A DNA stretch of 64,000 nt from Rhodovulum euryhalinum (GTDB lineage Bacteria; Pseudomonadota; Alphaproteobacteria; Rhodobacterales; Rhodobacteraceae), in assembly GCF_004342445.1 (NCBI RefSeq), contig NZ_SLWW01000001.1, positions 124,001-188,000 on the forward strand. The letters are read 5' to 3'. Under the pieces are notes generated by a model. That model did not search any database, was not told where the DNA came from, and saw only the letters and a list, made by a program, of their open reading frames with translations. The translations under genes and the position numbers were made by a program. Every line of letters begins with the position of its first letter. Position 1 is the stretch's first letter. Positions 1-64,000 of the stretch are shown here, piece by piece.

Positions 1-144
1 CACGGCGGCCATGGTGCCCGAATGGCTCTGGAACGGGTCTTCGGGGTTGAGGTGGGCAAGCCGGATCGTCACGTCGGCGGCAAGGGCCTGGCCCGCCACC
101 AGAACAGCGGCGAGCGTTACGCCCATGGTATTGAAAATATTCAT
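1..144 (-). CDS. dctP: TRAP transporter substrate-binding protein (DctP family), N-terminal fragment
   Basis: Only the first 48 codons lie in the window; the gene runs off the left edge. The visible part is a secretory signal peptide (hydrophobic core around VTLAAVLVAGQALA, cleavage after ALA-A) followed by DVTIRLAHLNPEDPF, the typical first beta strand of DctP periplasmic receptors. The ATG has a GGGAG ribosome site a few bases upstream. It follows dctM by 32 bases on the same strand, so the order is dctQ-dctM-dctP. It should deliver an organic acid or sugar acid to the DctQM channel. The ligand cannot be read from this fragment. Confidence 0.8.
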   Translation of the reverse strand, partial: MNIFNTMGVTLAAVLVAGQALAADVTIRLAHLNPEDPFQSHSGTMAAV

Positions 145-176
145 CTTTATCTCCCTGCTGGTTGGATTTGGGCCGC

Positions 177-1460
177 TCAGAGTCCGAACAGCCGTGGAAC
201 GAAAAGCGTGAGGCCGGGCCAGAACGCGATCAGCAAGAGGATCGCAACCTCGGCCAGGATGAAGGGCCAAAGCTCGCGGGTGATCGCCTCGATCCGTTCA
301 CCGGTGACCGAGGACAGCACGAACAGGCAGGCGCCCACCGGTGGTGTCATCAGCGAGATGTTCAGCGCCAGGATTATCATGATGCCCGCATGCACCGGAT
401 CCATCCCGATGCCGAGTGTCAGGGGCGCCAGGACAGGGGCCAGGATGATCAGCGTCGCGTTGATATCCATCACCAGCCCGATCGCCAGCAATAGCAGGAC
501 GATCAGCCCGATGATGACCTGCGGGTTGTCCGAGATCGCCAGAAGCCCCTCGGCGATGGCCTGGGGCACGCGGTTGAAGGTCATCCACCAGCCAAGGATC
601 GTCGCGGATGCGATGATCAGGAAGATCACGCCGGTGATCCGCGTGGTGCGCACCGCGACCTCGTACAGATCGCGCCAACTGAGCGCGCGGTAGACCACAC
701 CACCCACGAACAGCGCATAGGCGACCGCGATGGCCGCCGCCTCGGTGGGTGTTGCGATGCCCAGCAGGATCGAGCCGAGGATGAAGACCGGCAGAACAGC
801 CGCGAGAAATCCCTCGCGCAACGCGTCGATGACCCCGCGAAAGCTTGGCCGCCCCTCGCCCTTGGGCAGGCCCTTGCGTTTCGCGGTCAGCGCGATCACC
901 GCCATGCAGATGGCGCAGATCAACAACCCCGGCAGGATGCCCGCCGCGAACAGCCCCGCGATCGAGACACCCATGATCGAGCCGTAGATGATGGCGAGGG
1001 TGGACGGCGGGATCGTCGGCCCGATGATCGAACCCGCCGCGGTGACCGCGCAGGCATAGGACCGCGAATAGCCCGCCTTCTGCATCGCGGGGACCAGCGT
1101 GTTGCCGAAGGCCGCGGCGTCGGCGGTGGCCGATCCGGTGATGCCGGCGAACATCACGCTTGCCACCATGTTGGAATGGGCCATCCCGCCCCGCATCCAG
1201 CCGACCAGCGCATCGGCCAGCTTGACCAGCCCCGCGGTGATGCCCGACCGGTTCATGATCTCGCCCGCCAGAATGAAGAAGGGCATCGCAAGGAACGGGA
1301 AGAGGTCGAGCCCGGCAAAGACCCGGTCGGGCGCCATCGCCATGAACCTGGGCCCCATGTCGAGGATGCCGACCATTCCCGCGACGCCGATGGAAATGCC
1401 GACCGGCATGCCCAGCGCCATCAGGCCGAAGAACGCGATCGGAACGAGGTAGAAACCCAT
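177..1460 (-). CDS. dctM: TRAP transporter large permease (DctM)
   Basis: A 427-residue, very hydrophobic protein of the usual DctM length, with a dozen or so membrane helices and family-typical segments (FPFLAMPFFILAGEIMNRSG near residues 53-72; ITGSATADAAAFG near 107). DctM is the cation-coupled channel subunit of tripartite ATP-independent periplasmic transporters in the inner membrane. Its ATG overlaps the dctQ stop codon in TGATG, indicating translational coupling, and dctP follows. The adjacent RpiR/SIS regulator hints that the substrate is a sugar acid or phosphosugar precursor, but that is inference. Confidence 0.95.
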   Translation of the reverse strand: MGFYLVPIAFFGLMALGMPVGISIGVAGMVGILDMGPRFMAMAPDRVFAGLDLFPFLAMPFFILAGEIMNRSGITAGLVKLADALVGWMRGGMAHSNMVASVMFAGITGSATADAAAFGNTLVPAMQKAGYSRSYACAVTAAGSIIGPTIPPSTLAIIYGSIMGVSIAGLFAAGILPGLLICAICMAVIALTAKRKGLPKGEGRPSFRGVIDALREGFLAAVLPVFILGSILLGIATPTEAAAIAVAYALFVGGVVYRALSWRDLYEVAVRTTRITGVIFLIIASATILGWWMTFNRVPQAIAEGLLAISDNPQVIIGLIVLLLLAIGLVMDINATLIILAPVLAPLTLGIGMDPVHAGIMIILALNISLMTPPVGACLFVLSSVTGERIEAITRELWPFILAEVAILLLIAFWPGLTLFVPRLFGL

Positions 1461-1993
1461 CAGCCGACCCTCGCATCGGGGGTGGGCGCGCTGACCGCCT
1501 CGGGCACATCGCGGGCAAAGAAGTCGTGAAGTCCGATCAATGCCAACTGGACGCAGGCCATCGCCGCGGCCAGCGGCACGCCCGCGAAGGCATAGCCCTT
1601 GGGCATGGCGTAGATCATCGTCAGCCGCGAAAAACCGCGCTCGGCAAAGCCGAGCCCGTACCAGAACAGCGCGAAGAAGAAGGCAAACCCGATCACGTCG
1701 AAGCCGACCGCAAGCCAGCGCCGTGCCGCCGCAGGCAACCGCTCGAACACGAAGGCCACGCCGATATGCTCGCGATGGGCGATACCGCTCGAAACCGCCA
1801 GCAGCGCCATCCAGATCATCAGGTAGCGCGCCAGTTCCTCGGTAAAGGTCAGGGGCAGCGGGATCACGTAGCGGACCAGAACCCCCAGCCAGACATCCAG
1901 CACCAGAAGCACCAGAAGCGCCACGCAGATCCGTTCCACCAGCCAGTTCACGCGCCGGCTCAGACGTTTGGCGGTGGTGGCGATGTCACCCAT
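1460..1993 (-). CDS. dctQ: TRAP transporter small permease (DctQ)
   Basis: About 177 residues with four predicted membrane helices and the DctQ pattern RYVIPLPLTFTEELARYLMIW. It is the small membrane subunit that partners DctM. The start at 1993 is chosen because GGGAA lies nine bases upstream; an ATG at 2002 and a TTG at 2014 are also in frame. First gene of dctQ-dctM-dctP. Divergent from the RpiR-type regulator, from which it is separated by a short region holding a palindrome. Confidence 0.88.
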   Translation of the reverse strand: MGDIATTAKRLSRRVNWLVERICVALLVLLVLDVWLGVLVRYVIPLPLTFTEELARYLMIWMALLAVSSGIAHREHIGVAFVFERLPAAARRWLAVGFDVIGFAFFFALFWYGLGFAERGFSRLTMIYAMPKGYAFAGVPLAAAMACVQLALIGLHDFFARDVPEAVSAPTPDARVG

Positions 1994-2073
1994 CCAGGGC
2001 ATTTCCCGCTGCAAAAAGGATCGTGGCCTTGATCCCGACGGTGAAAGCAGGTTTTCATTCCGTCAACAAAAAC

Positions 2074-2089
2074 CGAAAATGATTTTTCG
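2074..2089. promoter_or_regulatory. Palindrome, candidate RpiR operator
   Basis: CGAAAA-TGAT-TTTTCG is a perfect six-base inverted repeat in the short divergent gap between dctQ and the RpiR-type regulator. GAAA/TTTC-type palindromes are typical operators of RpiR proteins. It covers the first in-frame ATG (2079) of the regulator, which is one reason to prefer the TTG at 2103 as the real start. It probably serves autoregulation and TRAP-operon control; this is inference. Confidence 0.45.
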
Positions 2090-2102
2090 CGGAGACCGAG
2101 CC

Positions 2103-2966
2103 TTGCCCGAAATCGAGGCGCCTGGCACATCGCTCGTGCAAAGGATTCACGCGGTCTATGATGCGCTTCCGGCCGGCGAGCGCAGGGCGGCCGACATCGT
2201 GCTGGACCGGCCCGGGGAACTGGCGCTCTGGTCGGCCTCGGAACTCGCCGCGCAGGCCGTGGTGTCGAACGCGACGGTCTCTCGGTTCGTTCGGCGGCTT
2301 GGCTACGCATCCTACGACGCAGCACGCCGCGAGGCGCGGGCGATGCGCCGGGCGGGATCGCCGCTCGAACTTGCCCGGCGGGTGGCGACGGGCCCCGACA
2401 GCGACGATCCCGCCGCCGTGCTGGCGGCCGACACGCAACTGTTGCAGGCCGCCCATGGGCTGCTCGACCAGACCATGACGGCCGAGATCGCCGCGCGGAT
2501 GGCGCATGCGCCGCGGGTCCGGCTGGCGGGGTTCCGCAACAGCTATATCGCCGCGGAATACGGCCGAACGATGCTGGCCCAGCTACGCCCCGACGTCGAG
2601 ATGCTGAACGCGCCCGGCCAGACGCTGGCCGAGGGGATCGCGGGCGTCGGACCGGGGGATATGGTGTTGATCGTCGGGCTGCGCCGACGCCCTGCCGGGT
2701 TCCGCCGGTTCGTCCGTGCGGTGGCCGGGACCGGGGCGGATGTCGCGTTGCTGGCTGATCCGGGCATCCGTGAAACACCGGCCGAGGCGCGCTGGACGCT
2801 GACCTGCCCGGTCGAGGCCGCGCAGGTTCTGGATTCCTATGTGGGGGTTCTGTCGGTGCTGCGCGTGCTGGCGCTGGCGGTCATGCAGCAGCTCGGCCCG
2901 GCGGCCCACGATCACCTGTCGCGGATCGAGACACTCCACGACGCGCTGGACGAAATTGGCCGTTAG
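2103..2966 (+). CDS. MurR/RpiR family transcriptional regulator (HTH + SIS)
   Basis: About 287 residues, the usual RpiR length. The N-terminal HTH_6 domain (residues 1-75) contains SASELAAQAVVSNATVSRFV as its recognition helix region. The C-terminal SIS domain (about 120-260) would sense a phosphosugar or related ligand. The TTG start at 2103 has GGAG eight bases upstream; an ATG at 2079 lacks a ribosome site and sits in a palindrome. Divergent from the TRAP genes, so it is their likely regulator. The ligand is unknown. Confidence 0.88.
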   Translation: MPEIEAPGTSLVQRIHAVYDALPAGERRAADIVLDRPGELALWSASELAAQAVVSNATVSRFVRRLGYASYDAARREARAMRRAGSPLELARRVATGPDSDDPAAVLAADTQLLQAAHGLLDQTMTAEIAARMAHAPRVRLAGFRNSYIAAEYGRTMLAQLRPDVEMLNAPGQTLAEGIAGVGPGDMVLIVGLRRRPAGFRRFVRAVAGTGADVALLADPGIRETPAEARWTLTCPVEAAQVLDSYVGVLSVLRVLALAVMQQLGPAAHDHLSRIETLHDALDEIGR

Positions 2967-2970
2967 ACCG

Positions 2971-3237
2971 TCAGATGCCGCGGCGCACCGAACCCGGCCC
3001 CGCGGTTTCCCTTGGCGCGGGCGGGGCAGCGGCAAGCAGCGCGAGCGGGCCGAGCAGAACCGTCAGCAACCGGCCATTCTCGCGCCGTGTCACATGCCAG
3101 CCGACATAGGGCAGCGTCTGGTTGTCCGACCGCCAGGGATGCGGCTCTGCCCAGTCGTCGGCGAGGCGCAGGCAAAGGAAGACAGGCAGGGTTCCCCGCC
3201 GTTCGGGGATCATCACCTTGAAAAGCGTTCTGGGCAT
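2971..3237 (-). CDS. Small conserved hypothetical protein
   Basis: An 88-residue reading frame beginning MPRTLFKVMIPERRGTLP. It contains a well-ordered segment rich in W, H and R (DDWAEPHPWRSDNQTLPYV) and a hydrophobic stretch near residues 58-70 (LLTVLLGPLALLAAA). The composition looks like a real protein rather than a GC shadow, since the opposite frames give arginine- and proline-rich junk. It converges with the RpiR gene and precedes cobC with about 100 bases between. I do not recognise a domain and assign no function. Confidence 0.6.
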   Translation of the reverse strand: MPRTLFKVMIPERRGTLPVFLCLRLADDWAEPHPWRSDNQTLPYVGWHVTRRENGRLLTVLLGPLALLAAAPPAPRETAGPGSVRRGI

Positions 3238-3334
3238 CGGTTGGTCCGTTCACTTCGGGGCAGCCCCCGGCTTTGCACAGAAGCTATTCCGACTCAGGGG
3301 TTTGACCACAGTCTTTTCGCAGGATGCGGCGTTT

Positions 3335-3886
3335 TTACGGCATTGGGCGGGCTGCAAGCGCGGACAGATCGCCCGCCGACAGCGCCAGCGTCTGGCCATG
3401 GGAAAAGCGGCAGGCCCAGCTTTCGTCCCGGCCCAGCAGGTGCTGCGCGGCCCGCATCAGCCCGGCGTGGGTGACCGCCAGCCAGCCAGCCGCCCCGCCC
3501 TGCCCGGCCAGCCAGTCGGCCACCCGCGCGGTGAACATCGCGACGCTTTCCCCGCCATGGGGCCGGGCATTCCAGAAATCAGCGGCCCAGGCATCGAGTT
3601 CGTCGCGCGGCACTGCGTCCCAGGCAAGCCCTTCCCACGCGCCGAAATCAATCTCGATCAGCCGGGGCTCGACCTCGACCGGCAGACCGCGCGCCGCGCC
3701 GATGTGCTCGGCCAGCGCGCGGCAGCGGATCAGCGGGCTGGTCAGCACGCGGGTCACGGGCGGCATCGCGTCCAGCACCGCCGCCGCCTCGTCCGCAAAG
3801 CCGGGCCCCGGCGGCAGGTCGAGCCGGCCATAACAGGTGCCGGGCGCCACGTCGGGCGCGGTGTGGCGCACCAGGATCAGGCCCAT
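3335..3886 (-). CDS. cobC: Histidine phosphatase, probable alpha-ribazole phosphatase (CobC)
   Basis: 183 residues of the histidine phosphatase (phosphoglycerate-mutase-like) family. The catalytic RHT motif is at residues 7-9 (ILVRHTAP), with TSPLIRCRALAE and a late VTHAG histidine motif. In cobalamin synthesis this enzyme removes the 5'-phosphate of alpha-ribazole or adenosylcobalamin phosphate. The assignment rests on context: the start overlaps the end of cobS by ten bases, and cobT lies just upstream. Histidine phosphatases are otherwise hard to separate by sequence. Confidence 0.85.
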   Translation of the reverse strand: MGLILVRHTAPDVAPGTCYGRLDLPPGPGFADEAAAVLDAMPPVTRVLTSPLIRCRALAEHIGAARGLPVEVEPRLIEIDFGAWEGLAWDAVPRDELDAWAADFWNARPHGGESVAMFTARVADWLAGQGGAAGWLAVTHAGLMRAAQHLLGRDESWACRFSHGQTLALSAGDLSALAARPMP

Positions 3887-4644
3887 GCCAGAAGGCCCAG
3901 CAGAATCGCGGTTTCGGAAAGTTGCTGCACCGCGCCCAGCCCGTCGCCGGTATAGCCGCCAAGCCGCCGCCGCAGCATCGCGCCCAGCCAGAGCGTGACC
4001 GCAGCGGCGGCAAGCACCGCCGAGACCGCCGCAGCCAGCCCGCTGGCAAGCGCAAGGCCCAGCACCGTCAGGAGGCCGGTGGCCAGCGCGATCCGCATCC
4101 CGTCCTGCCCCGGGCCCGCGGTGGAGAATCCCGCCTTGCCGTCGGGCCGGGCATAGGGCATCCGCGCCATGGTCAGCAGAACGGCCAACCGGCTGAGAGC
4201 ATGCGCCGCGACCAGCGCCGCGACCGCGCCCGCCCCCAGATGGGCAAGCGCCGCAGCCTTCAGCGCGAGCACAAGACCCAGCGCAACCGCCCCATAGCTG
4301 CCGATCCGGCTATCGCGCATGATCTCGAGTGCGTGCGCGCGGGTGGTGCCGCCGCCCAGCCCGTCGGCCATGTCTGCCAACCCGTCCTCGTGCAGCGCAC
4401 CGGTCAGCCGCACCCCCGCGGCCAGCGCCAGCAGCACCGCCACAACCGTCGGCAGCACCAGCGCGGCCAGCGCGTAGACCACCGCCAGAACCGCACCGAT
4501 CCCCAGCCCCACCAGCGGGAAATACCGCGTTGCCCGGGCCATCCTCTCGGACGTGTATCCCGGATCGGGCGGCACCGGCAGGCGGGTCAGGAACCCGACC
4601 GCCAGCAGGATCAGCTGCCGCTCTTCGGCCAGCCGCGTGCTCAT
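3877..4644 (-). CDS. cobS: Cobalamin synthase (adenosylcobinamide-GDP ribazoletransferase)
   Basis: 255 residues, several membrane helices, and the family signature [15 protein letters not shown] near residues 90-105 followed by [12 protein letters not shown]. It joins adenosylcobinamide-GDP to alpha-ribazole(-phosphate) at the inner membrane, the last assembly step of the nucleotide loop. The ATG overlaps the cobT stop (ATGA), and the 3' end overlaps cobC, so cobT-cobS-cobC form one coupled operon. Confidence 0.95.
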
Positions 4645-5648
4645 GCCGGGCCCGTCACCCCGGCATCCTCGAAGCTGGCCATCTCGGTCAGCATCGCGGC
4701 GGCCGCCCTGAGCAGCGGCCAGGCCAGCAAGGCTCCGGTGCCCTCGCCAAGACGAAGGCCAAGCGAAAGCAGCGGCTCGGCGCCCAGTGCCTCCAGCAGC
4801 GCCCGGTGCCCCTGTTCCTCGGACTTGTGGGCGAAAACCATCGCGGCGCGTGTCTCGGGCGCGATGCGGCAGGCGGCCAGCGCCGCAGCGGTGGCGATGA
4901 AGCCGTCGACGATGACGATCCGGCGCGCGGCCGCCGCGCCGATCATCGCGCCTGCCATCATCGCGATCTCGAACCCGCCATACTCGGCCAGCGCCGCGGC
5001 GGGCGCCAGATCGCCCGTGCGCGCCGCCGCACGTTCCAGCACCGCACGCTTGTGCGACAGACCCGTGTCGTCAAGCCCGGTGCCCCGCCCGGTCAGCACG
5101 TCAAGACCGATCCCCGTCAGCTTGTGCCCCAGCGCGGCCGCCGATGCCGTGTTGGCGATGCCCATTTCGCCAAAGGCCACCGCGTCCCAGTCGCCGTCCG
5201 CGCCCAGCGCCCGGCCTTCGGAAAGCGCCCTGTCGCATTGCTCCGCGGTCATCGCGGGGCCGGTCAGAAAACTCGCCGTGCCCGCCCCGATGCGGCGGTC
5301 GATCAGCCCCGCGAGGCCGAACGACGCGCCCGCCACGCCGGCGTCCACCACGCGCAGATCGGCGCCGACACTGCGCGCGAAGACGTTCGCGGCGGCCCCA
5401 CCCGACAGGAAGTTCAGCACCATCTGCCGCGTCACCTCCTGCGGGAACAGCGACACGCCCTCGGTGGCGACTCCGTGATCGGCGGCAAAGATCGTCAGCT
5501 GGCAACGCGCCATCCGCGGCGCTGTGCTGCCCTGCACCAGACCGATCTGCGCGGCCAGCGCCTCGATCCGGCCGAGCGAGCCCGGCGGTTTCGTCTTGAT
5601 GTCGATCCGGCGTTTCAACTCGGCGGCTAGGGTCTCGGTATCAGTCAT
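4641..5648 (-). CDS. cobT: Nicotinate-nucleotide--dimethylbenzimidazole phosphoribosyltransferase
   Basis: 335 residues, close to the usual 340-350. Family motifs are [18 protein letters not shown] near the N terminus, [16 protein letters not shown] near 75 and [14 protein letters not shown] near 165. It makes alpha-ribazole phosphate from DMB and NaMN. The start at 5648 has GGAG five bases upstream; a longer in-frame extension to 5867 has poor composition and would overlap cobU. First gene of cobT-cobS-cobC and divergent from cobU. Confidence 0.95.
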
Positions 5649-5705
5649 GGTCGCTCCGGTCGGTTTGGCCGAGCCGTCATAGGCCCGCCCAACGGCGTCA
5701 TCAAC

Positions 5706-5744
5706 CGGCAACGGATGCCGCAGGCGGGTGCACCGCCGTTGCCG
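5706..5744. promoter_or_regulatory. Extended hairpin in the cobT/cobU divergent region
   Basis: CGGCAACGG (5706-5714) is exactly complementary to CCGTTGCCG (5736-5744), with a nested GGCGG/CCGCC pair inside. It lies in the region shared by both divergent cob transcripts. None of the conserved blocks of a cobalamin riboswitch are present here, so this is either a DNA-level operator or a leader hairpin. Function unknown. Confidence 0.3.
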
Positions 5745-5823
5745 CATGGCCGCAGTACGATTGATCCCCTTGCCGGGGCGGGCTATGGACCGGCGCAGAC
5801 AGGCGACAGGGGGCGCGGGCAAG

Positions 5824-6330
5824 GTGGGACAGGTCATTCTGGTTACCGGCGGCGCGCGCTCGGGCAAGAGCCGCCATGCCGAGGCGCGCGTCCGCGCCCT
5901 GCCCGGCCAGCCGGTCTACATCGCCACCGCGCGCGCGGACGACGACGAGATGCGCGCGCGCATTGCCCACCACATCGACCGGCGCGGCTCGGGCTGGATC
6001 ACGGTCGAGGAACCTTTCGATCTGATCGGCGCGCTGGACCGCAGCGACGGGCAGGGTCCGCGCCTGGTCGACTGCCTGACGCTGTGGCTGTCTAACCTGA
6101 TGTTCGACGACCGGGCGTGGGAGCCCGAGGCCGAGGCGCTGGTCGCCGCGCTGGCCCGGCAGGCAAGCCCCGTGATTCTGGTCTCTAACGAGGTCGGCAT
6201 GGGGATCGTTCCGGCGAACGCGCTGGCCCGCGCGTTCCGCGACGCGCAGGGCTGGCTGAACCAGCGCGTCGCCGAGGCCGCGGATGAGGTCGAATTCGTG
6301 GTCTCGGGCCTGCCGCTAAAGGTGAAGTAG
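5824..6330 (+). CDS. cobU: Adenosylcobinamide kinase / adenosylcobinamide-phosphate guanylyltransferase
   Basis: About 168 residues from the GTG at 5824, the family length. The P-loop GGARSGKS lies within the first 15 residues; later come [13 protein letters not shown] and [10 protein letters not shown], both CobU/CobP hallmarks. The bifunctional enzyme phosphorylates adenosylcobinamide and then transfers GMP to give the substrate of CobS. An in-frame ATG at 5785 would add 13 unconserved residues. Divergent from cobTSC; no extra gene separates them. Confidence 0.93.
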
Positions 6331-6339
6331 CCGGGCGCC

Positions 6340-6996
6340 TCAGTCGCGCACGGCCTCTGGCGGCGCCGCGGCGATACCCCTCAGAAAGACGGTGATCGCC
6401 CGGTCGACGCGCGCGCGCGATGTCTCGGGCTGTTCGCCGGCCTTGCCGGCATCCAGCAGCTTGTCCAGCGGGCAGGGCAGCGCCATGGCATGCAGCAGCG
6501 CCGCCGCGGTCTCGGTGTCGTCGATGCCGATCTCGCCCGCCGCCACCCCGCGGTCAAGCTCGGCGCGGATCAGGCGGCGGATCGCCCGGGGTCCTTCCTC
6601 GAGCATGCTTTCGGCCAGATCGGGATGGCGCGGCGCCTCGGCGATCGCCGCGCGCATCACCTCGAGTGGGACCGATCCCGCGGCGGGCAGCCGGTCGGGC
6701 GCCAGCAGCAGACGCAGCCGTTCGGCCAGCGGCCGGGCGGCCTGTGCGGGTGTCAGCGGCGCGACGATTCCCTCGCGCAGCCGCCGAACCAGTGCGGGAA
6801 ACAACACCGCGCGCCCGTCGAACACGGCGTAGAGCGTGCGCTTGGACATGCCGGCCTCGCGCGCGACGGCGGCCATGGTGGTGCCCTGCAAACCGCGGGC
6901 CAGCAGGACCCGCTCGGCCGCGTCGAGAATCATGCGCTCGCGCTCGGCGGGCTGCATCTGGGGCGGGCGGCCCCGGCGTGGCGTGCGGTTGCCCAT
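6340..6996 (-). CDS. TetR family regulator of the RND pump
   Basis: 218 residues. The N-terminal TetR HTH (residues 20-65) includes RERMILDAAERVLLARG and AREAGMSKRTLYAVF; the C-terminal domain is TetR/AcrR-like and divergent, as expected for ligand binding. It is divergent from the adaptor/RND pump genes across about 165 bases, the classic layout of a local repressor induced by a pump substrate. Its end lies ten bases from the cobU stop (convergent). Confidence 0.9.
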   Translation of the reverse strand: MGNRTPRRGRPPQMQPAERERMILDAAERVLLARGLQGTTMAAVAREAGMSKRTLYAVFDGRAVLFPALVRRLREGIVAPLTPAQAARPLAERLRLLLAPDRLPAAGSVPLEVMRAAIAEAPRHPDLAESMLEEGPRAIRRLIRAELDRGVAAGEIGIDDTETAAALLHAMALPCPLDKLLDAGKAGEQPETSRARVDRAITVFLRGIAAAPPEAVRD

Positions 6997-7079
6997 CGTT
7001 GCGGCATTGACCTCTTTTTGTGCGGTTTTGCATCGCCGAGTACCGCGCCAAGCCGATTCCAGCTTGCGCGGAGGCGCCG

Positions 7080-7099
7080 AAGCGAATAACGAAACGCTT
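7080..7099. promoter_or_regulatory. Candidate TetR-type operator upstream of the RND pump
   Basis: AAGCG and CGCTT form an inverted repeat around a ten-base spacer in the TetR/RND divergent region, directly upstream of the AT-rich stretch TTTTATAAAT (7103-7112), which could serve as a -10 region. Position and size fit a TetR operator, but the arms are short. Confidence 0.3.
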
Positions 7100-7161
7100 A
7101 GGTTTTATAAATGCGCGCGCCGCTCTTTGCCAGAGCTTTCGCCTACCCCAGGAGCCCTGCC

Positions 7162-8310
7162 ATGCCCCGCCTTCTCCGGGTTCTCACTGCCGTCCTGACG
7201 CTTTCGCTTGCCGCCGCGACGGCAGCCCCGGCCCAGCAGGGCCCCGCACAGGGTGGCGAGCGACCGCCGACGCCGGTGACGGTGGTCACGCTGCGCGCAA
7301 AGGACGTGACGCTTACCACACGGCTGCCCGGCCGCGTGGTGGCCGCGGGCGTAGCCGAGGTGCGCCCGCAGGTCGCGGGCATCATCACCGAGCGGTTGTT
7401 CGCCGAAGGCGCCGAGGTCAGCCTGGGTGACGCGCTCTACCGGATCGACGCGGCAAGCTACGAGGCGCAGGTCGCCGCCGCGCAGGCCGCCGTCGCGCAG
7501 GCCGAGGCGACGCGGGGCGCCGCCCGGAAAGAAGCGACCAGGCTGCGCGAGTTGCTGGCGCGCAACGTCACCAGCGAACAGGCGGTGGACGACGCCGATG
7601 CGGCCCTCGCCGCAGCCGAGGCCGGACTGCAGGTGGCCAAGGCGCAGCTTCTGGCGGCCGAGATCGACCTTGATCGCACCACGATCAAGGCACCGCTGTC
7701 GGGCACCGTGGGCCGGTCGCTGACCACCCGGGGCGCGCTGGTCACCGCCGGCCAGGCCGAGCCGCTGGCCGTGATCCGCTCGCTTGACCCGGTTTTCGTC
7801 GACGTCACCATGTCGGCCGCGGAGCTGGTGGCCTGGCGGCGCGGGCACATGCAGGCACGGCTGGGCGATGCCGACCGCACCGTCAGCCTGAACTTGCCCG
7901 ATGGCGGCGGCTACGAGCATACGGGCGAGTTGACCGCGGCCGAACCGCAGGTGGACACGCAAACCGGCGTGGTCGTCCTGAGGATGGAATTTCCAAACCC
8001 GGACAAGCTGTTGCTTCCCGGCATGTATGTGCAGGTGGACATGCCGCAGGGCGTGGTCGACAATGCCATCCTGGCCCCGCAGGAAGCGGTCGGCCGCGAT
8101 CGCAGGGGCCGGCCCACTGCGATGGTCGTGACCCCGGAAAACACCGTCGAAGAGCGCGTGCTGACCGTTCTGAGCGACAGGGATACCGACTGGATCGTGA
8201 CCGGCGGCCTTGCCGATGGCGACCGGGTGATCGTCGCCGGGCTGCAGAAGATCGCACCCGGCGCGCCCGTCGCGCCCGAGGAACGGGCCGCCCCGGCCCC
8301 CGCCAACTGA
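7162..8310 (+). CDS. RND efflux periplasmic adaptor (AcrA/MexA-like)
   Basis: About 382 residues starting at the ATG at 7162 (GGAG seven bases upstream). A signal peptide ([15 protein letters not shown]) is followed by a biotinyl-lipoyl-like domain ([23 protein letters not shown]), an alpha-hairpin rich in A/Q/E (residues 100-150), a second lipoyl half ([11 protein letters not shown]) and beta-barrel domains. Membrane-fusion proteins bridge the inner-membrane RND pump and the outer-membrane channel. The pump gene follows 19 bases later. The signal peptide lacks a lipobox cysteine. Confidence 0.93.
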
Positions 8311-8329
8311 CCCCCGGAGAGACCGCGCC

Positions 8330-11300
8330 ATGGCCCGCTTCTTCATCGACCGTCCGGTGTTCGCCTGGGTCATCTCGATCCTGATCATGGGGGTCGGCCT
8401 GCTGTCGATCTTCAGCCTGCCGATCGCGCAATACCCGCAGATCGCGCCGCCCTCGGTCAGCGTGAACGCCTCTTATCCCGGCGCCTCCGCCGAGACGGTG
8501 GCCAACACCGTCACCCAGGTGATCGAGCAGCAGATGACCGGCCTGGACGGGCTGCGCTATATCTCGTCCTCGTCTACTTCGGCGGGCCAGGCCTCGATCA
8601 CACTGACCTTCGAGACCGGCACCGACCCCGACATCGCCCAGGTCCAGGTCCAGAACAAGCTGGCACAGGCCACGCCGCTGCTGCCCGAAACCGTGCAGCG
8701 CCAGGGGGTCAGCGTGCGCAAGTCCTCGGCCGGTTTCCTTATGGTGATCGCGCTGATCTCGACCGACGGCTCGCTCGAACAGGTGGACCTGTCGGACTAC
8801 ATGGTTTCGAACCTCGTGGACGCGTTCTCGCGGATCGAGGGTGTGGGCGAGGTGCAGGTCTTCGGCTCGCAATACGCGATGCGGATCTGGCTCGACCCGG
8901 CGCAACTGGCTGCCTTCGAACTGACCCCGTCCGACGTGGTGGCGGCCGTTTCGGCCGAGAACGCGCAGATCTCTGCCGGCTCCTTCGGCTCGCTGCCCGC
9001 CCCCGAGGGCCAGCAACTGAACGCCACGATCACGGCGCAATCCCTTCTGACGAGCCCGCAGGATTTCGAGCAGATCGTGCTGCGCGCGGAAACCGATGGC
9101 GGGCTTGTGCTGCTCAAGGACGTGGCCCGGGTCGAGATCGGCGCGGAAAGCTATGACGCGATCGCGCGGCGCAACGGCCAGCCCGCGGCGGGCATGGCGA
9201 TCCGGCTGGCGCCGGGCGCCAACGCGCTGGACACCGCCCGGCTGGTCAAGGCCAAGATTGCGGAATTCGCCGAGTTCTTCCCAGAGAACGTCGACTACGT
9301 GATCCCCTACGACACCACGCCCTTCGTCGAGATCTCGATCAAGGAAGTGGTCAAGACGCTGTTCGAGGCGATCCTTCTGGTCTTCCTCGTGATGCTGCTG
9401 TTCCTGCAGAACATCCGCGCGACGCTGATCCCGACACTCGCCGTTCCCGTCGTCCTGCTGGGCACGTTCGGCATCCTCGCGGCCTTCGGCTTCTCGATCA
9501 ACACGCTGACGATGCTGGCCATGGTGCTGGCGATCGGCCTGCTGGTCGACGACGCGATCGTGGTGGTCGAGAACGTCGAGCGGATCATCGAGGAAGAGGG
9601 GCTTTCTCCGCGCGAGGCGACGCGGAAATCCATGGGCCAGATCACCGGCGCGCTGGTCGGCATCGCGCTCGTGCTGTCGGCGGTGTTCGTGCCGATGGCC
9701 TTCTTCCCCGGCTCGACCGGCGTGATCTATCAGCAATTCTCGATCACCATCGTCTCGGCCATGGCTCTGTCGGTGCTGGTGGCGCTGACGCTGACGCCGG
9801 CGCTGTGCGCGTCGATCCTGCGCTCGAAGGACGTGGTTCACACCCATCGCGGGCCGTTCGGCTGGTTCAACATCGCCTTCGAAAAGCTGACGGGCGGCTA
9901 TGCGGGATCGGTCGGCTGGATCGTGCGCCGGCCGCTGCGCGTCGGACTGATCTACGTGATGCTGGCCATCACGATGGGCTGGCTCTTCGTCAAGACGCCC
10001 ACAGGATTCCTGCCCGAAGAGGACCAGGGCCTGCTCTTCACCCTGATCCAGGCGCCCACGGGCGCGACCGCCGAACGCACACAGGCAGTGGCCGACCAGG
10101 TGAAGGACTTCTACCTGAACGCCGAGACCGGGAACGTGAACTCGGTGTTCACGGTCGTGGGCTTCAGCTTTGCGGGCCGGGGCCAGAACATGGGGCTCGG
10201 CTTCGTCCAGTTGAAGGATTGGGACGAGCGCGCGCGGCCGGACCAGAGCGTGCAGGCGATCGCCGGCCGGGCCTTCGGCGCGTTCAGCCAGATCCAGGAC
10301 GCGATGGTGTTCCCCGTCGTGCCGCCCTCGGTGATCGAGCTGGGCAACGTCTCGGGCTTCGACTTCTACCTGCAGGCGCGCGCGGGCCAGAGCCATGAGG
10401 AATTGCTGGCCGCGCGCAACCAGTTGCTGGGAATGGCCTCGCAAAACCCGATGATCGGCTCGATCCGGCCGAACGGGTTGCAGGATGCGGCACAGTTCAA
10501 CCTGGATATCGACTGGCGCGCGGCGGGCGCGATGGGGCTGTCGGCGACCGATGTCGGGCAGTTGCTGTCGATTGCCTGGGCGGGACGGTACGTGAACGAT
10601 TTCATCGACCGTGGACGGATCAAGCGGGTCTACGTCCAGGGTGCACCCGACGCCCGCGCGACGCCCGAGGACATCGAGATGTGGCGCGTCCGCAATGCCT
10701 CGGGCGGGCTGGTGCCGTTCTCGAACTTCGCCACGGCAAACTGGCAGTTCGGGCCGCAGGGGCTGACCCGCTACAACGGCGTGCCCGCGATGCAATTGCA
10801 GGGCAGCCCCGCGCCAGGCGTCACCACCGGCGAGGCGATGTCCGAGATCGAGCGGCTGGCAGGCCAGTTGCCGCCGGGCTTCGGCGTGGCCTGGACCGGG
10901 CTGTCGCTTGAGGAACGGGAATCGGGCAGTCAGGCGCCGCTGCTTTACGCGCTGTCGCTGGCGGCGGTGTTTCTCTGCCTTGCCGCGCTTTACGAAAGCT
11001 GGGCGATTCCCTTTGCGGTCATGCTGGCCATGCCCATCGGGGTGCTGGGGGCGCTGCTGGGCGCGTGGCTGGGGCAGTTCGAGAACGGGGTATTCTTCCA
11101 GGTGGCGCTGCTGACCGTGATCGGCCTGACCGGCAAGAACGCGATCCTGATCGTCGAATTCGCCCGCGACCGGCAGGAGGCGGGAGAGGATCTGTTCACC
11201 GCCGTCCGCGAAGCCGCGCGGCAGCGGTTCCGGCCGATCATCATGACGTCGATGGCGTTCACGCTGGGGGTGCTGCCGCTGGTGCTGAGTTCGGGCGCGG

Positions 11301-11434
11301 GCTCGGGCGGACGTACGGCGATCGGCTCGGGCGTGCTTGGCGGCACGCTCAGCGCGACGATCCTGGGCGTTCTGTTCGTGCCGCTGTTCTATGTGGCGAT
11401 CCGCAAGCTGGCGGGCGGCCGGATGGCCCGGTGA
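8330..11434 (+). CDS. RND multidrug efflux transporter (AcrB/HAE1 family)
   Basis: 1034 residues, full HAE1 length. It starts [17 protein letters not shown] and carries the family patterns [17 protein letters not shown], the TM4 DD pair in [17 protein letters not shown], and [14 protein letters not shown] in the second half. It is the trimeric proton-driven inner-membrane pump that expels drugs, dyes or bile-salt-like compounds. Encoded directly after its adaptor and presumably repressed by the divergent TetR protein. No outer-membrane channel gene (TolC-like) is present here, so a TolC homologue encoded elsewhere would be needed. Confidence 0.96.
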
Positions 11435-11452
11435 TCACCGGACAAACGGGCG

Positions 11453-12484
11453 CTATCGTCCGGGCGGACAGCCTGACATCGTCGTATCCGTGAAGAAGGA
11501 CACACAGCCACGGCCACGGCGCTTGGCGTCGTAAAGCGCGACATCCGCTTCGTGGAACAGGCGCACCGGGTCGGAACGGTCGTTCCGCGTCGAGATTGCC
11601 ACGCCGATGCTGGCCGAGATGCGGCACTCCGTGCCATGCGCGAGGATCGGCCGTTCCAGCCACTCGATCAGCCGCTCACCAATCCGCCGCAGCTGGGCCG
11701 GGTCGACGATATCGGCCATGAGGATCACGAACTCGTCGCCACCGAACCGCGCGACAAGGTCCTGGGTGCGCGATTGCGACCGCAGAATCCCGGCGGTCTC
11801 GACCAGCACCGCGTCGCCCGTGACATGGCCATGGGTGTCGTTGACCTGCTTGAAGAAATCCAGGTCGATATGCGCCAGCGAAAAGGGCCGCCCCTGCGCG
11901 AGGAATTGTTCCAGCGTGGCGTCCAGTCGGCGGCGGTTGGCAAGCCCGGTCAGGGTATCGGTCGCCGCCTCGGTCTCGGCCGAGACGCGGGCGCCGTTAA
12001 GCCGCTGGGCGAGGCGCCGCAGCTCTCCCGCGACGGCGGACTTGGCCTCGGTCAGGTACAGCAGTTCGGCCGCAAGTTCGGTCGGGGCGAAGTCCCGAAG
12101 CGTCAGGTCGAACCGGCCCACCGCCTCGATCAGCGAGATCCCCATCGAGACGTTGAGAAGCGCGCCGCCCGCGCCGGACAGGCCAACGACCATCCCCTTG
12201 AGCGGCAGCGACGGCGCGGCAGCGAGCGATAGCTTCAGCGGCACCCCCGCCAGAGCGAGAAGCCCGGCCATGTCGTCCGCACCGCGTGGGCGACGCAGCG
12301 TCACGACATCTGCAAACGGGCGCCCGATCAGGTCGGGCCCGGCCAGCCGCGCAAGCGTAGGCCCCGTGCTGCAGATGCACCCGCACGCGTCGATGCAAAG
12401 ATGCATCGGCATAAGCTGGCCAAGTGCCAGGGGATCGAACCCGATGGCCTGATCCTCAAGCCTGGTATCGCGCGCCATGTTCAT
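11453..12484 (-). CDS. HNOBA-like/GGDEF diguanylate cyclase, partner of the H-NOX-like protein
   Basis: 343 residues. Residues about 20-140 resemble the heme-NO-binding-associated (HNOBA, PAS-like) domain of guanylate cyclases (LMPMHLCIDACGCICS). A helical linker (about 140-175) follows, then a GGDEF domain with an intact GGDEF and an RxxD inhibitory I-site (RTQD) five residues before it. So it is probably an active, product-inhibited diguanylate cyclase making c-di-GMP. The ATG at 12484 overlaps the H-NOX stop as ATGA, so the two are translationally coupled, copying the H-NOX/HNOBA/cyclase order of soluble guanylate cyclase on two chains. Confidence 0.9.
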   Translation of the reverse strand: MNMARDTRLEDQAIGFDPLALGQLMPMHLCIDACGCICSTGPTLARLAGPDLIGRPFADVVTLRRPRGADDMAGLLALAGVPLKLSLAAAPSLPLKGMVVGLSGAGGALLNVSMGISLIEAVGRFDLTLRDFAPTELAAELLYLTEAKSAVAGELRRLAQRLNGARVSAETEAATDTLTGLANRRRLDATLEQFLAQGRPFSLAHIDLDFFKQVNDTHGHVTGDAVLVETAGILRSQSRTQDLVARFGGDEFVILMADIVDPAQLRRIGERLIEWLERPILAHGTECRISASIGVAISTRNDRSDPVRLFHEADVALYDAKRRGRGCVSFFTDTTMSGCPPGR

Positions 12485-13068
12485 GGGCACCCGGCCACCA
12501 GCGAGAAACTGCGCCCCGAATGGAACGTGGCGTCAAGCAGGCTGACGGTCAGCGTCGCACCGTCGCGTCGACGGTCGGTCACGTCGAGCAGCGCCAGCGC
12601 GCCGTAATCGTCGGCCATTGCCCGAAGCATGCCCTGGAGGACGAATTCCGCCCCCGGCCAGCCGCCGCGACACTGGATCAGGAACCCCTTCTCCCCGTCC
12701 TCGGCGAGTTCCAATTCAGGCATCTCGAGATCGGGAACGGCAAGCCTGGTGCGATCAGGCAGATCCTCGAGTGAGAAAAGAAACTCCAGGAAGGTCTCGC
12801 CGCCGAACCGCAACAGCCGGCGCAACGCCTCGTGATCGGAGTGCGAGACGAGATAGGTTCCGAGATCCTCAAGCAGCATCTCGCGCGTCAGGCCCACATG
12901 CGCCACCGCGGCGTGGAGAACCGCGTCGGTCAGTGAATCCTCATAGGTCAGCATGGCCTCGAATCCGCCGGGTTCCACCCCGGCGACCCGCGCCACATGC
13001 GTCCAGCATTTCCCTCCATAAGTATCGACCAGGAAACACTGAATCGCGCGGTTCAAAAGACCGTGCAT
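12481..13068 (-). CDS. H-NOX-like (HNOB) sensor lacking the heme-ligating histidine
   Basis: 195 residues spanning a whole H-NOX domain: MHGLLNRAIQCFLVDTYGG at the start and GTYLVSHSDHEALRRLLRFG in the middle. Aligned by eye to guanylate cyclase LDALHDHL, this protein reads LEDLPDRT at residues 100-107, so the proximal heme ligand His is Pro104. The YxSxR heme-propionate motif reads LIQCR (130-134), keeping only Arg134. It therefore probably does not bind heme in the usual way. Coupled by ATGA to the GGDEF partner. Confidence 0.85.
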   Translation of the reverse strand: MHGLLNRAIQCFLVDTYGGKCWTHVARVAGVEPGGFEAMLTYEDSLTDAVLHAAVAHVGLTREMLLEDLGTYLVSHSDHEALRRLLRFGGETFLEFLFSLEDLPDRTRLAVPDLEMPELELAEDGEKGFLIQCRGGWPGAEFVLQGMLRAMADDYGALALLDVTDRRRDGATLTVSLLDATFHSGRSFSLVAGCP

Positions 13069-13179
13069 AAATGAACTCCGGCAACGGTGTCCTCGTTAAC
13101 GCGGCCAGATTGCGCAGAAGGAATTAAGAAAATGCAAAATCCGACGGGGAAGCGACGCCTTCCGGTCCGGGAACGACCC

Positions 13180-14952
13180 TCAGCGGCCGAAAAACAGGCT
13201 CCGCCCCTCGACCTCGATCGCGTTCAGCCGCTGCGGCGCAAGGCTGTAGTCGCCTGCGATCAGCGCGTCGATCGCGTCATCCGCGGCACGCCAGAAATCC
13301 GTGCCCGCCAGGAATTCGGGGCTGCGCATGGCAAATCCCTCATCCTCGCGGAAATAGGCCCGGACCAGCAGTGCACCGGCCGGGTTGTGGGCGACGATCA
13401 GCACCTCGTCGCCCGGCCGGGGTTCCGAGAAATCCGCCAGAACCGCAACACAACCGGGATTGCCGCCCGCGGTACGGTAGTCGCAGGCCCGGCCGATCTG
13501 CTGCAGTTCCCACAACCGCAGGCTGGACAGAAGCCCCCCGGGCAACGCCCGGCCCTCGGGCCGTACCGGCAGGCGGGCGGCAAGGTCGGCGGCCAGTTGC
13601 GCGACATCGTCGCCCTCGCCCGACCGGTCGAAGGCATAGCGGCTGTCGGCCAGCGCAAGCGCCGCCAGCCGTTCGGCCAGGCGCGCGGCCTCCGGGTGGT
13701 CGCCTAAAGCGGCGAGCCGCCCGATCCCGTCCTGTCCGGCCCTGCCCCAGTCCCGCCCGATCGCCCAGAGATCAAGCGCATCGGCCGCCGTGCGGCCATG
13801 TTCGAACCGGGCAATCTGGTTGGCCACCGACAGCCGCTGCGGGTCAAGCACCGGCGTGAAGAACGCTGCGATCAGCAGCATCGCCGCCCCCGCCATCGCC
13901 ACGTTGGCCCGCCGGATGCGCCCGCCCCAGCCCGCGCCCCGCAGAACCGCCAGCGCATAGGCCGCCCCATACCCCATCGCAAGCGCCGCAAGCGCCGCGG
14001 CGATCACCCGGTCGGGGCTGAGACCGTATTGCGAAATGCGCATCCAGACCGCGAACCCCGCCAGCAAGGCAAGCGCCGGCAACAAGAGCGCCAGCAGCCG
14101 GCAGCACCAGTCGGTCAGCCCGCCCGGCACCCGCCGATCCTCGTCCGCGTCAAGCCCGGTCGAGACCAGCGTCGCCGCGCCGAACGCCATCGCCAGCAGG
14201 ATGCCCGCCGCCGACAACGTGCCGAACAGGTTCGACAACCCGCGGAACGGCAGCGCCGCAAGGAAGATCGACACCACCACAAGCACCACCGGCAGCAACA
14301 GGCGCAACAGCCGGAGTACGAGATCGGGCGAGACATAGTCCGACAGCTCGCCCACCACCGCAAGCGCAAGCCCCAGCGTCACCCCGCTCAGCAGGTAGGG
14401 CGCCGCATCCTGGTCGAGCAGCCGCTCGATCACGTCGATGCCGACAAGTTCCAGAAGCGCGTTGGACAGAAACAGCACGCCCCAGACAAGGCCGACGAAA
14501 AGCCAGGCCGCGGCAAGGCGGACCACGATCATCCAGGACTGGGTAAACAGCACCCGGTAGTCGCCGATCCGCGTGTCCCGGCCAAGCCCGGCCGCCAGGA
14601 AGGGCAGCGCAAGGAACAGCAGGACCGCGAAACCGGCCCCGGGATGGCCGGTGCCCAGGAACGCGGAAACCGCGGCGAAGCGGAAGCTTGCCCAGACCAT
14701 CAGCCCCGAGAGCGGCAGCGCGGCAAGCACCCCGGCTATCAGCGCGCGGGCAAGCGGCAGGGGGCCGGTCAGCGCAAGCGCCGCTGGGAAGAAGGCCGCC
14801 CCGAGGCTGGTCAGGAACAGGTGGCCGCGCGGCGCCGACCCCATCCGGTCGGGCAGCACGTCAAGCAGGAGCCAGGCCGCCAGCCCGGCAAGAAATCCCA
14901 ACACGCCCAGGGTGATCCGCCCCGACAGGGGCGCCGCCTGTGTCTCGCCCAT
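13180..14952 (-). CDS. DUF4153 membrane protein
   Basis: About 590 residues from the ATG at 14952 (GGAGG six bases upstream). The first two thirds hold roughly ten to twelve hydrophobic helices (for example GVLGFLAGLAAWLLLDVLP and IVVRLAAAWLFVGLVWGVLF). The C-terminal 170 residues are soluble, follow the last helix (MAGAAMLLIAAFFTPVLD), and resemble the folded tail of DUF4153 proteins. No enzymatic motif is evident. It stands alone between c-di-GMP genes on the same strand; function unknown. Confidence 0.8.
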   Translation of the reverse strand: MGETQAAPLSGRITLGVLGFLAGLAAWLLLDVLPDRMGSAPRGHLFLTSLGAAFFPAALALTGPLPLARALIAGVLAALPLSGLMVWASFRFAAVSAFLGTGHPGAGFAVLLFLALPFLAAGLGRDTRIGDYRVLFTQSWMIVVRLAAAWLFVGLVWGVLFLSNALLELVGIDVIERLLDQDAAPYLLSGVTLGLALAVVGELSDYVSPDLVLRLLRLLLPVVLVVVSIFLAALPFRGLSNLFGTLSAAGILLAMAFGAATLVSTGLDADEDRRVPGGLTDWCCRLLALLLPALALLAGFAVWMRISQYGLSPDRVIAAALAALAMGYGAAYALAVLRGAGWGGRIRRANVAMAGAAMLLIAAFFTPVLDPQRLSVANQIARFEHGRTAADALDLWAIGRDWGRAGQDGIGRLAALGDHPEAARLAERLAALALADSRYAFDRSGEGDDVAQLAADLAARLPVRPEGRALPGGLLSSLRLWELQQIGRACDYRTAGGNPGCVAVLADFSEPRPGDEVLIVAHNPAGALLVRAYFREDEGFAMRSPEFLAGTDFWRAADDAIDALIAGDYSLAPQRLNAIEVEGRSLFFGR

Positions 14953-15078
14953 CGCCCGCCTCCGCCTTGCCTCTGGCGTGACCATAGCCCCGCCCGGCCG
15001 GGCGGACCAGTGGCCGGGCGAGCCGATCCCGGGGACAGGGGCGCCACGCAAAGCATCCGCAGACGCCCGATCCCGCGG

Positions 15079-16482
15079 TCAGGCCGCCGTGCGGCTGATC
15101 TCGACGGTGTTGCGTCCCGATGCCTTGGCGCCGTAAAGGGCGCGATCTGCCTGTTCCATCAGACGCTTGACCTCGGCTTCGAGATCGGCGTCCTCCGATG
15201 CCGGCGCCCGGTCGCTGCCGAAGGCAACGCCGATGCTGATCGTGACCCCGATCTCGCCTGCCCCATCGGGCAGCACCACCGGGCGCGCCCCGATCTCGGT
15301 GCGCAGCCGCTCGGCCGTGGCGCAGGCAAGCTCGAACTCGGTCTCGGGCAGGGCCACCATGAATTCCTCGCCGCCGATCCGTGCCACCAGGTCGACCGGG
15401 CGCAGGTTTTCCTTGAGCCGACGCGCCACCTCGACCAGCACAGTATCACCCGCGGCATGGCCATGACGGTCGTTCACCCGCTTGAACCGGTCGATGTCGA
15501 GCAGCATCACCGCATAGCCGCGCCCGGTCCCGGCCGCACGCTCGGCGATCCGCGCAAGATGGGGTAGCGCGTAGCGACGGTTGAAGAGCCCGGTCAGAGG
15601 GTCGATCAGGGCCAGCCGCAGCCCGTCCTCAAGCGTGGCGCGCAGCCGGTCGGCCTGCTGCTTGCGGCGCAACTGGCTGCGGATCCGGATCGCCAGTTCC
15701 TGCGGATCGGCCGGTGCCGACACGAGGTCGTTTGCCCCGAGGTCAAGCGCCATCGCCGCGGTCTCGCGGGCGGTCTCGGGCACCACGACCAAAACGGCGG
15801 AATGGCGGGTTTTCGCGTTCGCGCGCAGTTCCGACACCAGGCGCAATCCCGCGCCCTCGGGGGCAAGCCGCGAGTCGATCACGAAGACATCGGGCGTAAG
15901 CATGTCCTCGGGCGGGGTCAGCGCCTCGGCCCGGGTGATGGTCGACAGCGCATCCGACAAAAGCGGCGCAAGCGCGGCCCGCCAACTGCGTCCGGTGCGG
16001 GGGTCCGCAGAGATCAACGCCACCCGGCCCTGCGGCGCAAATCCCTCGGCCGCCTCGGCAAAGCCGAGCGCACGATGGGTGCCGTTGCGCAAGGCAAGCT
16101 CTTCGGCGGTCTCCCGTGCCCGCAGCAGGTTGCGCACCCGCGCCAGCAGGATCATCTCGTCCAGCGGTTTCGACAGGAACTCGTCCGCCCCGGCCTCGAG
16201 CGCGCGCATCTTCGCCTCGGTCGAGCGCGCCCCGGTCACCACAATCAGCGGGATGGCGGCGGTTTCGGGATGAGCCTTCAGGCGGCGGCAGAGCTCGGTC
16301 CCGTCCATGTCGGGAAGGGTCATGTCCAGCAGGATCAGGTCCGGCCGGTCCCTCCGCGCCGTCGCCAACGCCACGGTGCCATCGCTGGCCTGCAACACCT
16401 CGTAGTGCGCCTCGCTCAGCCGGACCTTCATTACGATTCGGTTGGTGGCGACATCGTCGACTATCAGGATTCGCCGGGACAT
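15079..16482 (-). CDS. pleD: PleD-like response regulator diguanylate cyclase (REC-REC-GGDEF)
   Basis: 467 residues, the PleD length. REC1 (1-120) has the acidic pair in ILIVDDVATNR, the phosphoacceptor in LILLDMTLPDMDG and the switch lysine in FLSKPLD. REC2 (about 155-275) keeps the fold but lacks the acidic pair and lysine (SAPAD), as expected for the dimerisation adaptor. The GGDEF domain has GGEEF with an RPVD I-site five residues before it. It makes c-di-GMP on phosphorylation. Start ATG 16482 follows GGGAGAG. Divergent from the DUF3572 gene. Confidence 0.93.
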   Translation of the reverse strand: MSRRILIVDDVATNRIVMKVRLSEAHYEVLQASDGTVALATARRDRPDLILLDMTLPDMDGTELCRRLKAHPETAAIPLIVVTGARSTEAKMRALEAGADEFLSKPLDEMILLARVRNLLRARETAEELALRNGTHRALGFAEAAEGFAPQGRVALISADPRTGRSWRAALAPLLSDALSTITRAEALTPPEDMLTPDVFVIDSRLAPEGAGLRLVSELRANAKTRHSAVLVVVPETARETAAMALDLGANDLVSAPADPQELAIRIRSQLRRKQQADRLRATLEDGLRLALIDPLTGLFNRRYALPHLARIAERAAGTGRGYAVMLLDIDRFKRVNDRHGHAAGDTVLVEVARRLKENLRPVDLVARIGGEEFMVALPETEFELACATAERLRTEIGARPVVLPDGAGEIGVTISIGVAFGSDRAPASEDADLEAEVKRLMEQADRALYGAKASGRNTVEISRTAA

Positions 16483-16593
16483 CGGCGCCTCTCCCCTGCC
16501 TTGGATCGTGAACTTTTTACCCGTTTTTTCGAGGTTCAGTCTTGGGCAGTAAGTGTTAACAAACCCTTTAACCAACCACGGGAGAAAGCAGGG

Positions 16594-16869
16594 ATGCGAG
16601 AATCCGCCGACGTCGTGGCGCTGCGCGCGCTGGCCTGGCTCGTGGGCAATGACGACCTGCTGCCGGTCTTCCTCGGCGCCACCGGCGCAGGAGAACGCGA
16701 TCTGCGCGAGCGCGCGGGGGATCCGGACTTCCTGGCCTCGGTTCTGGACTTCCTGTTGATGGATGATGCCTGGGTGATCGCCTTCTGCGACGCCGCCGGC
16801 CTGAAGGGCGAGGCGGTGATGCGGGCGCGGGCTGCGCTGCCGGGCGGCGCCGATCCGCACTGGACCTGA
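16594..16869 (+). CDS. DUF3572 family protein
   Basis: 91 residues, mostly helical: MRESADVVALRALAWLVGND, then FLGATGAGERDLRERAGDPDFLASVLDFLLMDD. This matches the small alphaproteobacterial DUF3572 family, which is commonly encoded beside pleD. The start at 16594 has GGAG nine bases upstream; longer in-frame extensions run antisense to pleD and are spurious. Function is unknown; the conserved pairing with pleD suggests a link to cell-cycle or c-di-GMP control. Confidence 0.88.
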   Translation: MRESADVVALRALAWLVGNDDLLPVFLGATGAGERDLRERAGDPDFLASVLDFLLMDDAWVIAFCDAAGLKGEAVMRARAALPGGADPHWT

Positions 16870-16917
16870 CGGTGCGGGACATCGGGACAACATCAGGCGA
16901 ACGGAAAAGGGGCAGTC

Positions 16918-17625
16918 ATGGCACGCATCACCGCAATCCTGTTCGACAAGGACGGCACGCTCTTCGATTTCCACACCAGTTGGGGGGACTGGGCCACACG
17001 ACTCCTCGAAGGGCTCGCCGGGAACGACGGGGCGCGCCACGGGGCGCTGGCCGAAGCGATCGGCTTTGACCGGGCTGCCCGGCGATTCCGGCGCGACAGC
17101 GTGGTGATCGCCTCGACCGCCGAGGACATCGCCATGCGCATGCTGCCGCACCTGCCGCCGGACACCGACCTGCCGCGGCTTGTTGCGACGCTGAACGCGG
17201 CGGCGGCGGCCGCGCCGATGCAGCCCGCGGTGCCGCTTCAACCCCTGCTGGAGGCGCTGGCGGCGCGCGGGCTTGCCCTCGGGGTGGCCACCAACGACGC
17301 CGAACACCCGGCCCGCGCCCATCTCGTGGCGGCGGGAATCGCCGACCGGTTCGACTTCGTCGCGGGATATGACAGCGGGCACGGCGCCAAGCCCGACCCC
17401 GGCCAGTTGCTCGCCTTCGCAGTGGCAACCGGGCGGGCGCCGGCAGAGGTGCTGATGGTCGGCGACAGCCGGCACGATCTGAGCGCCGGACGCCGGGCAG
17501 GAATGGCGACGGTCGCGGTGCTGACCGGTGCCGCCACGGCTGAAGAGCTTGCCGATCTCGCCGATGCCGTCCTGCCGAATATCGGGCACCTGCCGGACTT
17601 CCTCGACCGGCTGGCGCCGGGATAG
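16918..17625 (+). CDS. HAD-superfamily hydrolase (phosphoglycolate-phosphatase-like)
   Basis: 235 residues. HAD motif I is LFDKDGTLFD near residues 8-17, motif II LGVATND near 122, and motif III/IV KPDPGQL with VLMVGDSRHDL near 178-188. The helical cap between motifs I and II indicates subclass I (Gph-like). The substrate is not predictable: phosphoglycolate, a nucleotide or a sugar phosphate. It follows DUF3572 by 48 bases and may share its transcript. Confidence 0.88.
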   Translation: MARITAILFDKDGTLFDFHTSWGDWATRLLEGLAGNDGARHGALAEAIGFDRAARRFRRDSVVIASTAEDIAMRMLPHLPPDTDLPRLVATLNAAAAAAPMQPAVPLQPLLEALAARGLALGVATNDAEHPARAHLVAAGIADRFDFVAGYDSGHGAKPDPGQLLAFAVATGRAPAEVLMVGDSRHDLSAGRRAGMATVAVLTGAATAEELADLADAVLPNIGHLPDFLDRLAPG

Positions 17626-17694
17626 CCAGGGCCCGGCACGGCGCCCATGCCTGTGGACATTGGCCGCCAACATGACCAGGCGCGTCCTTTCGGA

Positions 17695-17756
17695 CTTCTT
17701 CTTGGCGGAAGTACTCCGGGGGGTCGCGGGGGGCAGCGCCCCCCGCGCGGGTCGCC
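17695..17756. repeat. 62-bp dispersed intergenic repeat, copy 1
   Basis: This block, beginning CTTCTTCTTGGC and ending GGGTCGCC, recurs at 62028-62089 with only two mismatches over 62 bases. Its core is an inverted repeat GGGGGG-CAGC-GCCCCCC that would form a very stable hairpin. Both copies lie just downstream of a plus-strand gene (here the HAD hydrolase). It could act as a REP/BIME-like mRNA 3'-end element or terminator. Confidence 0.8.
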
Positions 17757-17823
17757 TTGCAAGGCAAGGCGAAACCCGAAGGACCTCCCCACGCATACAG
17801 CCGGTCTCCGCCCGGGGGCGCGT

Positions 17824-18345
17824 TCAGGGCCGCCCGGTGCCGCGCTCCCCATCGCCGCCCCGCGGCGGGCCGCGGCGCAGCACGCGCTCCAGCCGGTCGG
17901 CAAAGGCGGCTCGGTCCGCGCCGCTCATCGCGCCGACGCGATCCAGCGTAAGGCTTTGCACCAGTGCCGCCTGGTCCTGCACGCGGGCCTGCTGGGCCTG
18001 CACCACCGCAACGACCCGCGCGTGTTCATAGGGCTCGGCCCGGAGCGCCGCCAGCAGGTCGCGGAACCCCTGCCGTACCGCCGCCCGGTTCTCGCGCAGC
18101 CGCGGCGCCTCGGCCTTCAATGCGGCGCGCAGGGCCGCGCGGTCCGTATCGGCCAACGCCCGGCCATAGGGCCCGTACTCCCCGGGGGCGAAGGCCGTCC
18201 GCGGCGGATGGTCACGCCCCTTGTTCAGCACCGCGCCACCCACGACCCCAAGGATCAGGACATTCAGCGCAAGGCTTGCCACCAGTGCCACGCGCACCCA
18301 GGTCCGGGTGCGGGGCGGCACGGCGGTGTTGTCGGTCCCGGCCAT
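17824..18345 (-). CDS. Periplasmic heavy-metal-sensor-like protein (CnrX/ZraP fold)
   Basis: 173 residues. An N-terminal membrane anchor (VALVASLALNVLILGVVGGAVL, about 17-38) is followed by a helical, charged periplasmic domain (GRALADTDRAALRAALKAEAPRL and later helices), the pattern of the RcnB/ZraP/CnrX-like family. It is the last gene after an ECF sigma factor and a small membrane protein, with two bases between stop and start. It may act as part of the sigma-factor sensing module. No obvious His/Met metal site is visible. Confidence 0.72.
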   Translation of the reverse strand: MAGTDNTAVPPRTRTWVRVALVASLALNVLILGVVGGAVLNKGRDHPPRTAFAPGEYGPYGRALADTDRAALRAALKAEAPRLRENRAAVRQGFRDLLAALRAEPYEHARVVAVVQAQQARVQDQAALVQSLTLDRVGAMSGADRAAFADRLERVLRRGPPRGGDGERGTGRP

Positions 18346-18347
18346 CT

Positions 18348-18719
18348 TCAGCCCTCCGTCAGATATGCATCAAGGCTTGGCACCATGTCGCTCACGTCAT
18401 AGCCGCCGCCCAGCATCGCCGCGGTCACCGCGTCGAGCCCGCCGGGCGCGGCATAGCCGATCCAGACCCCGACCATGCCGGCCGTGACCAGCCCGCCCAT
18501 CGCCGGCCAACCGCCCAGCACGGCCACCAGCCCGGCCAGCCCGCCCCGCCGCCGCGGTGCGGCCACCAGCGCCGGGGCGGGCGCGCCACGCGCCTCGGCC
18601 TCGGCCATTGCGTCGCCCATCACCCGGGCCAGCAGCGCCGCCGAAGGTTCGGCACGCCGCGCCCGGCCCGCCGTGAACAGCGCCTCGAGTTCCGTATCGC
18701 TCATCCGCCGGTCAGACAT
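18348..18719 (-). CDS. Small membrane protein, possible anti-sigma factor
   Basis: 123 residues with one hydrophobic segment (AMGGLVTAGMVGVWIGYAA, near 73-91), a charged cytoplasmic N-terminal half and a short outside tail. It overlaps the ECF sigma factor by eight bases and is therefore translated with it. That position and the one-helix topology fit an anti-sigma factor, but I see no zinc-binding HxxxCxxC motif. Function is inferred from context only. Confidence 0.6.
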   Translation of the reverse strand: MSDRRMSDTELEALFTAGRARRAEPSAALLARVMGDAMAEAEARGAPAPALVAAPRRRGGLAGLVAVLGGWPAMGGLVTAGMVGVWIGYAAPGGLDAVTAAMLGGGYDVSDMVPSLDAYLTEG

Positions 18720-19290
18720 CCTCGAACCCCAATTCGCTGCGGCGCCCGGCCAGTGCGGCCGAAAGCGCCCTCTTGCCCCGGGCGGTCAGGCTTTCGACCG
18801 CCTCGGTGCCAATTTCCATGATCCCCGCGATCTCGGGGTTCGACAGCCCCTCGAGATGGCGCAGGATGACCGCCTGCCGCTGCCGCTCGGGCAGGGCCGC
18901 AAGCGCGGTATCCAGCGCCTCGGCCCGGTCCGCCGCGATCAGCCGCGCCTCGGCGCCGGGCGCCTCGTCCACGGGCTCGGGCACCTCGTCCAGACCCGCG
19001 CCACGGCGGCGCCGCAGCCGGTCGGTGCAAAGGTTCGTGACGACCCGGTAAAGCCATGTCGTCACCTTCGCCTCGCCAGCCCGCCACTCGGGCGCGATGC
19101 GCCAGAGCCGCAGCATCGCCTCCTGCGCCACGTCCTCGGCCTCGGCCGCGTCGCGCAGAAGCCGTGCGGCATAGCCCAGAACCCGGGGCGTCAGCCGCAG
19201 TGTCAGGACGCGCGCGGCATGCGCACTCCCCTGGCCATAGGCCACAAGCAAATCCTCGTCGGACCCCTCGTTCTCGGCATCGAAAGGCAT
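18712..19290 (-). CDS. ECF RNA polymerase sigma factor
   Basis: 192 residues. Region 2 includes DAAEAEDVAQEAMLRLWR and TWLYRVVTNLCTDRLRRRR; region 4 includes LPERQRQAVILRHLEGLSNPEIAGIM. The start at 19290 gives AGGA about eight bases upstream; an ATG at 19296 is also possible. It sits between an EF-hand protein gene and a probable anti-sigma/metal-sensor pair, all on the minus strand, suggesting a stress or metal-responsive regulon. Confidence 0.93.
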   Translation of the reverse strand: MPFDAENEGSDEDLLVAYGQGSAHAARVLTLRLTPRVLGYAARLLRDAAEAEDVAQEAMLRLWRIAPEWRAGEAKVTTWLYRVVTNLCTDRLRRRRGAGLDEVPEPVDEAPGAEARLIAADRAEALDTALAALPERQRQAVILRHLEGLSNPEIAGIMEIGTEAVESLTARGKRALSAALAGRRSELGFEDV

Positions 19291-19369
19291 CGCCATCCTT
19301 CCTTCGGCCTATCCGCCCCCGCCCGACACGGCAATGGCGGCGGGGACGCACCCGCCGCCTGCCCGCGCC

Positions 19370-20185
19370 TCAGCGGTTGCCCCGCATTGCCCCGAACCGG
19401 CCGCCGAACTTCTCGATGGCGGCGTCGAACTCTTCCTTGCTGATCGTACCGTCGCCATCGGCATCGACCCGGTCGAACATCATCTGCGGGCCGGGACGGC
19501 TGGCCATTTCCTCGGCGCTCAGCTTGCCGTCGCCATCGGCGTCCAGCATTTCGACAAGGCCCTGGGCGCGGGCCGCGCGATCCTCATCACTCAGGGTCGG
19601 ATCCCCGAAGCCGCCATAGCCCATCGGCCCCGTGCCCTCCATGCCGCCGAACATGCCGTAACCGCCGCCACGCATACCCTGCCCCATGCCCTGACCGGCG
19701 CCCATGCCATAGCCCGGCGCCATGCCATAGCCTTGGCCCATCCCATGGCGGGAACCCATCCCCTGACCGCCCCACTGGCCCTGCATGCCTTTGGCCCCCA
19801 TGCGGTCGCAATCACGCCCGCCCCGATCGCGGCCCCGTCCGTCACGGTCGCCACGGCCGCGTGCCTCGGCCATGTTGCGACGCCCCGCAGGCCCGAGATT
19901 CTGCGCCTCCTCGGCCGAAACCGCACCATCGCCATCGGTGTCGAGTTCCGCGAACCGGGCGCGCGACCGGGCGGTGAATTCCTCGAGGCTGATCGCGCCG
20001 TCATTGTCGGCATCAAGCCGGTCGAACAGTGCCGCCCCGCGACCCGTAAGGCCCGCGCCAGCCGCCTGCCCCGCCGCCTGACCGGCCCCGGCATCCTGCG
20101 CCGCCACCGGAAGCGCAGTGCCCAGCATCGCGGCCGCGCCGATCGCCAGTGCCGCCATCGAAACGAACCCTCTGTTGCGTGCCAT
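19370..20185 (-). CDS. Secreted four-EF-hand protein with Gly/Met-rich linker
   Basis: 271 residues with a signal peptide (residues 1-30, ending PVAAQ). Four EF-hand loops are present: DADNDGAISLEE (58-69), DTDGDGAVSAEE (82-93), DADGDGKLSAEE (215-226) and DADGDGTISKEE (241-252). Between the two pairs lies a Gly/Met-rich region (about 130-195) with repeated GMG/GYGM units and a histidine. It probably binds Ca2+ in the periplasm, and the linker could also bind a soft metal such as copper. First gene before the sigma factor on the minus strand. Confidence 0.88.
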   Translation of the reverse strand: MARNRGFVSMAALAIGAAAMLGTALPVAAQDAGAGQAAGQAAGAGLTGRGAALFDRLDADNDGAISLEEFTARSRARFAELDTDGDGAVSAEEAQNLGPAGRRNMAEARGRGDRDGRGRDRGGRDCDRMGAKGMQGQWGGQGMGSRHGMGQGYGMAPGYGMGAGQGMGQGMRGGGYGMFGGMEGTGPMGYGGFGDPTLSDEDRAARAQGLVEMLDADGDGKLSAEEMASRPGPQMMFDRVDADGDGTISKEEFDAAIEKFGGRFGAMRGNR

Positions 20186-20264
20186 TCTTCGTTCTCCTTT
20201 TCCGTCGGTTGTCGTGCGGCCTAGGGGCGGTTCCGCCCGCCGTCAGACCCTGTTACGGACGGGC

Positions 20265-20277
20265 ACGGAACTTCCGT
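20265..20277. promoter_or_regulatory. 13-bp palindrome between the EF-hand and DUF983 genes
   Basis: ACGGAACTTCCGT is a perfect palindrome around its central base, located in the divergent gap (20186-20390). On the minus strand it lies about 85 bases upstream of the EF-hand start. It contains GGAA/TTCC, similar to ECF -35 elements in either direction, but no convincing -10 partner is visible. Candidate operator or sigma-factor element. Confidence 0.25.
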
Positions 20278-20390
20278 CGCAAATATCCTGCAGCCTTTGC
20301 GACATCCCGCCGCAAGGACAGTGCGTCGTCTTTCAACGATTGGCGGATTTACTAGCTTGAACTCGCACGCGACGCCGGAGGCGTGCCCAC

Positions 20391-20789
20391 ATGACGACGA
20401 TTGACCACGCGATGATCGACCTGCACCCGAGGCCCCTCGGCACAGCCCTCTTGCGCGGCTGGTGCAAGCGCTGCCCCAATTGCGGGGCAGGCCCGATGAT
20501 GTCGGGCTATCTCTCGGTGCGCGAGCATTGCCCCGTCTGCATGGAGGAACTGCACCACCACCATTCCGATGACGGGCCGGTCTATCTGACCGTACTGATC
20601 GTCGCTTTCATCGCGGCGCCGCTGATGTTCTGGGCCCATCTGGCCCTGCGGCCCGATCCCCTGGTGCTGACCTCGGTTTTCACCATTGGCTGCATCGCCA
20701 CAGCACTGTACCTTCTGCCCAGACTGAAAGGGGTGATGGTGGCGTTGCAATGGGCCAAGAGGATGCACGGCTTCGGGGACAGGGGATAG
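20391..20789 (+). CDS. DUF983 family zinc-ribbon membrane protein
   Basis: 132 residues. A Cys4 zinc-ribbon-like N terminus (CKRCPNCG near 25-32 and CPVCMEE near 47-53) is followed by two hydrophobic helices (LTVLIVAFIAAPLMFWAHLAL, LTSVFTIGCIATALYLLP). This is the DUF983 family, small inner-membrane proteins common in alphaproteobacteria. Function not established. It overlaps the following NUDIX gene by 40 bases in another frame. Confidence 0.9.
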   Translation: MTTIDHAMIDLHPRPLGTALLRGWCKRCPNCGAGPMMSGYLSVREHCPVCMEELHHHHSDDGPVYLTVLIVAFIAAPLMFWAHLALRPDPLVLTSVFTIGCIATALYLLPRLKGVMVALQWAKRMHGFGDRG

Positions 20790-21457
20790 CGGATCCGCCG
20801 ATCCGGGACGCGGCGACGGTGATCGTCCTGCGCGACGCGCAGCGTGCCCCGAAGGTTCTGATGGGTCAGCGCGGCGCGACCGCGGCGTTCATGCCGAACA
20901 AGTTCGTCTTTCCCGGCGGCGCGGTCGACCCGGTCGATGCCACTGTGCCGCTGGCCTGCCCGCTGGGGCCCGACTGTGACGCGCGGCTCAGGGCCGAGGC
21001 CGATGCCGCCCTTGCCCCCGCCCTTGTCGCCGCAGGAATCCGCGAATTGTGGGAGGAAACAGGCCTGATCCTCGGCCGTCCCGGCGCCTGGGAGGCGCCC
21101 GCGCCGAAGGGCTGGCGCGGATTCGCCGCAACCGGGCACCTGCCCACCGCCGAAGGGCTGCATTTCATCTTTCGCGCGATCACGCCGCCGGGCCGCCCGC
21201 GCCGGTTCGACGCGCGATTCTTCCTGATCGAGGCCGAGGCCATCGCCAACGATCTTGACGATTTCTCGCGGGCCGAGGACGAACTTGGCCTGCTGCAATG
21301 GATTCCCCTGCCAGATGTGCGCGGCTTCAACCTGCCCTTCATCACCGAGGTGGTGCTGGCCGAGGTGTCGGGCCTGCTGAAATCCGGCCTGTCGCCCGCC
21401 AGCGTGCCCTTCTTCGACAATCGCGGCCCCCGGTCAGAGTTCCAGCGGCTGCACTGA
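20750..21457 (+). CDS. NUDIX hydrolase
   Basis: 235 residues. The Nudix box is recognisable as AGIRELWEETGLIL (about 97-110), with the essential REL-x-EE-x-G. The upstream strand PNKFVFPGGAVD and an inserted loop (PLACPLGPDCDARLRAEAD) between it and the box resemble the NUDT19-like/CoA-pyrophosphatase-related branch. It cleaves a nucleoside diphosphate linked to a moiety X; the substrate is unknown. The start overlaps the end of DUF983, so the two genes are probably co-transcribed. Confidence 0.88.
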   Translation: MGQEDARLRGQGIADPPIRDAATVIVLRDAQRAPKVLMGQRGATAAFMPNKFVFPGGAVDPVDATVPLACPLGPDCDARLRAEADAALAPALVAAGIRELWEETGLILGRPGAWEAPAPKGWRGFAATGHLPTAEGLHFIFRAITPPGRPRRFDARFFLIEAEAIANDLDDFSRAEDELGLLQWIPLPDVRGFNLPFITEVVLAEVSGLLKSGLSPASVPFFDNRGPRSEFQRLH

Positions 21458-21498
21458 CGGCGTCAGCAGGGTACGAACGTTCCGGCGGGCGCCCCCGG

Positions 21499-22254
21499 CT
21501 AAAGCCGGATCGCCGAGATCAGCCGCCCGTAGTCGGCCTCGCCCGCATGGACCGAGCGGCGGTAGGAAAAGAACCGCTCGGCATCGGAATAGGTGCAATG
21601 CCGCGTCCAGAGCGCCTGGCCGACCCCCGCGGCACGCAGCCGGAACAGGCTGAAGGCCGGCAGATCGAACTGCACCCGGTCGCCCTGCCCCCCGGCGAAG
21701 AATCGCGCGTTGTCCGGATCATCCGCCAGAAAGGCGTCAAGGAACTCGGGCCCGACCTCGTAGGCGCGCTGGCTGATCGTGGGGCCGATCACCGCGACGG
21801 TATCGGCACGCCGCGCGCCGAGCCGCTCCATCGCGATCAGCGTCGCCTCGAGCACGCCGTCGAGCGCGCCACGCCAGCCCGCATGGGCCGCGCCGATCAC
21901 TCCCGCCGTGCGGTCGGCGAACAGCACCGGCTGGCAGTCTGCCGTCAGCACCGCCACCGCGAGGCCGGGAACGGCGGTCACCAGCGCGTCGGCGCATGGC
22001 CGCTCGGCCAGCGGCCCTTCGACCACGGCGACATCGGCGGAATGGACCTGGTGCGCGGTCATCAGGTGGTCGGGGGCAACGCCCAGCGCCCCCGCGACCC
22101 GGCCCCGGTTGATCGCAACCACCTCGGACAGATCGGACGACCCGCCGCCGCAGTTGAGCCCGCTGAAGATGCCGGAAGACGCCCCGCCCCGCCGGGTAAA
22201 GAACCCGTGCCGCAGGGGGGAGAGCGCGTCGGAGGTGAGAATCTCCAGCGTCAT
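21499..22254 (-). CDS. pgeF: PgeF/YfiH family protein (laccase-domain, peptidoglycan editing factor)
   Basis: 251 residues with the family pattern: VGVAPDHL-like VAPDHLMTAHQVHSADV (about 75-90), TADCQPVLFAD (near 125) and GAAHAGWRGALDGV (near 140), which supply the His/Cys metal ligands. Homologues act as peptidoglycan editing factors or show purine nucleoside phosphorylase/polyphenol oxidase activity. The start overlaps the NDUFAF7-like stop as ATGA, making it the last gene of lgt-NDUFAF7-pgeF. Confidence 0.93.
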   Translation of the reverse strand: MTLEILTSDALSPLRHGFFTRRGGASSGIFSGLNCGGGSSDLSEVVAINRGRVAGALGVAPDHLMTAHQVHSADVAVVEGPLAERPCADALVTAVPGLAVAVLTADCQPVLFADRTAGVIGAAHAGWRGALDGVLEATLIAMERLGARRADTVAVIGPTISQRAYEVGPEFLDAFLADDPDNARFFAGGQGDRVQFDLPAFSLFRLRAAGVGQALWTRHCTYSDAERFFSYRRSVHAGEADYGRLISAIRL

Positions 22255-23321
22255 CGGTCGAATCCTGGCGTGGGCGAACTGCCCTGTCCTGTCAGCGCGA
22301 GCGTCTTGAAGAGCGTTCCCATTTCCTGCGGGTGGGTCAAGCGGCGATGTGCGGCAATATGCGACTCTCGCGCCGCCCCCGAGAGGCGGCGCGCGAGCGC
22401 CTCGGCTCTGGGCGTGATCCCCAGCCGTTCCAGGAAAACGCCCTGGGGCATCATCGGGCTGGCCGCAACGCCGGCGGCATCGGCGGCACGGACCAGCGCC
22501 TCGAAATCGACATGGGCGGTCAGGTCGGCGTCCCCCGGATGGGCGAGCGGCGGCTCGGGCACGTGGCCCCGCACCGCCTGCAACGTGTCGCCGAGCGAGC
22601 GCCAGCCGCCATAGTCGACGATCAGCGCCGCGCCGCCATGGGTGGCGATCCGCCCTGCGATGGCGGCGATGATGGTGGCGGCGGCCGGGCAGGTCTCGAC
22701 AATGTCGCCGGGGCGTGTGTCAGCCAGCCGCTGTTCAAGCGCGGCGAGCGGCGCGGGGGCCGAAAGGCCGAAGGTCAGAGCCCCGTCCCGAAGTCCCACC
22801 TGCCTCTCGCGCCAGCCGCCCGGATCACGCTGGAACTGGCGGATCGGCAGCGCGTCGAAGAATTCGTTCGCGACCAGCAACAGGGGCCCCGCTGGCAGCG
22901 CGTCCACCGTTTCGGCCCAGGTGACGTCATGCCCCGCCAGCGTCTGGCGCTGGCGGGTGCGCAGCGTGGGCGAGGTTTCGACCAGATGCACGCGCGCCGC
23001 ATCGAGAAAGCCCGGCACGCCCCGCGTGGCCCGCAGCGCATCGGCCATCAGCGTGCCGCGGCCCGGCCCCAGTTCGGCCAGCGTGAACGGCGCCGGCGCG
23101 CCGTGGTCAAGCCAGACCTGCGCAAGCCACAGGCCGATCAGTTCACCGAACATCTGGCTGATCTCGGGCGCGGTGGTGAAATCGCCCGCCACCCCGAACG
23201 GATCGCGCGTCGTGTAATAGCCGTGCGCGGGATGCATCAGGCACTCGGCCATGAAATCGGCAACCGTGATCGGGCCAGTGGCGGCAATCCGCCGCGCGAG
23301 GACGTCGGCCAGCGGCGTCAT
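22251..23321 (-). CDS. NDUFAF7-like class I SAM-dependent methyltransferase (DUF185)
   Basis: 356 residues. It opens [20 protein letters not shown], then [31 protein letters not shown] and the SAM site [17 protein letters not shown], all hallmarks of the NDUFAF7/MidA family that methylates an arginine of complex I in mitochondria. In bacteria a similar role on NADH dehydrogenase is plausible. The start overlaps the lgt stop (ATGA) and the stop overlaps the pgeF start (ATGA). Confidence 0.92.
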
Positions 23322-24205
23322 GGGTGCCTGCGCGACAGCGCCAGCAGGATCAGTCCCAGCGCCACCATCGGCAACGACAGAAGCTGGCCCATCGTGATCC
23401 CGACCCCGCCGCCGTGCAGAACGTAACCCATCGGGTTGTCGGGCGACATGAACTGCGGATCGGCCTGGCGGAAGAATTCGACCGTGAACCGTGCCAGACC
23501 GTAGCCCATGAAGAACACCCCCGCCACCCGGCCGGGACGTTTCAGCGCGCCACGCGCCAGCACCAGCCACAGCAGCAGCGCGCCCAGAACCAGTCCTTCG
23601 AGCCCCGCTTCGTAAAGCTGCGAGGGGTGGCGCGCGCAAGGGACGGCGTCCCAGCCCGGGCAGTCCTGCGCGCGCAGACCGGGAAAGACGACAGCCCAGG
23701 GCAGGTCCGAGGGCCGGCCCCAAAGCTCGGCATTGATGAAGTTGGCGATCCGCCCGAAGAACAGCCCCGGCGGAGTCGCCAGTGCCAGCGCATCCGCCGC
23801 CGACAGAAGCGGCACGCCATGCTTCCACGAAAACAGCGTGATCGCCGCGGCGACGCCCAGCAGCCCGCCATGGAACGCCATGCCGCCCTGCCAGAGCATC
23901 GGAATCTCCAGCGGATGGGCGAGGTAGTAGCCGGGCTGGTAGAACAGCACGAAGCCCAGCCGCCCGCCGAGGATGATCCCGAGGATGATCCAGGTCAGCA
24001 GCTCGTCCACCTGTTCGGCCGTCATCGGCGCGCGGCCGGCGGGCCAGAGCGCGGGGCGGCGCATGGCGGTCACCACGATCCGCCAGCCGATCAGGATGCC
24101 CGCGATATAGGCCAGCGCGTACCAGCGCAGCGCAAAGTCCATGCCGAAGAGCGAGATCGAGAAGATCTCGTTCGAGATGTCGGGAAATGTCAGAACGCCC
24201 TGCAT
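23318..24205 (-). CDS. lgt: Prolipoprotein diacylglyceryl transferase
   Basis: 295 residues, seven-helix Lgt. The family signature includes [20 protein letters not shown] (about 151-170), preceded by an H-G-motif region ([12 protein letters not shown]) and followed by [12 protein letters not shown]. It transfers diacylglycerol from phosphatidylglycerol to the lipobox cysteine of prolipoproteins in the inner membrane. First gene of the overlapping lgt-NDUFAF7-pgeF unit, divergent from the UbiK-like gene. Confidence 0.97.
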
Positions 24206-24303
24206 GCCTCGCCTCTCTTGGCCGGGTGCGCGGCGAAGTCAACCTTGAGCTTGACCCGCCCCCGCGCCATATAGGGGTCGAATGTAAATCCCAGGGGGCC
24301 CCG

Positions 24304-24546
24304 ATGCAGACCCGGAACAAGTTTCTCGACGACATGTCGAAGCTGATGACCAACGCGATGGGCGTAGCCCAGGGCGCCAAGGACGAGGCCGAGACGGCAA
24401 TGAAAAGCATGATCGACCGCTGGCTCGCCGACCGCGATTTCGTCACGCGTGAAGAATTCGACGCGGTGCGCGCGATGGCGCAGAAGGCGCGTGAGGAGAA
24501 CGAGGCCCTGAAGGCCCGGATCGAGGCGATGGAAGCGCGCCGCTGA
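24304..24546 (+). CDS. ubiK: UbiK-family (BMFP) accessory factor
   Basis: 80 residues, nearly all helical with a coiled-coil C terminus (AMAQKAREENEALKARIEAMEARR). It begins MQTRNKFLDDMSKLMTNAMG and contains DWRDF-like DRDFVTREEFDAVR, matching the UbiK/YqiC/BMFP family, which assists ubiquinone biosynthesis by binding UbiJ. The start at 24304 is preceded by AGGGGG. A terminator-like hairpin follows at 24605. Confidence 0.9.
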   Translation: MQTRNKFLDDMSKLMTNAMGVAQGAKDEAETAMKSMIDRWLADRDFVTREEFDAVRAMAQKAREENEALKARIEAMEARR

Positions 24547-24604
24547 CAGCGGGCCAAGGCGACGCGCCGTGAACGCGCGGGGCATGGGATCGGGCATCGG
24601 GAAC

Positions 24605-24630
24605 AACGCGTCGCCGTGGCGGCGCGTTTT
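24605..24630 (+). terminator. Rho-independent terminator after ubiK
   Basis: AACGCGTCGCC pairs with GGCGGCGCGTT (one G-T wobble) in a tight hairpin that ends in a TTTT run. It lies about 60 bases downstream of the ubiK stop and faces the 3' end of the convergent phosphorylase gene. Confidence 0.6.
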
Positions 24631-24683
24631 CGTTGCCGGGTCCGCGTCAGAGGAACGGTTCGGTCCGTGACGCTGCGATTTGC

Positions 24684-26429
24684 TCAGCCCCGGTTCGAGA
24701 TCCAGCGGCACTGGTAGGGCGCAAACGGTATCCCGGTGCCGGTGGGCGAGATCGTCTCGCCCGACAACAGGTCCACCCAGGTCTCGCCGCCGATCAGGTT
24801 GATCGACAGGGGCGAAACCGACAGGTCATCGGCGCTGACATTGTGCAGCGCGAAGATCGACTGATCCCGGTCGGGACTCTGACGCCACAGCCCAAAGAGA
24901 CGATGGTCGAGATGCAGCGTGAACTGCGTGGCGTTGGGGTGAAAGGCGGGCTGGGCGCAGCGGATCGCGATCCGCCGCTTCATCTGGCGCAGCACCTGCG
25001 CCTGCGGGCTGGCCGGGTCGTCGAGCAGGGCGAGAAGTGTCGGATAATCCCAGCGGTGGCGGTTGATCGCGCGCTTGACCCCGGTCTTGCCGACCCCCGC
25101 ATGATCGTTGGGCGTCGCCAGCAGCGCATGGATATAGAAGGCGGGCACGCCTTCCAGCGCCATCACGATGCTCTGCGAGCAGAGGAAGCGGTCGATCTGG
25201 TGGTCATCCTCGCCGGCAAAGGTGCCCTTCATCGCGTCGAACCAGGTGATGTTCAACTCGTAGGGCGCCTCGCCCCCGCCGCCGAGCGTCCGCATCGAGA
25301 CCTCGCCTCCGAAGGCGCGGACGGCAGCGATGATCTGGCCGATCTCGCCATCGGGCAACAGCCCCTCGACGGGCCGCATGCCGATCCCGTCATGCGACGC
25401 GGTGAAGTTCAGGTAGGTGCAGCCAAGCTGGGCGGGCGGCATCGTCGTCTGCCAGCGATGCAGGTGCTCGGCCGTACCAGACAGCAACGCGTGCAGGATC
25501 AGTGGCGGCAGCGAGAAGTTGTAGACGGCATGCGCCTCGTTCCGGTTGCCGAAATAGGAGAGGTTCTCGACATTGGGCACGTTGGTCTCGGTCAGCAGGA
25601 TGACCGGTTCCACCGCGAAATCGCACAGTACCCGCATCAGTTGCACGATGGCATGGGTCTGCGGCATGTGGATCGAGGGCGTGCCGGGTTCCTTCCACAG
25701 GAACGCCACGGCATCCAGCCGCACGATGCGGATTCCGTTGTCGACATGCAGCCGCATGATCCGCAGGAATTCCAGCAACACCTCGGGATTGCGGAAATCG
25801 AGATCCACCTGGTCGTGGCTGAAGGTGCACCAGACATGGCGCACCCCGTTCGCCGTCTCGACCTGGCGCAGCAGCGGGCTGGTGCGCGGGCGGACCACGG
25901 GCGACAGGTCGTCGTCGGGCGAGGCCTCGAAGAAGAACCGGTCGTAGGGCTCGTGCCCTTGCAGATAGGCGGTGAACCAGGGCGACTGGCTGGAGACGTG
26001 GTTCAGCACCAGGTCCGACATCACCATGAAATCCTGCGCGATACGGTTGATATCGGACCACTCGCCGAGGCTGGAATTGACCGTGCGGTAATCGGTGACC
26101 GCAAAACCGTCATCCGAGGTGAAGGGGAAGAACGGCAGGATATGGACGGAACTGACCGTCCCCGCGAGGTGGCGCCGGAGAAAGTCGTTCAGCAGGTCAA
26201 GCGGCTTGTGCTGGCCGTCGACGATGCTGTTGCCATAGGTGATGACCATCGCATCCTGCGGGGACCAGAGCCGGTTGGTCGGCATGCGGGCGCGGCGGCG
26301 CAGATGGCTGCCTCCGGGCCAGAACGCCGCCACGATGCCGCTGACAAGATCATCGCGGTCGTGGTCGGGATAGAGGCGGCCGACCAGATCGGCCAGCTTC
26401 ATGCGCAGGGTCTGCGGTGGGTCGGTCAT
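24684..26429 (-). CDS. GH13_18 sugar phosphorylase, probable glucosylglycerate phosphorylase
   Basis: 581 residues of the sucrose-phosphorylase-like GH13 family. The catalytic residues are visible: nucleophile Asp239 in GIRIVRLDAVAF, acid/base Glu281 in ILLTETNVP, and Asp347 in TASHDGIGMR. The family splits an alpha-glucoside with phosphate to give alpha-glucose-1-phosphate. The neighbour 130 bases upstream on the same strand encodes glycerate kinase, which fits glucosylglycerate as substrate (product D-glycerate). Sucrose or sucrose-6-phosphate remain alternatives. Confidence 0.88.
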   Translation of the reverse strand: MTDPPQTLRMKLADLVGRLYPDHDRDDLVSGIVAAFWPGGSHLRRRARMPTNRLWSPQDAMVITYGNSIVDGQHKPLDLLNDFLRRHLAGTVSSVHILPFFPFTSDDGFAVTDYRTVNSSLGEWSDINRIAQDFMVMSDLVLNHVSSQSPWFTAYLQGHEPYDRFFFEASPDDDLSPVVRPRTSPLLRQVETANGVRHVWCTFSHDQVDLDFRNPEVLLEFLRIMRLHVDNGIRIVRLDAVAFLWKEPGTPSIHMPQTHAIVQLMRVLCDFAVEPVILLTETNVPNVENLSYFGNRNEAHAVYNFSLPPLILHALLSGTAEHLHRWQTTMPPAQLGCTYLNFTASHDGIGMRPVEGLLPDGEIGQIIAAVRAFGGEVSMRTLGGGGEAPYELNITWFDAMKGTFAGEDDHQIDRFLCSQSIVMALEGVPAFYIHALLATPNDHAGVGKTGVKRAINRHRWDYPTLLALLDDPASPQAQVLRQMKRRIAIRCAQPAFHPNATQFTLHLDHRLFGLWRQSPDRDQSIFALHNVSADDLSVSPLSINLIGGETWVDLLSGETISPTGTGIPFAPYQCRWISNRG

Positions 26430-26561
26430 GGCACCTTGGCAGTTCGCTCACCGCCCAGACTTGCGCGCGGCGCGTGAGGGCGCAAGGCCGGGCGGCGTGG
26501 AATCGCACGGGGCCAAGGCCGGGTGCACAGGATTTGGGCGCCCAGCGCCCCGCACGCGCGA

Positions 26562-27860
26562 TCAGCGCGGCGGCAGGATCAGGATCGCCCGGAAATCGTT
26601 GACATTGGTCAGCGTCGGGCCGGGGATCACCTGATCGCCCAAGGCGGCAAAGAAGCCGTGGCTGTCATTGGCGGCCAACGCGGCGTCCGCCACGCACCCC
26701 GCGGCATGTGCCCGGGCCAGCGTGCCGGGGCCGATCACCGCGCCCGCAACCTCGGCCGCACCGTCCACCCCGTCGGTATCACAGGCGATGGCGTGGATGC
26801 CGGGCGCAGCGTTCAGCGCCACGGCAAGCGCCAGCGCGTATTCCGCGTTCGGCCCGCCCACGCCGTCGCCCCGGCGTGTCACAGTACATTCGCCGCCCGA
26901 CAGCAGAACAAGCGGCGCGTCGCCCCGGGCCATGGCCGCCTGACGGTCCAGCGCAAGCCGGGCATGATCGGCCGCCAGATCGCGCGCCTCGCCCTCCAGC
27001 GCATCACCCAGGATCTCGACCCGGCAGCCGGCGGCCCGCGCGATCCCGGCGGCCGCCTCCAGCGATTGCGACGGCGCCGCGATCACCCGGTTCTCGACCC
27101 GCGCAAGCCGCGGATCGTCCGGGGCCAGCACGCCGGTCTTGCCCGCCAGAACGCGGGCGACCGCGGCGGGCGGCTCGATCCGCCAGCGCGCGAGGATCGC
27201 GCTGGCATCGGCGGGTGTCGTCCGGTCGCCGACCGTGGGCCCCGAGGCGATGAACGCCGGATCGTCGCCCGGCACGTCCGAGATCATCAGTGCCAGCATC
27301 CTTGCCGGGAAGGCCGCGGCGGCAAGCTGTCCGCCCTTGACCCGGCTCAGGTGCTTTCTCAGCGTGTTCATCTGCCCGATCGGCGCGCCCGAGGCCAGCA
27401 GGTCGGCGTTCACCTTCTGCTTCTCGGCGAGGCTGATCTCGCCCGCGGGCTGGATCAGCAGGGCCGAGCCCCCCCCCGAAATCAGGGCGAGCACGAAATC
27501 GTCCTCGCCAAGCCCCTCCAGCAACGCCAGCATCCGCGCGGTGGCGCGGGCGCCGGATTCGTCCGGCACCGGGTGCGCGGCCTCGACGATCTCGACGCCT
27601 TGCGTCGGGCGTGCATAGCCATAGCGGGTGATCACCAGCCCCTCACAGGGGCCCCAGGCGCTTTCCACCGCCTCGGCCATCCGCGCCGACGCCTTGCCCG
27701 CGCCCAGCACCACCACCCGCCCCGCGGGCCTCGGCGGCAATGCGGCGGGCACTGCGCGCATCGGATCCGCTGCCGCAACGCCGACATCGAAGAGGCAGCG
27801 CAGAAACGCCTCAGGGGCATCACTGGGCGAGGGAACGGGATGGGCGGCCGTCTCGGTCAC
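26562..27860 (-). CDS. Glycerate 2-kinase (DUF4147/MOFRL family, TtuD/GckA type)
   Basis: 432 residues. The N-terminal DUF4147 part has RVVVLGAGKASARMAEAVE and LALISGGGSALL (residues about 48-135); the C-terminal MOFRL part has LLSGGECTVTRRGDGVGGPN and ACDTDGVDGAAE. It phosphorylates D-glycerate to 2-phosphoglycerate, feeding lower glycolysis. It is transcribed towards the sugar phosphorylase on the same strand with about 130 bases between, so the two are probably one catabolic unit. Confidence 0.93.
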   Translation of the reverse strand: MTETAAHPVPSPSDAPEAFLRCLFDVGVAAADPMRAVPAALPPRPAGRVVVLGAGKASARMAEAVESAWGPCEGLVITRYGYARPTQGVEIVEAAHPVPDESGARATARMLALLEGLGEDDFVLALISGGGSALLIQPAGEISLAEKQKVNADLLASGAPIGQMNTLRKHLSRVKGGQLAAAAFPARMLALMISDVPGDDPAFIASGPTVGDRTTPADASAILARWRIEPPAAVARVLAGKTGVLAPDDPRLARVENRVIAAPSQSLEAAAGIARAAGCRVEILGDALEGEARDLAADHARLALDRQAAMARGDAPLVLLSGGECTVTRRGDGVGGPNAEYALALAVALNAAPGIHAIACDTDGVDGAAEVAGAVIGPGTLARAHAAGCVADAALAANDSHGFFAALGDQVIPGPTLTNVNDFRAILILPPR

Positions 27861-27916
27861 GGGATCGCATGCTCTTGCTTCGGTTGTTCCGTCTTAGCGT
27901 TCCGGCCGAAGTCTGC

Positions 27917-27992
27917 CTAGGGTTCGCGCCCGGCCGGATACGACGGCAGGGACCGCGCCTTACAGAAGACGCGAACCTTTCCCGAACCCTAG
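27917..27992. repeat. Competing inverted repeats at the nsrR 3' end
   Basis: CTAGGGTTCG (27917-27926) is exactly complementary to CGAACCCTAG (27983-27992), which spans the nsrR stop codon. A third segment, CGCGAACC (27970-27977), is exactly complementary to GGTTCGCG (27921-27928) and would compete for the same bases. The two mutually exclusive stems could be a terminator/antiterminator or a processing site between nsrR and the glycerate kinase gene. Confidence 0.4.
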
Positions 27993-28432
27993 TCGGCCTC
28001 GGTCAGCATCAGCGCCTTTTCCAGTTCACGGTTGCCTGCAACCAGTTCGGCCAGCGTCACCCCGTCCAGCGTGCGATAGAACGCGTCGATCGCCTGGTGC
28101 AGCGTGCCCTTCAGCCGGCAGAAGCACGAGATCGGGCAGGTGTTCGTCTCGGGATCGAAACATTCGGCAAAGGGCACGCCTGCCTCGAGATGGCGAAACA
28201 CCTCGCCCACGGTGATCTCCTCGGGCGGGCGCTTCAGCGTCAGCCCGCCGTTGCGCCCCCGCGTGGTCTTGACCAGCCCGTGATGCGCCAGCGAGTTGAT
28301 CACCTGCGCCATGTGGTTTTCCGAAGTATTGCAGGCGCTCGCGATGTCGGACTTGCGCACGGTGCGCTCGCCGTTCACCGCGCAGTACATCAACGCGCGC
28401 ATCGCGATGTTGGTGCGGGTGGTCAACCTCAT
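27989..28432 (-). CDS. nsrR: Rrf2 family iron-sulfur regulator, NsrR-type (RirA possible)
   Basis: 147 residues. The winged helix includes SENHMAQVINSLAHHGLV and TTRGRNGGLTLKRP; the HM-x-x-I-N-x-L pattern is NsrR-like. Cluster cysteines are in ECFDPETNTCPISCFCRLK: spacing C-x7-C-x5-C plus one extra Cys. That spacing also occurs in the iron regulator RirA, so identity is not certain. NsrR senses nitric oxide through an Fe-S cluster. Divergent from cydDCABX, which encodes the NO-tolerant bd oxidase and its assembly factor, supporting an NsrR role. Confidence 0.82.
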   Translation of the reverse strand: MRLTTRTNIAMRALMYCAVNGERTVRKSDIASACNTSENHMAQVINSLAHHGLVKTTRGRNGGLTLKRPPEEITVGEVFRHLEAGVPFAECFDPETNTCPISCFCRLKGTLHQAIDAFYRTLDGVTLAELVAGNRELEKALMLTEAD

Positions 28433-28485
28433 GGACGGTTCTCTTTGCCATCCGTCGCGGATAATGATCTATCTCACATACGGGT

Positions 28486-28500
28486 TCTATCGAGAATAGA
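28486..28500. promoter_or_regulatory. Inverted repeat in the nsrR/cydD gap
   Basis: TCTAT-CGAGA-ATAGA is a perfect five-base inverted repeat in an AT-rich island between the divergent nsrR and cydD genes. Position fits an Rrf2 or other operator. An ATCAA half-site lies at 28512, but its partner does not match the FNR consensus. Confidence 0.3.
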
Positions 28501-28574
28501 GCCTGTTAAAGATCAAGCAAGTCTCTTGCGCCGACGGCCAGGGGATCGATGCAGGCAGTCGGGCGGGGAAGGGT

Positions 28575-30278
28575 TTGGGCCGAGGACGCGCGAAGAAGGA
28601 CGACCCCGCAGCGAGGCGGCTGGCCCGGATGACGGCCCCGGTGATGAGCAGGCTCGAACGCGCCGGCGCTCTGGCAACGGGCGCGTCGTTGTTGTGGCTG
28701 ATCCAGGCGGGTGCGGTTTCACTGGCGATCGGGCACATGCTGGAACCTGACCGCGTGGGCGGCCATGTTGCCGCCTATGCGCTTGTGTTCATTGCGGTGG
28801 GGATCGGGCGCGCGCTTCTGGACGACCGGGCAGGTGCGATGGCGTTCCGGGCCGCCGACACGGTTCTGGCGCTGGAACGGGCACGCCTCGTCACCCGCGA
28901 ATCACGCCGCGCGACCGACGACGCCGCGCGCCCGCCGGCCGCCCGCACCGCCACGCTGGCCGCCGAGAAGCTGGCCGCGATGACGCCTTTCCTGACCCGC
29001 TACGCCATTGCCCGCCGCCGCGCCCATGTCGTGCCGCTGGTGATTCTCGCGGTGACCTTCTGGTTCTCCTGGGCGGTGGGTCTGGTGCTGCTGGTGGCGG
29101 GGCCGCTGATCCCGGTCTTCATGGCGCTGGTCGGCATCGCCGCCAAACAGGCCAGCGAGCGGCAGATGGAAGAGCTGTCGAACATGAACGTGCTGCTTCT
29201 GGAACGGCTGACGGCGCTGGTGGACATCAAGCTGCTGGACGCCTCCGAGCGCACCGTCACCGGTTTCGGTGACGCCGCCGACCGGTTGCGGCGGCGCACG
29301 ATGGAGGTTCTGCGCATCGCCTTTCTCTCGTCGACCGTGCTGGAACTCTTCGCCGCGATCGGGGTGGCGATGGTGGCGGTCTATGTGGGCTTTTCGCTTC
29401 TGGGCGAACTTACCTTCGGTGCCTGGGCGACGCCGCTGACCGTGGCCGAGGGCGTTTTCCTGCTGCTGCTTGCGCCCGACTATTTCCAGCCGCTCCGCGA
29501 TCTGTCCTCGGCCTGGCACGACAAGGCCGACGCCAGCGCCGTGGCGCGCGAACTGGCCGAGATCGAGGCCAGGGGCGAAAGCACCTTTCTGGGCGTCGGC
29601 GCGACGGCAAGGCCGATCGACACCGAGAACACGATTTCGGTGCGCGGGCTGGCCTACCGTCCGCCGGGGGGGCGGCTGATCCGGTTCCCTGATTTCGACC
29701 TCGCGCCGGGCGAGACGCTGGCGATCACCGGGCCCAGCGGCATCGGCAAGTCCTCGCTCCTGCGGCTGATCGCCGGGATGGCGGTGCCGACCGAAGGCGA
29801 GATCCGGCTGGGCGACATCGTTCTGGGCCCCGAGAATGCGGATGCCTGGCGCGCCCGTCTGGGCTGGCTGCCGCAACAGCCGCGCTTCGTGTCGGGCAGC
29901 CTGAGGAAAAACCTGTCGCTCGCGGTGCGCCCCGGCCGGTCGCTGCCGCTGGACGCGGCGCTGGAACTGGCCGCGGCCGACCGGGTGGTGGACACGCTGC
30001 CCCGCGGGCTCAACACCCAGATCGGCGAGTTCGGCATGGGCGTCTCGGGCGGCGAGGCGCGGCGGCTGATCGTTGCCCGCGCGGCGCATGCCCACCCCGA
30101 CCTGCTGCTGGCCGACGAGCCGACCGCCGATCTGGACGAGGAAACCGCCGGGCTGGTGACCGAGGGGCTTCTGGGGCTGGTCGCGGGGGGCGCGGCGCTG
30201 ATCGTGGCGACCCATGACCCGGCGCTTGCCGGGCGGATGGACCGCCAGATCGCGATGCGCGCGGAGGCCGCGGCATGA
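28575..30278 (+). CDS. cydD: ABC transporter CydD (cytochrome bd assembly, cysteine/glutathione exporter)
   Basis: About 567 residues from a TTG preceded by GGGGAAGGG; an ATG at 28629 is an alternative. Six membrane helices (about 30-300) precede an ABC domain with Walker A GPSGIGKSSL, signature VSGGEARRL and Walker B LLLADEPTADLD. CydDC exports cysteine and glutathione or heme to the periplasm and is needed for cytochrome bd maturation. The stop overlaps the cydC start (ATGA). Confidence 0.93.
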   Translation: MGRGRAKKDDPAARRLARMTAPVMSRLERAGALATGASLLWLIQAGAVSLAIGHMLEPDRVGGHVAAYALVFIAVGIGRALLDDRAGAMAFRAADTVLALERARLVTRESRRATDDAARPPAARTATLAAEKLAAMTPFLTRYAIARRRAHVVPLVILAVTFWFSWAVGLVLLVAGPLIPVFMALVGIAAKQASERQMEELSNMNVLLLERLTALVDIKLLDASERTVTGFGDAADRLRRRTMEVLRIAFLSSTVLELFAAIGVAMVAVYVGFSLLGELTFGAWATPLTVAEGVFLLLLAPDYFQPLRDLSSAWHDKADASAVARELAEIEARGESTFLGVGATARPIDTENTISVRGLAYRPPGGRLIRFPDFDLAPGETLAITGPSGIGKSSLLRLIAGMAVPTEGEIRLGDIVLGPENADAWRARLGWLPQQPRFVSGSLRKNLSLAVRPGRSLPLDAALELAAADRVVDTLPRGLNTQIGEFGMGVSGGEARRLIVARAAHAHPDLLLADEPTADLDEETAGLVTEGLLGLVAGGAALIVATHDPALAGRMDRQIAMRAEAAA

Positions 30279-31936
30279 CTCACCTCCTGCACATCCTGCG
30301 GCTGATCTGGCGCGCGCAACCCGCGGCGCTGATCCGCGGCACGGCGCTGGCGGTGACGGTGGTGGCGGCGGGCGTGGCGCTTCTGGGCCTGTCGGGCTGG
30401 TTCATCACGGCGGCCGGCGCCGCGGGGCTGGCGGGCATCGGAATCGCCTTCAACGTGTTCCAGCCCTCGGCCGCGGTGCGCTTTCTGGCGCTTGGCCGGA
30501 CCGCGGCACGCTATGGCGAGCGGATGCTGACCCATGACGCCACGCTGAAAAGCCTCAAGGACATCCGCGTGGGGCTGCTGCGGGGCGTGCTGGACCTGCC
30601 GTTCCAGCGGCTTGCCCGGCTTCGGGGCGCCGAGACGATGAACCGGCTGGTGGCCGATGTCGACGCGCTGGACGGGATCGCCCTGCGGCTGTTCATCCCG
30701 GCGGTGTCGGCCGCGGTGGTCTATCTTGGCACCTTCCTTGTCCTGTGGTGGCTGACCGACCTGATCCTTGCCGCCTGGATCGTGTTCAGCTTCACCTGCG
30801 GCACGGGGCTCGTGCTGCTCTGGACCGGGCGGCACGCACTGGCCCCCTCGCGCCGGGCGGAAAAGGCGCTTCAGGCCTTCCGCATCCGGCTGATCGACCT
30901 GCTGCGGGCGCGCGACGACCTGGTGGTCTATGGCCGGCTGCCCGACCAGGCCGAGGCGGTCGGTGCCGCCGAACGCCGCCTGCGCGAGAATCTCGACGCG
31001 GTCGACCGGCTGGAACGCCGCGCCGGGATGATGCTGGCGCTGACCACGACGCTGTCGGCGGGCACGGCGCTCTGGCTGGGCGGCGCGCTGGTCGAACGCG
31101 GCGCGATCTCGCCCGCGCAGGCGGCGCTGGGATTCTTCGCGGCGCTGGCGCTGTCCGAGACGGTGCAGCCGGTGCGCCGCGGGCTGGCCGATCTGGGCCG
31201 GATGCTGGACGCCGCCCGCCGGGTGCGCCGGCTGTTGCCCGAGACCGGCGCCGCCCCCGCCCCGGCCGTCCCCACGGGCCCTGCGCCCCGCCCCGGGACC
31301 CCGGCGCTGGAGCTGGACGGCACCACCTACCGCCACCCGGGCGCCGAAACACCGGTGATCGACGGGTTCGCGCTGCGCGTTGCGCCCGGCGAAAGCGTGG
31401 CCCTGACCGGCGCCTCGGGCCGCGGCAAGAGCACGGTTCTGGCGCTGGCCGCGGGGTTGATCGCCCCCGATGCCGGCCGCATCCTGATCTCGGGCCGCCC
31501 GCTTGCCGATCTGTCCGAAACCCAGTTGCGCGCCGAGGTGACCTATCTGCCCCAGCGCAGCATGCTGCTTGGCGCCAGCTTCTACGACATGCTGGCGCTC
31601 GGGGTGCCGGGCCTTGACGAGACGGACGCCCTTGCCGTGCTCGAGGCCGTGGCCCTGTCCAGCACGGTCGCGGGCCGGGGCGGGCTTCATTCGCCCCTGT
31701 CCGAAAACGGCGCTGGCCTTTCGGGCGGCGAACAGCGCCGCCTGGCCCTGGCCCGCGCATTGTTGCGCCGCCCGCGCCTGTTGCTGCTGGACGAGCCGAC
31801 CGAGGGGCTGGACCGGCCCACGGCGATCCGCGTTCTGGCGGGCATCCGCGAGGTCCTGCCGCAGGCGGCGATCCTGACCGCCTCACACCGCCGGGCCGAA
31901 CGGGACTGGGCGGACCGCCTGATTCGCATGACCTGA
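30275..31936 (+). CDS. cydC: ABC transporter CydC (partner of CydD)
   Basis: 553 residues. The N-terminal transmembrane domain starts LHILRLIWRAQPAALIRG with GLSGWFITAAGAAG, typical of CydC. The ABC domain has Walker A GASGRGKST, signature LSGGEQRRLA and Walker B LLLLDEPTEGLD. It forms the CydDC heterodimer. The ATG overlaps the cydD stop, and cydABX follow after 166 bases that contain their own FNR-type promoter. Confidence 0.95.
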   Translation: MTHLLHILRLIWRAQPAALIRGTALAVTVVAAGVALLGLSGWFITAAGAAGLAGIGIAFNVFQPSAAVRFLALGRTAARYGERMLTHDATLKSLKDIRVGLLRGVLDLPFQRLARLRGAETMNRLVADVDALDGIALRLFIPAVSAAVVYLGTFLVLWWLTDLILAAWIVFSFTCGTGLVLLWTGRHALAPSRRAEKALQAFRIRLIDLLRARDDLVVYGRLPDQAEAVGAAERRLRENLDAVDRLERRAGMMLALTTTLSAGTALWLGGALVERGAISPAQAALGFFAALALSETVQPVRRGLADLGRMLDAARRVRRLLPETGAAPAPAVPTGPAPRPGTPALELDGTTYRHPGAETPVIDGFALRVAPGESVALTGASGRGKSTVLALAAGLIAPDAGRILISGRPLADLSETQLRAEVTYLPQRSMLLGASFYDMLALGVPGLDETDALAVLEAVALSSTVAGRGGLHSPLSENGAGLSGGEQRRLALARALLRRPRLLLLDEPTEGLDRPTAIRVLAGIREVLPQAAILTASHRRAERDWADRLIRMT

Positions 31937-31960
31937 AACCTGCATCCCAGATGTCTGATA

Positions 31961-32009
31961 TTGATCTGGGTCAAGGTTCGCACACAAAAGTATACCTATA
32001 AAAATTCTA
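31961..32009 (+). promoter_or_regulatory. Class II FNR-type promoter of cydABX
   Basis: TTGATCTGGGTCAA (31961-31974) is a near-perfect FNR box (TTGAT-N4-ATCAA). A TATAAA hexamer at 31997-32002 predicts a start near 32009, which puts the box centre (31967.5) exactly at -41.5, the class II activator position. FnrL or a related Crp/Fnr protein such as an NnrR/Dnr type would activate cydABX at low oxygen. The predicted 5' leader to the cydA ATG is about 94 bases. Confidence 0.75.
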
Positions 32010-32102
32010 ATATGTATTGGTGTCGCAACTTTCCGGTACGCCGGAGCGTGCGACTCGATGCAGATTGAGGGAATACGGGTAACGGCCAAAGGAGGCCCGC
32101 CA

Positions 32103-33701
32103 ATGGAACTCGACATCGTCGAGCTGTCCCGGCTCCAGTTCGCCATGACAGCGATGTACCACTTTCTCTTCGTGCCGCTGACGCTTGGCCTGTCGGTCAT
32201 CGTCGCGATCATGGAGACGGTCTACGTGATGACCAACCGCCCGATCTGGCGCCAGATGACCAAGTTCTGGGCCACGCTGTTCGGGATCAACTTCGTCCTT
32301 GGCGTCGCCACAGGCATCACCATGGAATTCCAGTTCGGCATGAACTGGTCCTACTACAGCCACTACGTCGGCGACATCTTCGGCGCGCCGCTGGCCATCG
32401 AGGGGCTGATGGCCTTCTTCCTCGAGGCGACCTTCGTCGGCCTGATGTTCTTTGGCTGGGACAAGATGTCGAAGGTCGCCCATTGCGTCGTCACCTGGCT
32501 GGTGGCGATCGGGTCGAACTTCTCGGCGCTGTGGATCCTCATCGCCAACGGCTGGATGCAGAACCCCGTGGGGGCCGAGTTCAACCCGATGTCGATGCGG
32601 ATGGAGATGACCTCGTTCTTCGACGTCATGTTCAACCACGTCGCGCAGGCCAAGTTCGTGCACACGGTGTCAGCGGGCTATGTCACGGCGTCGGTCTTCG
32701 TGCTGGGCGTTTCGGCCTGGTATCTCATCAAGGGCCGGCACGAGGCGCTGGCGCGGCGGTCCATCGCGGTCGCGGCCAGCTTCGGCCTGGCGGGTGCGCT
32801 GTCGGTCGTGGTGCTGGGTGACGAGTCGGGCTATTCGGCCACCCACACCCAGAAGATGAAGCTCGCCGCGATCGAGGGCATGTGGGAGACCGAAGAGGCG
32901 CCCGCGCCCTTCAACCTGATCGGCGTGCCGGACATGGAAGAGCGCGAGACCAAGTACGCGGTCAAGATCCCCGTCGCGATGGGCCTTCTGGGCACCCGCT
33001 CGCTGACCGAGGAGATGTCCGGCATCAATGATCTGGTCATCGAATCCGAAAAGCGGATCCGAAATGGTCTGATCGCTTATGATGCGCTGATGGACATCCG
33101 CGCGGCCAAAGGCGATGCCACCCCCGAGATGACCGCGCGCTTCGAGGACCACAGCGACGATCTGGGCTTCGCCTTCCTGCTGAAGCGCTATGTCGAGGAT
33201 CCCCGCCAGGCCACCGAGGACCAGATCGCCATGGCCGCCGAGGACACCGTGCCCGGCGTTCCACAGCTGTTCTGGGCGTTCCGCATCATGGTGGGGCTTG
33301 GGTTCATGTTCATCGGCGTGATGCTGTTCTTCTTCATCCGCGCCAACTTCTACCGCATGAGCTTCCCGCGGTGGTCGCTGTGGGCGGCGGTCTTCGCCAT
33401 TCCCACCCCCTGGATCGCCGCCGAGGCCGGCTGGTTCGTGGCCGAGTTCGGCCGCCAGCCCTGGACGGTGGACGGTGTGCTGCCCACCGCGCTTTCGGTC
33501 AGCCATCTCAGCGTGACGCAGGTTGCCCTGACGCTGGCGGGCTTTGTCACCTTCTATTCCATCCTGTTCGTGATCGAGATGGGACTGATGGTGAAATACA
33601 TCCGCAAGGGTCCGTTCATGGACGTACCCGAAACCGACGCCTGGACCAAGCGGCATGAGGGCCGTCTGTCGGGGCGTGACTTCACCCAACCGGCGGAGTG
33701 A
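32103..33701 (+). CDS. cydA: Cytochrome bd ubiquinol oxidase subunit I
   Basis: 532 residues. It begins MELDIVELSRLQFAMTAMYHFLF with the heme-ligand histidine near residue 19 and has nine or so membrane helices. The quinol loop region (about 250-400, including the segment with EDHSDDLGFAFLLKRY) is long, as in E. coli bd-I rather than the short CIO type. It oxidises ubiquinol and reduces O2 without proton pumping, with high affinity and NO tolerance. cydB and cydX follow with tight spacing. Confidence 0.97.
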   Translation: MELDIVELSRLQFAMTAMYHFLFVPLTLGLSVIVAIMETVYVMTNRPIWRQMTKFWATLFGINFVLGVATGITMEFQFGMNWSYYSHYVGDIFGAPLAIEGLMAFFLEATFVGLMFFGWDKMSKVAHCVVTWLVAIGSNFSALWILIANGWMQNPVGAEFNPMSMRMEMTSFFDVMFNHVAQAKFVHTVSAGYVTASVFVLGVSAWYLIKGRHEALARRSIAVAASFGLAGALSVVVLGDESGYSATHTQKMKLAAIEGMWETEEAPAPFNLIGVPDMEERETKYAVKIPVAMGLLGTRSLTEEMSGINDLVIESEKRIRNGLIAYDALMDIRAAKGDATPEMTARFEDHSDDLGFAFLLKRYVEDPRQATEDQIAMAAEDTVPGVPQLFWAFRIMVGLGFMFIGVMLFFFIRANFYRMSFPRWSLWAAVFAIPTPWIAAEAGWFVAEFGRQPWTVDGVLPTALSVSHLSVTQVALTLAGFVTFYSILFVIEMGLMVKYIRKGPFMDVPETDAWTKRHEGRLSGRDFTQPAE

Positions 33702-33706
33702 GACCG

Positions 33707-34858
33707 ATGATCCTTCATGAATTCCTGGATTTCGAAGTCCTGCGGGTGATCTGGTGGCTCCTGCTCGGCGTGCTGCTGATCGGGTTCGCACTGACCGACG
33801 GGTTCGACCTGGGTGTGGGCGCATTGTTGCCGTTCGTTGCCCGGACGGATGTGGAACGGCGGGTGGCGATCAACACGATCGGCCCCGTCTGGGAAGGCAA
33901 CCAGGTGTGGTTCATCCTCGGCGGCGGGGCGATCTTCGCCGCCTGGCCGCCACTTTACGCGGTCAGCTTCTCGGGCTTCTACCTGGCGATGTTCCTGATC
34001 CTCGCGGCGCTGATCCTGCGCCCCGTGGGATTCAAGTACCGCTCCAAGCGCCAAAGCGAGACCTGGCGCGCGGCCTGGGACTGGGCACTGTTCGTCGGCG
34101 GCTTCGTCCCGGCGCTGGTGTTCGGCGTGGCCGTCGGCAACGTGCTGCAAGGCGTGCCGTTCCGGCTGACCGAAGACCTGCTGTCGATCTACGAGGGCTC
34201 GTTCTTCGGCCTTCTCAACCCCTACGCCTTGCTGGCCGGGGTGGTGTCGGTGTCGATGCTGGTCATGCATGGCGCCGCCTGGCTTGTGCTCAAGACCGAG
34301 GGGCTCGTCGCCGATCGCGCCCGGACCTTCGGCGCCTACGCGGCGCTTGCCACAATCGCCACCTATGCGTTGGCCGGGCTGTGGCTGGCGGCAGGCATCG
34401 ACGGCTATGCCCTGGTGGGCGAGGTCGTGACCGACGGTCCCTCCAACCCACTGATGAGCGAGGTGGCGAAAGGCGGGTCGTGGATGGCGGCCTATTCCGA
34501 GCGGCCCTGGATCCTGATCGCGCCGATCATGGGTTTCGGCGGCGCCGCGCTGGCCTACCTAGGCTTCAAGGCGCGGAAAGAGGGCTGGACGATGATCGCC
34601 TCCAAGCTGGCGATCACCGGCATCATCGCGTCGGTGGGGCTGACCATGTTCCCGTTCATCCTGCCCTCCAGCATCGAGCCGACCTCGTCGCTGACGGTGT
34701 GGGACAGCTCGTCCTCGCACCTGACGCTGTTCGTGATGCTGGTCTCGGCGGTGATCTTCGTGCCGCTGATCCTGGCCTACACCGCCTGGGTCTACAAGGT
34801 GTTGTGGGGCAAGGTCACGGCCAAGGACGTGATGGAAAACAGCGACTCGGTCTACTGA
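33707..34858 (+). CDS. cydB: Cytochrome bd ubiquinol oxidase subunit II
   Basis: 383 residues from the ATG at 33707 (GGAG eight bases upstream); a GTG at 33698 overlaps the cydA stop. Family patterns are visible: GFALTDGFDLGVGALLPF, VWEGNQVWFILGGGAIFAAWP and DSSSSHLTLFVMLVSAV. Eight membrane helices. It stabilises the bd heme site together with CydA. cydX follows after 15 bases. Confidence 0.97.
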   Translation: MILHEFLDFEVLRVIWWLLLGVLLIGFALTDGFDLGVGALLPFVARTDVERRVAINTIGPVWEGNQVWFILGGGAIFAAWPPLYAVSFSGFYLAMFLILAALILRPVGFKYRSKRQSETWRAAWDWALFVGGFVPALVFGVAVGNVLQGVPFRLTEDLLSIYEGSFFGLLNPYALLAGVVSVSMLVMHGAAWLVLKTEGLVADRARTFGAYAALATIATYALAGLWLAAGIDGYALVGEVVTDGPSNPLMSEVAKGGSWMAAYSERPWILIAPIMGFGGAALAYLGFKARKEGWTMIASKLAITGIIASVGLTMFPFILPSSIEPTSSLTVWDSSSSHLTLFVMLVSAVIFVPLILAYTAWVYKVLWGKVTAKDVMENSDSVY

Positions 34859-34873
34859 GAAAGGAGCCGAAAG

Positions 34874-34996
34874 ATGTGGTATTTCGCCTGGATTCTCGGC
34901 CTGCCGCTTGCCGCGCTCTTCGCGGTCGTGAATGCGATGTGGCTGGAACTGCACGAGGACGCGTTGATGGAAGAAGGTGGCGACCGCCGGGACTGA
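34874..34996 (+). CDS. cydX: Small subunit of cytochrome bd (CydX)
   Basis: A 40-residue protein starting at an ATG with AGGAG upstream. One membrane helix (MWYFAWILGLPLAALFAV) is followed by MWLELHED, the expected CydX features: Trp near the start and the conserved Glu in the W-x-E segment. It stabilises the CydAB hemes. Too short to stand out in a six-frame scan, but the position directly after cydB is standard. Confidence 0.9.
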   Translation: MWYFAWILGLPLAALFAVVNAMWLELHEDALMEEGGDRRD

Positions 34997-35008
34997 GCCG
35001 GCTTGTCC

Positions 35009-35034
35009 CGGGCGGGTGCCGTGGCGCCCGCCCG
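35009..35034 (+). terminator. GC-rich hairpin after cydX
   Basis: CGGGCGGGTGCC pairs with GGCGCCCGCCCG around a two-base loop, with a single T-G wobble. No T run follows, so it is more likely an RNA-stabilising 3' hairpin ahead of the real terminator at 35042. Confidence 0.5.
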
Positions 35035-35041
35035 CGTATCC

Positions 35042-35073
35042 GGGTCCGTGCGCATCGCGCGCGGGCCCTTTTT
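35042..35073 (+). terminator. Rho-independent terminator of cydABX
   Basis: GGGTCCGTGCGC pairs with GCGCGCGGGCCC (G-T wobbles) around ATC, followed by TTTTT. It closes the cyd transcript two bases before the convergent livF stop. Confidence 0.75.
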
Positions 35074-35075
35074 CG

Positions 35076-35768
35076 TCAGACGCCGAGGAAACGGTCGGCC
35101 AGGCCCCGGGTCATCGCGGCCATCGGCCCGGCCCATTCGGTGCGGCCCTTCTCCAGGATCACCGCCCGGTCGGCCACCTGCACCAGTTCCTTGAGCGACT
35201 TGTCGACCACCAGGATCGACAGCCCGGTCTCGGCCTTCAGCGCGCGGATCGCCGCCCAGATCTCGGCCCGGATCAGCGGCGCCAGCCCCTCGGTCGCCTC
35301 GTCGAGGATCAGAAGCCGCGGGTTCGTCATCAGCGCCCGGCCGATCACCAGCATCTGCTGCTCGCCCCCCGACAGCGTGGCCGCATCCTGCCCCCGCCGC
35401 TCGGCCAGCCGGGGGAACAGCACGTGCACGCGGGCCAGGTCCCACGGGCCGGGGCGGGCGGCGGCGATCAGGTTTTCCTCGACGTTCAGCCCCCGGAAGG
35501 CACGGCGCCCCTCGGGGACCAGCCCCAACCCCAGCCGGGCCGCACGATGGGCCTGCATCCCCTCTAGCGCCTGCCCGGCAAATCGGATGGCCCCCTCGCG
35601 ATGCGGGATCAGCCGGGTCAGCGCCCGGATCGTCGTGGTCTTGCCCATCCCGTTGCGGCCCATCAGCGCCACGACCTCGCCCTCGGCAACGTCCAGATCG
35701 ACCCCGAACAGGGCCTGGCTGTGGCCGTAGAAGGCAGTAACGCCCCGCATCTCCAGCAGCGCGGTCAT
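35076..35768 (-). CDS. livF: Branched-chain amino acid ABC transporter ATPase LivF
   Basis: 230 residues. Walker A is GRNGMGKTT near residue 38, the signature is LSGGEQQML, and Walker B is LLILDEATEGLAP. LivF-type patterns include HRAARLGLGLVPEGRRAF. With LivG it powers the LivHM importer. The ATG at 35768 overlaps the livG stop (ATGA). The substrate could be a branched-chain amino acid, an amide, urea or a related compound. Confidence 0.94.
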   Translation of the reverse strand: MTALLEMRGVTAFYGHSQALFGVDLDVAEGEVVALMGRNGMGKTTTIRALTRLIPHREGAIRFAGQALEGMQAHRAARLGLGLVPEGRRAFRGLNVEENLIAAARPGPWDLARVHVLFPRLAERRGQDAATLSGGEQQMLVIGRALMTNPRLLILDEATEGLAPLIRAEIWAAIRALKAETGLSILVVDKSLKELVQVADRAVILEKGRTEWAGPMAAMTRGLADRFLGV

Positions 35769-36520
35769 TCCAGCATTTCCTCGCCCAGATAGGCGCGGCG
35801 CACCTCCGGATCTGTCCGGATCTCGGCCACGGTGCCGCTGGCGATGATGCGTCCCGAGACCAGCACGCTGACCCGGTCGGCCAGCGCGAAGACCGCGTCC
35901 ATGTCGTGCTCGACCAGCAGGATCGGCGCCTCGTGACGCAGGTCGTCCAGCAGCGCCGTCATCTCGCGCGCGCCATCCGGACCCATCCCCGCCATCGGCT
36001 CGTCCAGCACGAAGGCGCGGGGGGCAAGCGCCAGCGCCATCGCCAGTTCCAGCCGCCGCCGTTCGCCATGCGCCAGATCGCCCGCCGGGATCGTCCGCCG
36101 GTCCGACAGGCCCACGCGCGCGATATGCGCCTCGGCCGCCCCGCGCAGTGCCGCGTCGGCCAATGCGGGCCGGAAAAAGCCGAAGCTCTGCCCCCGCGCG
36201 CCCTGAACGGCAAGGACCGCGTTCTGCAACACCGTCAGGTCCGCCGCCACCGCCGAGACCTGGAAACTGCGGGCAAGCCCGGCGCGGGCGCGGACGGCCG
36301 CGTCCGCCGCGGTGACGTCGCGGCCCGCCAGCCGGACCTGCCCGGCATCCGGTTTCAGGGTGCCCGCGATCAACCCGATCAGCGTGGACTTGCCCGCCCC
36401 GTTCGGCCCGATCAGCGCGTGGATTTCGCCGGGGCAAAGCGTCAGCGAGACGCCGTCCGTTGCCCTGAGCGCGCCAAAGGACAATTGCAGGTTCCGAACC
36501 TCCAGCACCGGCTCAGTCAT
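35765..36520 (-). CDS. livG: Branched-chain amino acid ABC transporter ATPase LivG
   Basis: About 251 residues from the ATG at 36520 (GAGG seven bases upstream). Walker A GPNGAGKST near residue 37, Walker B RAFVLDEPMAGMGPDG, and the LivG-specific insert (RARAGLARSFQVSA). The start overlaps the livM end by eight bases and the stop overlaps livF. Cytoplasmic ATPase of the Liv-type importer. Confidence 0.94.
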   Translation of the reverse strand: MTEPVLEVRNLQLSFGALRATDGVSLTLCPGEIHALIGPNGAGKSTLIGLIAGTLKPDAGQVRLAGRDVTAADAAVRARAGLARSFQVSAVAADLTVLQNAVLAVQGARGQSFGFFRPALADAALRGAAEAHIARVGLSDRRTIPAGDLAHGERRRLELAMALALAPRAFVLDEPMAGMGPDGAREMTALLDDLRHEAPILLVEHDMDAVFALADRVSVLVSGRIIASGTVAEIRTDPEVRRAYLGEEMLE

Positions 36521-37496
36521 GGGCGACCTCACGCCCGGCTATCGTGCCGATCAGCCCGCCACGTGCGAAAAGGACAATTCCCAGAAGGGCGAGGCCCAGG
36601 AAAAGCTTCCAGTATTCGCTGAAACCACCCAGCCAATGTTCGAGAAGGATAAACAGCGCCGCCCCCGCAACCGGTCCGAACAGCCGCGCCACACCGCCGA
36701 GGATGACAAAAACCATGATCTCGCCCGAGGTCTGCCAGCTCAGCATCGCTGGGCTGACGAAGCGGTTGAGATCGGCAAACAGCGCCCCCGCAAGTCCCGT
36801 GATCGCCCCCGAGATGACAAAGGCCGTCAGCTTGACTGAATAGGGCCGGATGCCCAGCGCGGCGCTGCGCAGGGGGTTCTGCCGCGCACCCGCCAGCGCA
36901 AGACCAAAGCGCGACCGGGCCAGGACGCGCGAGAAAAGAAGCGCCACCATCAGCACGCCGTAGCACAACGCAAAGAACTGCAGGGGCTCGAGCGTGTTGA
37001 GCCCGGGAAAGCCGTTGCGAACATAGATCGACAGGCCGTCCTCGCCGCCATAGGCGGGCCAGGAGATCGCGAAATAGTAAAGCATCTGCCCGAAGGCGAG
37101 CGTGATCATGATGAAGTAGACGCCACTGGTGCGCAGCGACAGCGCCCCGATCGCCAGCGCCGCCAAACCTCCCGCAAGGGTCGCGGCCAGCCAGATGATC
37201 GGCATGGACTTGGTGCCCGCGACCTCGACCGGCCAGGTCATCAGCGGCTCGTAGGCCTGCACCGGCGCGGCCAGCACCGCCATCGCATAGCCGCCGATGC
37301 CAAAGAAGGCGGCATGGCCAAGCGACACCATCCCGCCCAGCCCCAGCGCGATGTTCAGTCCCACGCCCGCCAGCGCGAGAATCGCGACCTTGGTCGCCAG
37401 CGTGATGACAAACGGCTCGCCCATCGCCTGCGCGGCCAGCGGCACGGCAAGCAGCGCGATCGCGATCGCCGCGTTCAGAATGGCCTCGCGCCGCAT
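36513..37496 (-). CDS. livM: Branched-chain amino acid ABC transporter permease LivM
   Basis: 327 residues from the ATG at 37496, one base after the livH stop. About ten hydrophobic helices. LivM patterns: GLNIALGLGGMVSLGHAAFFGIGGYA and ALSLRTSGVYFIMITLAFGQM. It forms the inner-membrane channel with LivH. Part of the livK-livH-livM-livG-livF run on the minus strand. Confidence 0.93.
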   Translation of the reverse strand: MRREAILNAAIAIALLAVPLAAQAMGEPFVITLATKVAILALAGVGLNIALGLGGMVSLGHAAFFGIGGYAMAVLAAPVQAYEPLMTWPVEVAGTKSMPIIWLAATLAGGLAALAIGALSLRTSGVYFIMITLAFGQMLYYFAISWPAYGGEDGLSIYVRNGFPGLNTLEPLQFFALCYGVLMVALLFSRVLARSRFGLALAGARQNPLRSAALGIRPYSVKLTAFVISGAITGLAGALFADLNRFVSPAMLSWQTSGEIMVFVILGGVARLFGPVAGAALFILLEHWLGGFSEYWKLFLGLALLGIVLFARGGLIGTIAGREVAHD

Positions 37497-37497
37497 C

Positions 37498-38415
37498 TCA
37501 GGCGCGACCAAAAAGGCCGCCGGGGCGAACCACCAGCACACCTGCCATCAGGATGTAGATCAGCATCGACGCCAGCGCCGCACCGACCGTCGTGGCCTGC
37601 GAGGGCGGCATGAAGGCGCCGAACAGAACCGGCAGCAGGAACCGACCCAGCGTGTCTGTCAGCCCCACCAGAATCGCGCCCACGAGCGCGCCCTTGATCG
37701 ACCCGATGCCCCCGATCACGATCACCACGAAGGCGAGGATCAGCACGGGCTCGCCCATGCCGACCTGCACCGATTGCAGCGCGCCGACCAGCGCGCCCGC
37801 CAGCCCCGCAAGGGCCGCCCCCAGTGCGAAGACGATGGTGTAAAGCCGCGAGATGTCGACGCCGAGGGCGGCGATCATCTCGCGGTCGGCCTCGCCCGCC
37901 CGGATCCGGATGCCCAGCCGCGTGCGCCCGATCAGCCAGAACAGCCCCCCGGCGATGGCCAGCCCGATACCGATCAACACCAGCCGGTAAAGCGGATAGT
38001 CGATCCCGCCGGGCAGCGTGACCGGCCCGGCCAGCGCGGGCGGAATGTCGAGATAGAGCGGGAACGACCCGAACAGCCAGCGCGTGCCTTCCGAGAACAC
38101 AAGGATCAGCGCGAAGGTCGCCAGCACCTGGTCGAGATGGTCGCGCGCATAGAGCCTGCGAATGACCGTAAGTTCCACGATGGCGCCCGCGGCGGCCGCG
38201 GCGGCAAGGCTGGCCGCCAGCCCCAGCCAGAAACTGCCGGTGGCCGCGGCGACGGACGCGCAGGCGAAGGCGCCCACCATGAACAGCGCGCCGTGGGCGA
38301 GGTTGATCAGCCCCATCACGCCGAAGACCAGCGTCAGCCCCGCCGCCATCAGGAACAGCATGACGCCGTATTGCAGGCCGTTCAGAACCTGCTCGATCAA
38401 CAGCATGGCGGACAA
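37498..38415 (-). CDS. livH: Branched-chain amino acid ABC transporter permease LivH
   Basis: 305 residues from a TTG at 38415 with GGAG seven bases upstream; an ATG at 38406 is an alternative. LivH patterns are MLLIEQVLNGLQYGVMLFL, GLINLAHGALFMVGAF and ALGVDISRLYTIVFALGAALAG. Integral membrane channel subunit. Separated from livK by 48 bases holding a strong hairpin. Confidence 0.93.
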   Translation of the reverse strand: MSAMLLIEQVLNGLQYGVMLFLMAAGLTLVFGVMGLINLAHGALFMVGAFACASVAAATGSFWLGLAASLAAAAAAGAIVELTVIRRLYARDHLDQVLATFALILVFSEGTRWLFGSFPLYLDIPPALAGPVTLPGGIDYPLYRLVLIGIGLAIAGGLFWLIGRTRLGIRIRAGEADREMIAALGVDISRLYTIVFALGAALAGLAGALVGALQSVQVGMGEPVLILAFVVIVIGGIGSIKGALVGAILVGLTDTLGRFLLPVLFGAFMPPSQATTVGAALASMLIYILMAGVLVVRPGGLFGRA

Positions 38416-38430
38416 CGGGCGGCTCCTTGC

Positions 38431-38457
38431 CGGGCGGGCGTCAGGGATGCCCGCCCG
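38431..38457 (-). terminator. Intercistronic hairpin between livK and livH
   Basis: CGGGCGGGC and GCCCGCCCG form a perfect nine-base stem in the short gap between livK and livH. Hairpins here commonly attenuate or stabilise, so that the binding protein is made in excess over the membrane subunits. No T run follows. Confidence 0.5.
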
Positions 38458-38463
38458 CGCGGC

Positions 38464-39603
38464 TTACATCTTGCACTCGTCCTCGTAGGCGTGGCCGCGA
38501 TCCTCGATCGCGACACCGACGATGCGGTTGGTCAGGATGTCGCCGTCCCGCACCACCTCGCGGACATAGAGATCCTGGATCGGGTGCTGCGAGGCGTTGA
38601 AGGCGAATTCGCCACGGACGGAGTCGAAATCGGCCTCGCGCAGCGCGGCACGGAAGGCGTCCGCATCCGTGACGCTGGCCTTGCCCATCGCCGACAGCAG
38701 CAGGTTCGCGGTGTCGTAGCCATAGGCGGCATAGACCGAAGGCAGCCTTCCATATTCCTCGGCGAAACCGGCGACGAAGGCGGCGTTGGCCGCATTGTCC
38801 AGATCGGGCGACCAGTTCGCACCGTTCAGCACGCCCACGGCCGCATCCCCCATCGCCTGGATGATCGACTGGTCAAAGCTGAAGGCCGGGCCGATCAGTT
38901 GCAGGCCGACGCCGGAATCGGCGTATTGCTTGACGAAGGAAATCCCCATCCCCCCCGGCAGGAAGATGAAGACGCCATCGGCGCCGGAGGCGCGGATCTG
39001 CGCGATCTCGCCCGCATAGTCGGTTTGGCCAAGCTGGGTATAGACCTCGCCCACCACCTCGCCCTCGTAGAACCGCTTGAAGCCCGCCAGCGAATCCTGC
39101 CCGGCGGGGTAGTTCGGCGCCATGATGAACGCCTTGGTGATGCCGGCCTTGGCAGCATAGGCTCCCGCGGCCTCGTGCAGGTTGTCGTTCTGGTAGCTGA
39201 CCGAGAAATAGTTCGGGTTGCAGCCCTTGCCCGCCAGCGCGGACGGGGCGGCATTGGTCGAGAGGTAGAACTTGCCCTGCGCGGTCGCGGCGGGCACCAC
39301 CGCCATGGCAAGGTTCGACCAGACGATGCCGGTCAGCAGGTCCACCTTTTCGGACTGAATCATCTTGTCGGCGATCTGTACCGCGATGTCGGGCTTTTGC
39401 TGATCGTCCTCGATCACGACCTCCAGGTCGGGGTTGCCCGCCCGTTTCACCGCCAGCATGAAGCCGTCGCGGGTGTCGATCCCTAGGCTTGCGCCGCCGC
39501 CCGACAGCGTGGTGATCATGCCCACCTTGACAGGCTCGGCCTGGGCCATCCCTGCCATCGCCAGGGCGGCAGCCGCCACCAGAAGGCTCTTGCTCGCGTT
39601 CAT
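38464..39603 (-). CDS. livK: Branched-chain amino acid ABC transporter substrate-binding protein
   Basis: 379 residues with a signal peptide ending MAGMAQA. The mature part begins EPVKVGMITTLSGGGASLGID, the usual periplasmic-binding-protein type 1 opening, and contains WSNLAMAVVPAATAQGKFYLSTNAAPSAL. It binds an amino-acid-like ligand in the periplasm. Some homologues in this group bind urea or amides; the ligand is not readable here. First gene of livKHMGF. Confidence 0.92.
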   Translation of the reverse strand: MNASKSLLVAAAALAMAGMAQAEPVKVGMITTLSGGGASLGIDTRDGFMLAVKRAGNPDLEVVIEDDQQKPDIAVQIADKMIQSEKVDLLTGIVWSNLAMAVVPAATAQGKFYLSTNAAPSALAGKGCNPNYFSVSYQNDNLHEAAGAYAAKAGITKAFIMAPNYPAGQDSLAGFKRFYEGEVVGEVYTQLGQTDYAGEIAQIRASGADGVFIFLPGGMGISFVKQYADSGVGLQLIGPAFSFDQSIIQAMGDAAVGVLNGANWSPDLDNAANAAFVAGFAEEYGRLPSVYAAYGYDTANLLLSAMGKASVTDADAFRAALREADFDSVRGEFAFNASQHPIQDLYVREVVRDGDILTNRIVGVAIEDRGHAYEDECKM

Positions 39604-39797
39604 CTTCCTCTCCCTTCGGTGTTTTTGGGCGGCGTCAGGGGCGCCCCTTGCGGATTGCGGGCATGCTATGCCGTGCGGCGCGCGGCCCGCAAGCGGCGAA
39701 TCCGCGCTTTGGCCCTGTCCTTTCGGGCAGGAACGGCGCGCCCTTTACAGGGGGCAGGGCGAGGGCCATTCTGCCGCCAAAGGGCAGGACGGAACGC

Positions 39798-40661
39798 ATG
39801 GCCGAAGCGGGCGAAACGCTCTTTCTGGTGCGCACGCAGGGCTTTGGCCCCATGGCGCGGCTGCTGGCCGAACGGCTGGCGGCAACCGGTGTGCCGGTGG
39901 TGGCCGTAGTGGACGAACGTGGCGGCACCGCCGATACCGCCCCCTTTGACAAGATCGTGCTGGACGAGGCGCGGCTGGCGGGAATGGGGCTGGCGCCGCT
40001 GCCCGCCAACTGGGGCTGGCTGTGCGGCGATCTGTGCTACTACCTTGCCAGCCAGGATCGGCCGGGCTTTGCCCGTTATGCCCTTGTCGAGTCGGATGTC
40101 TTCCTGCCCGAGGCAGGGGCGGCGCCGCTGGTGACGGCGCTTGCCAAGCATCCGGCCCCGGCAATCGCCGCGCAACTGGGCGCCTCGGATCGGCGGCGAC
40201 GGTATTCCCGCGGGCTTGCCCGCTTCGGGCTCGACCCAGCCTGGGGCTGCATCTTCCCGCTCAGCCGCGTCAGCGATGCAGTGGTCGCGGCGATGCGGGC
40301 GTTTCGTTCGGAACAGTTGCGCACCGCGCCCGGCGAACGGCTGAACGACGAGGCGATCCTGGCGGGCGCGGTGCAGCGGCACGGTTTCTCCTGGGCACGG
40401 CTCGAAGACGTGGTGCCGGACCAGGTGCCCCCCCTGACCTTTGATACGAACCCCCCGCATCTGCTCGAAACCGTCGCGGCCGATCCCGCGGAGCGTCGGC
40501 TGTTCCACCCCGTCGTGCCCTTCGAAACGGTGCTCGGACGGGTGCGATCGGGCGAGAAGGCCTATTCGCGCCACCGTTTGCGCCGCGTGTTGCGAACGGT
40601 CTCGGGGCCGATGCACGACGCGCTCCTTGCTGCGCTCGACGCGGCCGAGGCGACACCATGA
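39798..40661 (+). CDS. Conserved hypothetical protein in a glycan-related cluster
   Basis: 287 residues from the ATG at 39798 (GGAACGC upstream). The first 100 residues alternate strands and helices, with PMARLLAERLAATGVPVVAVVDER near 13-36 like a nucleotide-sugar-binding beta-alpha unit, then CGDLCYYLASQDRPGFARYALVESDVFLP. The ESD near residue 100 could be a DxD-like element. I cannot place it in a family. Its stop overlaps the FkbM methyltransferase start (ATGA), and glycosyltransferases follow downstream. A role in surface-glycan modification is inference only. Confidence 0.7.
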   Translation: MAEAGETLFLVRTQGFGPMARLLAERLAATGVPVVAVVDERGGTADTAPFDKIVLDEARLAGMGLAPLPANWGWLCGDLCYYLASQDRPGFARYALVESDVFLPEAGAAPLVTALAKHPAPAIAAQLGASDRRRRYSRGLARFGLDPAWGCIFPLSRVSDAVVAAMRAFRSEQLRTAPGERLNDEAILAGAVQRHGFSWARLEDVVPDQVPPLTFDTNPPHLLETVAADPAERRLFHPVVPFETVLGRVRSGEKAYSRHRLRRVLRTVSGPMHDALLAALDAAEATP

Positions 40662-41542
40662 GCCGGGGACGCGACGCCCGGCGGACAGGGGCGCTGATCG
40701 CCGCCCTCGCCCCCGAACGGCGCCTTCGAATCCTTGACGTGGGCGCCAACCCGCTGATCGAAGGCGAGGTGAGCTACCGCAAGCTGCTCGACCTCGGCCA
40801 TGCCGAGGTGGTCGGTTTCGAGCCGCAGCCCGATGCGCTGGCGGCACTCAACGCACGCAAGTCCCAGGCCGAAACCTACCTGCCCCACGTGCTGGGCGAC
40901 GGCAGCCGGCAAGTCCTGCATCTGACCCGTGCGCCGGGGTTCACCTCGGTCTATCCCGCCGATCCCGACAGCGCGCGTCTTCTGGGCTTCGCCGACGGCA
41001 TGGCCGAGATCGGCGCCACCGCTGTCGAAACCCGGCGGCTGGACGATCTTCCACAAGTGCCGCGGGTCGATTTCCTGAAGATCGACGTGCAAGGCAGCGA
41101 ACGCGCCATCCTCGCCCACGGGCGCGACCGGCTGGCCGAGGCGATCGCGGTGCAGACCGAGGTGCGGATGTTCCAGATCTACCGGGGCGAGCCCAGCCAT
41201 GGCGATCTCGAGACCGAACTGGCGGCGCAGGGGTTCCGCTTCCTGCGCTTTGCCACGCTGAAACACGTGGCCCTGTCGCGGCGGCGCCATGCCAGACGGC
41301 TGAAGCGGGCCGAATTTGCCCAGGCCGTGGACGGCGATGCCTTTTTCGTGCGGGATCTCAGGGGCGCGGGCGAGTGGTCGGACGAGGCGCTGAAACGGCT
41401 GGCGATCCTCGCTGACGGGGTGATGGACTGCCCGGATCTGGCGCTTTTTGCGCTGGACCTGCTGGAAACCCGCGGCTGCATCGGCGGCACGGTGATCGAC
41501 GACTACCTGACCGCCTTGCCCGCCGCGCGGCTGCGGGGCTGA
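40658..41542 (+). CDS. FkbM family methyltransferase
   Basis: 294 residues. The SAM-binding motif I is RILDVGANPLIEGE near residues 25-38, and motif post-I is VVGFEPQPDAL. FkbM-specific VDFLKIDVQGSERAIL lies near 135-150. It methylates an OH group, often of a glycan or polyketide. The ATG overlaps the stop of the preceding unknown gene. Convergent with the DXD glycosyltransferase. Confidence 0.9.
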   Translation: MSRGRDARRTGALIAALAPERRLRILDVGANPLIEGEVSYRKLLDLGHAEVVGFEPQPDALAALNARKSQAETYLPHVLGDGSRQVLHLTRAPGFTSVYPADPDSARLLGFADGMAEIGATAVETRRLDDLPQVPRVDFLKIDVQGSERAILAHGRDRLAEAIAVQTEVRMFQIYRGEPSHGDLETELAAQGFRFLRFATLKHVALSRRRHARRLKRAEFAQAVDGDAFFVRDLRGAGEWSDEALKRLAILADGVMDCPDLALFALDLLETRGCIGGTVIDDYLTALPAARLRG

Positions 41543-41548
41543 GGCGGG

Positions 41549-42406
41549 TCAGTCGTCATCGCCCTCGTCATTCGCCCCCCCGCGCGGGGACGGCAAGGGC
41601 GCGCGGGCAGGGTCGATCCCGTGCCTGGTCAGAAGCCGGCCGAGGAAACTCTTCGGATGCGGCGCGCCGCCCTCCTTTTGCACCAGCCGCGCGCGCATGC
41701 GCCGGCCGTAAAGGTGGACCGAAACCGTGTTCCCGGTGACCCAGGGCGAGACATCGAGATTGCGTTTCAGCATCTTGCCCCGGTCACGGAAGGAGAACGG
41801 ATAAAGTACCTCTTGCGGAAAGGCATGGCGCGCCTCGCCTGTCTCGTGCAGGAAATGGGTGACGGCATGCGGGCCCCAGACGCCCCAGGGCATCTCACTC
41901 GCATGCACCGGGGTGCCAGCGGCGCGTTTTCCCTCCAGTTCACTCACGTAGTCTGGCCCATACCAGGGCGGGATGGCGAATTCGTCGCGGGTGAAGGCCA
42001 GAAGGGCGGCCAGCGCCGGGCTGTCGGCGGGCAGGCCGAGGACGCCGCCATTGATGTACCTGTCGGATTCCCAGCCGTAGAAATGCCCCGTCTCCGTCCG
42101 GAAGGGTCGCAGGCAATAGGCGTCGGTATCGGCCCAGATCGTTTCACGGCTCTTAGCGAGCATCCGGTAGCGGAACAGGTCCGAGTGCAGCGCGGGGCTG
42201 CCAGTGCGCTGGTGGGTCAGAAAACCCGTGCGGGGCAGGATGTCGCCCGCGTCGGCCAACTCGATCCCTTCGGGCACGTTTTCAAGCGGCCCGTAATGGT
42301 AAAGCACAAGCCTGTGCCCCGCATCGACAAAGGATTTCAGGCACAGCTGTTCGAGAAAGCTGAGCGGCCCCTCGATCCAGAGGGCGGCGATCGTCGGAAG
42401 GCTCAT
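41549..42406 (-). CDS. Glycosyltransferase with DXD motif (GT32/capsule-type)
   Basis: About 285 residues from the ATG at 42406. SPALHSDLFRYRMLAKSRETIWADTDAY (about 68-95) carries the metal-binding DxD and the typical preceding S-D-x-x-R, as in GT32/alpha-1,4-type transferases; a later SVHLYGRRMRARL segment follows. Soluble with no signal peptide. Likely builds a surface glycan. An in-frame extension to 42475 is possible but has weak composition. Confidence 0.82.
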   Translation of the reverse strand: MSLPTIAALWIEGPLSFLEQLCLKSFVDAGHRLVLYHYGPLENVPEGIELADAGDILPRTGFLTHQRTGSPALHSDLFRYRMLAKSRETIWADTDAYCLRPFRTETGHFYGWESDRYINGGVLGLPADSPALAALLAFTRDEFAIPPWYGPDYVSELEGKRAAGTPVHASEMPWGVWGPHAVTHFLHETGEARHAFPQEVLYPFSFRDRGKMLKRNLDVSPWVTGNTVSVHLYGRRMRARLVQKEGGAPHPKSFLGRLLTRHGIDPARAPLPSPRGGANDEGDDD

Positions 42407-42529
42407 CTGCACTGGTCCCGTGGGGATATGCCCCGTTTTCCCGAAGTTATGGGGCGGGCCTGTGCCGCGCCGCAACCGCCGTGACGGCCCCGACCGCGCA
42501 TTTCGCGCCAGCGTTGCCTGCCTGCGGCG

Positions 42530-44797
42530 TCAGTGCGCGGTCTCGCCCCGGTCGACGGTGAAGAGAAAGTCCGGGGCGGGGTCGGCGCGCACCACCTCGT
42601 CGGGGATACATTCCGGACCGGCAAGAAACACGTTCGCCCCGAAATGGCGATGCATCAGCGACAGCCTTTCCATGCGCCATCCGGTCAGTTCGGCAAGGAA
42701 GGCGGCTTGATCGGGCCGCGCCTTCAGCTCGTCGATCCTGGCCCTGTGGGCCGCAACGCAGGCACTGTGCGCCGCGGCAATCCCCGGGTCAGCCAGCAGG
42801 CGGGCGCGCTCGGCCTGCATCGCGGGGATCATGCGCTGGATGGACAGATCCTCTTCGGCGTTGTTGTTCATCCGGAACCAGTAGGCCAGCCCCTGATCCC
42901 GGTCGACATGGTTCACCCGGCCACGGTCGCGTTTCACGAGGAAGCTTTCGGCCGACCTCACCGCGTAGTGATTGAGTTGCACGAGGTCATAGCCCACCGT
43001 CGCCGCCGTCGAGCGCCAGGCATTGCGATACATCCCGGGCGGCATGGGCGCCCCCGAGCCGTTCACCCAGGCGATCCGGTCCCAGAGCTGCGGGTTCAGC
43101 CCCTTGGGCCGGTGAACGCCCAGCTTGCGGAACAGGCCGATATTGCGGAACAGCGTCTTGAACCCCCAGGCCTGATGCGGCTTGCGCGTCATCTCGGGGG
43201 CACAGCGGGTGAATTGCGCGATCACCGGGGTGTCGGCAAAGTCGTGGATGTCGGAATTGCCGAACAGCCGCCAAGTGCACGAGACCATGTTGGCATCCGC
43301 CACCGCCGCGAACAGCGCGTTCAGCGTGCCGTCGCCCGTCCTGATATTGATGTATTCGTCCACATCCATGCAGATCAGCCAGTCGGCGCCCCGGATCAGG
43401 GGCTCGGCCTCGGCGGCCTGCAACGCGGCATGCTGGGGCTTCAGGCCCATGCCGCGATACGGGTTGTCGCGATGCTGGACCAGGCCCTTCGCCTGCAGAA
43501 GGTTCAGCATCGTATCGGTGCCGTCGGTGCAGTCGTTGGTGTAGATCAGGAAATCGTCGACCCCGATCGCCCGGTGATAGGCCAGCCAGTCGAGGATGAA
43601 GGGGCCCTCGTTCTTCATCGTGGTGACGATGGCGGTGCGGGTTGCGGCCGGGTCGATGCGCGGCGGCGCGATCTCCGGTATCCGCACCGGCGCCTTGCCG
43701 AACCAGGTCTCGGCCAGCATCAGCAGCGCCGGATCCTCGACAAGGCTAGTCTTGGGCACGATCTGCGACACCGGATGGCCGTGATGGCGAAGCCCCATGC
43801 AGCGGTAGAAAGGCGCCGTGTCCTCGGGGCGCGGCCCGGTGCCCACGATGCGGACCATCCGCCAGACCGCGTCCGCCCCGGCGCAGGCCGGGGCCACGCA
43901 CCAGCGTCGAGCCGTCCGGGGGGTGTCGAACTGCACGCAAAGATGGTCGGCGAAGCCGGGCGCGTCGGGATCGCGCGGCCGCCAGGGAAAGGCGTGCCGA
44001 CCGATCAGCGACAGCGTGCCCGACGGCGCGGCCGCGGCACGGTCAAAGACCGACGGGCCATCCGCGGGCGCAAGCAGGTCGTAAAGCTCGATGTTGGCGA
44101 CCGCGCGGGCCTCGTCCAGAAAGGCGTGGCGCAACCATTCGTAGAGCTGAAGCTCGCCCGGCGGCGCGGTCCAGGGATCGGGTGGGGGCAGGTCCATCCG
44201 GTCCTTGCCCGGCGCCTCGGCCGCGTTGAAGGGATGGGATTCGGGCGGCAGGCCGGGCTTGCCCAGCGGCTGGTCCAGATCGACAAGCACCAGCCGTTGC
44301 AGGCCCGGGATTCCCGCCGCAACACCTTCCAGCGCATCCGCATAGGCGCCGTCGCCCCCGGGGCTGCGGTCGAGGATCAGCGCCGCCTCGGCGCCATGGG
44401 CGCGAACGTGATACTCAAGCCAGGCGCCGGTCTGTTCAACCGTCTCGCCGTTTCTCAGGGCAACAAGCGTGGCGAGCCCCGCGAACAGCGCCGTCTCGGC
44501 CGCGCGCGGCTCAATCGCGGCCTCCTGCCCGTCGATCCTGAGCACGACAGGCCCCGCATCCCCCGGGACGGCAACGCCCACCACCAGGCCGCCGCCGATC
44601 GACCGGATGTCGCGGATCGTCGACGCTGCGGCCGGACCGAACGCCGCGGGCGGAGTGCCGACGGGAAAGACCAGCCAGACGGCGCGGCCCGCCCCCTCGC
44701 GCCGGGCCACCGCGTCAAGGCAAAGCCGCTGGCCCAGCCGCCGGGCACGCAGGCTGCGGCGGATCATGCGGGGCTCGGTTTCGGGCGGGACGGGCAT
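42530..44797 (-). CDS. Tandem glycosyltransferase: degenerate N-terminal and intact C-terminal GT92/GT2-like domains
   Basis: 755 residues. The C-terminal domain (about 388-700) opens TAIVTTMKNEGPFILDWLAY, then DDFLIYTNDCTDGTDTML, the MDVDEY metal motif, and GVHRPKGLNPQLW: a full family-92/GT2-like transferase. Residues about 110-260 look like a decayed copy (NGETVEQTGAWLEYHVRAHG, then AALILDRSPGGD) without the DxD. The start follows the upstream GT by four bases. Confidence 0.82.
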   Translation of the reverse strand: MPVPPETEPRMIRRSLRARRLGQRLCLDAVARREGAGRAVWLVFPVGTPPAAFGPAAASTIRDIRSIGGGLVVGVAVPGDAGPVVLRIDGQEAAIEPRAAETALFAGLATLVALRNGETVEQTGAWLEYHVRAHGAEAALILDRSPGGDGAYADALEGVAAGIPGLQRLVLVDLDQPLGKPGLPPESHPFNAAEAPGKDRMDLPPPDPWTAPPGELQLYEWLRHAFLDEARAVANIELYDLLAPADGPSVFDRAAAAPSGTLSLIGRHAFPWRPRDPDAPGFADHLCVQFDTPRTARRWCVAPACAGADAVWRMVRIVGTGPRPEDTAPFYRCMGLRHHGHPVSQIVPKTSLVEDPALLMLAETWFGKAPVRIPEIAPPRIDPAATRTAIVTTMKNEGPFILDWLAYHRAIGVDDFLIYTNDCTDGTDTMLNLLQAKGLVQHRDNPYRGMGLKPQHAALQAAEAEPLIRGADWLICMDVDEYINIRTGDGTLNALFAAVADANMVSCTWRLFGNSDIHDFADTPVIAQFTRCAPEMTRKPHQAWGFKTLFRNIGLFRKLGVHRPKGLNPQLWDRIAWVNGSGAPMPPGMYRNAWRSTAATVGYDLVQLNHYAVRSAESFLVKRDRGRVNHVDRDQGLAYWFRMNNNAEEDLSIQRMIPAMQAERARLLADPGIAAAHSACVAAHRARIDELKARPDQAAFLAELTGWRMERLSLMHRHFGANVFLAGPECIPDEVVRADPAPDFLFTVDRGETAH

Positions 44798-44801
44798 CTT
44801 T

Positions 44802-45866
44802 CTAGTCGCCTTTGGCCGATCGCTGCGCGCGGTGATACCACCCCAGCACCCGGTCGCGCAGCTCGCCGGGCAGCGCGCGGCTGCCCCCAGCCAGCAGCAG
44901 CCTTGTGTAAAGCGCGTGCTCATCGGGATTCGCGATGATCCGCAGGAACGCCGCCCGGTGCCACTCGACCGCCGCCTCATGCAGGCCGGCCACCCCCGGG
45001 ATCGCCCTAAGCCGCGCCAGCGCCGCATCGGTCGCAGGCCCCATCGCGGCGATCGAGCGGTCCTCGACACTGTTGAAATTCCGCTCGATCCAATAGGCAA
45101 GGTCGATGGGCTTGGATGCCCGGTTCGGCAGGCCCCGGGCCCGCTTGACCATGAAGCTCTCGGCCGATTTCACCGCGTAATGGTTGATCTCGGCCAGCGC
45201 CCGCGCCCCCTCGCACCCCATCAGCGACAGCCGCGCGGGGTTGCCTGCGACAGCGTCGGGGAGCGGCTGGCCCGACCCGTCGACCCAGCCGGGCATCCCG
45301 GCCCTGCCGGACGCCTTTTGCCGCGGCCGGTGGACGCCCATCTGGTTGAACGGCCCGGCCGTGCGGAACAGCGTCTTGAAAAAGGTCGCCGAGACCGGAT
45401 AGCCGCAATCGGGCGTCATCGCCGCGGTGAACTGCCCGGTCACCGGGCGGTCATGGAACGCGAAGACACCATTGTCGCCGAAGAACCGCCACGGCAGCGC
45501 GACCGCGTCGGTCTCCTCGGGCAGCGCGGCGATGAGATCGGCAAGGCGATGGCCTGGGACGTGAATGTTCACGTATTCGTCGAGATCGATCCCCAGCACC
45601 CAGTCGGCCGCCTTGCGCAGCGGATGCTTCCACGCGGCCTTCAGCGCCTGCCACTGGACGCTTTCCCCTGCGGGAGCGGTGTGGGCCACATGGGTCAGCA
45701 CCCCCGCCCCGGCCAGCGCCTCCAGCATCGCGTCGGTGCCGTCCTCGCAATCGTTCGAATAGACCAGAACGTCGCTCGCCCCCGCACCAAGGTGATGGGC
45801 CAGCCATTCCAGCAGGAACGGACCCTCGTTACGGGCGGTCGTGACGATCAGAAGGCGCTGGTTCAC
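44802..45866 (-). CDS. Glycosyltransferase (GT92/GT2-like, single domain)
   Basis: 354 residues from the GTG at 45866. It opens NQRLLIVTTARNEGPFLLEWLA, with DVLVYSNDCEDGTDAML, the IDLDEYVNI DxD motif and MGVHRPRQKASGR, clearly parallel to the active half of the downstream 755-residue protein. So the two are tandem paralogues. No membrane segment. Likely adds sugar to a surface glycan. Confidence 0.86.
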   Translation of the reverse strand: MNQRLLIVTTARNEGPFLLEWLAHHLGAGASDVLVYSNDCEDGTDAMLEALAGAGVLTHVAHTAPAGESVQWQALKAAWKHPLRKAADWVLGIDLDEYVNIHVPGHRLADLIAALPEETDAVALPWRFFGDNGVFAFHDRPVTGQFTAAMTPDCGYPVSATFFKTLFRTAGPFNQMGVHRPRQKASGRAGMPGWVDGSGQPLPDAVAGNPARLSLMGCEGARALAEINHYAVKSAESFMVKRARGLPNRASKPIDLAYWIERNFNSVEDRSIAAMGPATDAALARLRAIPGVAGLHEAAVEWHRAAFLRIIANPDEHALYTRLLLAGGSRALPGELRDRVLGWYHRAQRSAKGD

Positions 45867-45921
45867 CGCTCGGGGCCCTTTTTTCTGCCCTGCCCCATGC
45901 AGGCCCCTTGTGGCCCGGCTG

Positions 45922-47379
45922 TCAAGAGACGGGGGCGGCGGCGGCGAAAAGCGCGTCGAGATCCAGATGGGTTTCCAGATGCGCGGCCAGCGCGTCCAGC
46001 GTTCCCTCGACCGCCGCGCCATAGGACAGGGGCCCGCCCGCCAGTCCCAGCGCCTTTAGCCAGGCGCGGCGGAATCCGTCCTCGGTGAACAGTCCGTGCA
46101 GATAAGTGCCTGCGATCCGTCCGTCGCGCGACAGCGCGCCTTCGGGCCGTCCCTCCACATGGGCGAAGGGACGGGCGCGGTCGGGGCCCTCGGTACGGCC
46201 GATATGGATTTCGTAGCCGCGCAGGGGGGCGCCGGTTGCGGCATGGGTGGCCGTGACACGGGTCAGCGTCTTGGCAGGCTCCATCCGGGTCTCGACATCG
46301 AGCAGGCCAAGCCCCTCGGTCTCGCCCGCCGCCCCTTCCAGCCCGTCGGGGTCGACGATCCGCCGTCCCAGCATCTGGTAGCCGCCGCAAAGCCCCAGCA
46401 CCCGCCCGCCCCGCCGGACATGGGCCTTCAGATCCACGTCCCAGCCTTGGGCGCGCAGGAAGGCAAGATCGCCGCGGGTCGACTTGGTGCCGGGCAGGAT
46501 CACCAGATCGGCGTCGCCGGGCAGGGCCGCGCCCGGCGGCACCATGGTCAGGCGGATCGCGGGTTCCAGCTTGAGCGGGTCGAGATCATCGAAATTCGCG
46601 ATCCGCGACAGCATCGGGCAGGCGACGTGGAATCCCCCGCCCGCCGCAGGTCCGCCAAGGTCAACGGCGTCCTCGGCGGGCAGCCGGTGGGCGTCGGCAA
46701 ACCACGGCACCACGCCAAAGCCGGGCCAGCCGGTGGCAGCCGCGATCATCGCGTAGCCATCGTCGAAAAGCCGGGGATCGCCCCGGAACTTGTTGATCGC
46801 GAAACCCCGGATCATCGCGGCATCCGCGGGGTCGAGCACGGCATGGGTGCCGACGATCTGGGCGATCACACCACCCCGGTCGATATCGCCCACCAGCACC
46901 ACCGGCACGCCAGCCGCGCGCGCAAAGCCCATGTTGGCGATGTCGTTCGCGCGCAGATTGACCTCGGCGGGGCTGCCCGCGCCCTCGACGATCACCAGGT
47001 CGGCCCGCCCGGCCAGGCGGCGAAAGCTTTCGAGAACCGGGTCCATCAGCGCGGGTTTCACGCCCGCGAAATCGCGCGCGCGCCAGGTGCCGCGGGCATG
47101 GCCCTGCACCACCACCTGCGCGCCGGTATCGGTTTCCGGCTTGAGCAGGACCGGGTTCATGTCGGAATGGGGCTCGATCCCGCAGGCCAGCGCCTGCAAC
47201 GCCTGCGCCCGCCCGATCTCGCCCCCGTCCACGGTGACGGCCGCGTTGTTCGACATGTTCTGCGGCTTGAACGGTGCGACGGCCAGACCGCGCGCCCGCG
47301 CCGCCCGGCAGAGCCCGGCAACCAGGATCGACTTGCCCACGTTCGAGCCCGTGCCCTGGACCATCAGCGCGCGCGCCAA
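45922..47379 (-). CDS. cobQ: Cobyric acid synthase
   Basis: 485 residues, standard CobQ length. The TTG start at 47379 gives the conserved opening [20 protein letters not shown], with GGAG seven bases upstream; the longer in-frame extension overlaps btuF. Later motifs are [27 protein letters not shown] and the amidotransferase LCGGYQMLG (catalytic Cys). It amidates four side chains of adenosylcobyrinate using glutamine and ATP. Last gene behind the B12 riboswitch. Confidence 0.95.
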
Positions 47380-47380
47380 G

Positions 47381-48223
47381 TCAGTCTCCGTCCATCGCGC
47401 GACGGCGGTCGGCCAGCCGCGCGGCGGCGTCAAGCACGTGCGGCGTGCCACAGGTCCAGTCGGGACCGGTGAATTCGGGGCTGCGGGCGGCAGCCGTCCC
47501 GCGCAGCGCGGGATGCGCCAGCACTTCCTCGGCACGCGAGGTGGCGGGATAGGGGCGCGCGAGGATCAGAAGGTCGGGTTCGGCCATGACAATGTCTTCG
47601 AGCGAAAGCCGCCCGCCGCCCTGGTGCCCCAGCCGCGCGGAGAGATTGTCGAACCCCGCAAGGGCGAGGATGTCGTCCGACAGCGTGCCCGCGCCCTGGG
47701 TATAGCCGTTGGGATGAAAGATCGCGGCGACAGGCCGCCCCCCGGCACCGGGGGCAAGCGCGGCGCGGCGCGCTTCGAACGCGGCGACCAGCGCCTCGGC
47801 GCGGGCCTCGCGGCCCAGCAACTGCCCGGCACGGCGAAGCTCGGCGGGGATATCGTCGATTCTTTGCGTGATCTCGAACTGTTCCACCCGGATTCCCAGC
47901 CGCCGCAGCATCGCGACCGTCGCCGGGTCCGAAAACCGCCCCGCAAGCACAAGATCGGGGCGCAGCGCCACGATCTCTTCGGCGCCGCCCCGGTTCGTGG
48001 GCCAGGCCCGGGCCGCCCCGGCCATGGCCGAGGACCGCGGATCGGCCGCCAGCCTGCTGACCGAGACAAGCTGGCCCGGATCCGCCACGAGCATCGCCAA
48101 CTGGTCGGTGCACAGGTTGATCGATACCACGCGCGCCGGGGCCTCGGCCAGCGCCGCCGCCCCGGCAAGGGCCAGGGCGGCGGCAAGGGATATCAGCCTA
48201 GAAGGACGCACGGAGCCCGACAT
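47381..48223 (-). CDS. btuF: Vitamin B12 (cobalamin) periplasmic binding protein BtuF-like
   Basis: About 280 residues with a signal peptide ([18 protein letters not shown]) and the BtuF/FepB fold: [15 protein letters not shown], then [23 protein letters not shown] and [18 protein letters not shown]. Homologues bind corrinoid in the periplasm for BtuCD. No btuCD genes are in the window. It overlaps the btuB 3' end by about 25 bases and ends one base before the cobQ start, so btuB-btuF-cobQ are one transcript. Confidence 0.88.
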
Positions 48224-49982
48224 AGACCGAACGGCCCGCCGTGTTGAAGCCGCGCGATGTCTGGTAGTCCTCGTCGAACAGGTTCTCGAGGCGCAGATAG
48301 GCTTCGGTGCGGTCGCTGACGGCATAGCTGAGCCCGGCATTCACCACGGTGTAGTCGCCAAGCGACGTGCCGCCGTCCAGTTGGTCGGCGACGTGCTGAA
48401 GGGTGACCTGGCCGGTCCATTTCTGTGCAAAGGCCGCCTCGACGCCAAGGTTCAGGTCGTGGCGCGGCACGCGGATCAGCCGTCCGCCGGTGCCTTCGGC
48501 ATCGGTATAGGTATAGTTGCCGAACAGCGCGGCGGTCGCGCCCAGCGCATAGCGGCCCGACAGTTCGATGCCTTGGCTGCGCGTTGTTCCGGGAACCTGC
48601 TCGGTGACGAAGGTCGCGGAATCAAAGCCGATAAGGTCCTCGATCTCGGCGTAGAACAGCGTCGCCTTGGCGAAACTGCCTTCCCCATAGCGCTTCTCGA
48701 TCCCGATCTCGGCACTGCGGCTTTTCTCGGGCTGGATCGCGGGGTTGCCGTAGGTCGGATCGAACCGTTGATACAGCGAAGGCGCCCGGTAGCCCGTGCC
48801 GAGCACTGCCCGCACGATCAGGTCGTCTTGCGGCCGCCAGGCCAGCGCGACACGCCCGGTCATCTGCGCGTCGAAATCCGACGGATCGTCGTAGCGCAGC
48901 GAGAAGGACAGATCGAGGCTGTCGCTGGGCGCGTATTGCCATTCTCCAAACAGCGCGGCGCTGTCTCCATCATAGCTGCCGCCGCTGAAATCCGCGTTCT
49001 CTTCGATCCATTCCGCGCCGAAGGCCAACGCGGACTGCGCCGCAGGTTCGACGCTGCCGAGATAGGCGAACGTGGTGCGATCGCCCTTGTAGTCGGTGAT
49101 GACGCCGTCCCGATAGGTTCGCTCGGTCTCGGTATAGGCAATGCTCAGTTCGTGGTCGATCGCACCGCCGGCGATCTGCGCGAAGGCGCGCACGCCCTTG
49201 CGGGTCTCGTCCTCTTCGGCCGCCAGGCTGACGAACCCGTCATACTCGCTGGTCCCTTCCGAATAAAGCGCCGAGAACCCGAGGCGCAGGCTGTCGGTGG
49301 CGTCATAGGCCGCCGACAGCGTCAGGGCCGTCTGCTCGAACCCATCATCCTCGGTATTGCCGGCCTGGGACGAGAAACCCTCGGTCGACAGCCGGGTCAA
49401 CGTCATCGCCACCTCGCCGCGGTCGGTCTTCTGGCCGATGCTGAACGTTCCGCTGTAGGTGCCGTAGCTGCCCACCTCGACCGCGGCCCGCCCCGAGGCC
49501 CCCGGCGCCTCGGGCCGCCAGGTCGTGATGTCGACGACCCCGGCAATGGCATTTGCGCCGTACAACGAGGATTGCGCGCCCTTCAGCACCTCGACCCGGT
49601 CGGCCAGACCGGCGGTGAGGGTGCCAAAGTTCAACTTGGCGTCGATCTGGGTCGGATCGGAGAAATCCATCCCGTCGATGCGCGTCGAGATGTATTTGTC
49701 CGACAGGCCGCGAATCCGCAGCGTCGACGATTTCCCGAGGCCGCCATTCGCGCTGAAGGACAGGCCCGGCAGGCGGGAAAACGTCTCGCTCAGGTTGGGG
49801 CCACCCCGGGCGATCTCGCCGTAGTCCAGCGTCTCGACCGTGGCGCCGGTGCGGTTCACCTCGATCGGCAACAGGCTGGCCGAAGCGACCAGTTCATCCA
49901 GCAGCAGGCTGTTCTGTGCGGTGGCGGCAAGGGGGGTCAGGGCGGTGACACCCAGCCCCAGGGCAATGGTCTTGCGAATCAT
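48198..49982 (-). CDS. btuB: TonB-dependent vitamin B12 receptor BtuB
   Basis: About 594 residues, near BtuB length. Signal peptide (ALGLGVTALTPLAATAQ), plug domain with TVETLDYGEIARGGPNLSETF and GADAIAGV-like GANAIAGVVDITTW, then a 22-strand barrel ending in RASF with terminal aromatic Phe. It imports corrinoids across the outer membrane using TonB energy. It lies directly after the cobalamin riboswitch, so it should be repressed when adenosylcobalamin is plentiful. Confidence 0.93.
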   Translation of the reverse strand: MIRKTIALGLGVTALTPLAATAQNSLLLDELVASASLLPIEVNRTGATVETLDYGEIARGGPNLSETFSRLPGLSFSANGGLGKSSTLRIRGLSDKYISTRIDGMDFSDPTQIDAKLNFGTLTAGLADRVEVLKGAQSSLYGANAIAGVVDITTWRPEAPGASGRAAVEVGSYGTYSGTFSIGQKTDRGEVAMTLTRLSTEGFSSQAGNTEDDGFEQTALTLSAAYDATDSLRLGFSALYSEGTSEYDGFVSLAAEEDETRKGVRAFAQIAGGAIDHELSIAYTETERTYRDGVITDYKGDRTTFAYLGSVEPAAQSALAFGAEWIEENADFSGGSYDGDSAALFGEWQYAPSDSLDLSFSLRYDDPSDFDAQMTGRVALAWRPQDDLIVRAVLGTGYRAPSLYQRFDPTYGNPAIQPEKSRSAEIGIEKRYGEGSFAKATLFYAEIEDLIGFDSATFVTEQVPGTTRSQGIELSGRYALGATAALFGNYTYTDAEGTGGRLIRVPRHDLNLGVEAAFAQKWTGQVTLQHVADQLDGGTSLGDYTVVNAGLSYAVSDRTEAYLRLENLFDEDYQTSRGFNTAGRSVYVGLRASF

Positions 49983-50060
49983 CTGCGTTTCGTTCCGGTT
50001 CTGGGCCACGGCTGCGCGCCGATGGCCCGTTCTGATTGCAAGTCGTTGGAAAGTTGGGCT

Positions 50061-50093
50061 TTCCGCAGACGGTGAGGCGTCACCACTGCGGAA
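50061..50093 (-). promoter_or_regulatory. Expression-platform hairpin downstream of the riboswitch
   Basis: TTCCGCAG and CTGCGGAA, with a nested GGTGA/TCACC stem, form a long hairpin between the aptamer end and the btuB start. It could be the switching terminator or a ribosome-access stem. A T run is absent. Confidence 0.45.
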
Positions 50094-50139
50094 GGGTCCG
50101 CCGCCCGGGCCGCTCCCCGCGGTCGGGCTGGGTGATCGT

Positions 50140-50325
50140 CCTGGCAGGTCTCCTGGCTCGCGGGTCTTCGCTTGGCTGGCCTTCCCGGGCGCCTTGCCCA
50201 GTGGCATCGTCAGCCGCGCTCTCCGCTTACAGTTGCGGGGGCAGCCACGGCATGGGCCCGGGGGCCGCACCGTGTTCCCTTTTCATCACCCGCGCCCAAA
50301 GGCGGACACGGATGAACCAAGACGC
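50140..50325 (-). ncRNA. Cobalamin riboswitch (B12 element)
   Basis: Read on the minus strand, all hallmark blocks appear in order: GGTGATGAAAAGGGAACACG, then GCCCCCGCAACTGTAAGCGG, CGA...GCCACTGG, CGGGAAGGC, and the 3' B12 box AGCCAGGAGACCTGCC. Adenosylcobalamin binding would block downstream btuB expression. It lies about 160 bases before the btuB ATG and serves btuB-btuF-cobQ. Confidence 0.95.
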
Positions 50326-50399
50326 GACGGGCGTAGTTTCGTTAACGATGCCTGTCAAGGCGTCACCGGATCCTTGCAACACCGTTGCGCCGCGCGGCC

Positions 50400-51158
50400 T
50401 CAGGACCGGTCGGCGGACGGAACGGCCGTGCGGCAGAGTGCGATCAGCCCGGCGCGCGCCGCTGCGGGGGCCAGGATCAGCGCCGCCTCGCCCCGGGCCT
50501 CGATCCGGACGAGAATCAGGCCCCCGTCCCCGGCCGGGCCAAGCAAGGTGCAGGACGCGCCGCCGGCCGCAACCTGCCCAAGCCCCGCCGCCCCGCCGCC
50601 GGCAAGCCCCTCGAGGCGGGTGACAAGGGCCGGATCGCCGGTGCGCGCGACGATCTCGCCGCCCGCAAGGCGCAGACCGGCGACGGCGTGGCCCAGCCCG
50701 GCCGTGACCGGGTCAATTTCTGCCGCCTCGTCCGTGCCGACGGCTGTGATCGCGGCGGCCAGGGTCTCGACCGAACAGCCGATCTCGGTCGGATCGACCC
50801 GGTGATGCGGCCGCATGGCGTCGATGCTGATCTCTCGGGCTTGGTCGAGGAAGGTGCGGAAGGGGCCGGTGAAGGCGGCGATCAGGCGCGCAGCGGGGTC
50901 GTCCTCTGCATCCGCGACGCCGGAGACCGGGCCGCCGGGCGCCTCGAGATGCACGACCCGCCGCCCCACGACGACCAGCAGCGCCTGTTCGCCGCGTTCA
51001 TTCGTCAGGACCATATCGCGCGGCAGGATCGTTTCCTCGATCTCGGCCAGCAGCGCGGCGATGATCCCCTCGGTAGCGCCCGTGACGATCTGATCGTCTT
51101 CGGCATCGGCGCCCTTGAGCTTGGCAAGCTTGCTGTTCAGCCGGTCCAGCCCGCCCAT
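50400..51158 (-). CDS. Unknown protein with Roadblock-like C-terminal half, last gene of the kinase/dynamin cluster
   Basis: 252 residues. The N-terminal part is helical with EETILPRDMVLTNERGEQALLVVV; the C-terminal part (from about residue 160) alternates strands and helices in a Roadblock/LC7-like manner (VAGLRLAGGEIVARTGDPAL, then GGLILVRIEARGEAALILA). Roadblock proteins regulate small GTPases, which would suit the neighbouring dynamins. No enzyme motif is seen; the fold is a visual impression. The start follows the upstream gene's TGA by one base. Confidence 0.6.
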   Translation of the reverse strand: MGGLDRLNSKLAKLKGADAEDDQIVTGATEGIIAALLAEIEETILPRDMVLTNERGEQALLVVVGRRVVHLEAPGGPVSGVADAEDDPAARLIAAFTGPFRTFLDQAREISIDAMRPHHRVDPTEIGCSVETLAAAITAVGTDEAAEIDPVTAGLGHAVAGLRLAGGEIVARTGDPALVTRLEGLAGGGAAGLGQVAAGGASCTLLGPAGDGGLILVRIEARGEAALILAPAAARAGLIALCRTAVPSADRS

Positions 51159-51159
51159 G

Positions 51160-51576
51160 TCACTGGCCCCGGTCGGCAGTGGCGGCATGCTCCGTCACAC
51201 CCGGCAGGATCGCGTCGATCCCGCCGCGCAGCAGAGCCAGTGCCACCTCGGGGTCGGCGGCGGGGTCCAGCACGGCGCAAAGCGCCTCGTCGGACGCCGT
51301 TGGCGCGCGCAGGAAAACCTCGATCCCGCCGCCCTGCACGACCACCGCTTCGCCCGGCGGCAGATCGGCCGCCAGCGCCATGCGCGCGGCCTCGGCCACC
51401 GGCCCGGTCATCAGGCGCACGGCGCGCAGGCACAGTGCATCCAGCGCCTCCTGCGGCGGGCGCGGAAGGTCGGAATCGCTGCACAGGACCAGACGGGCCG
51501 AGAGGTCGGCATAAACCAGCGACCGGCATCCGGGGATCGATCCGCGCAAACTCTGTATTCGCCTGGAAAGCGCCAT
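51160..51576 (-). CDS. Small Roadblock/LC7-like protein of the kinase/dynamin cluster
   Basis: 138 residues from the ATG at 51576 (longer starts at 51624/51630 exist). The order strand-strand-helix-strand-strand-helix is suggested by GCRSLVYADLSARLVLCSDSD, LDALCLRAVRLM, GEAVVVQGGGIEVFLRAP and VALALLRGGIDAIL, the pattern of Roadblock/LC7 proteins such as MglB. It probably partners a GTPase. Fold assignment is from visual pattern only. One base separates its stop from the next start. Confidence 0.55.
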   Translation of the reverse strand: MALSRRIQSLRGSIPGCRSLVYADLSARLVLCSDSDLPRPPQEALDALCLRAVRLMTGPVAEAARMALAADLPPGEAVVVQGGGIEVFLRAPTASDEALCAVLDPAADPEVALALLRGGIDAILPGVTEHAATADRGQ

Positions 51577-51699
51577 CGCGCGCAGTCTAGTCGATATTCT
51601 GCCGCCTTCCACCGGCAAATGCATCGCCACGCCGCCCGGATGGCGAAAAGGGATCCGGCGTATGGACGATCCCGGCCGCGATGGACGCGGAACCTTCCG

Positions 51700-52641
51700 T
51701 CAGGCCAGGCCGAAGCCCCGGGATGGCTCGCTGCCCGGACGTACCGAACGGCCGCGCTCGCGGTCGATGGTCACCCGGCGCGGGCGTGCACCGTCATCGG
51801 TTCCGGCCGCGGGGTCCTGTGTCAGGGGTGGCGCCTCCGGGAACGCGGCGGCGCGCGCCGCGTTGTCAGCCGCTTGGGGCGTGGCGCCCTGAAATCCGTC
51901 CAGCAACCCGATGAAGTGCTGGCTGAAGGCCTCGGCCCCGCTCGCGGTCCAGCGATCCCAGTCGTCGCGCCCGGCGACGGCCTCGGTCAGCGAAATCGGC
52001 AGGATCGCCGAGAACAGCCCCGCGGCCTCGCGCACGACCCGCTTGAGCACGCGCGCCCGGTCTTCGGCGGTCACCAGCTTGTCCGCCCGCGTCAGCAGCA
52101 GGAGACTCGATTGCGCAAGGCGGCCAGAGAGTTCCTCCCAGACCGCGGCCTCGCTCTGGCGCCAGGCCTGGGTGGCGTGGGTACACCAGATCACCCCGTC
52201 CGCCTGCCCGATCACGCCCTCCCAGACGCCCGAATCCATGTTCGGGTCCGAGATGCCGGGCATGTCGATCAGGTCGCAAAGCGTCAACAGGTCGGCCTCG
52301 ACGAAGAGTTGCACGAGCCTTGTGTCGGCGGGCGTGACTTCGGTCAGCGCCTCGATGTCCAGCGGATGGATGCGGCCGTCGTGATCCTCGCGCCAGCCCT
52401 GCCCGGTGCCATGCGAGATGCGCACCGGCGGCAGCTGGGTGGCGGTGACCTTGACCGGCAGGGGGCTCTGGCCGATCAGCAGGTTCGACAGCGTGCTCTT
52501 GCCCGCGCTGAATTCGCCCATCAGGGCGATGCAGGGCTTGCGCGGGGCGGCCCCGGGCGCGGGGGCGGCAAGCGGCACGTCATCGAGGGGCGGAAAGCCG
52601 TCTTCGAACCGGGAATATGCGTCGTGATGGGTCTCGGTCAT
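51700..52641 (-). CDS. Dynamin-like GTPase (small form)
   Basis: 313 residues. G1 is MGEFSAGKSTLSNLL (about 41-55), G2 threonine in VTATQLPPV, G3 LIDMPGISD (about 127) and G4 TRADKLV (about 185). This is the P-loop of dynamin-like/YjeQ-free bacterial dynamins, without a long stalk; the C-terminal 60 residues are a basic, disordered tail. Cytoplasmic or membrane-peripheral. It follows the large dynamin by 26 bases. Confidence 0.82.
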   Translation of the reverse strand: MTETHHDAYSRFEDGFPPLDDVPLAAPAPGAAPRKPCIALMGEFSAGKSTLSNLLIGQSPLPVKVTATQLPPVRISHGTGQGWREDHDGRIHPLDIEALTEVTPADTRLVQLFVEADLLTLCDLIDMPGISDPNMDSGVWEGVIGQADGVIWCTHATQAWRQSEAAVWEELSGRLAQSSLLLLTRADKLVTAEDRARVLKRVVREAAGLFSAILPISLTEAVAGRDDWDRWTASGAEAFSQHFIGLLDGFQGATPQAADNAARAAAFPEAPPLTQDPAAGTDDGARPRRVTIDRERGRSVRPGSEPSRGFGLA

Positions 52642-52667
52642 CGTCTCCAGCCTCTTGCTTCCCGGGG

Positions 52668-54719
52668 TCAGGCCGCTTCCTGGCGCATCGTGGCGACCGC
52701 GCTCTCGATCTGCCGCAGCCGGTCGGCCCGCTCCTGATAGCCAAGCGCAACGCCCAGATCCTCGGCCGTGGGCGCAGTCTTTTCGGCAAGTGCGGTCACG
52801 ATCTCGCGCTGCTCGTCAAGGAATGTGGCCAGCGTCCGCAGCAGGTCGGCGCGGATCGTCTGGGCGTGGTCCCGACTCAGTTCGTCGAGAATGGGCGATG
52901 TCTCTTCGCGGATCATCTTGTAGAACTCGGCCGCGAAGCTGCGATACCCCCTGCGGCGCAGCCACCAGCGGCGCCACCACGTGCCCTTGACGTCCAGCGC
53001 GATCGTCTGCGCGATGGCGACCGGCGGGTTCAGCCGCGGCGGCGCCGGCGGCTCGATCGCCAGGGCCTCGTTCAGTCCGAACGCGGCACGATAGGACGCG
53101 GCGACCTCGGCGGCGGTGGCATCCAGGATCGCCCGCGCGTCACCCTGCATCCGCTTGCCGAAGACCTGGCAGGCCGAGCGCAACAGGATACGCAGCCCCG
53201 TCGGCTCGTAGGACCAGACCGTGCCCTCGCCGTATTTCTCGAGGTGCTCGATCAGCGCCGCGGTGGCACGGTCGAGGAAGTTGTGATGCGACCGGTCGAG
53301 ACGGACGCAGAACGCCTCGTGCTGGGCGGCGAAGGCGGTTTCCAGCGCGGCGGTCGCACGCTGCTCGATCTGGGCAAGGTCCCGGGTGATCCGGGCCGTA
53401 TCCACCTGAACCGCATGCCCGCCCGTCACCGCGAGCCCGATCGAGCGCTGGGCCGCGGTCACGCCGCGGGCGAGGTTGCCGACGCTGCGGGCGATCCGGT
53501 CGATCGCCTCGCCGCCGACGCCCTCGGCCACCCGCTCGCCAAGCACACGGTAGAGCGCCGGTATGCCCGACAGCGTCCAGGCGTCCTCGGCCGTCGGAGT
53601 CTCGTTGCCTGCCAGCATGACCAGCGCCCGGCGGCTTGCCTCGGTCATTCCGGCCAGGGGGCCTTCCAGCGCGTGCTGGCCCCAGAAGGCGCTGCCGAAC
53701 AGGATGGGGGCGTCGGCCGGGCCCTCGTGCTTTTTCAAAGTGGCGCGGATCGAGTCGCGAATCTCGGCGGTCTGGCTGGCCGGGTCCGACAACTCGTCGA
53801 TCCGGTTCACGAAGATCACGGCCTCGCGCGCCTTCACCGCCGAGATCAGCCGGATCAGCGCCATGTCGACGGTCGACAGCGCCTGGTGGGCGGACAGAAC
53901 CAGCACGCAGAGCCTGCTGTCGCGAATCGCGCCGATGGTGATCTGCTCGCGCATCAGGAACGTGTCGTTCACGCCCGGCGTGTCGCGCAGGCACAGCTTG
54001 AACGGCACGTTGGCGTGGTCGACGAACAGGTCGGCCGACTTGGTGATGTCGGCGAATCGGCCCCGCATGTCGAAGGGTTCCCCCTCGTCATCATCGAGAT
54101 CGTCACCAAGGCAGACATAGCGTTCCACCAGCGCCTCGTCGAAGACGCCGTAGCGGTGTTCCTGCCCGAGCAACAGCTCGAACCGGCGACCGAGCCTTCC
54201 CTTGGATTTCTCGCGCATCCGCTCGATCTGGCGGCGGACCTTCTCCAATTCCTCTTCGGCGCCTGCGCGACTGGCTAGTTCCCCCATGCGGCCGCCCTTC
54301 TCGATCAGGCGATCCCATTCCTGCGGGTCGAAGAAGCGGAAGCTGGCACCTGCGGCGGCGGTCGCCCAGGACGGTGCAAGGTGGATCGAGGTCACCACCG
54401 AGGTCCAGGGATTGACGTCGGCGGGCAACAGGCCCGGCCAGCCGGTCATGGCATTGATCAGCGAGGTCTTGCCCGCCTTGACCTGGCCGATGAAGGTGAT
54501 CGAGGGCTCGACAAGGTCAAGCTGGGCCGACAGCCGGCCCGCGCCCTTGGCAACGGTCGCATCGCCCAGTTCGCCCAGGTCGGCCAGCGCGCGCCGCATC
54601 TGGTCCATGCGGTCCACGAAACCGGCAAACCCGTCCATGCCCAGCGCCAGAAGCCCCGGATTGGCGGTCCGGGGGCGGGCCGCTTCGATTGCGGGTGCTG
54701 CGCGATCGTCCAGCGTCAC
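52668..54719 (-). CDS. Large bacterial dynamin-like GTPase
   Basis: 683 residues from the GTG at 54719 (GGGGAG eight bases upstream). GTPase domain: G1 FIGQVKAGKTSLINAM (77-92), G3 LRDTPGVND, G4 FVNRIDEL (NRID rather than TKxD). Coiled stalk regions follow. Near residues 581-593 the Trp/Arg-rich stretch WWRRWWLRRRGYR looks like a membrane-insertion amphipathic element, and a helical C-terminus ends the protein. It probably self-assembles on a membrane. Its GTG lies 153 bases after the upstream GTPase stop. Confidence 0.85.
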   Translation of the reverse strand: MTLDDRAAPAIEAARPRTANPGLLALGMDGFAGFVDRMDQMRRALADLGELGDATVAKGAGRLSAQLDLVEPSITFIGQVKAGKTSLINAMTGWPGLLPADVNPWTSVVTSIHLAPSWATAAAGASFRFFDPQEWDRLIEKGGRMGELASRAGAEEELEKVRRQIERMREKSKGRLGRRFELLLGQEHRYGVFDEALVERYVCLGDDLDDDEGEPFDMRGRFADITKSADLFVDHANVPFKLCLRDTPGVNDTFLMREQITIGAIRDSRLCVLVLSAHQALSTVDMALIRLISAVKAREAVIFVNRIDELSDPASQTAEIRDSIRATLKKHEGPADAPILFGSAFWGQHALEGPLAGMTEASRRALVMLAGNETPTAEDAWTLSGIPALYRVLGERVAEGVGGEAIDRIARSVGNLARGVTAAQRSIGLAVTGGHAVQVDTARITRDLAQIEQRATAALETAFAAQHEAFCVRLDRSHHNFLDRATAALIEHLEKYGEGTVWSYEPTGLRILLRSACQVFGKRMQGDARAILDATAAEVAASYRAAFGLNEALAIEPPAPPRLNPPVAIAQTIALDVKGTWWRRWWLRRRGYRSFAAEFYKMIREETSPILDELSRDHAQTIRADLLRTLATFLDEQREIVTALAEKTAPTAEDLGVALGYQERADRLRQIESAVATMRQEAA

Positions 54720-54872
54720 AGTGCCACTCCCCTCTTGGCTGATCGAAAACCGGCCGCTCCCGACCGGGGCCAGCTGCGACCGGGCCGGTTGTCGCGGCCG
54801 ACGAAACAATTTTCCCGAGAAAGATGTCCTGAGCGTGGCACTCCCATGTCGATCCCTTGGCGGTCGCCGCGC

Positions 54873-56027
54873 TCAGGCCGCAAGCCGCGCGTCAAAGCCG
54901 CGCCGAAGCTGCAACAGCAGGGTCACGGCATCGGCCGCGGCGTTCTCGTCACCCTCGAGTCCGAGCAGCAACAGCATCTCGTTGGCTTCCAGCACATCCT
55001 CGGCCAGATCGCCGGCCACGCCGGCACCCTCGACGATCTCGGAAAGCGACTCGGCCGTGCGGGCGCAAAGCGACAACAGCGCCGAGACCGCGGCCGGGTC
55101 GTTGGCGCCGATCTCGTCGGGGAAATCGCCGCGACATGCGTCGAGCAGGTGAAGCGCCTGCGCAGAGACGGCGACTTCGGCCTGCGGCACCGGCGGGGCG
55201 GGGGGTGTCGGGTGACTCTGCGGCAGGGGTGCCGGGGCCTGCGCCCGTTGCGAAAGGTCGGGTTCGGGCTGTGGGACCTTGGCAGCGACGGCTTCTGCAG
55301 GTTCGGCCAGGATTGCGTCCGATGGCAGGTCGTGACGGCGCAGGAAAAGGCTCGCCGCGTCCAGATCGGCGCTGCGCCCCTGCTCGATCATGCGGTCCAG
55401 CGCCTCGAACAGCGCCGCCGCCCCGCTTCGGGCATGCAGCGCCGCATCGACCACCCTGTTGCCCTCCCGCGCCGCAGCGGCCTGGCGGGTGGCAATCGGC
55501 AGCAGGCTGTGGAACTCGACCTCGACCACATCGCGCAGATCGTCGAGCCGCTCGTCCAGCACGCCAAGACGCATCAGGTCGTCGGCCTTGGTCAGCACGA
55601 GAAAGGCATGGTCCTTGAGATTGTCCGGCACCCGCGACCAGACCTTCGCTTCGTCATGGGTGAAGCCCTGGGTGCACCACAGCAGAATGTCGGGCGCGGT
55701 CTCCTCGATGGCGACCGCGCGGCCGATGGCGTCGGCCGCGGCCGGCAGGTCCAGGTCGACCACCACGAGATTGCCCAGCAGCGTCGACAATGTTTCGACC
55801 GGAGGCCCGCCCCGGGACGGCCGCGTTGCCGGACCCCGATCCCCGGCGAGCAGGTGCACCAGGTCCGATTTGCCGCTCCCTGCGGGACCGGTCACCACCA
55901 GCCGGACCGGCTTGCGCAACCGGTCAAGCAGGCGCTGGCCATGCGCGCGCACCCGTTCGGGCAGGTGCCCGGACGCGACGGCCCGGTCAAGCCGTGCCAG
56001 CGTGTCCCGTTCGAAGATCGCGTTCAT
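54873..56027 (-). CDS. P-loop GTPase with helical C-terminal domain
   Basis: 384 residues. G1 is VVTGPAGSGKSDLV near residues 44-57; G4 is LVLTKADDL (TKxD). The G3 position reads VVDLDLPAA without the DxxG glycine, so hydrolysis may be impaired. A proline/glutamine-rich linker (about 255-290) leads to a helical C-terminal domain (from about 290). The start overlaps the PP2C stop (ATGA). Possibly a regulatory partner of the large dynamin. Confidence 0.78.
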   Translation of the reverse strand: MNAIFERDTLARLDRAVASGHLPERVRAHGQRLLDRLRKPVRLVVTGPAGSGKSDLVHLLAGDRGPATRPSRGGPPVETLSTLLGNLVVVDLDLPAAADAIGRAVAIEETAPDILLWCTQGFTHDEAKVWSRVPDNLKDHAFLVLTKADDLMRLGVLDERLDDLRDVVEVEFHSLLPIATRQAAAAREGNRVVDAALHARSGAAALFEALDRMIEQGRSADLDAASLFLRRHDLPSDAILAEPAEAVAAKVPQPEPDLSQRAQAPAPLPQSHPTPPAPPVPQAEVAVSAQALHLLDACRGDFPDEIGANDPAAVSALLSLCARTAESLSEIVEGAGVAGDLAEDVLEANEMLLLLGLEGDENAAADAVTLLLQLRRGFDARLAA

Positions 56028-56980
56028 TGCACTCGCTTTCCAAAGCTGAAAAGGGACCGCAGGGCGACCGGCAGCGTCCAGCGCGGGCCACCTGTTCCGC
56101 GGCGCGCGGCGGCAAGTTCGGGCCGTCTGCGGGCCCGCTCGGCGGGGACCGTGGCGACCGGGCGGCGTGGCTGGACCATGGGCTGCCAGCCATGGGCGAC
56201 CACGCGGATCACGCTGAAGCAGACATTGTCCTGTTCGGGATCGGCCCGCGCCTCGAGTTCGGCGAGCAGCGCATCGGCGATCTCGGCGGCGCTGCGGCGG
56301 CGATGCTCTGCCAGGATCACCCGCAGCCGGTCCCGGTCGATCGAGTCGAGCCCGTCGCTTGCGGCGAGGATGATGTCGCCCACGGCAAGTTCGAGCGGCC
56401 GGTCGGGGCAGTCGATCTGCCGGATCTCGGCCCCGGTCAGCGCCGAGGTCAGGCAATGGCGGTCGGGATGGGCCTGCGCCTCTTCGGCGCTCAGCATACC
56501 GACACGAACCATCCCGTCGATCTGCGGCGCAAGCGAGTGGTCCTCGTTGATCTGGTGCAACGCGCCGTCGCGGTAAAGCAGCAGCGGCGAATCCCCGACC
56601 GAGATCCAGAACAGCCTGTCCCGCGCCACCGCAAGCGCCACCAGCGTGGTGCCCATGCCGCCGGTCTCGGCATGGCCGCGGACATGTTCCGCGATGCAGC
56701 CATTTGCCTCGCGCGCGGCCGTCCTGAGGATTCCGGGCGCATAGCGGACAAAGCGATCCAGGTCGTCGCTTTGCAGCTTCAACTCGCTGAACACCTCGGT
56801 CACGGCGATCCGGCTGGCCACGTCGCCTGCCGCATGCCCGCCCATGCCGTCGCCCAGCACCGCAAGGCCGATCTCGCCGCCGATCGCGAAATCGGCGATG
56901 ATCGCGTCTTCCTGATGCTCGCGCCGACCCTGGCCGATGCCGGTGGCGGCGTCGATCCTGATGTCAGTTGCCGTCATCAT
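56024..56980 (-). CDS. PP2C-type Ser/Thr protein phosphatase
   Basis: 318 residues. The PP2C metal motifs are REHQEDAIIAD (about 20-30), VLGDGMGGHAAGDVAS (about 42-57), GTTLVALAV, and LAASDGLDS with EQDNVCFSVI towards the end. It reverses Ser/Thr phosphorylation. It overlaps the FHA gene by 17 bases and its stop overlaps the next GTPase (ATGA), so it is translationally coupled to both. The kinase of the same cluster is its likely counterpart. Confidence 0.93.
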   Translation of the reverse strand: MMTATDIRIDAATGIGQGRREHQEDAIIADFAIGGEIGLAVLGDGMGGHAAGDVASRIAVTEVFSELKLQSDDLDRFVRYAPGILRTAAREANGCIAEHVRGHAETGGMGTTLVALAVARDRLFWISVGDSPLLLYRDGALHQINEDHSLAPQIDGMVRVGMLSAEEAQAHPDRHCLTSALTGAEIRQIDCPDRPLELAVGDIILAASDGLDSIDRDRLRVILAEHRRRSAAEIADALLAELEARADPEQDNVCFSVIRVVAHGWQPMVQPRRPVATVPAERARRRPELAAARRGTGGPRWTLPVALRSLFSFGKRVQ

Positions 56981-58007
56981 CGCGCCGGTCCGTCGCCCAG
57001 GTGAAATCGGGCCCGCAGAACGCCACGAAGCGCAACGTCGTCTCGCCGATGCGGATCACGTCGCCACCCGCCAGTTCTTCGGTGCTCAGCAGGGGCTGGC
57101 CGTTCAGCCGCACGATGTTCACCTTGCCGCCCGAGCCGAGGAAGAACTTGGCCTGCTCATCGTCATAGGCCAGCAGCGCATGGCCCGAGCGCGAGATCGA
57201 ACTGTCCCCGAAATCAAGGCGAACGGTCTGATCGGCACCGCGCCCGATCTGCGACACACCGTGACCCAGGGCGAAATGCGCGCCGCGGCCGGGGCCGTCG
57301 ACGACAACGAGCCAGCCGACGGGAAAATCCGGCGCACCGTCTGCGGCCGGGGCGTCGGCCTCGTCGCGGGCGAAGGGATCGGCGGCGGGATCGGCGGGCT
57401 GGCCGAAGCCCAGCAGCCGGGTCTTGGTCCGCCCGGCCCGGGCGCCAGCCCGGCCCACGGCGGGCGGCGGCACCTCGAAGGCGGCCATGTCCTCGGCACG
57501 GGGTTCGGTCGGCGGCATCGCGGAGCGCAGCGGCGGCGCCACGGTCGGTGCGGGGTCGGGGCCCGACATGGCAGCGGTGGCAGGCGCGGCATCCGCATGG
57601 GGCAAGACCGCCTCGCGCCGCTCTGTGTCTTCCGCGATCGGCGGCCGCTGGCGGCGATCGCCGCCGGGGAACAGCACGGGCCGACCATCATCCAGCGCGG
57701 GCGCGTCAGCGCTGGGGCAAAGCGGCGCCTGCGCGGTGGTGCCCGCAGCACAAGCCGCAGAGGCGAAGCCATCCGCCTCGAACGGCGCGCCGGCAACCTC
57801 GTCCGCGGGATCGTCCTCCCACGCGTCGGGCGGCTGACCGACTCCGTCGCTATCCCGGAACGGCGCGGGGGGGGTGCGCATCGGGTCTGCGACCGGGCCG
57901 GACACCGGATCGGACGCCCGGTGCCGCGCCGGGGGGAACGGTGCGACATAATCGTTGAAATCGTCCTCGACGGGTCTGTCGCCGCTCTTGCGTCTCAGGA
58001 ATTTCAT
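56964..58007 (-). CDS. FHA-domain protein
   Basis: 347 residues. Residues 1-230 are disordered, rich in P, A and D; the C-terminal FHA domain (about 240-335) contains GVSQIGRGADQTVRLDF and DSSISRSGHALL with the Ser/His/Arg core that binds phosphothreonine, and VRLNGQPLL. It should recognise targets phosphorylated by the cluster's kinase. The stop overlaps the PP2C gene. Confidence 0.9.
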   Translation of the reverse strand: MKFLRRKSGDRPVEDDFNDYVAPFPPARHRASDPVSGPVADPMRTPPAPFRDSDGVGQPPDAWEDDPADEVAGAPFEADGFASAACAAGTTAQAPLCPSADAPALDDGRPVLFPGGDRRQRPPIAEDTERREAVLPHADAAPATAAMSGPDPAPTVAPPLRSAMPPTEPRAEDMAAFEVPPPAVGRAGARAGRTKTRLLGFGQPADPAADPFARDEADAPAADGAPDFPVGWLVVVDGPGRGAHFALGHGVSQIGRGADQTVRLDFGDSSISRSGHALLAYDDEQAKFFLGSGGKVNIVRLNGQPLLSTEELAGGDVIRIGETTLRFVAFCGPDFTWATDRRDDDGN

Positions 58008-58055
58008 GGCTCTGCCTTCCGTGCTGAACCTTGCTGCGGGTTTCGACCGTCCAGG

Positions 58056-59360
58056 TTACGGCCGTGCGGTGAATCGCCGGGCAAGCCCCATGAACAGGCC
58101 GCCGCGGCCGGGACGGGGCCGCCGGCTGCGCAACTTGGGCCGGCGCGGACAGACCGCGCCATCGGCCTCTGGCGTATGGTCGGGACAGGACGGCCCGGGC
58201 ACCGGGACGGCGGTGGCCTGATCGTCGTCCTCGTCGTCATAAAGCGACCGCCAGGCGAAGGCGGGCTTGCGCTCGGGTGGTTTCGGCGCCTCGGGCAGGC
58301 GCGCGCGCACCTCGTGTTCGGACCGCTGGCGCGCCTCCATCACCGCGCGGTTCGTCTCTTCGACCAGCCGCGAGATCGACACCATCATGTCCTCGTCCGC
58401 TTGCAGGACGCGGCCCTCCGCGGCCTGCCGCGGGCCGGTCTCGATCATCGCAAGCCATTCATGCGCGGATTGCGGCCGCTCTTTCGGCACCACGTTCAGC
58501 GCCTTGTCGATCGCCCCGAGGAACGCGGACGTATAGCCCGGGATCCGGCCGCGCAGCGGCTGGCAGGGGTCGGGTTCGTTCGCGGCCAGCGCGGCCATGC
58601 GCTGCTGGCTGTCGGGTGGCGCCTCGTCGGTGATGAGGTGGTAGAACGTCGCGGCCAGCGCATAGAGATCGCTGGGCGGGCCCTGCCGGATGCCGGCGAC
58701 ATAGAATTCCTGCGGCGAGTAGCCGTCCTTGACCACCTGCAGCCGCGACAGGACCCGGCTGCTGCGGGTGGCCTTTTCGCGCGCGGCCCCGAAATCGATC
58801 AGCACCGGGTTGCCGGTCAGGTCGATCAGGATGTTGTCGGGCGAGATATCGCGGTGCAGCAGGCTTTGGTCATGCACGAAGGCGACCGCGTCCAGGACCT
58901 TGACCAGGATCTCGCGGATCGCGTCGGGCGAGGGCGTCTCGCGCGGATCCTCGATGATCTCGAGCAGGCTTTTGCCCTCGATATAGTCCAGCGCCATGTA
59001 GGCGGTCGTGTTGTCCGAGAACACCTGATGGACACCGACGATGCCGGGATGGTTCAGCCGGGCAAGCCGCCGCGCCTCCTCGATGAAGAGCTGGACGATC
59101 GAGTGGAATTCCTGGGTATGGCTGCGCGAACGGGCGCGCACGTCGCAGCCGGTGCGCAGGCACAGCGACTCGGGAAAGCACTCCTTGATGACGACGGTCC
59201 GGTCCAGGCTGTCGCGCGCCAGGTAGGTCAGGCCGAATCCGCCCGAGTTCAGGAACCGCTCGATCCTGTACTGGCCGTGCAAAAGCTCGGTTCCGGGCTG
59301 CAACTCCTCCACCGGGCCCTCCGGTGTCAGGGTCGTGTTGAAATCGGGTGCTGCGGTCAT
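58056..59360 (-). CDS. Hanks-type Ser/Thr protein kinase, first gene of the dynamin cluster
   Basis: 434 residues from the ATG at 59360; an ATG at 59435 with GGGGAA upstream is an alternative. Kinase signatures are complete: LNSGGFGLTYLARD glycine loop, VVIKECFP (catalytic Lys), LLHRDISPDNILI (HRD) and LIDFGAA (DFG). The C-terminal 110 residues are charged, basic and not membrane-spanning. It presumably phosphorylates cluster proteins, read by FHA and reversed by PP2C. The next gene follows after 48 bases. Confidence 0.93.
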   Translation of the reverse strand: MTAAPDFNTTLTPEGPVEELQPGTELLHGQYRIERFLNSGGFGLTYLARDSLDRTVVIKECFPESLCLRTGCDVRARSRSHTQEFHSIVQLFIEEARRLARLNHPGIVGVHQVFSDNTTAYMALDYIEGKSLLEIIEDPRETPSPDAIREILVKVLDAVAFVHDQSLLHRDISPDNILIDLTGNPVLIDFGAAREKATRSSRVLSRLQVVKDGYSPQEFYVAGIRQGPPSDLYALAATFYHLITDEAPPDSQQRMAALAANEPDPCQPLRGRIPGYTSAFLGAIDKALNVVPKERPQSAHEWLAMIETGPRQAAEGRVLQADEDMMVSISRLVEETNRAVMEARQRSEHEVRARLPEAPKPPERKPAFAWRSLYDDEDDDQATAVPVPGPSCPDHTPEADGAVCPRRPKLRSRRPRPGRGGLFMGLARRFTARP

Positions 59361-59732
59361 GGTGCCGGTCTGGTTGTGCGATTGGCGGTGATCCGGCGGA
59401 CGCCGGACGCACCTTTGGCTTGCGGAGACGTTCATGAATGTTCCCCACAAGTTGGACAAAATCATGTCTGCGCAGCCCGGTATTGCGGCGGAAATCCGGC
59501 AGGACCGGCCCAGTCCGCCGCGCCGCAGGGGCCAAACCCGCCCCACGCGCGCAAGGGTTGCGAAAACCGCAACGGCACGTACCCCGTTGCTGCAAGTTCT
59601 CCGAAAATTCGCCCGATTTCAGACCGGCCTCCGGGTCCCGGCACAGGCGGGGCGGTTGCCGCCGCGGCCTCGGGCCCCTACCTTCGGTTTCATGCCGCCC
59701 CCGCCCGCCCCCGAACCGGAGCCGTCCCGCCC
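59361..59732. other. Divergent intergenic region between the kinase and EEP genes
   Basis: 372 bases without a convincing gene, serving as promoter region for both directions. It contains the hairpin GTTGCG-AAAAC-CGCAAC (59557-59573) and GC-rich repeats. A short kinase-frame extension up to 59435 may be coding if the upstream ATG is used. No recognisable sigma-70 promoter or operator stands out. Confidence 0.5.
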
Positions 59733-60494
59733 GTGATCCCCCTGCCCGAGACCACCTTGCGCAGCCCGCATCCGGCCCGTGTCGCGCCGGTGCGGCCGCT
59801 GCGCGTGGCAAGCTACAACATCCGCAAGGCCGTCGGGCTCGACTGGAAGCGCGACGCAGGGCGCGTACTCGACGTCATCAACGAGATCGGCGCCGACGCG
59901 GTCGTGCTGCAAGAGGCCGACAAGCGGCTGGGCGACCGCCCCGCGGCGCTGCCGCGAGCGCTGATCGAACGCGAGACCGATTTCGCCGTCGCCGACCTCG
60001 CCCCGAACGCGGTCAGCCTCGGCTGGCACGGCAACGCGGTGCTGCTGCGCCGCAGCACCATGGTCGAGGCGGCCGAACGGCTGACCCTGCCGGGTCTGGA
60101 ACCGCGCGGCGCGGTAATGGTCCGGATCGGACGGGGCGACGGGCGGTCGATCACCCTGGTCGGTGTCCACCTCGCGCTGATGCGGCGCTGGCGGCGGCGC
60201 CAGCTTCAGGCGATCGGCGCCCGGTTCTGCGACACCGAAAGCGCGCGCACCGTGATCCTGGGCGATTTCAACGAATGGTCCGAGGACCGCGGCCTCGAGC
60301 CGCTGGCCGGACGCTTCCGCATCGTCGCCCCGGGCAAGACCTTCCATGCCCGCCGCCCCCGCGCCGGGCTCGACCGGATCGCCCATGGAAGCGGCCTGGC
60401 GCTGACCGCGGCGGGGGTGCATGAAAGCCCCCGCGCACGGATCACCTCCGACCACCTGCCGATCTGGGCCGAGTTCGGCTTCGTGCAGGGCTGA
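59733..60494 (+). CDS. Endonuclease/exonuclease/phosphatase (EEP) family protein
   Basis: About 253 residues from a GTG at 59733. EEP motifs: LRVASYNIRKAVGLD (Asn), DAVVLQEADKRLG (catalytic Glu), VGVHLALMRR, ILGDFNEWSE (Asp/Asn) and ITSDHLPIWAEF (Asp-His). The family hydrolyses phosphodiesters in nucleic acids or phospholipids. Next gene is a phospholipase-D-like synthase, so a lipid role is possible. Confidence 0.85.
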   Translation: MIPLPETTLRSPHPARVAPVRPLRVASYNIRKAVGLDWKRDAGRVLDVINEIGADAVVLQEADKRLGDRPAALPRALIERETDFAVADLAPNAVSLGWHGNAVLLRRSTMVEAAERLTLPGLEPRGAVMVRIGRGDGRSITLVGVHLALMRRWRRRQLQAIGARFCDTESARTVILGDFNEWSEDRGLEPLAGRFRIVAPGKTFHARRPRAGLDRIAHGSGLALTAAGVHESPRARITSDHLPIWAEFGFVQG

Positions 60495-60537
60495 GCGCGG
60501 GCTTGCGATTCGGCGCGGCGCGGGCGAGCATCTTCCC

Positions 60538-61959
60538 ATGTTGCAGATCGTGCTTGCCGCCACGCTGCTTGCGCTCCAGGCCGGGGCGGTCTGGGCGGCG
60601 TTGCGCGCAATCCGGAACGCCCGCACGCCCCAGGGCGCGGTCGGCTGGGTGGTGTTCCTGATCGCGGCGCCCTACCTCGCGCTGCCGGTCTTCCTGTTTC
60701 TCGGCCATTCCCGGCTGCCGGGCTATGTCACCGCGCGCCGGTCCTCGCACGCCTCGATCGCGACCCAGCCGGATTTCGATCCGGGCTGGCGGACCGATTC
60801 GACCCGGCTGCCCGACCGGTTGGGCCGCACGCTGGCCGGGTTCGAACGGATGGCAGGCCTGCCTGCGATGTCGGGCAACGCGTTACGCCTGCTGATCGAC
60901 GGCCCGGCGACCTTCGAGGCGATCTTCGCCGCGATCGAGCGGGCCGAGCGCTATGTGCTGGTCCAGACCTACATCCTGCGCGACGACGACACCGGACGCG
61001 CGCTGCAGCGCCGCCTGATCGACCGGGCGCGCGCGGGCTGCACGGTGCGGCTGCTCTATGATGCCATCGGCAGCCACCGCCTGCCTGACAGCTACCTCGC
61101 GCCCCTGCGAGAGGCAGGCGTGATCGCCGCCGACTTCCATTCCTTGCGCAAGCCGCACAGCCGGTTCCAGATCAATTTCCGCAGCCACCGCAAGATCGTG
61201 GTCGTGGACGGGCACGCGGCGTTCCTTGGCGGGCACAATGTGGGCGATGAATACCTGGGCCGCGACGCCCGAATCGGCCGCTGGCGCGACACCCATCTGG
61301 TGGTGTCCGGTCCGGCCGTGGCGCAACTGCAACTGATCTTTGCCGAGGACTGGGCCTGGGCCACCGAAGAGCGGCTGGACCTCGCCTGGCACCCCGCCCC
61401 CGCCGCCGCGAACATGGATGCGCTGATCGTGGCGCCTGGCCCGGCCGACGTGCTGGAAACCGGCAGCCTGTATTTCTGCAACGCGATCCATGCCGCGCAG
61501 GACCGGGTCTGGATCGCCTCGCCCTACTTCGTGCCCGACCGCGACATCCTCACCGCGCTGTCGCTGGCGGCGCTTCGCGGCGTGGACGTGCGCATCCTGG
61601 TGGCGGCCCGGCGCGACAACCTTTTCGTCTGGCTGGCCGCCTTCGCCTATTTCGACGAGATGCTGGACGCGGGCGTGCGCATCTTCCGCTACACCGACGG
61701 GTTCATGCACCAGAAAGCGCTGGTGGTGGACGACGCCTTCGCCTCGGTGGGCACGCTGAACCTCGACAACCGGTCGTGCCGGCTGAACTTCGAGGTGACG
61801 GCGCTGGTCTTCGACGACGGCTTCGCCCGGACGGTGGCGGCCATGCTGGACGAGGATTTCACCCGCAGCCAGGCCTATGCCACGCGGCTCGCCGAGGCGC
61901 CGGGGCTCTTGCGGCGGAACGGCGCGCGCGTGGCCCGCCTCATGGCCCCGATCCTCTGA
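60538..61959 (+). CDS. Cardiolipin-synthase-like phospholipase D protein
   Basis: 473 residues. Two N-terminal membrane helices (LAATLLALQAGAVWAAL, VVFLIAAPYLALPVFLFLG) and two HKD motifs: HRKIVVVDGHAAFLGGHN (about 220) and MHQKALVVDDAFASVGTLN (about 385). Architecture matches bacterial cardiolipin synthases (ClsA-like). It condenses phosphatidylglycerol at the inner membrane. It follows the EEP gene by 43 bases. Confidence 0.92.
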   Translation: MLQIVLAATLLALQAGAVWAALRAIRNARTPQGAVGWVVFLIAAPYLALPVFLFLGHSRLPGYVTARRSSHASIATQPDFDPGWRTDSTRLPDRLGRTLAGFERMAGLPAMSGNALRLLIDGPATFEAIFAAIERAERYVLVQTYILRDDDTGRALQRRLIDRARAGCTVRLLYDAIGSHRLPDSYLAPLREAGVIAADFHSLRKPHSRFQINFRSHRKIVVVDGHAAFLGGHNVGDEYLGRDARIGRWRDTHLVVSGPAVAQLQLIFAEDWAWATEERLDLAWHPAPAAANMDALIVAPGPADVLETGSLYFCNAIHAAQDRVWIASPYFVPDRDILTALSLAALRGVDVRILVAARRDNLFVWLAAFAYFDEMLDAGVRIFRYTDGFMHQKALVVDDAFASVGTLNLDNRSCRLNFEVTALVFDDGFARTVAAMLDEDFTRSQAYATRLAEAPGLLRRNGARVARLMAPIL

Positions 61960-62027
61960 CCGGCGGCGGGGGCGCGCCCGTCTCGGGCACTGCCCGAGCG
62001 CCGATCGCGAAGACATTCCCCGGCATG

Positions 62028-62089
62028 CTTCTTCTTGGCCGAAATACTCCGGGGGGTCGCGGGGGGCAGCGCCCCCCGCGCGGGTCGCC
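62028..62089. repeat. 62-bp dispersed intergenic repeat, copy 2
   Basis: Two mismatches over 62 bases relative to 17695-17756, including the GGGGGG-CAGC-GCCCCCC hairpin. It lies downstream of the cardiolipin-synthase-like gene, again on the 3' side of a plus-strand gene. Confidence 0.8.
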
Positions 62090-62169
62090 CCGGCGTCAGC
62101 CGGGGCGAAACTCCGGGTGCTGCAATCGACCCCGGGCCCGGTTTCGCAAGGCGACCCAAAGATGACTCT

Positions 62170-62208
62170 TTGACATAGCTCCGGATTCGGGCGTATACGG
62201 GCGCATAC
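62170..62208 (+). promoter_or_regulatory. Probable sigma-70 promoter with overlapping tandem repeat, upstream of the SQR-like gene
   Basis: TTGACA (62170-62175) is a perfect -35; GTATAC (62193) lies 17 bases on as a -10. Two tandem 10-mers GGGCGTATAC/GGGCGCATAC (62189-62208) overlap the -10, a likely operator or spacing element. The gene starts at 62244 with GGGAGGAGA. Confidence 0.55.
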
Positions 62209-62243
62209 ACATGCAATTATGCGAATGTTTTGGGAGGAGACCC

Positions 62244-63563
62244 ATGAAGCACCCGGACCGTATCGCCCTCTCGCGGCGGGGATTCCTCGGGATGGCGGCG
62301 GGGGGCATGGCGCTGGCCGGCGCCGCGGCGCCCGCACGCGCCCAGAAGGTCGCGACCTCGGCGCGCATCGTGATCCTGGGCGCCGGGGCGGCCGGGACCG
62401 CGATGGCAAGCCGGCTCGTCGAACGGCTCGACGGCGCGACGATCACCATCGTCGACGGGCGCAAGCGCCACCTCTACCAGCCGGGGTTCACCCTGATCGC
62501 GGCGGGCCTGAAACCGGCAAGCTACTCGGTCTCTTCCACCGGCGAATGGCTGCCCCGGGGCGTCGAATGGATCGAGGAGGCCGCAGCCGAGATCGACCCC
62601 GAGGCCAACCGGATCGTTACCACGGGCGGCAAGACCGTCGCCTATGATTTCCTGATCCTCGCAAGCGGGCTGAAACTCGACTGGGACGCGATCGAGGGCT
62701 TCGACATGGCCCTTGTCGGCACCAATGGCATCGGCGCGGTCTATGCCGGTCCGGAACAGGCCGCGGCCACCTGGGGCGCGATGGACCGCTTTACCGACGA
62801 GGGCGGCAAGGCGGTGTTCTTCCGGCCCGCCACGGAAATGAAATGTGCCGGCGCGCCGCTGAAATACACCTTTCTTACCGACGACTATGCGCGGCGCAAG
62901 GGCAGCCGGGGCCGGGTGGAAATCCACTACGCCGCCCATAACAAGAGCTTCTTTTCGGTCCCGATCGTGAACGAGAAGGTGCGGATGCTGTTCGACGACC
63001 GGGGCGTGAAGCCCAGCTTCGACCACGTCCTGAAAGCCATCGACCCGGGCAAGAAGATCCTCACCTTCGCCACGCCCGAGGGCGACCGCGAGATGGATTA
63101 CGACTTCACCAACGTGATCCCGCCCATGGTGGCCCCCGACGTCGTGCGCAATTCGCCCCTGCCCTGGCAGGACGGCCCCTGGGTGAACGAGGGCTGGGCC
63201 GAGGTCGACAAGGAGACGATGCGCCATGTCCGCTACCGCAACGTCTTCGCCGTGGGCGACATCGCAGGCGTGCCCAAGGGCAAGACCGCGGCCTCGGTCA
63301 AGTGGCAGGTACCGGTGGCCGAGGATCACCTGGTCGCCGATATCGAGGGCAAGCTGAGCCCGGCCGTCTATAACGGCTACACCTCCTGCCCGATGATCAC
63401 CCGGGTCGGCCGCGCCATGCTGGTCGAGTTCGACTACAAGAATAACCTGACCCCGTCCTTCCCCGGCGTCATCGCGCCGCTGGAAGAATTGTGGATTTCC
63501 TGGCTGATGAAGGAGGTGGCGCTGAAGGCCACCTATAACGCGATGCTGCGCGGCAAGGCATAA
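62244..63563 (+). CDS. Tat-exported sulfide:quinone oxidoreductase-like flavoprotein
   Basis: 439 residues from the ATG at 62244. The twin-arginine signal is SRRGFLGMAAGGMALAG (about 10-26). FAD-binding ILGAGAAGTAMASRL follows. Cysteines at 201 (KCAGAP) and 382 (TSCP) match the two redox cysteines of mitochondrial-type SQR. It would oxidise sulfide to sulfane sulfur and reduce quinone, but on the periplasmic side. DUF5368 follows 12 bases later, and another gene begins beyond. Confidence 0.82.
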   Translation: MKHPDRIALSRRGFLGMAAGGMALAGAAAPARAQKVATSARIVILGAGAAGTAMASRLVERLDGATITIVDGRKRHLYQPGFTLIAAGLKPASYSVSSTGEWLPRGVEWIEEAAAEIDPEANRIVTTGGKTVAYDFLILASGLKLDWDAIEGFDMALVGTNGIGAVYAGPEQAAATWGAMDRFTDEGGKAVFFRPATEMKCAGAPLKYTFLTDDYARRKGSRGRVEIHYAAHNKSFFSVPIVNEKVRMLFDDRGVKPSFDHVLKAIDPGKKILTFATPEGDREMDYDFTNVIPPMVAPDVVRNSPLPWQDGPWVNEGWAEVDKETMRHVRYRNVFAVGDIAGVPKGKTAASVKWQVPVAEDHLVADIEGKLSPAVYNGYTSCPMITRVGRAMLVEFDYKNNLTPSFPGVIAPLEELWISWLMKEVALKATYNAMLRGKA

Positions 63564-63575
63564 GGAGGAAGACCG

Positions 63576-63935
63576 ATGAAAGACCTCACTCTCGAAACTT
63601 TGATCGCCGTCTTCGAAGAGATGTACGGCCCCCTGCTGTTCTGGACTATGGTGGCCGTCGCCATAATCATTACTCTTGCATTCATCTTTGTTCTGATTCG
63701 CGACCGCAGCATCGAGGGCCGCTATCTTGCGCGGGCCGAACTGACGGCGCCGATCGGGGCAATCGCCGCGATCCTGTTCGTGCAGAACATCACGAATTCC
63801 GGCTTTTCCGATATCGGGGGGCCGATCGACGTGATCGTCGTCCTGCTGACCGGGGTTGCGGGGGCGGGTGGCCTGATATTCCTGGCCTATGTGGTCCAGG
63901 CGTTCATGCGCCAGCCCGGGAACAACCGACACTGA
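63576..63935 (+). CDS. DUF5368 membrane protein
   Basis: 119 residues with three hydrophobic segments (LLFWTMVAVAIIITLAFIFVLI; LTAPIGAIAAILFVQNIT; VIVVLLTGVAGAGGLIFLAYVV). This matches the small DUF5368 family, which is encoded beside SQR-like flavoproteins. Function unknown; it may anchor the flavoprotein or transfer electrons to quinone. AGGAGG lies upstream of its ATG. Confidence 0.8.
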   Translation: MKDLTLETLIAVFEEMYGPLLFWTMVAVAIIITLAFIFVLIRDRSIEGRYLARAELTAPIGAIAAILFVQNITNSGFSDIGGPIDVIVVLLTGVAGAGGLIFLAYVVQAFMRQPGNNRH

Positions 63936-63954
63936 CCGAGGAGTCACCGCTGCG

Positions 63955-64000
63955 ATGAGCGCATCCGCCGAAACCGGGCATGGGGCACAGGAAAGCCGCC
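63955..64000 (+). CDS. N-terminal fragment of a gene running off the window
   Basis: ATG with GAGGAG about 11 bases upstream and 15 in-frame codons (MSASAETGHGAQESR...). Spacing of 19 bases after DUF5368 suggests an operon with the SQR-like gene. Too short to identify. Confidence 0.45.
   Translation, partial: MSASAETGHGAQESR

Follow-up and report, generated by a model that had tools for sequence, protein, structure and literature searches.

The eight open reading frames between positions 50400 and 59360 of the window (the 64,000-nt stretch of Rhodovulum euryhalinum DNA analysed here), all on the minus strand, form a co-inherited unit in which two neighbouring dynamin-type GTPase genes are accompanied by genes for predicted roadblock-type proteins and for a kinase, a putative FHA protein and a PP2C-type phosphatase. 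This combination of a dynamin pair, roadblock regulators and a phospho-switch seems to be undescribed. The genes, and two motifs within them, are as follows.

K, 58056..59360, minus strand: Hanks-type Ser/Thr kinase, 434 aa, ATG at 59360
F, 56964..58007, minus strand: long Pro/Ala-rich N-terminus, putative FHA domain C-terminal (aa 235-328)
KTRLLGF motif of F, 57405..57425, minus strand: directly before the FHA domain, candidate phospho-threonine site
P, 56024..56980, minus strand: PP2C-type phosphatase, with DGMGGH
A, 54873..56027, minus strand: degenerate GTPase and paralogue of B, as judged from its motifs and profile
D, 52668..54719, minus strand: dynamin-like large GTPase, 683 aa, GTG start
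WWRRWWLRRR, aromatic/basic stretch of D, 52950..52979, minus strand: candidate membrane contact
B, 51700..52641, minus strand: dynamin-type G domain, 313 aa
R, 51160..51576 (from ATG), minus strand: predicted roadblock/LC7-fold protein, 138 aa
S, 50400..51158, minus strand: 252 aa, C-terminal half weakly roadblock-like

The initial annotation had described a tightly spaced run, and recomputing the coordinates gave the same spacing. K and F are 48 nt apart, F and P overlap by 17 nt and P and A by 4 nt (ATGA); the remaining gaps are 153 nt (A/D), 26 nt (D/B), 123 nt (B/R, or 69 nt if R begins at an alternative GTG at 51630) and 1 nt (R/S). Pfam and NCBIfam put names to K, P, D and B, while A, R and S were without a family name.

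Co-inheritance of the eight genes

The Rhodobacteraceae set comprised 394 genomes from 393 genera, and D was present in 102 of the genomes and 101 of the genera. The set of loci compared comprised 114: the window, 60 loci, L153, L163 and 51 further loci. All D-positive genomes except G364 and G389 are represented in it, 100 of 102 in all. Four named Rhodovulum loci, three plasmid loci and L229/L230 were not part of this count. All eight families were mapped by profile, and genes were counted anywhere in a stretch of up to 20 kb on either strand. As L196, from the genome with the weakest D match (G361), had no D by profile, counts based on D use 113 loci.

The complete order K-F-P-A-D-B-R-S was found in 61 of the 114 loci. 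Twelve were partial, including the two-dynamin loci L105 and L172, and 7 of the twelve touch a contig end; 41 had another arrangement or none. Mean pairwise identity over 51 loci, here including the named Rhodovulum loci, ranged from 0.22 for S to 0.50 for D, and in the same loci the gene distances correlated at 0.56-0.85, whereas 300 permutations of D against the other seven genes reached 0.18 at most. Because the eight genes occur in order in 61 of 114 loci and their distances are correlated, the cluster is more than a chance assembly and is inherited as a unit. The neighbourhood search across Rhodobacteraceae had been set beforehand as the test of the idea that a phospho-switch and dynamin-type GTPases form one stand-alone machine; co-inheritance of the eight genes, not confined to genomes with type VI secretion, agrees with it.

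Not all parts of the unit are equally constant. An A/B-type GTPase gene follows D, as a second dynamin-type gene, in 112 of 113 D loci. R, S or a second roadblock family, r, accompanies D in 103 of 113: R or r is present in 102 of these, and one has only S. Ten loci have none of the three, and 4 of those ten run up to the end of a contig. This count was made at low score limits (20 bits for R, 18 for S, 25 for r), and many of the loci had also served to train the R and S profiles. One or more of K, F and P occur in 76 of 113. Variant arrangements include a two-dynamin locus, D-B-R-S-D-A-K-F-P, on a Ruegeria replicon; a D-B pair with an r gene; and loci (L192 and L211 by scan, L213 by eye) in which R, S, D and B are combined with a dual-specificity phosphatase, an ATPase that is ABC-like below Pfam cut-offs, and a ferredoxin/FAD/globin oxidoreductase. 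From these counts and variants it follows that the D-B pair is the core, that roadblock proteins are its near-constant companions and that the phospho-module often adds a third layer; D-B with a roadblock partner also occurs without the kinase module.

D of the window was 84-86% identical (best segment) to D of four named Rhodovulum species. S was found in 13 of 61 relatives. The genus is represented by 16 genomes, counting this one, and 11 of the 13 fall there, so presence is patchy even at this level. Copies were also carried by 12 Leisingera plasmids (33-179 kb), five Ruegeria replicons (389-811 kb) and one Rhodobacter replicon (861 kb), the context being inspected for three of them. Among 388 genomes of the phylum the D profile (E 1e-20 or better) found eight Rhodobacteraceae and a single alphaproteobacterial genome outside that family. 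The locus of the latter, L229, holds a D-B pair, and roadblock genes, K, F and P were not detected in it; a single D sequence gave two matches among 289 genomes of the class, both in Rhodobacteraceae. The flanks vary between lineages. No ninth co-travelling gene was found in 65 loci, where the commonest extra cluster (by eye ABC-transporter ATPases, maybe lumped paralogues) occurred in 17 and an MreB-type gene in 8.

The GTPases and their probable roadblock partners

D matched Dynamin_N of Pfam above cut-off (8e-12), and the G1, G3 and G4 motif patterns, including the P-loop and DxPG, were present in 57 of 57 orthologues. Against solved structures its profile was closest to the C. jejuni DLP (5owv, 1e-15), followed by Nostoc BDLP (2j68, 6e-11). 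W582, within the aromatic/basic WWRRWWLRRR stretch, was at least 90% conserved among 30 D sequences. B matched Dynamin_N (1e-10) as well as MMR_HSR1 in Pfam and kept the P-loop in 57 of 57 and DxPG in 55 of 57 orthologues; at 313 aa it is too short for a dynamin trunk. A was different. It had no Dynamin_N match of its own and no GTPase model above cut-off in Pfam, though by hhalign it was clearly related to B (probability 99.96, E 7e-38), and we regard it on this sequence evidence as a degenerate GTPase paralogous to B. DxPG was present in none of 57 A orthologues and the P-loop pattern in only 43; of the 14 that lack it, one, L079, is a truncated ORF. This motif loss makes A a probable non-switching partner of B. 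Neither A nor B showed similarity to D by hhalign (probabilities below 1), though B and D both match Dynamin_N. Of the three P-loop or dynamin-like GTPases of the initial annotation, D and B therefore hold by Dynamin_N, and A belongs with them only through its kinship to B.

According to PMC6104087, pairing within operons is the rule for the majority of bacterial dynamins, and the Campylobacter pair Cj-DLP1/Cj-DLP2 tethers membranes; the words roadblock and kinase are absent from the main text of that paper. The present locus resembles that pair in its two adjacent dynamin-type genes and in the closeness of D, among solved structures, to the C. jejuni DLP. It differs in that B is a short G-domain protein and in having six additional genes for roadblock and phospho-control functions.

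For the two small proteins the initial annotation had suggested structure prediction together with the GTPases; it was run on R and S. A roadblock fold was firmly predicted across the whole chain of R (alignment with one of 60 sequences, L109, omitted). The prediction for S (two of 59, L108 and L102, omitted) was less firm, with a weak roadblock-like resemblance in the C-terminal half and no fold assigned to the N-terminal half. Neither protein belonged to a Pfam or NCBIfam family (S had one insignificant Pfam row, E 0.15), the Pfam Robl_LC7 model did not match R, and comparison of R with the halves of S, and of these halves with each other, gave nothing (probabilities below 1). In a PDB sequence search the R and S profiles retrieved weak unrelated rows only (phospholipase A2, 0.016; EspG5, 0.013). 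In sequence, R is linked to Robl_LC7 only through intermediates that it has in common with r: the R and r profiles pick the same non-family proteins, for example L149 3177-3581 (2e-11 and 6e-12), and some of these shared proteins have Pfam Robl_LC7 proteins and an Arf/Ras-like GTPase in their vicinity. The r profile also found L151 9050-9409, which matched Pfam LAMTOR5 (1e-4) and Robl_LC7 (8e-4), both below cut-off. The r gene itself adjoins GTPase genes in 12 loci and in 4 loci is fused to the C-terminus of a B-type GTPase. Thus roadblock proteins and these GTPases are linked by neighbourhood as well as by natural gene fusion, and the fusions tie roadblock evolution to the dynamin superfamily.

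Elsewhere roadblock proteins are tied to Ras-like GTPases. B gave no row for the Ras or Arf families in Pfam and does not qualify as a Ras-like small GTPase partner. The cluster is nevertheless reminiscent of MglA/MglB and Rag/Ragulator, in which roadblock-fold proteins occur with GTPases; Rag GTPase pairs are asymmetric, and here one GTPase is degenerate. In contrast to both systems, the GTPases are of dynamin type and are joined to a dynamin and to a kinase/FHA/PP2C trio.

The kinase, FHA protein and phosphatase

K matched Pkinase of Pfam (6e-29), and its orthologues carried the HRD pattern in 52 of 53 cases and DFG in 53 of 53. P matched PP2C_2 (1e-10) and a Stp1-type PP2C model (1e-42, below that model's cut-off); DG[MVLI]GG was present in 56 of 56 orthologues. 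The assignment of F is less direct. PF00498 (FHA) had no match within the window, and the NCBIfam matches to the FHA proteins OdhI (3e-7, the best NCBIfam match, far below cut-off) and FhaB (4e-7, also below), like that to Yop-YscD_cpl (8e-7; 29.7 bits against a curated 33.2), were sub-threshold. The core [IV]GR...SxSRxxH was found in 44 of 56 orthologues with a strict pattern, column conservation being examined as well. These weaker matches, together with the IGR...SxSRxxH core, point to an FHA protein.

Just ahead of the FHA domain, 52 of 56 F orthologues carry [RK]TRhhGF. The exceptions are L052 (same genus), L091, L084 (TRILGF after a different preceding residue) and L067 (a cut ORF). A conserved threonine motif preceding an FHA domain recalls GarA/OdhI, where the FHA-switch motif is ETTS; by analogy the threonine of the F motif may become phosphorylated and then serve as a ligand of the FHA domain. 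The motif of F is KTRLLGF, unlike theirs, and its partner genes encode GTPases.

A possible phospho-switched dynamin machine

The anatomy of the cluster is well supported; its mechanism (complexes, phosphosites, direction of control, membrane action and physiological role) we infer. In our preferred reading, to which we would give an even chance, the cluster encodes a dynamin machine under a phospho-switch. By comparison with known bacterial dynamin pairs, D and its constant neighbour B would form the mechanical core. R, probably with S, would serve as a roadblock-type regulator or scaffold that sets the nucleotide state of B or its placing at the membrane, and via B would also act on D, with A, the degenerate copy, as the likely non-switching partner of B. 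The simplest targets of K would be threonines in the GTPases and in the KTRLLGF motif of F; F would read the phospho-mark through its FHA domain, or be locked by it; and P would reset it. The output could be gated membrane remodelling or maintenance at the inner membrane. More tentatively, a Ragulator-like layer might lie over bacterial dynamins: a roadblock assembly (R and S, or r beside or fused to B) would scaffold the pair of active B and degenerate A and license the dynamin, with kinase, FHA protein and phosphatase on top. If true, roadblock control would reach beyond the Ras-like GTPases, for which it is known, to the dynamin superfamily.

Bacterial dynamins are known proteins, and to our knowledge little has been established about what switches them on. 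Here likely dynamin regulators sit in the operon, complete and ordered in 61 loci of one family, and the presence of a reversible phospho-switch and roadblock proteins in that operon makes bacterial dynamin control directly testable. No roadblock-dynamin or kinase-FHA-PP2C-dynamin operon was found among the open-licence papers listed, judged by title and start of abstract, which accords with the earlier statement that no described system of exactly this content was known to its author.

It might be thought that the cluster serves anti-phage defence, the kinase arm sensing infection and freeing a dynamin-type effector that alters the membrane, since dynamin-based defence with a membrane-altering effector has been proposed. 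The patchy distribution of D and the plasmid copies would fit, as would PADLOC matches, for which no cut-offs were given, of D to LeoA (1e-10) and B to LeoBC (2e-5), weak and partial, and of K to PD-T4-6 (2e-45) and MAD6 (2e-40). Eleos/LeoABC does resemble the cluster in its two dynamin-type proteins with weak profile matches, but we know of no roadblock protein, kinase, FHA protein or PP2C in it. The matches of K are strong and probably generic to the kinase domain. Moreover, the 87 immediate neighbours scanned (of 119, the longest mostly omitted and some possibly spurious ORFs) included transporters, metabolic genes, histidine kinases and MreB; their PADLOC matches were scattered over 14 families of 1-4 members each (best mad3, 7e-32, in 2), and no consistent defence or mobile family appeared among the families listed (25 of 94 Pfam; 14 PADLOC). 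A phage-borne origin was rejected, as D had no match in 50,697 phage records, and the single gene order across 61 loci seems steadier than is usual for defence loci. We consider a defence role unlikely.

Two further readings seem slightly less probable still. In one, an MglA/MglB-like roadblock-GTPase switch places D at the poles or septum in the control of polarity or cell division. The GTPase partners are dynamin-type rather than MglA/Ras-type, and the linkage to MreB is limited to the 8 of 65 loci mentioned above. Also, D was not found in about three quarters of genomes and so is not generally needed for division. In the other, about equally improbable, the cluster signals osmotic or envelope stress, the GTPases being switches only, with no membrane remodelling as output. 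The shortness of B is in keeping with this, and some loci have a nearby periplasmic PBP-OmpA gene or (by eye) a LysM-plus-binding-protein gene; D, however, has full dynamin length and its profile best matches dynamin-like proteins.

Finally, an orphan control module of type VI secretion, suggested by the likeness of the kinase-FHA-PP2C trio to PpkA-PppA-Fha, is already largely refuted and very improbable: the 64,000 nt contain no sheath gene, as the initial annotation had held, and 68 of the 102 D-positive genomes are without the sheath gene VipB. The rejection of such an origin also rests on the separate location of this genome's own VipB. VipB was present in 102 of the 394 genomes, in 34 of 102 with D and 68 of 292 others, a weak positive association (odds ratio 1.65, p 0.05, not corrected for relatedness). 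This genome's sole VipB sits on contig C9, where another FHA protein, differently built, is encoded some 5 kb away.

Roadblock fusions and gene arrangements

At four loci of other genomes, a GTPase of the B type (B being the dynamin-type G-domain protein of the cluster) carried a roadblock domain of the second family (r) at its C-terminus, forming a natural fusion:

L189, 7762-9024: B-r fusion
L191, 10985-12388: B-r fusion
L194, 7022-8443: B-r fusion
L195, 7235-8743: B-r fusion

L192, L211 and L213 represented a third arrangement, with the gene order dual-specificity phosphatase, roadblock-type proteins R and S (S less firmly assigned), ABC-like ATPase, dynamin-like GTPase (D), B and ferredoxin/FAD/globin oxidoreductase; L192 and L211 were scanned with Pfam, where the ABC-like ATPase stayed below the cut-offs, and L213 was judged by eye. 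Outside the Rhodobacteraceae, an R relative adjoined a gene whose product combines an ABC-ATPase and a DSP phosphatase domain in one chain (L147, 9742-11831; Pfam), and the same pairing was recognised by eye in L148.

Envelope-related neighbours

An MreB-type gene followed S in eight loci (L060-L065, L067 and L078), accompanied in seven of them by an MreC-like gene; both were judged by eye from the sequences, and Pfam also recognised MreB. A periplasmic PBP-OmpA protein was encoded at L072, L077, L087, L096, L172 and L205 (six loci), and genes for LysM-plus-binding-protein products followed the PP2C phosphatase gene (P) in L107 and L113 (by eye). These PBP-OmpA and LysM neighbours point to a possible envelope input to the cluster.

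Other genes of the source genome

Divergent from the Hanks-type kinase gene, on its upstream side, lay a gene identified by eye and preceded by an exonuclease/phosphatase-type gene (also by eye):

Window 60421-61959, plus strand: putative cardiolipin synthase/PLD enzyme

Elsewhere in the genome, a T6SS sheath gene has its own, separate FHA protein with an N-terminal FHA domain:

Contig C9, 84931-90631: T6SS sheath gene and FHA protein
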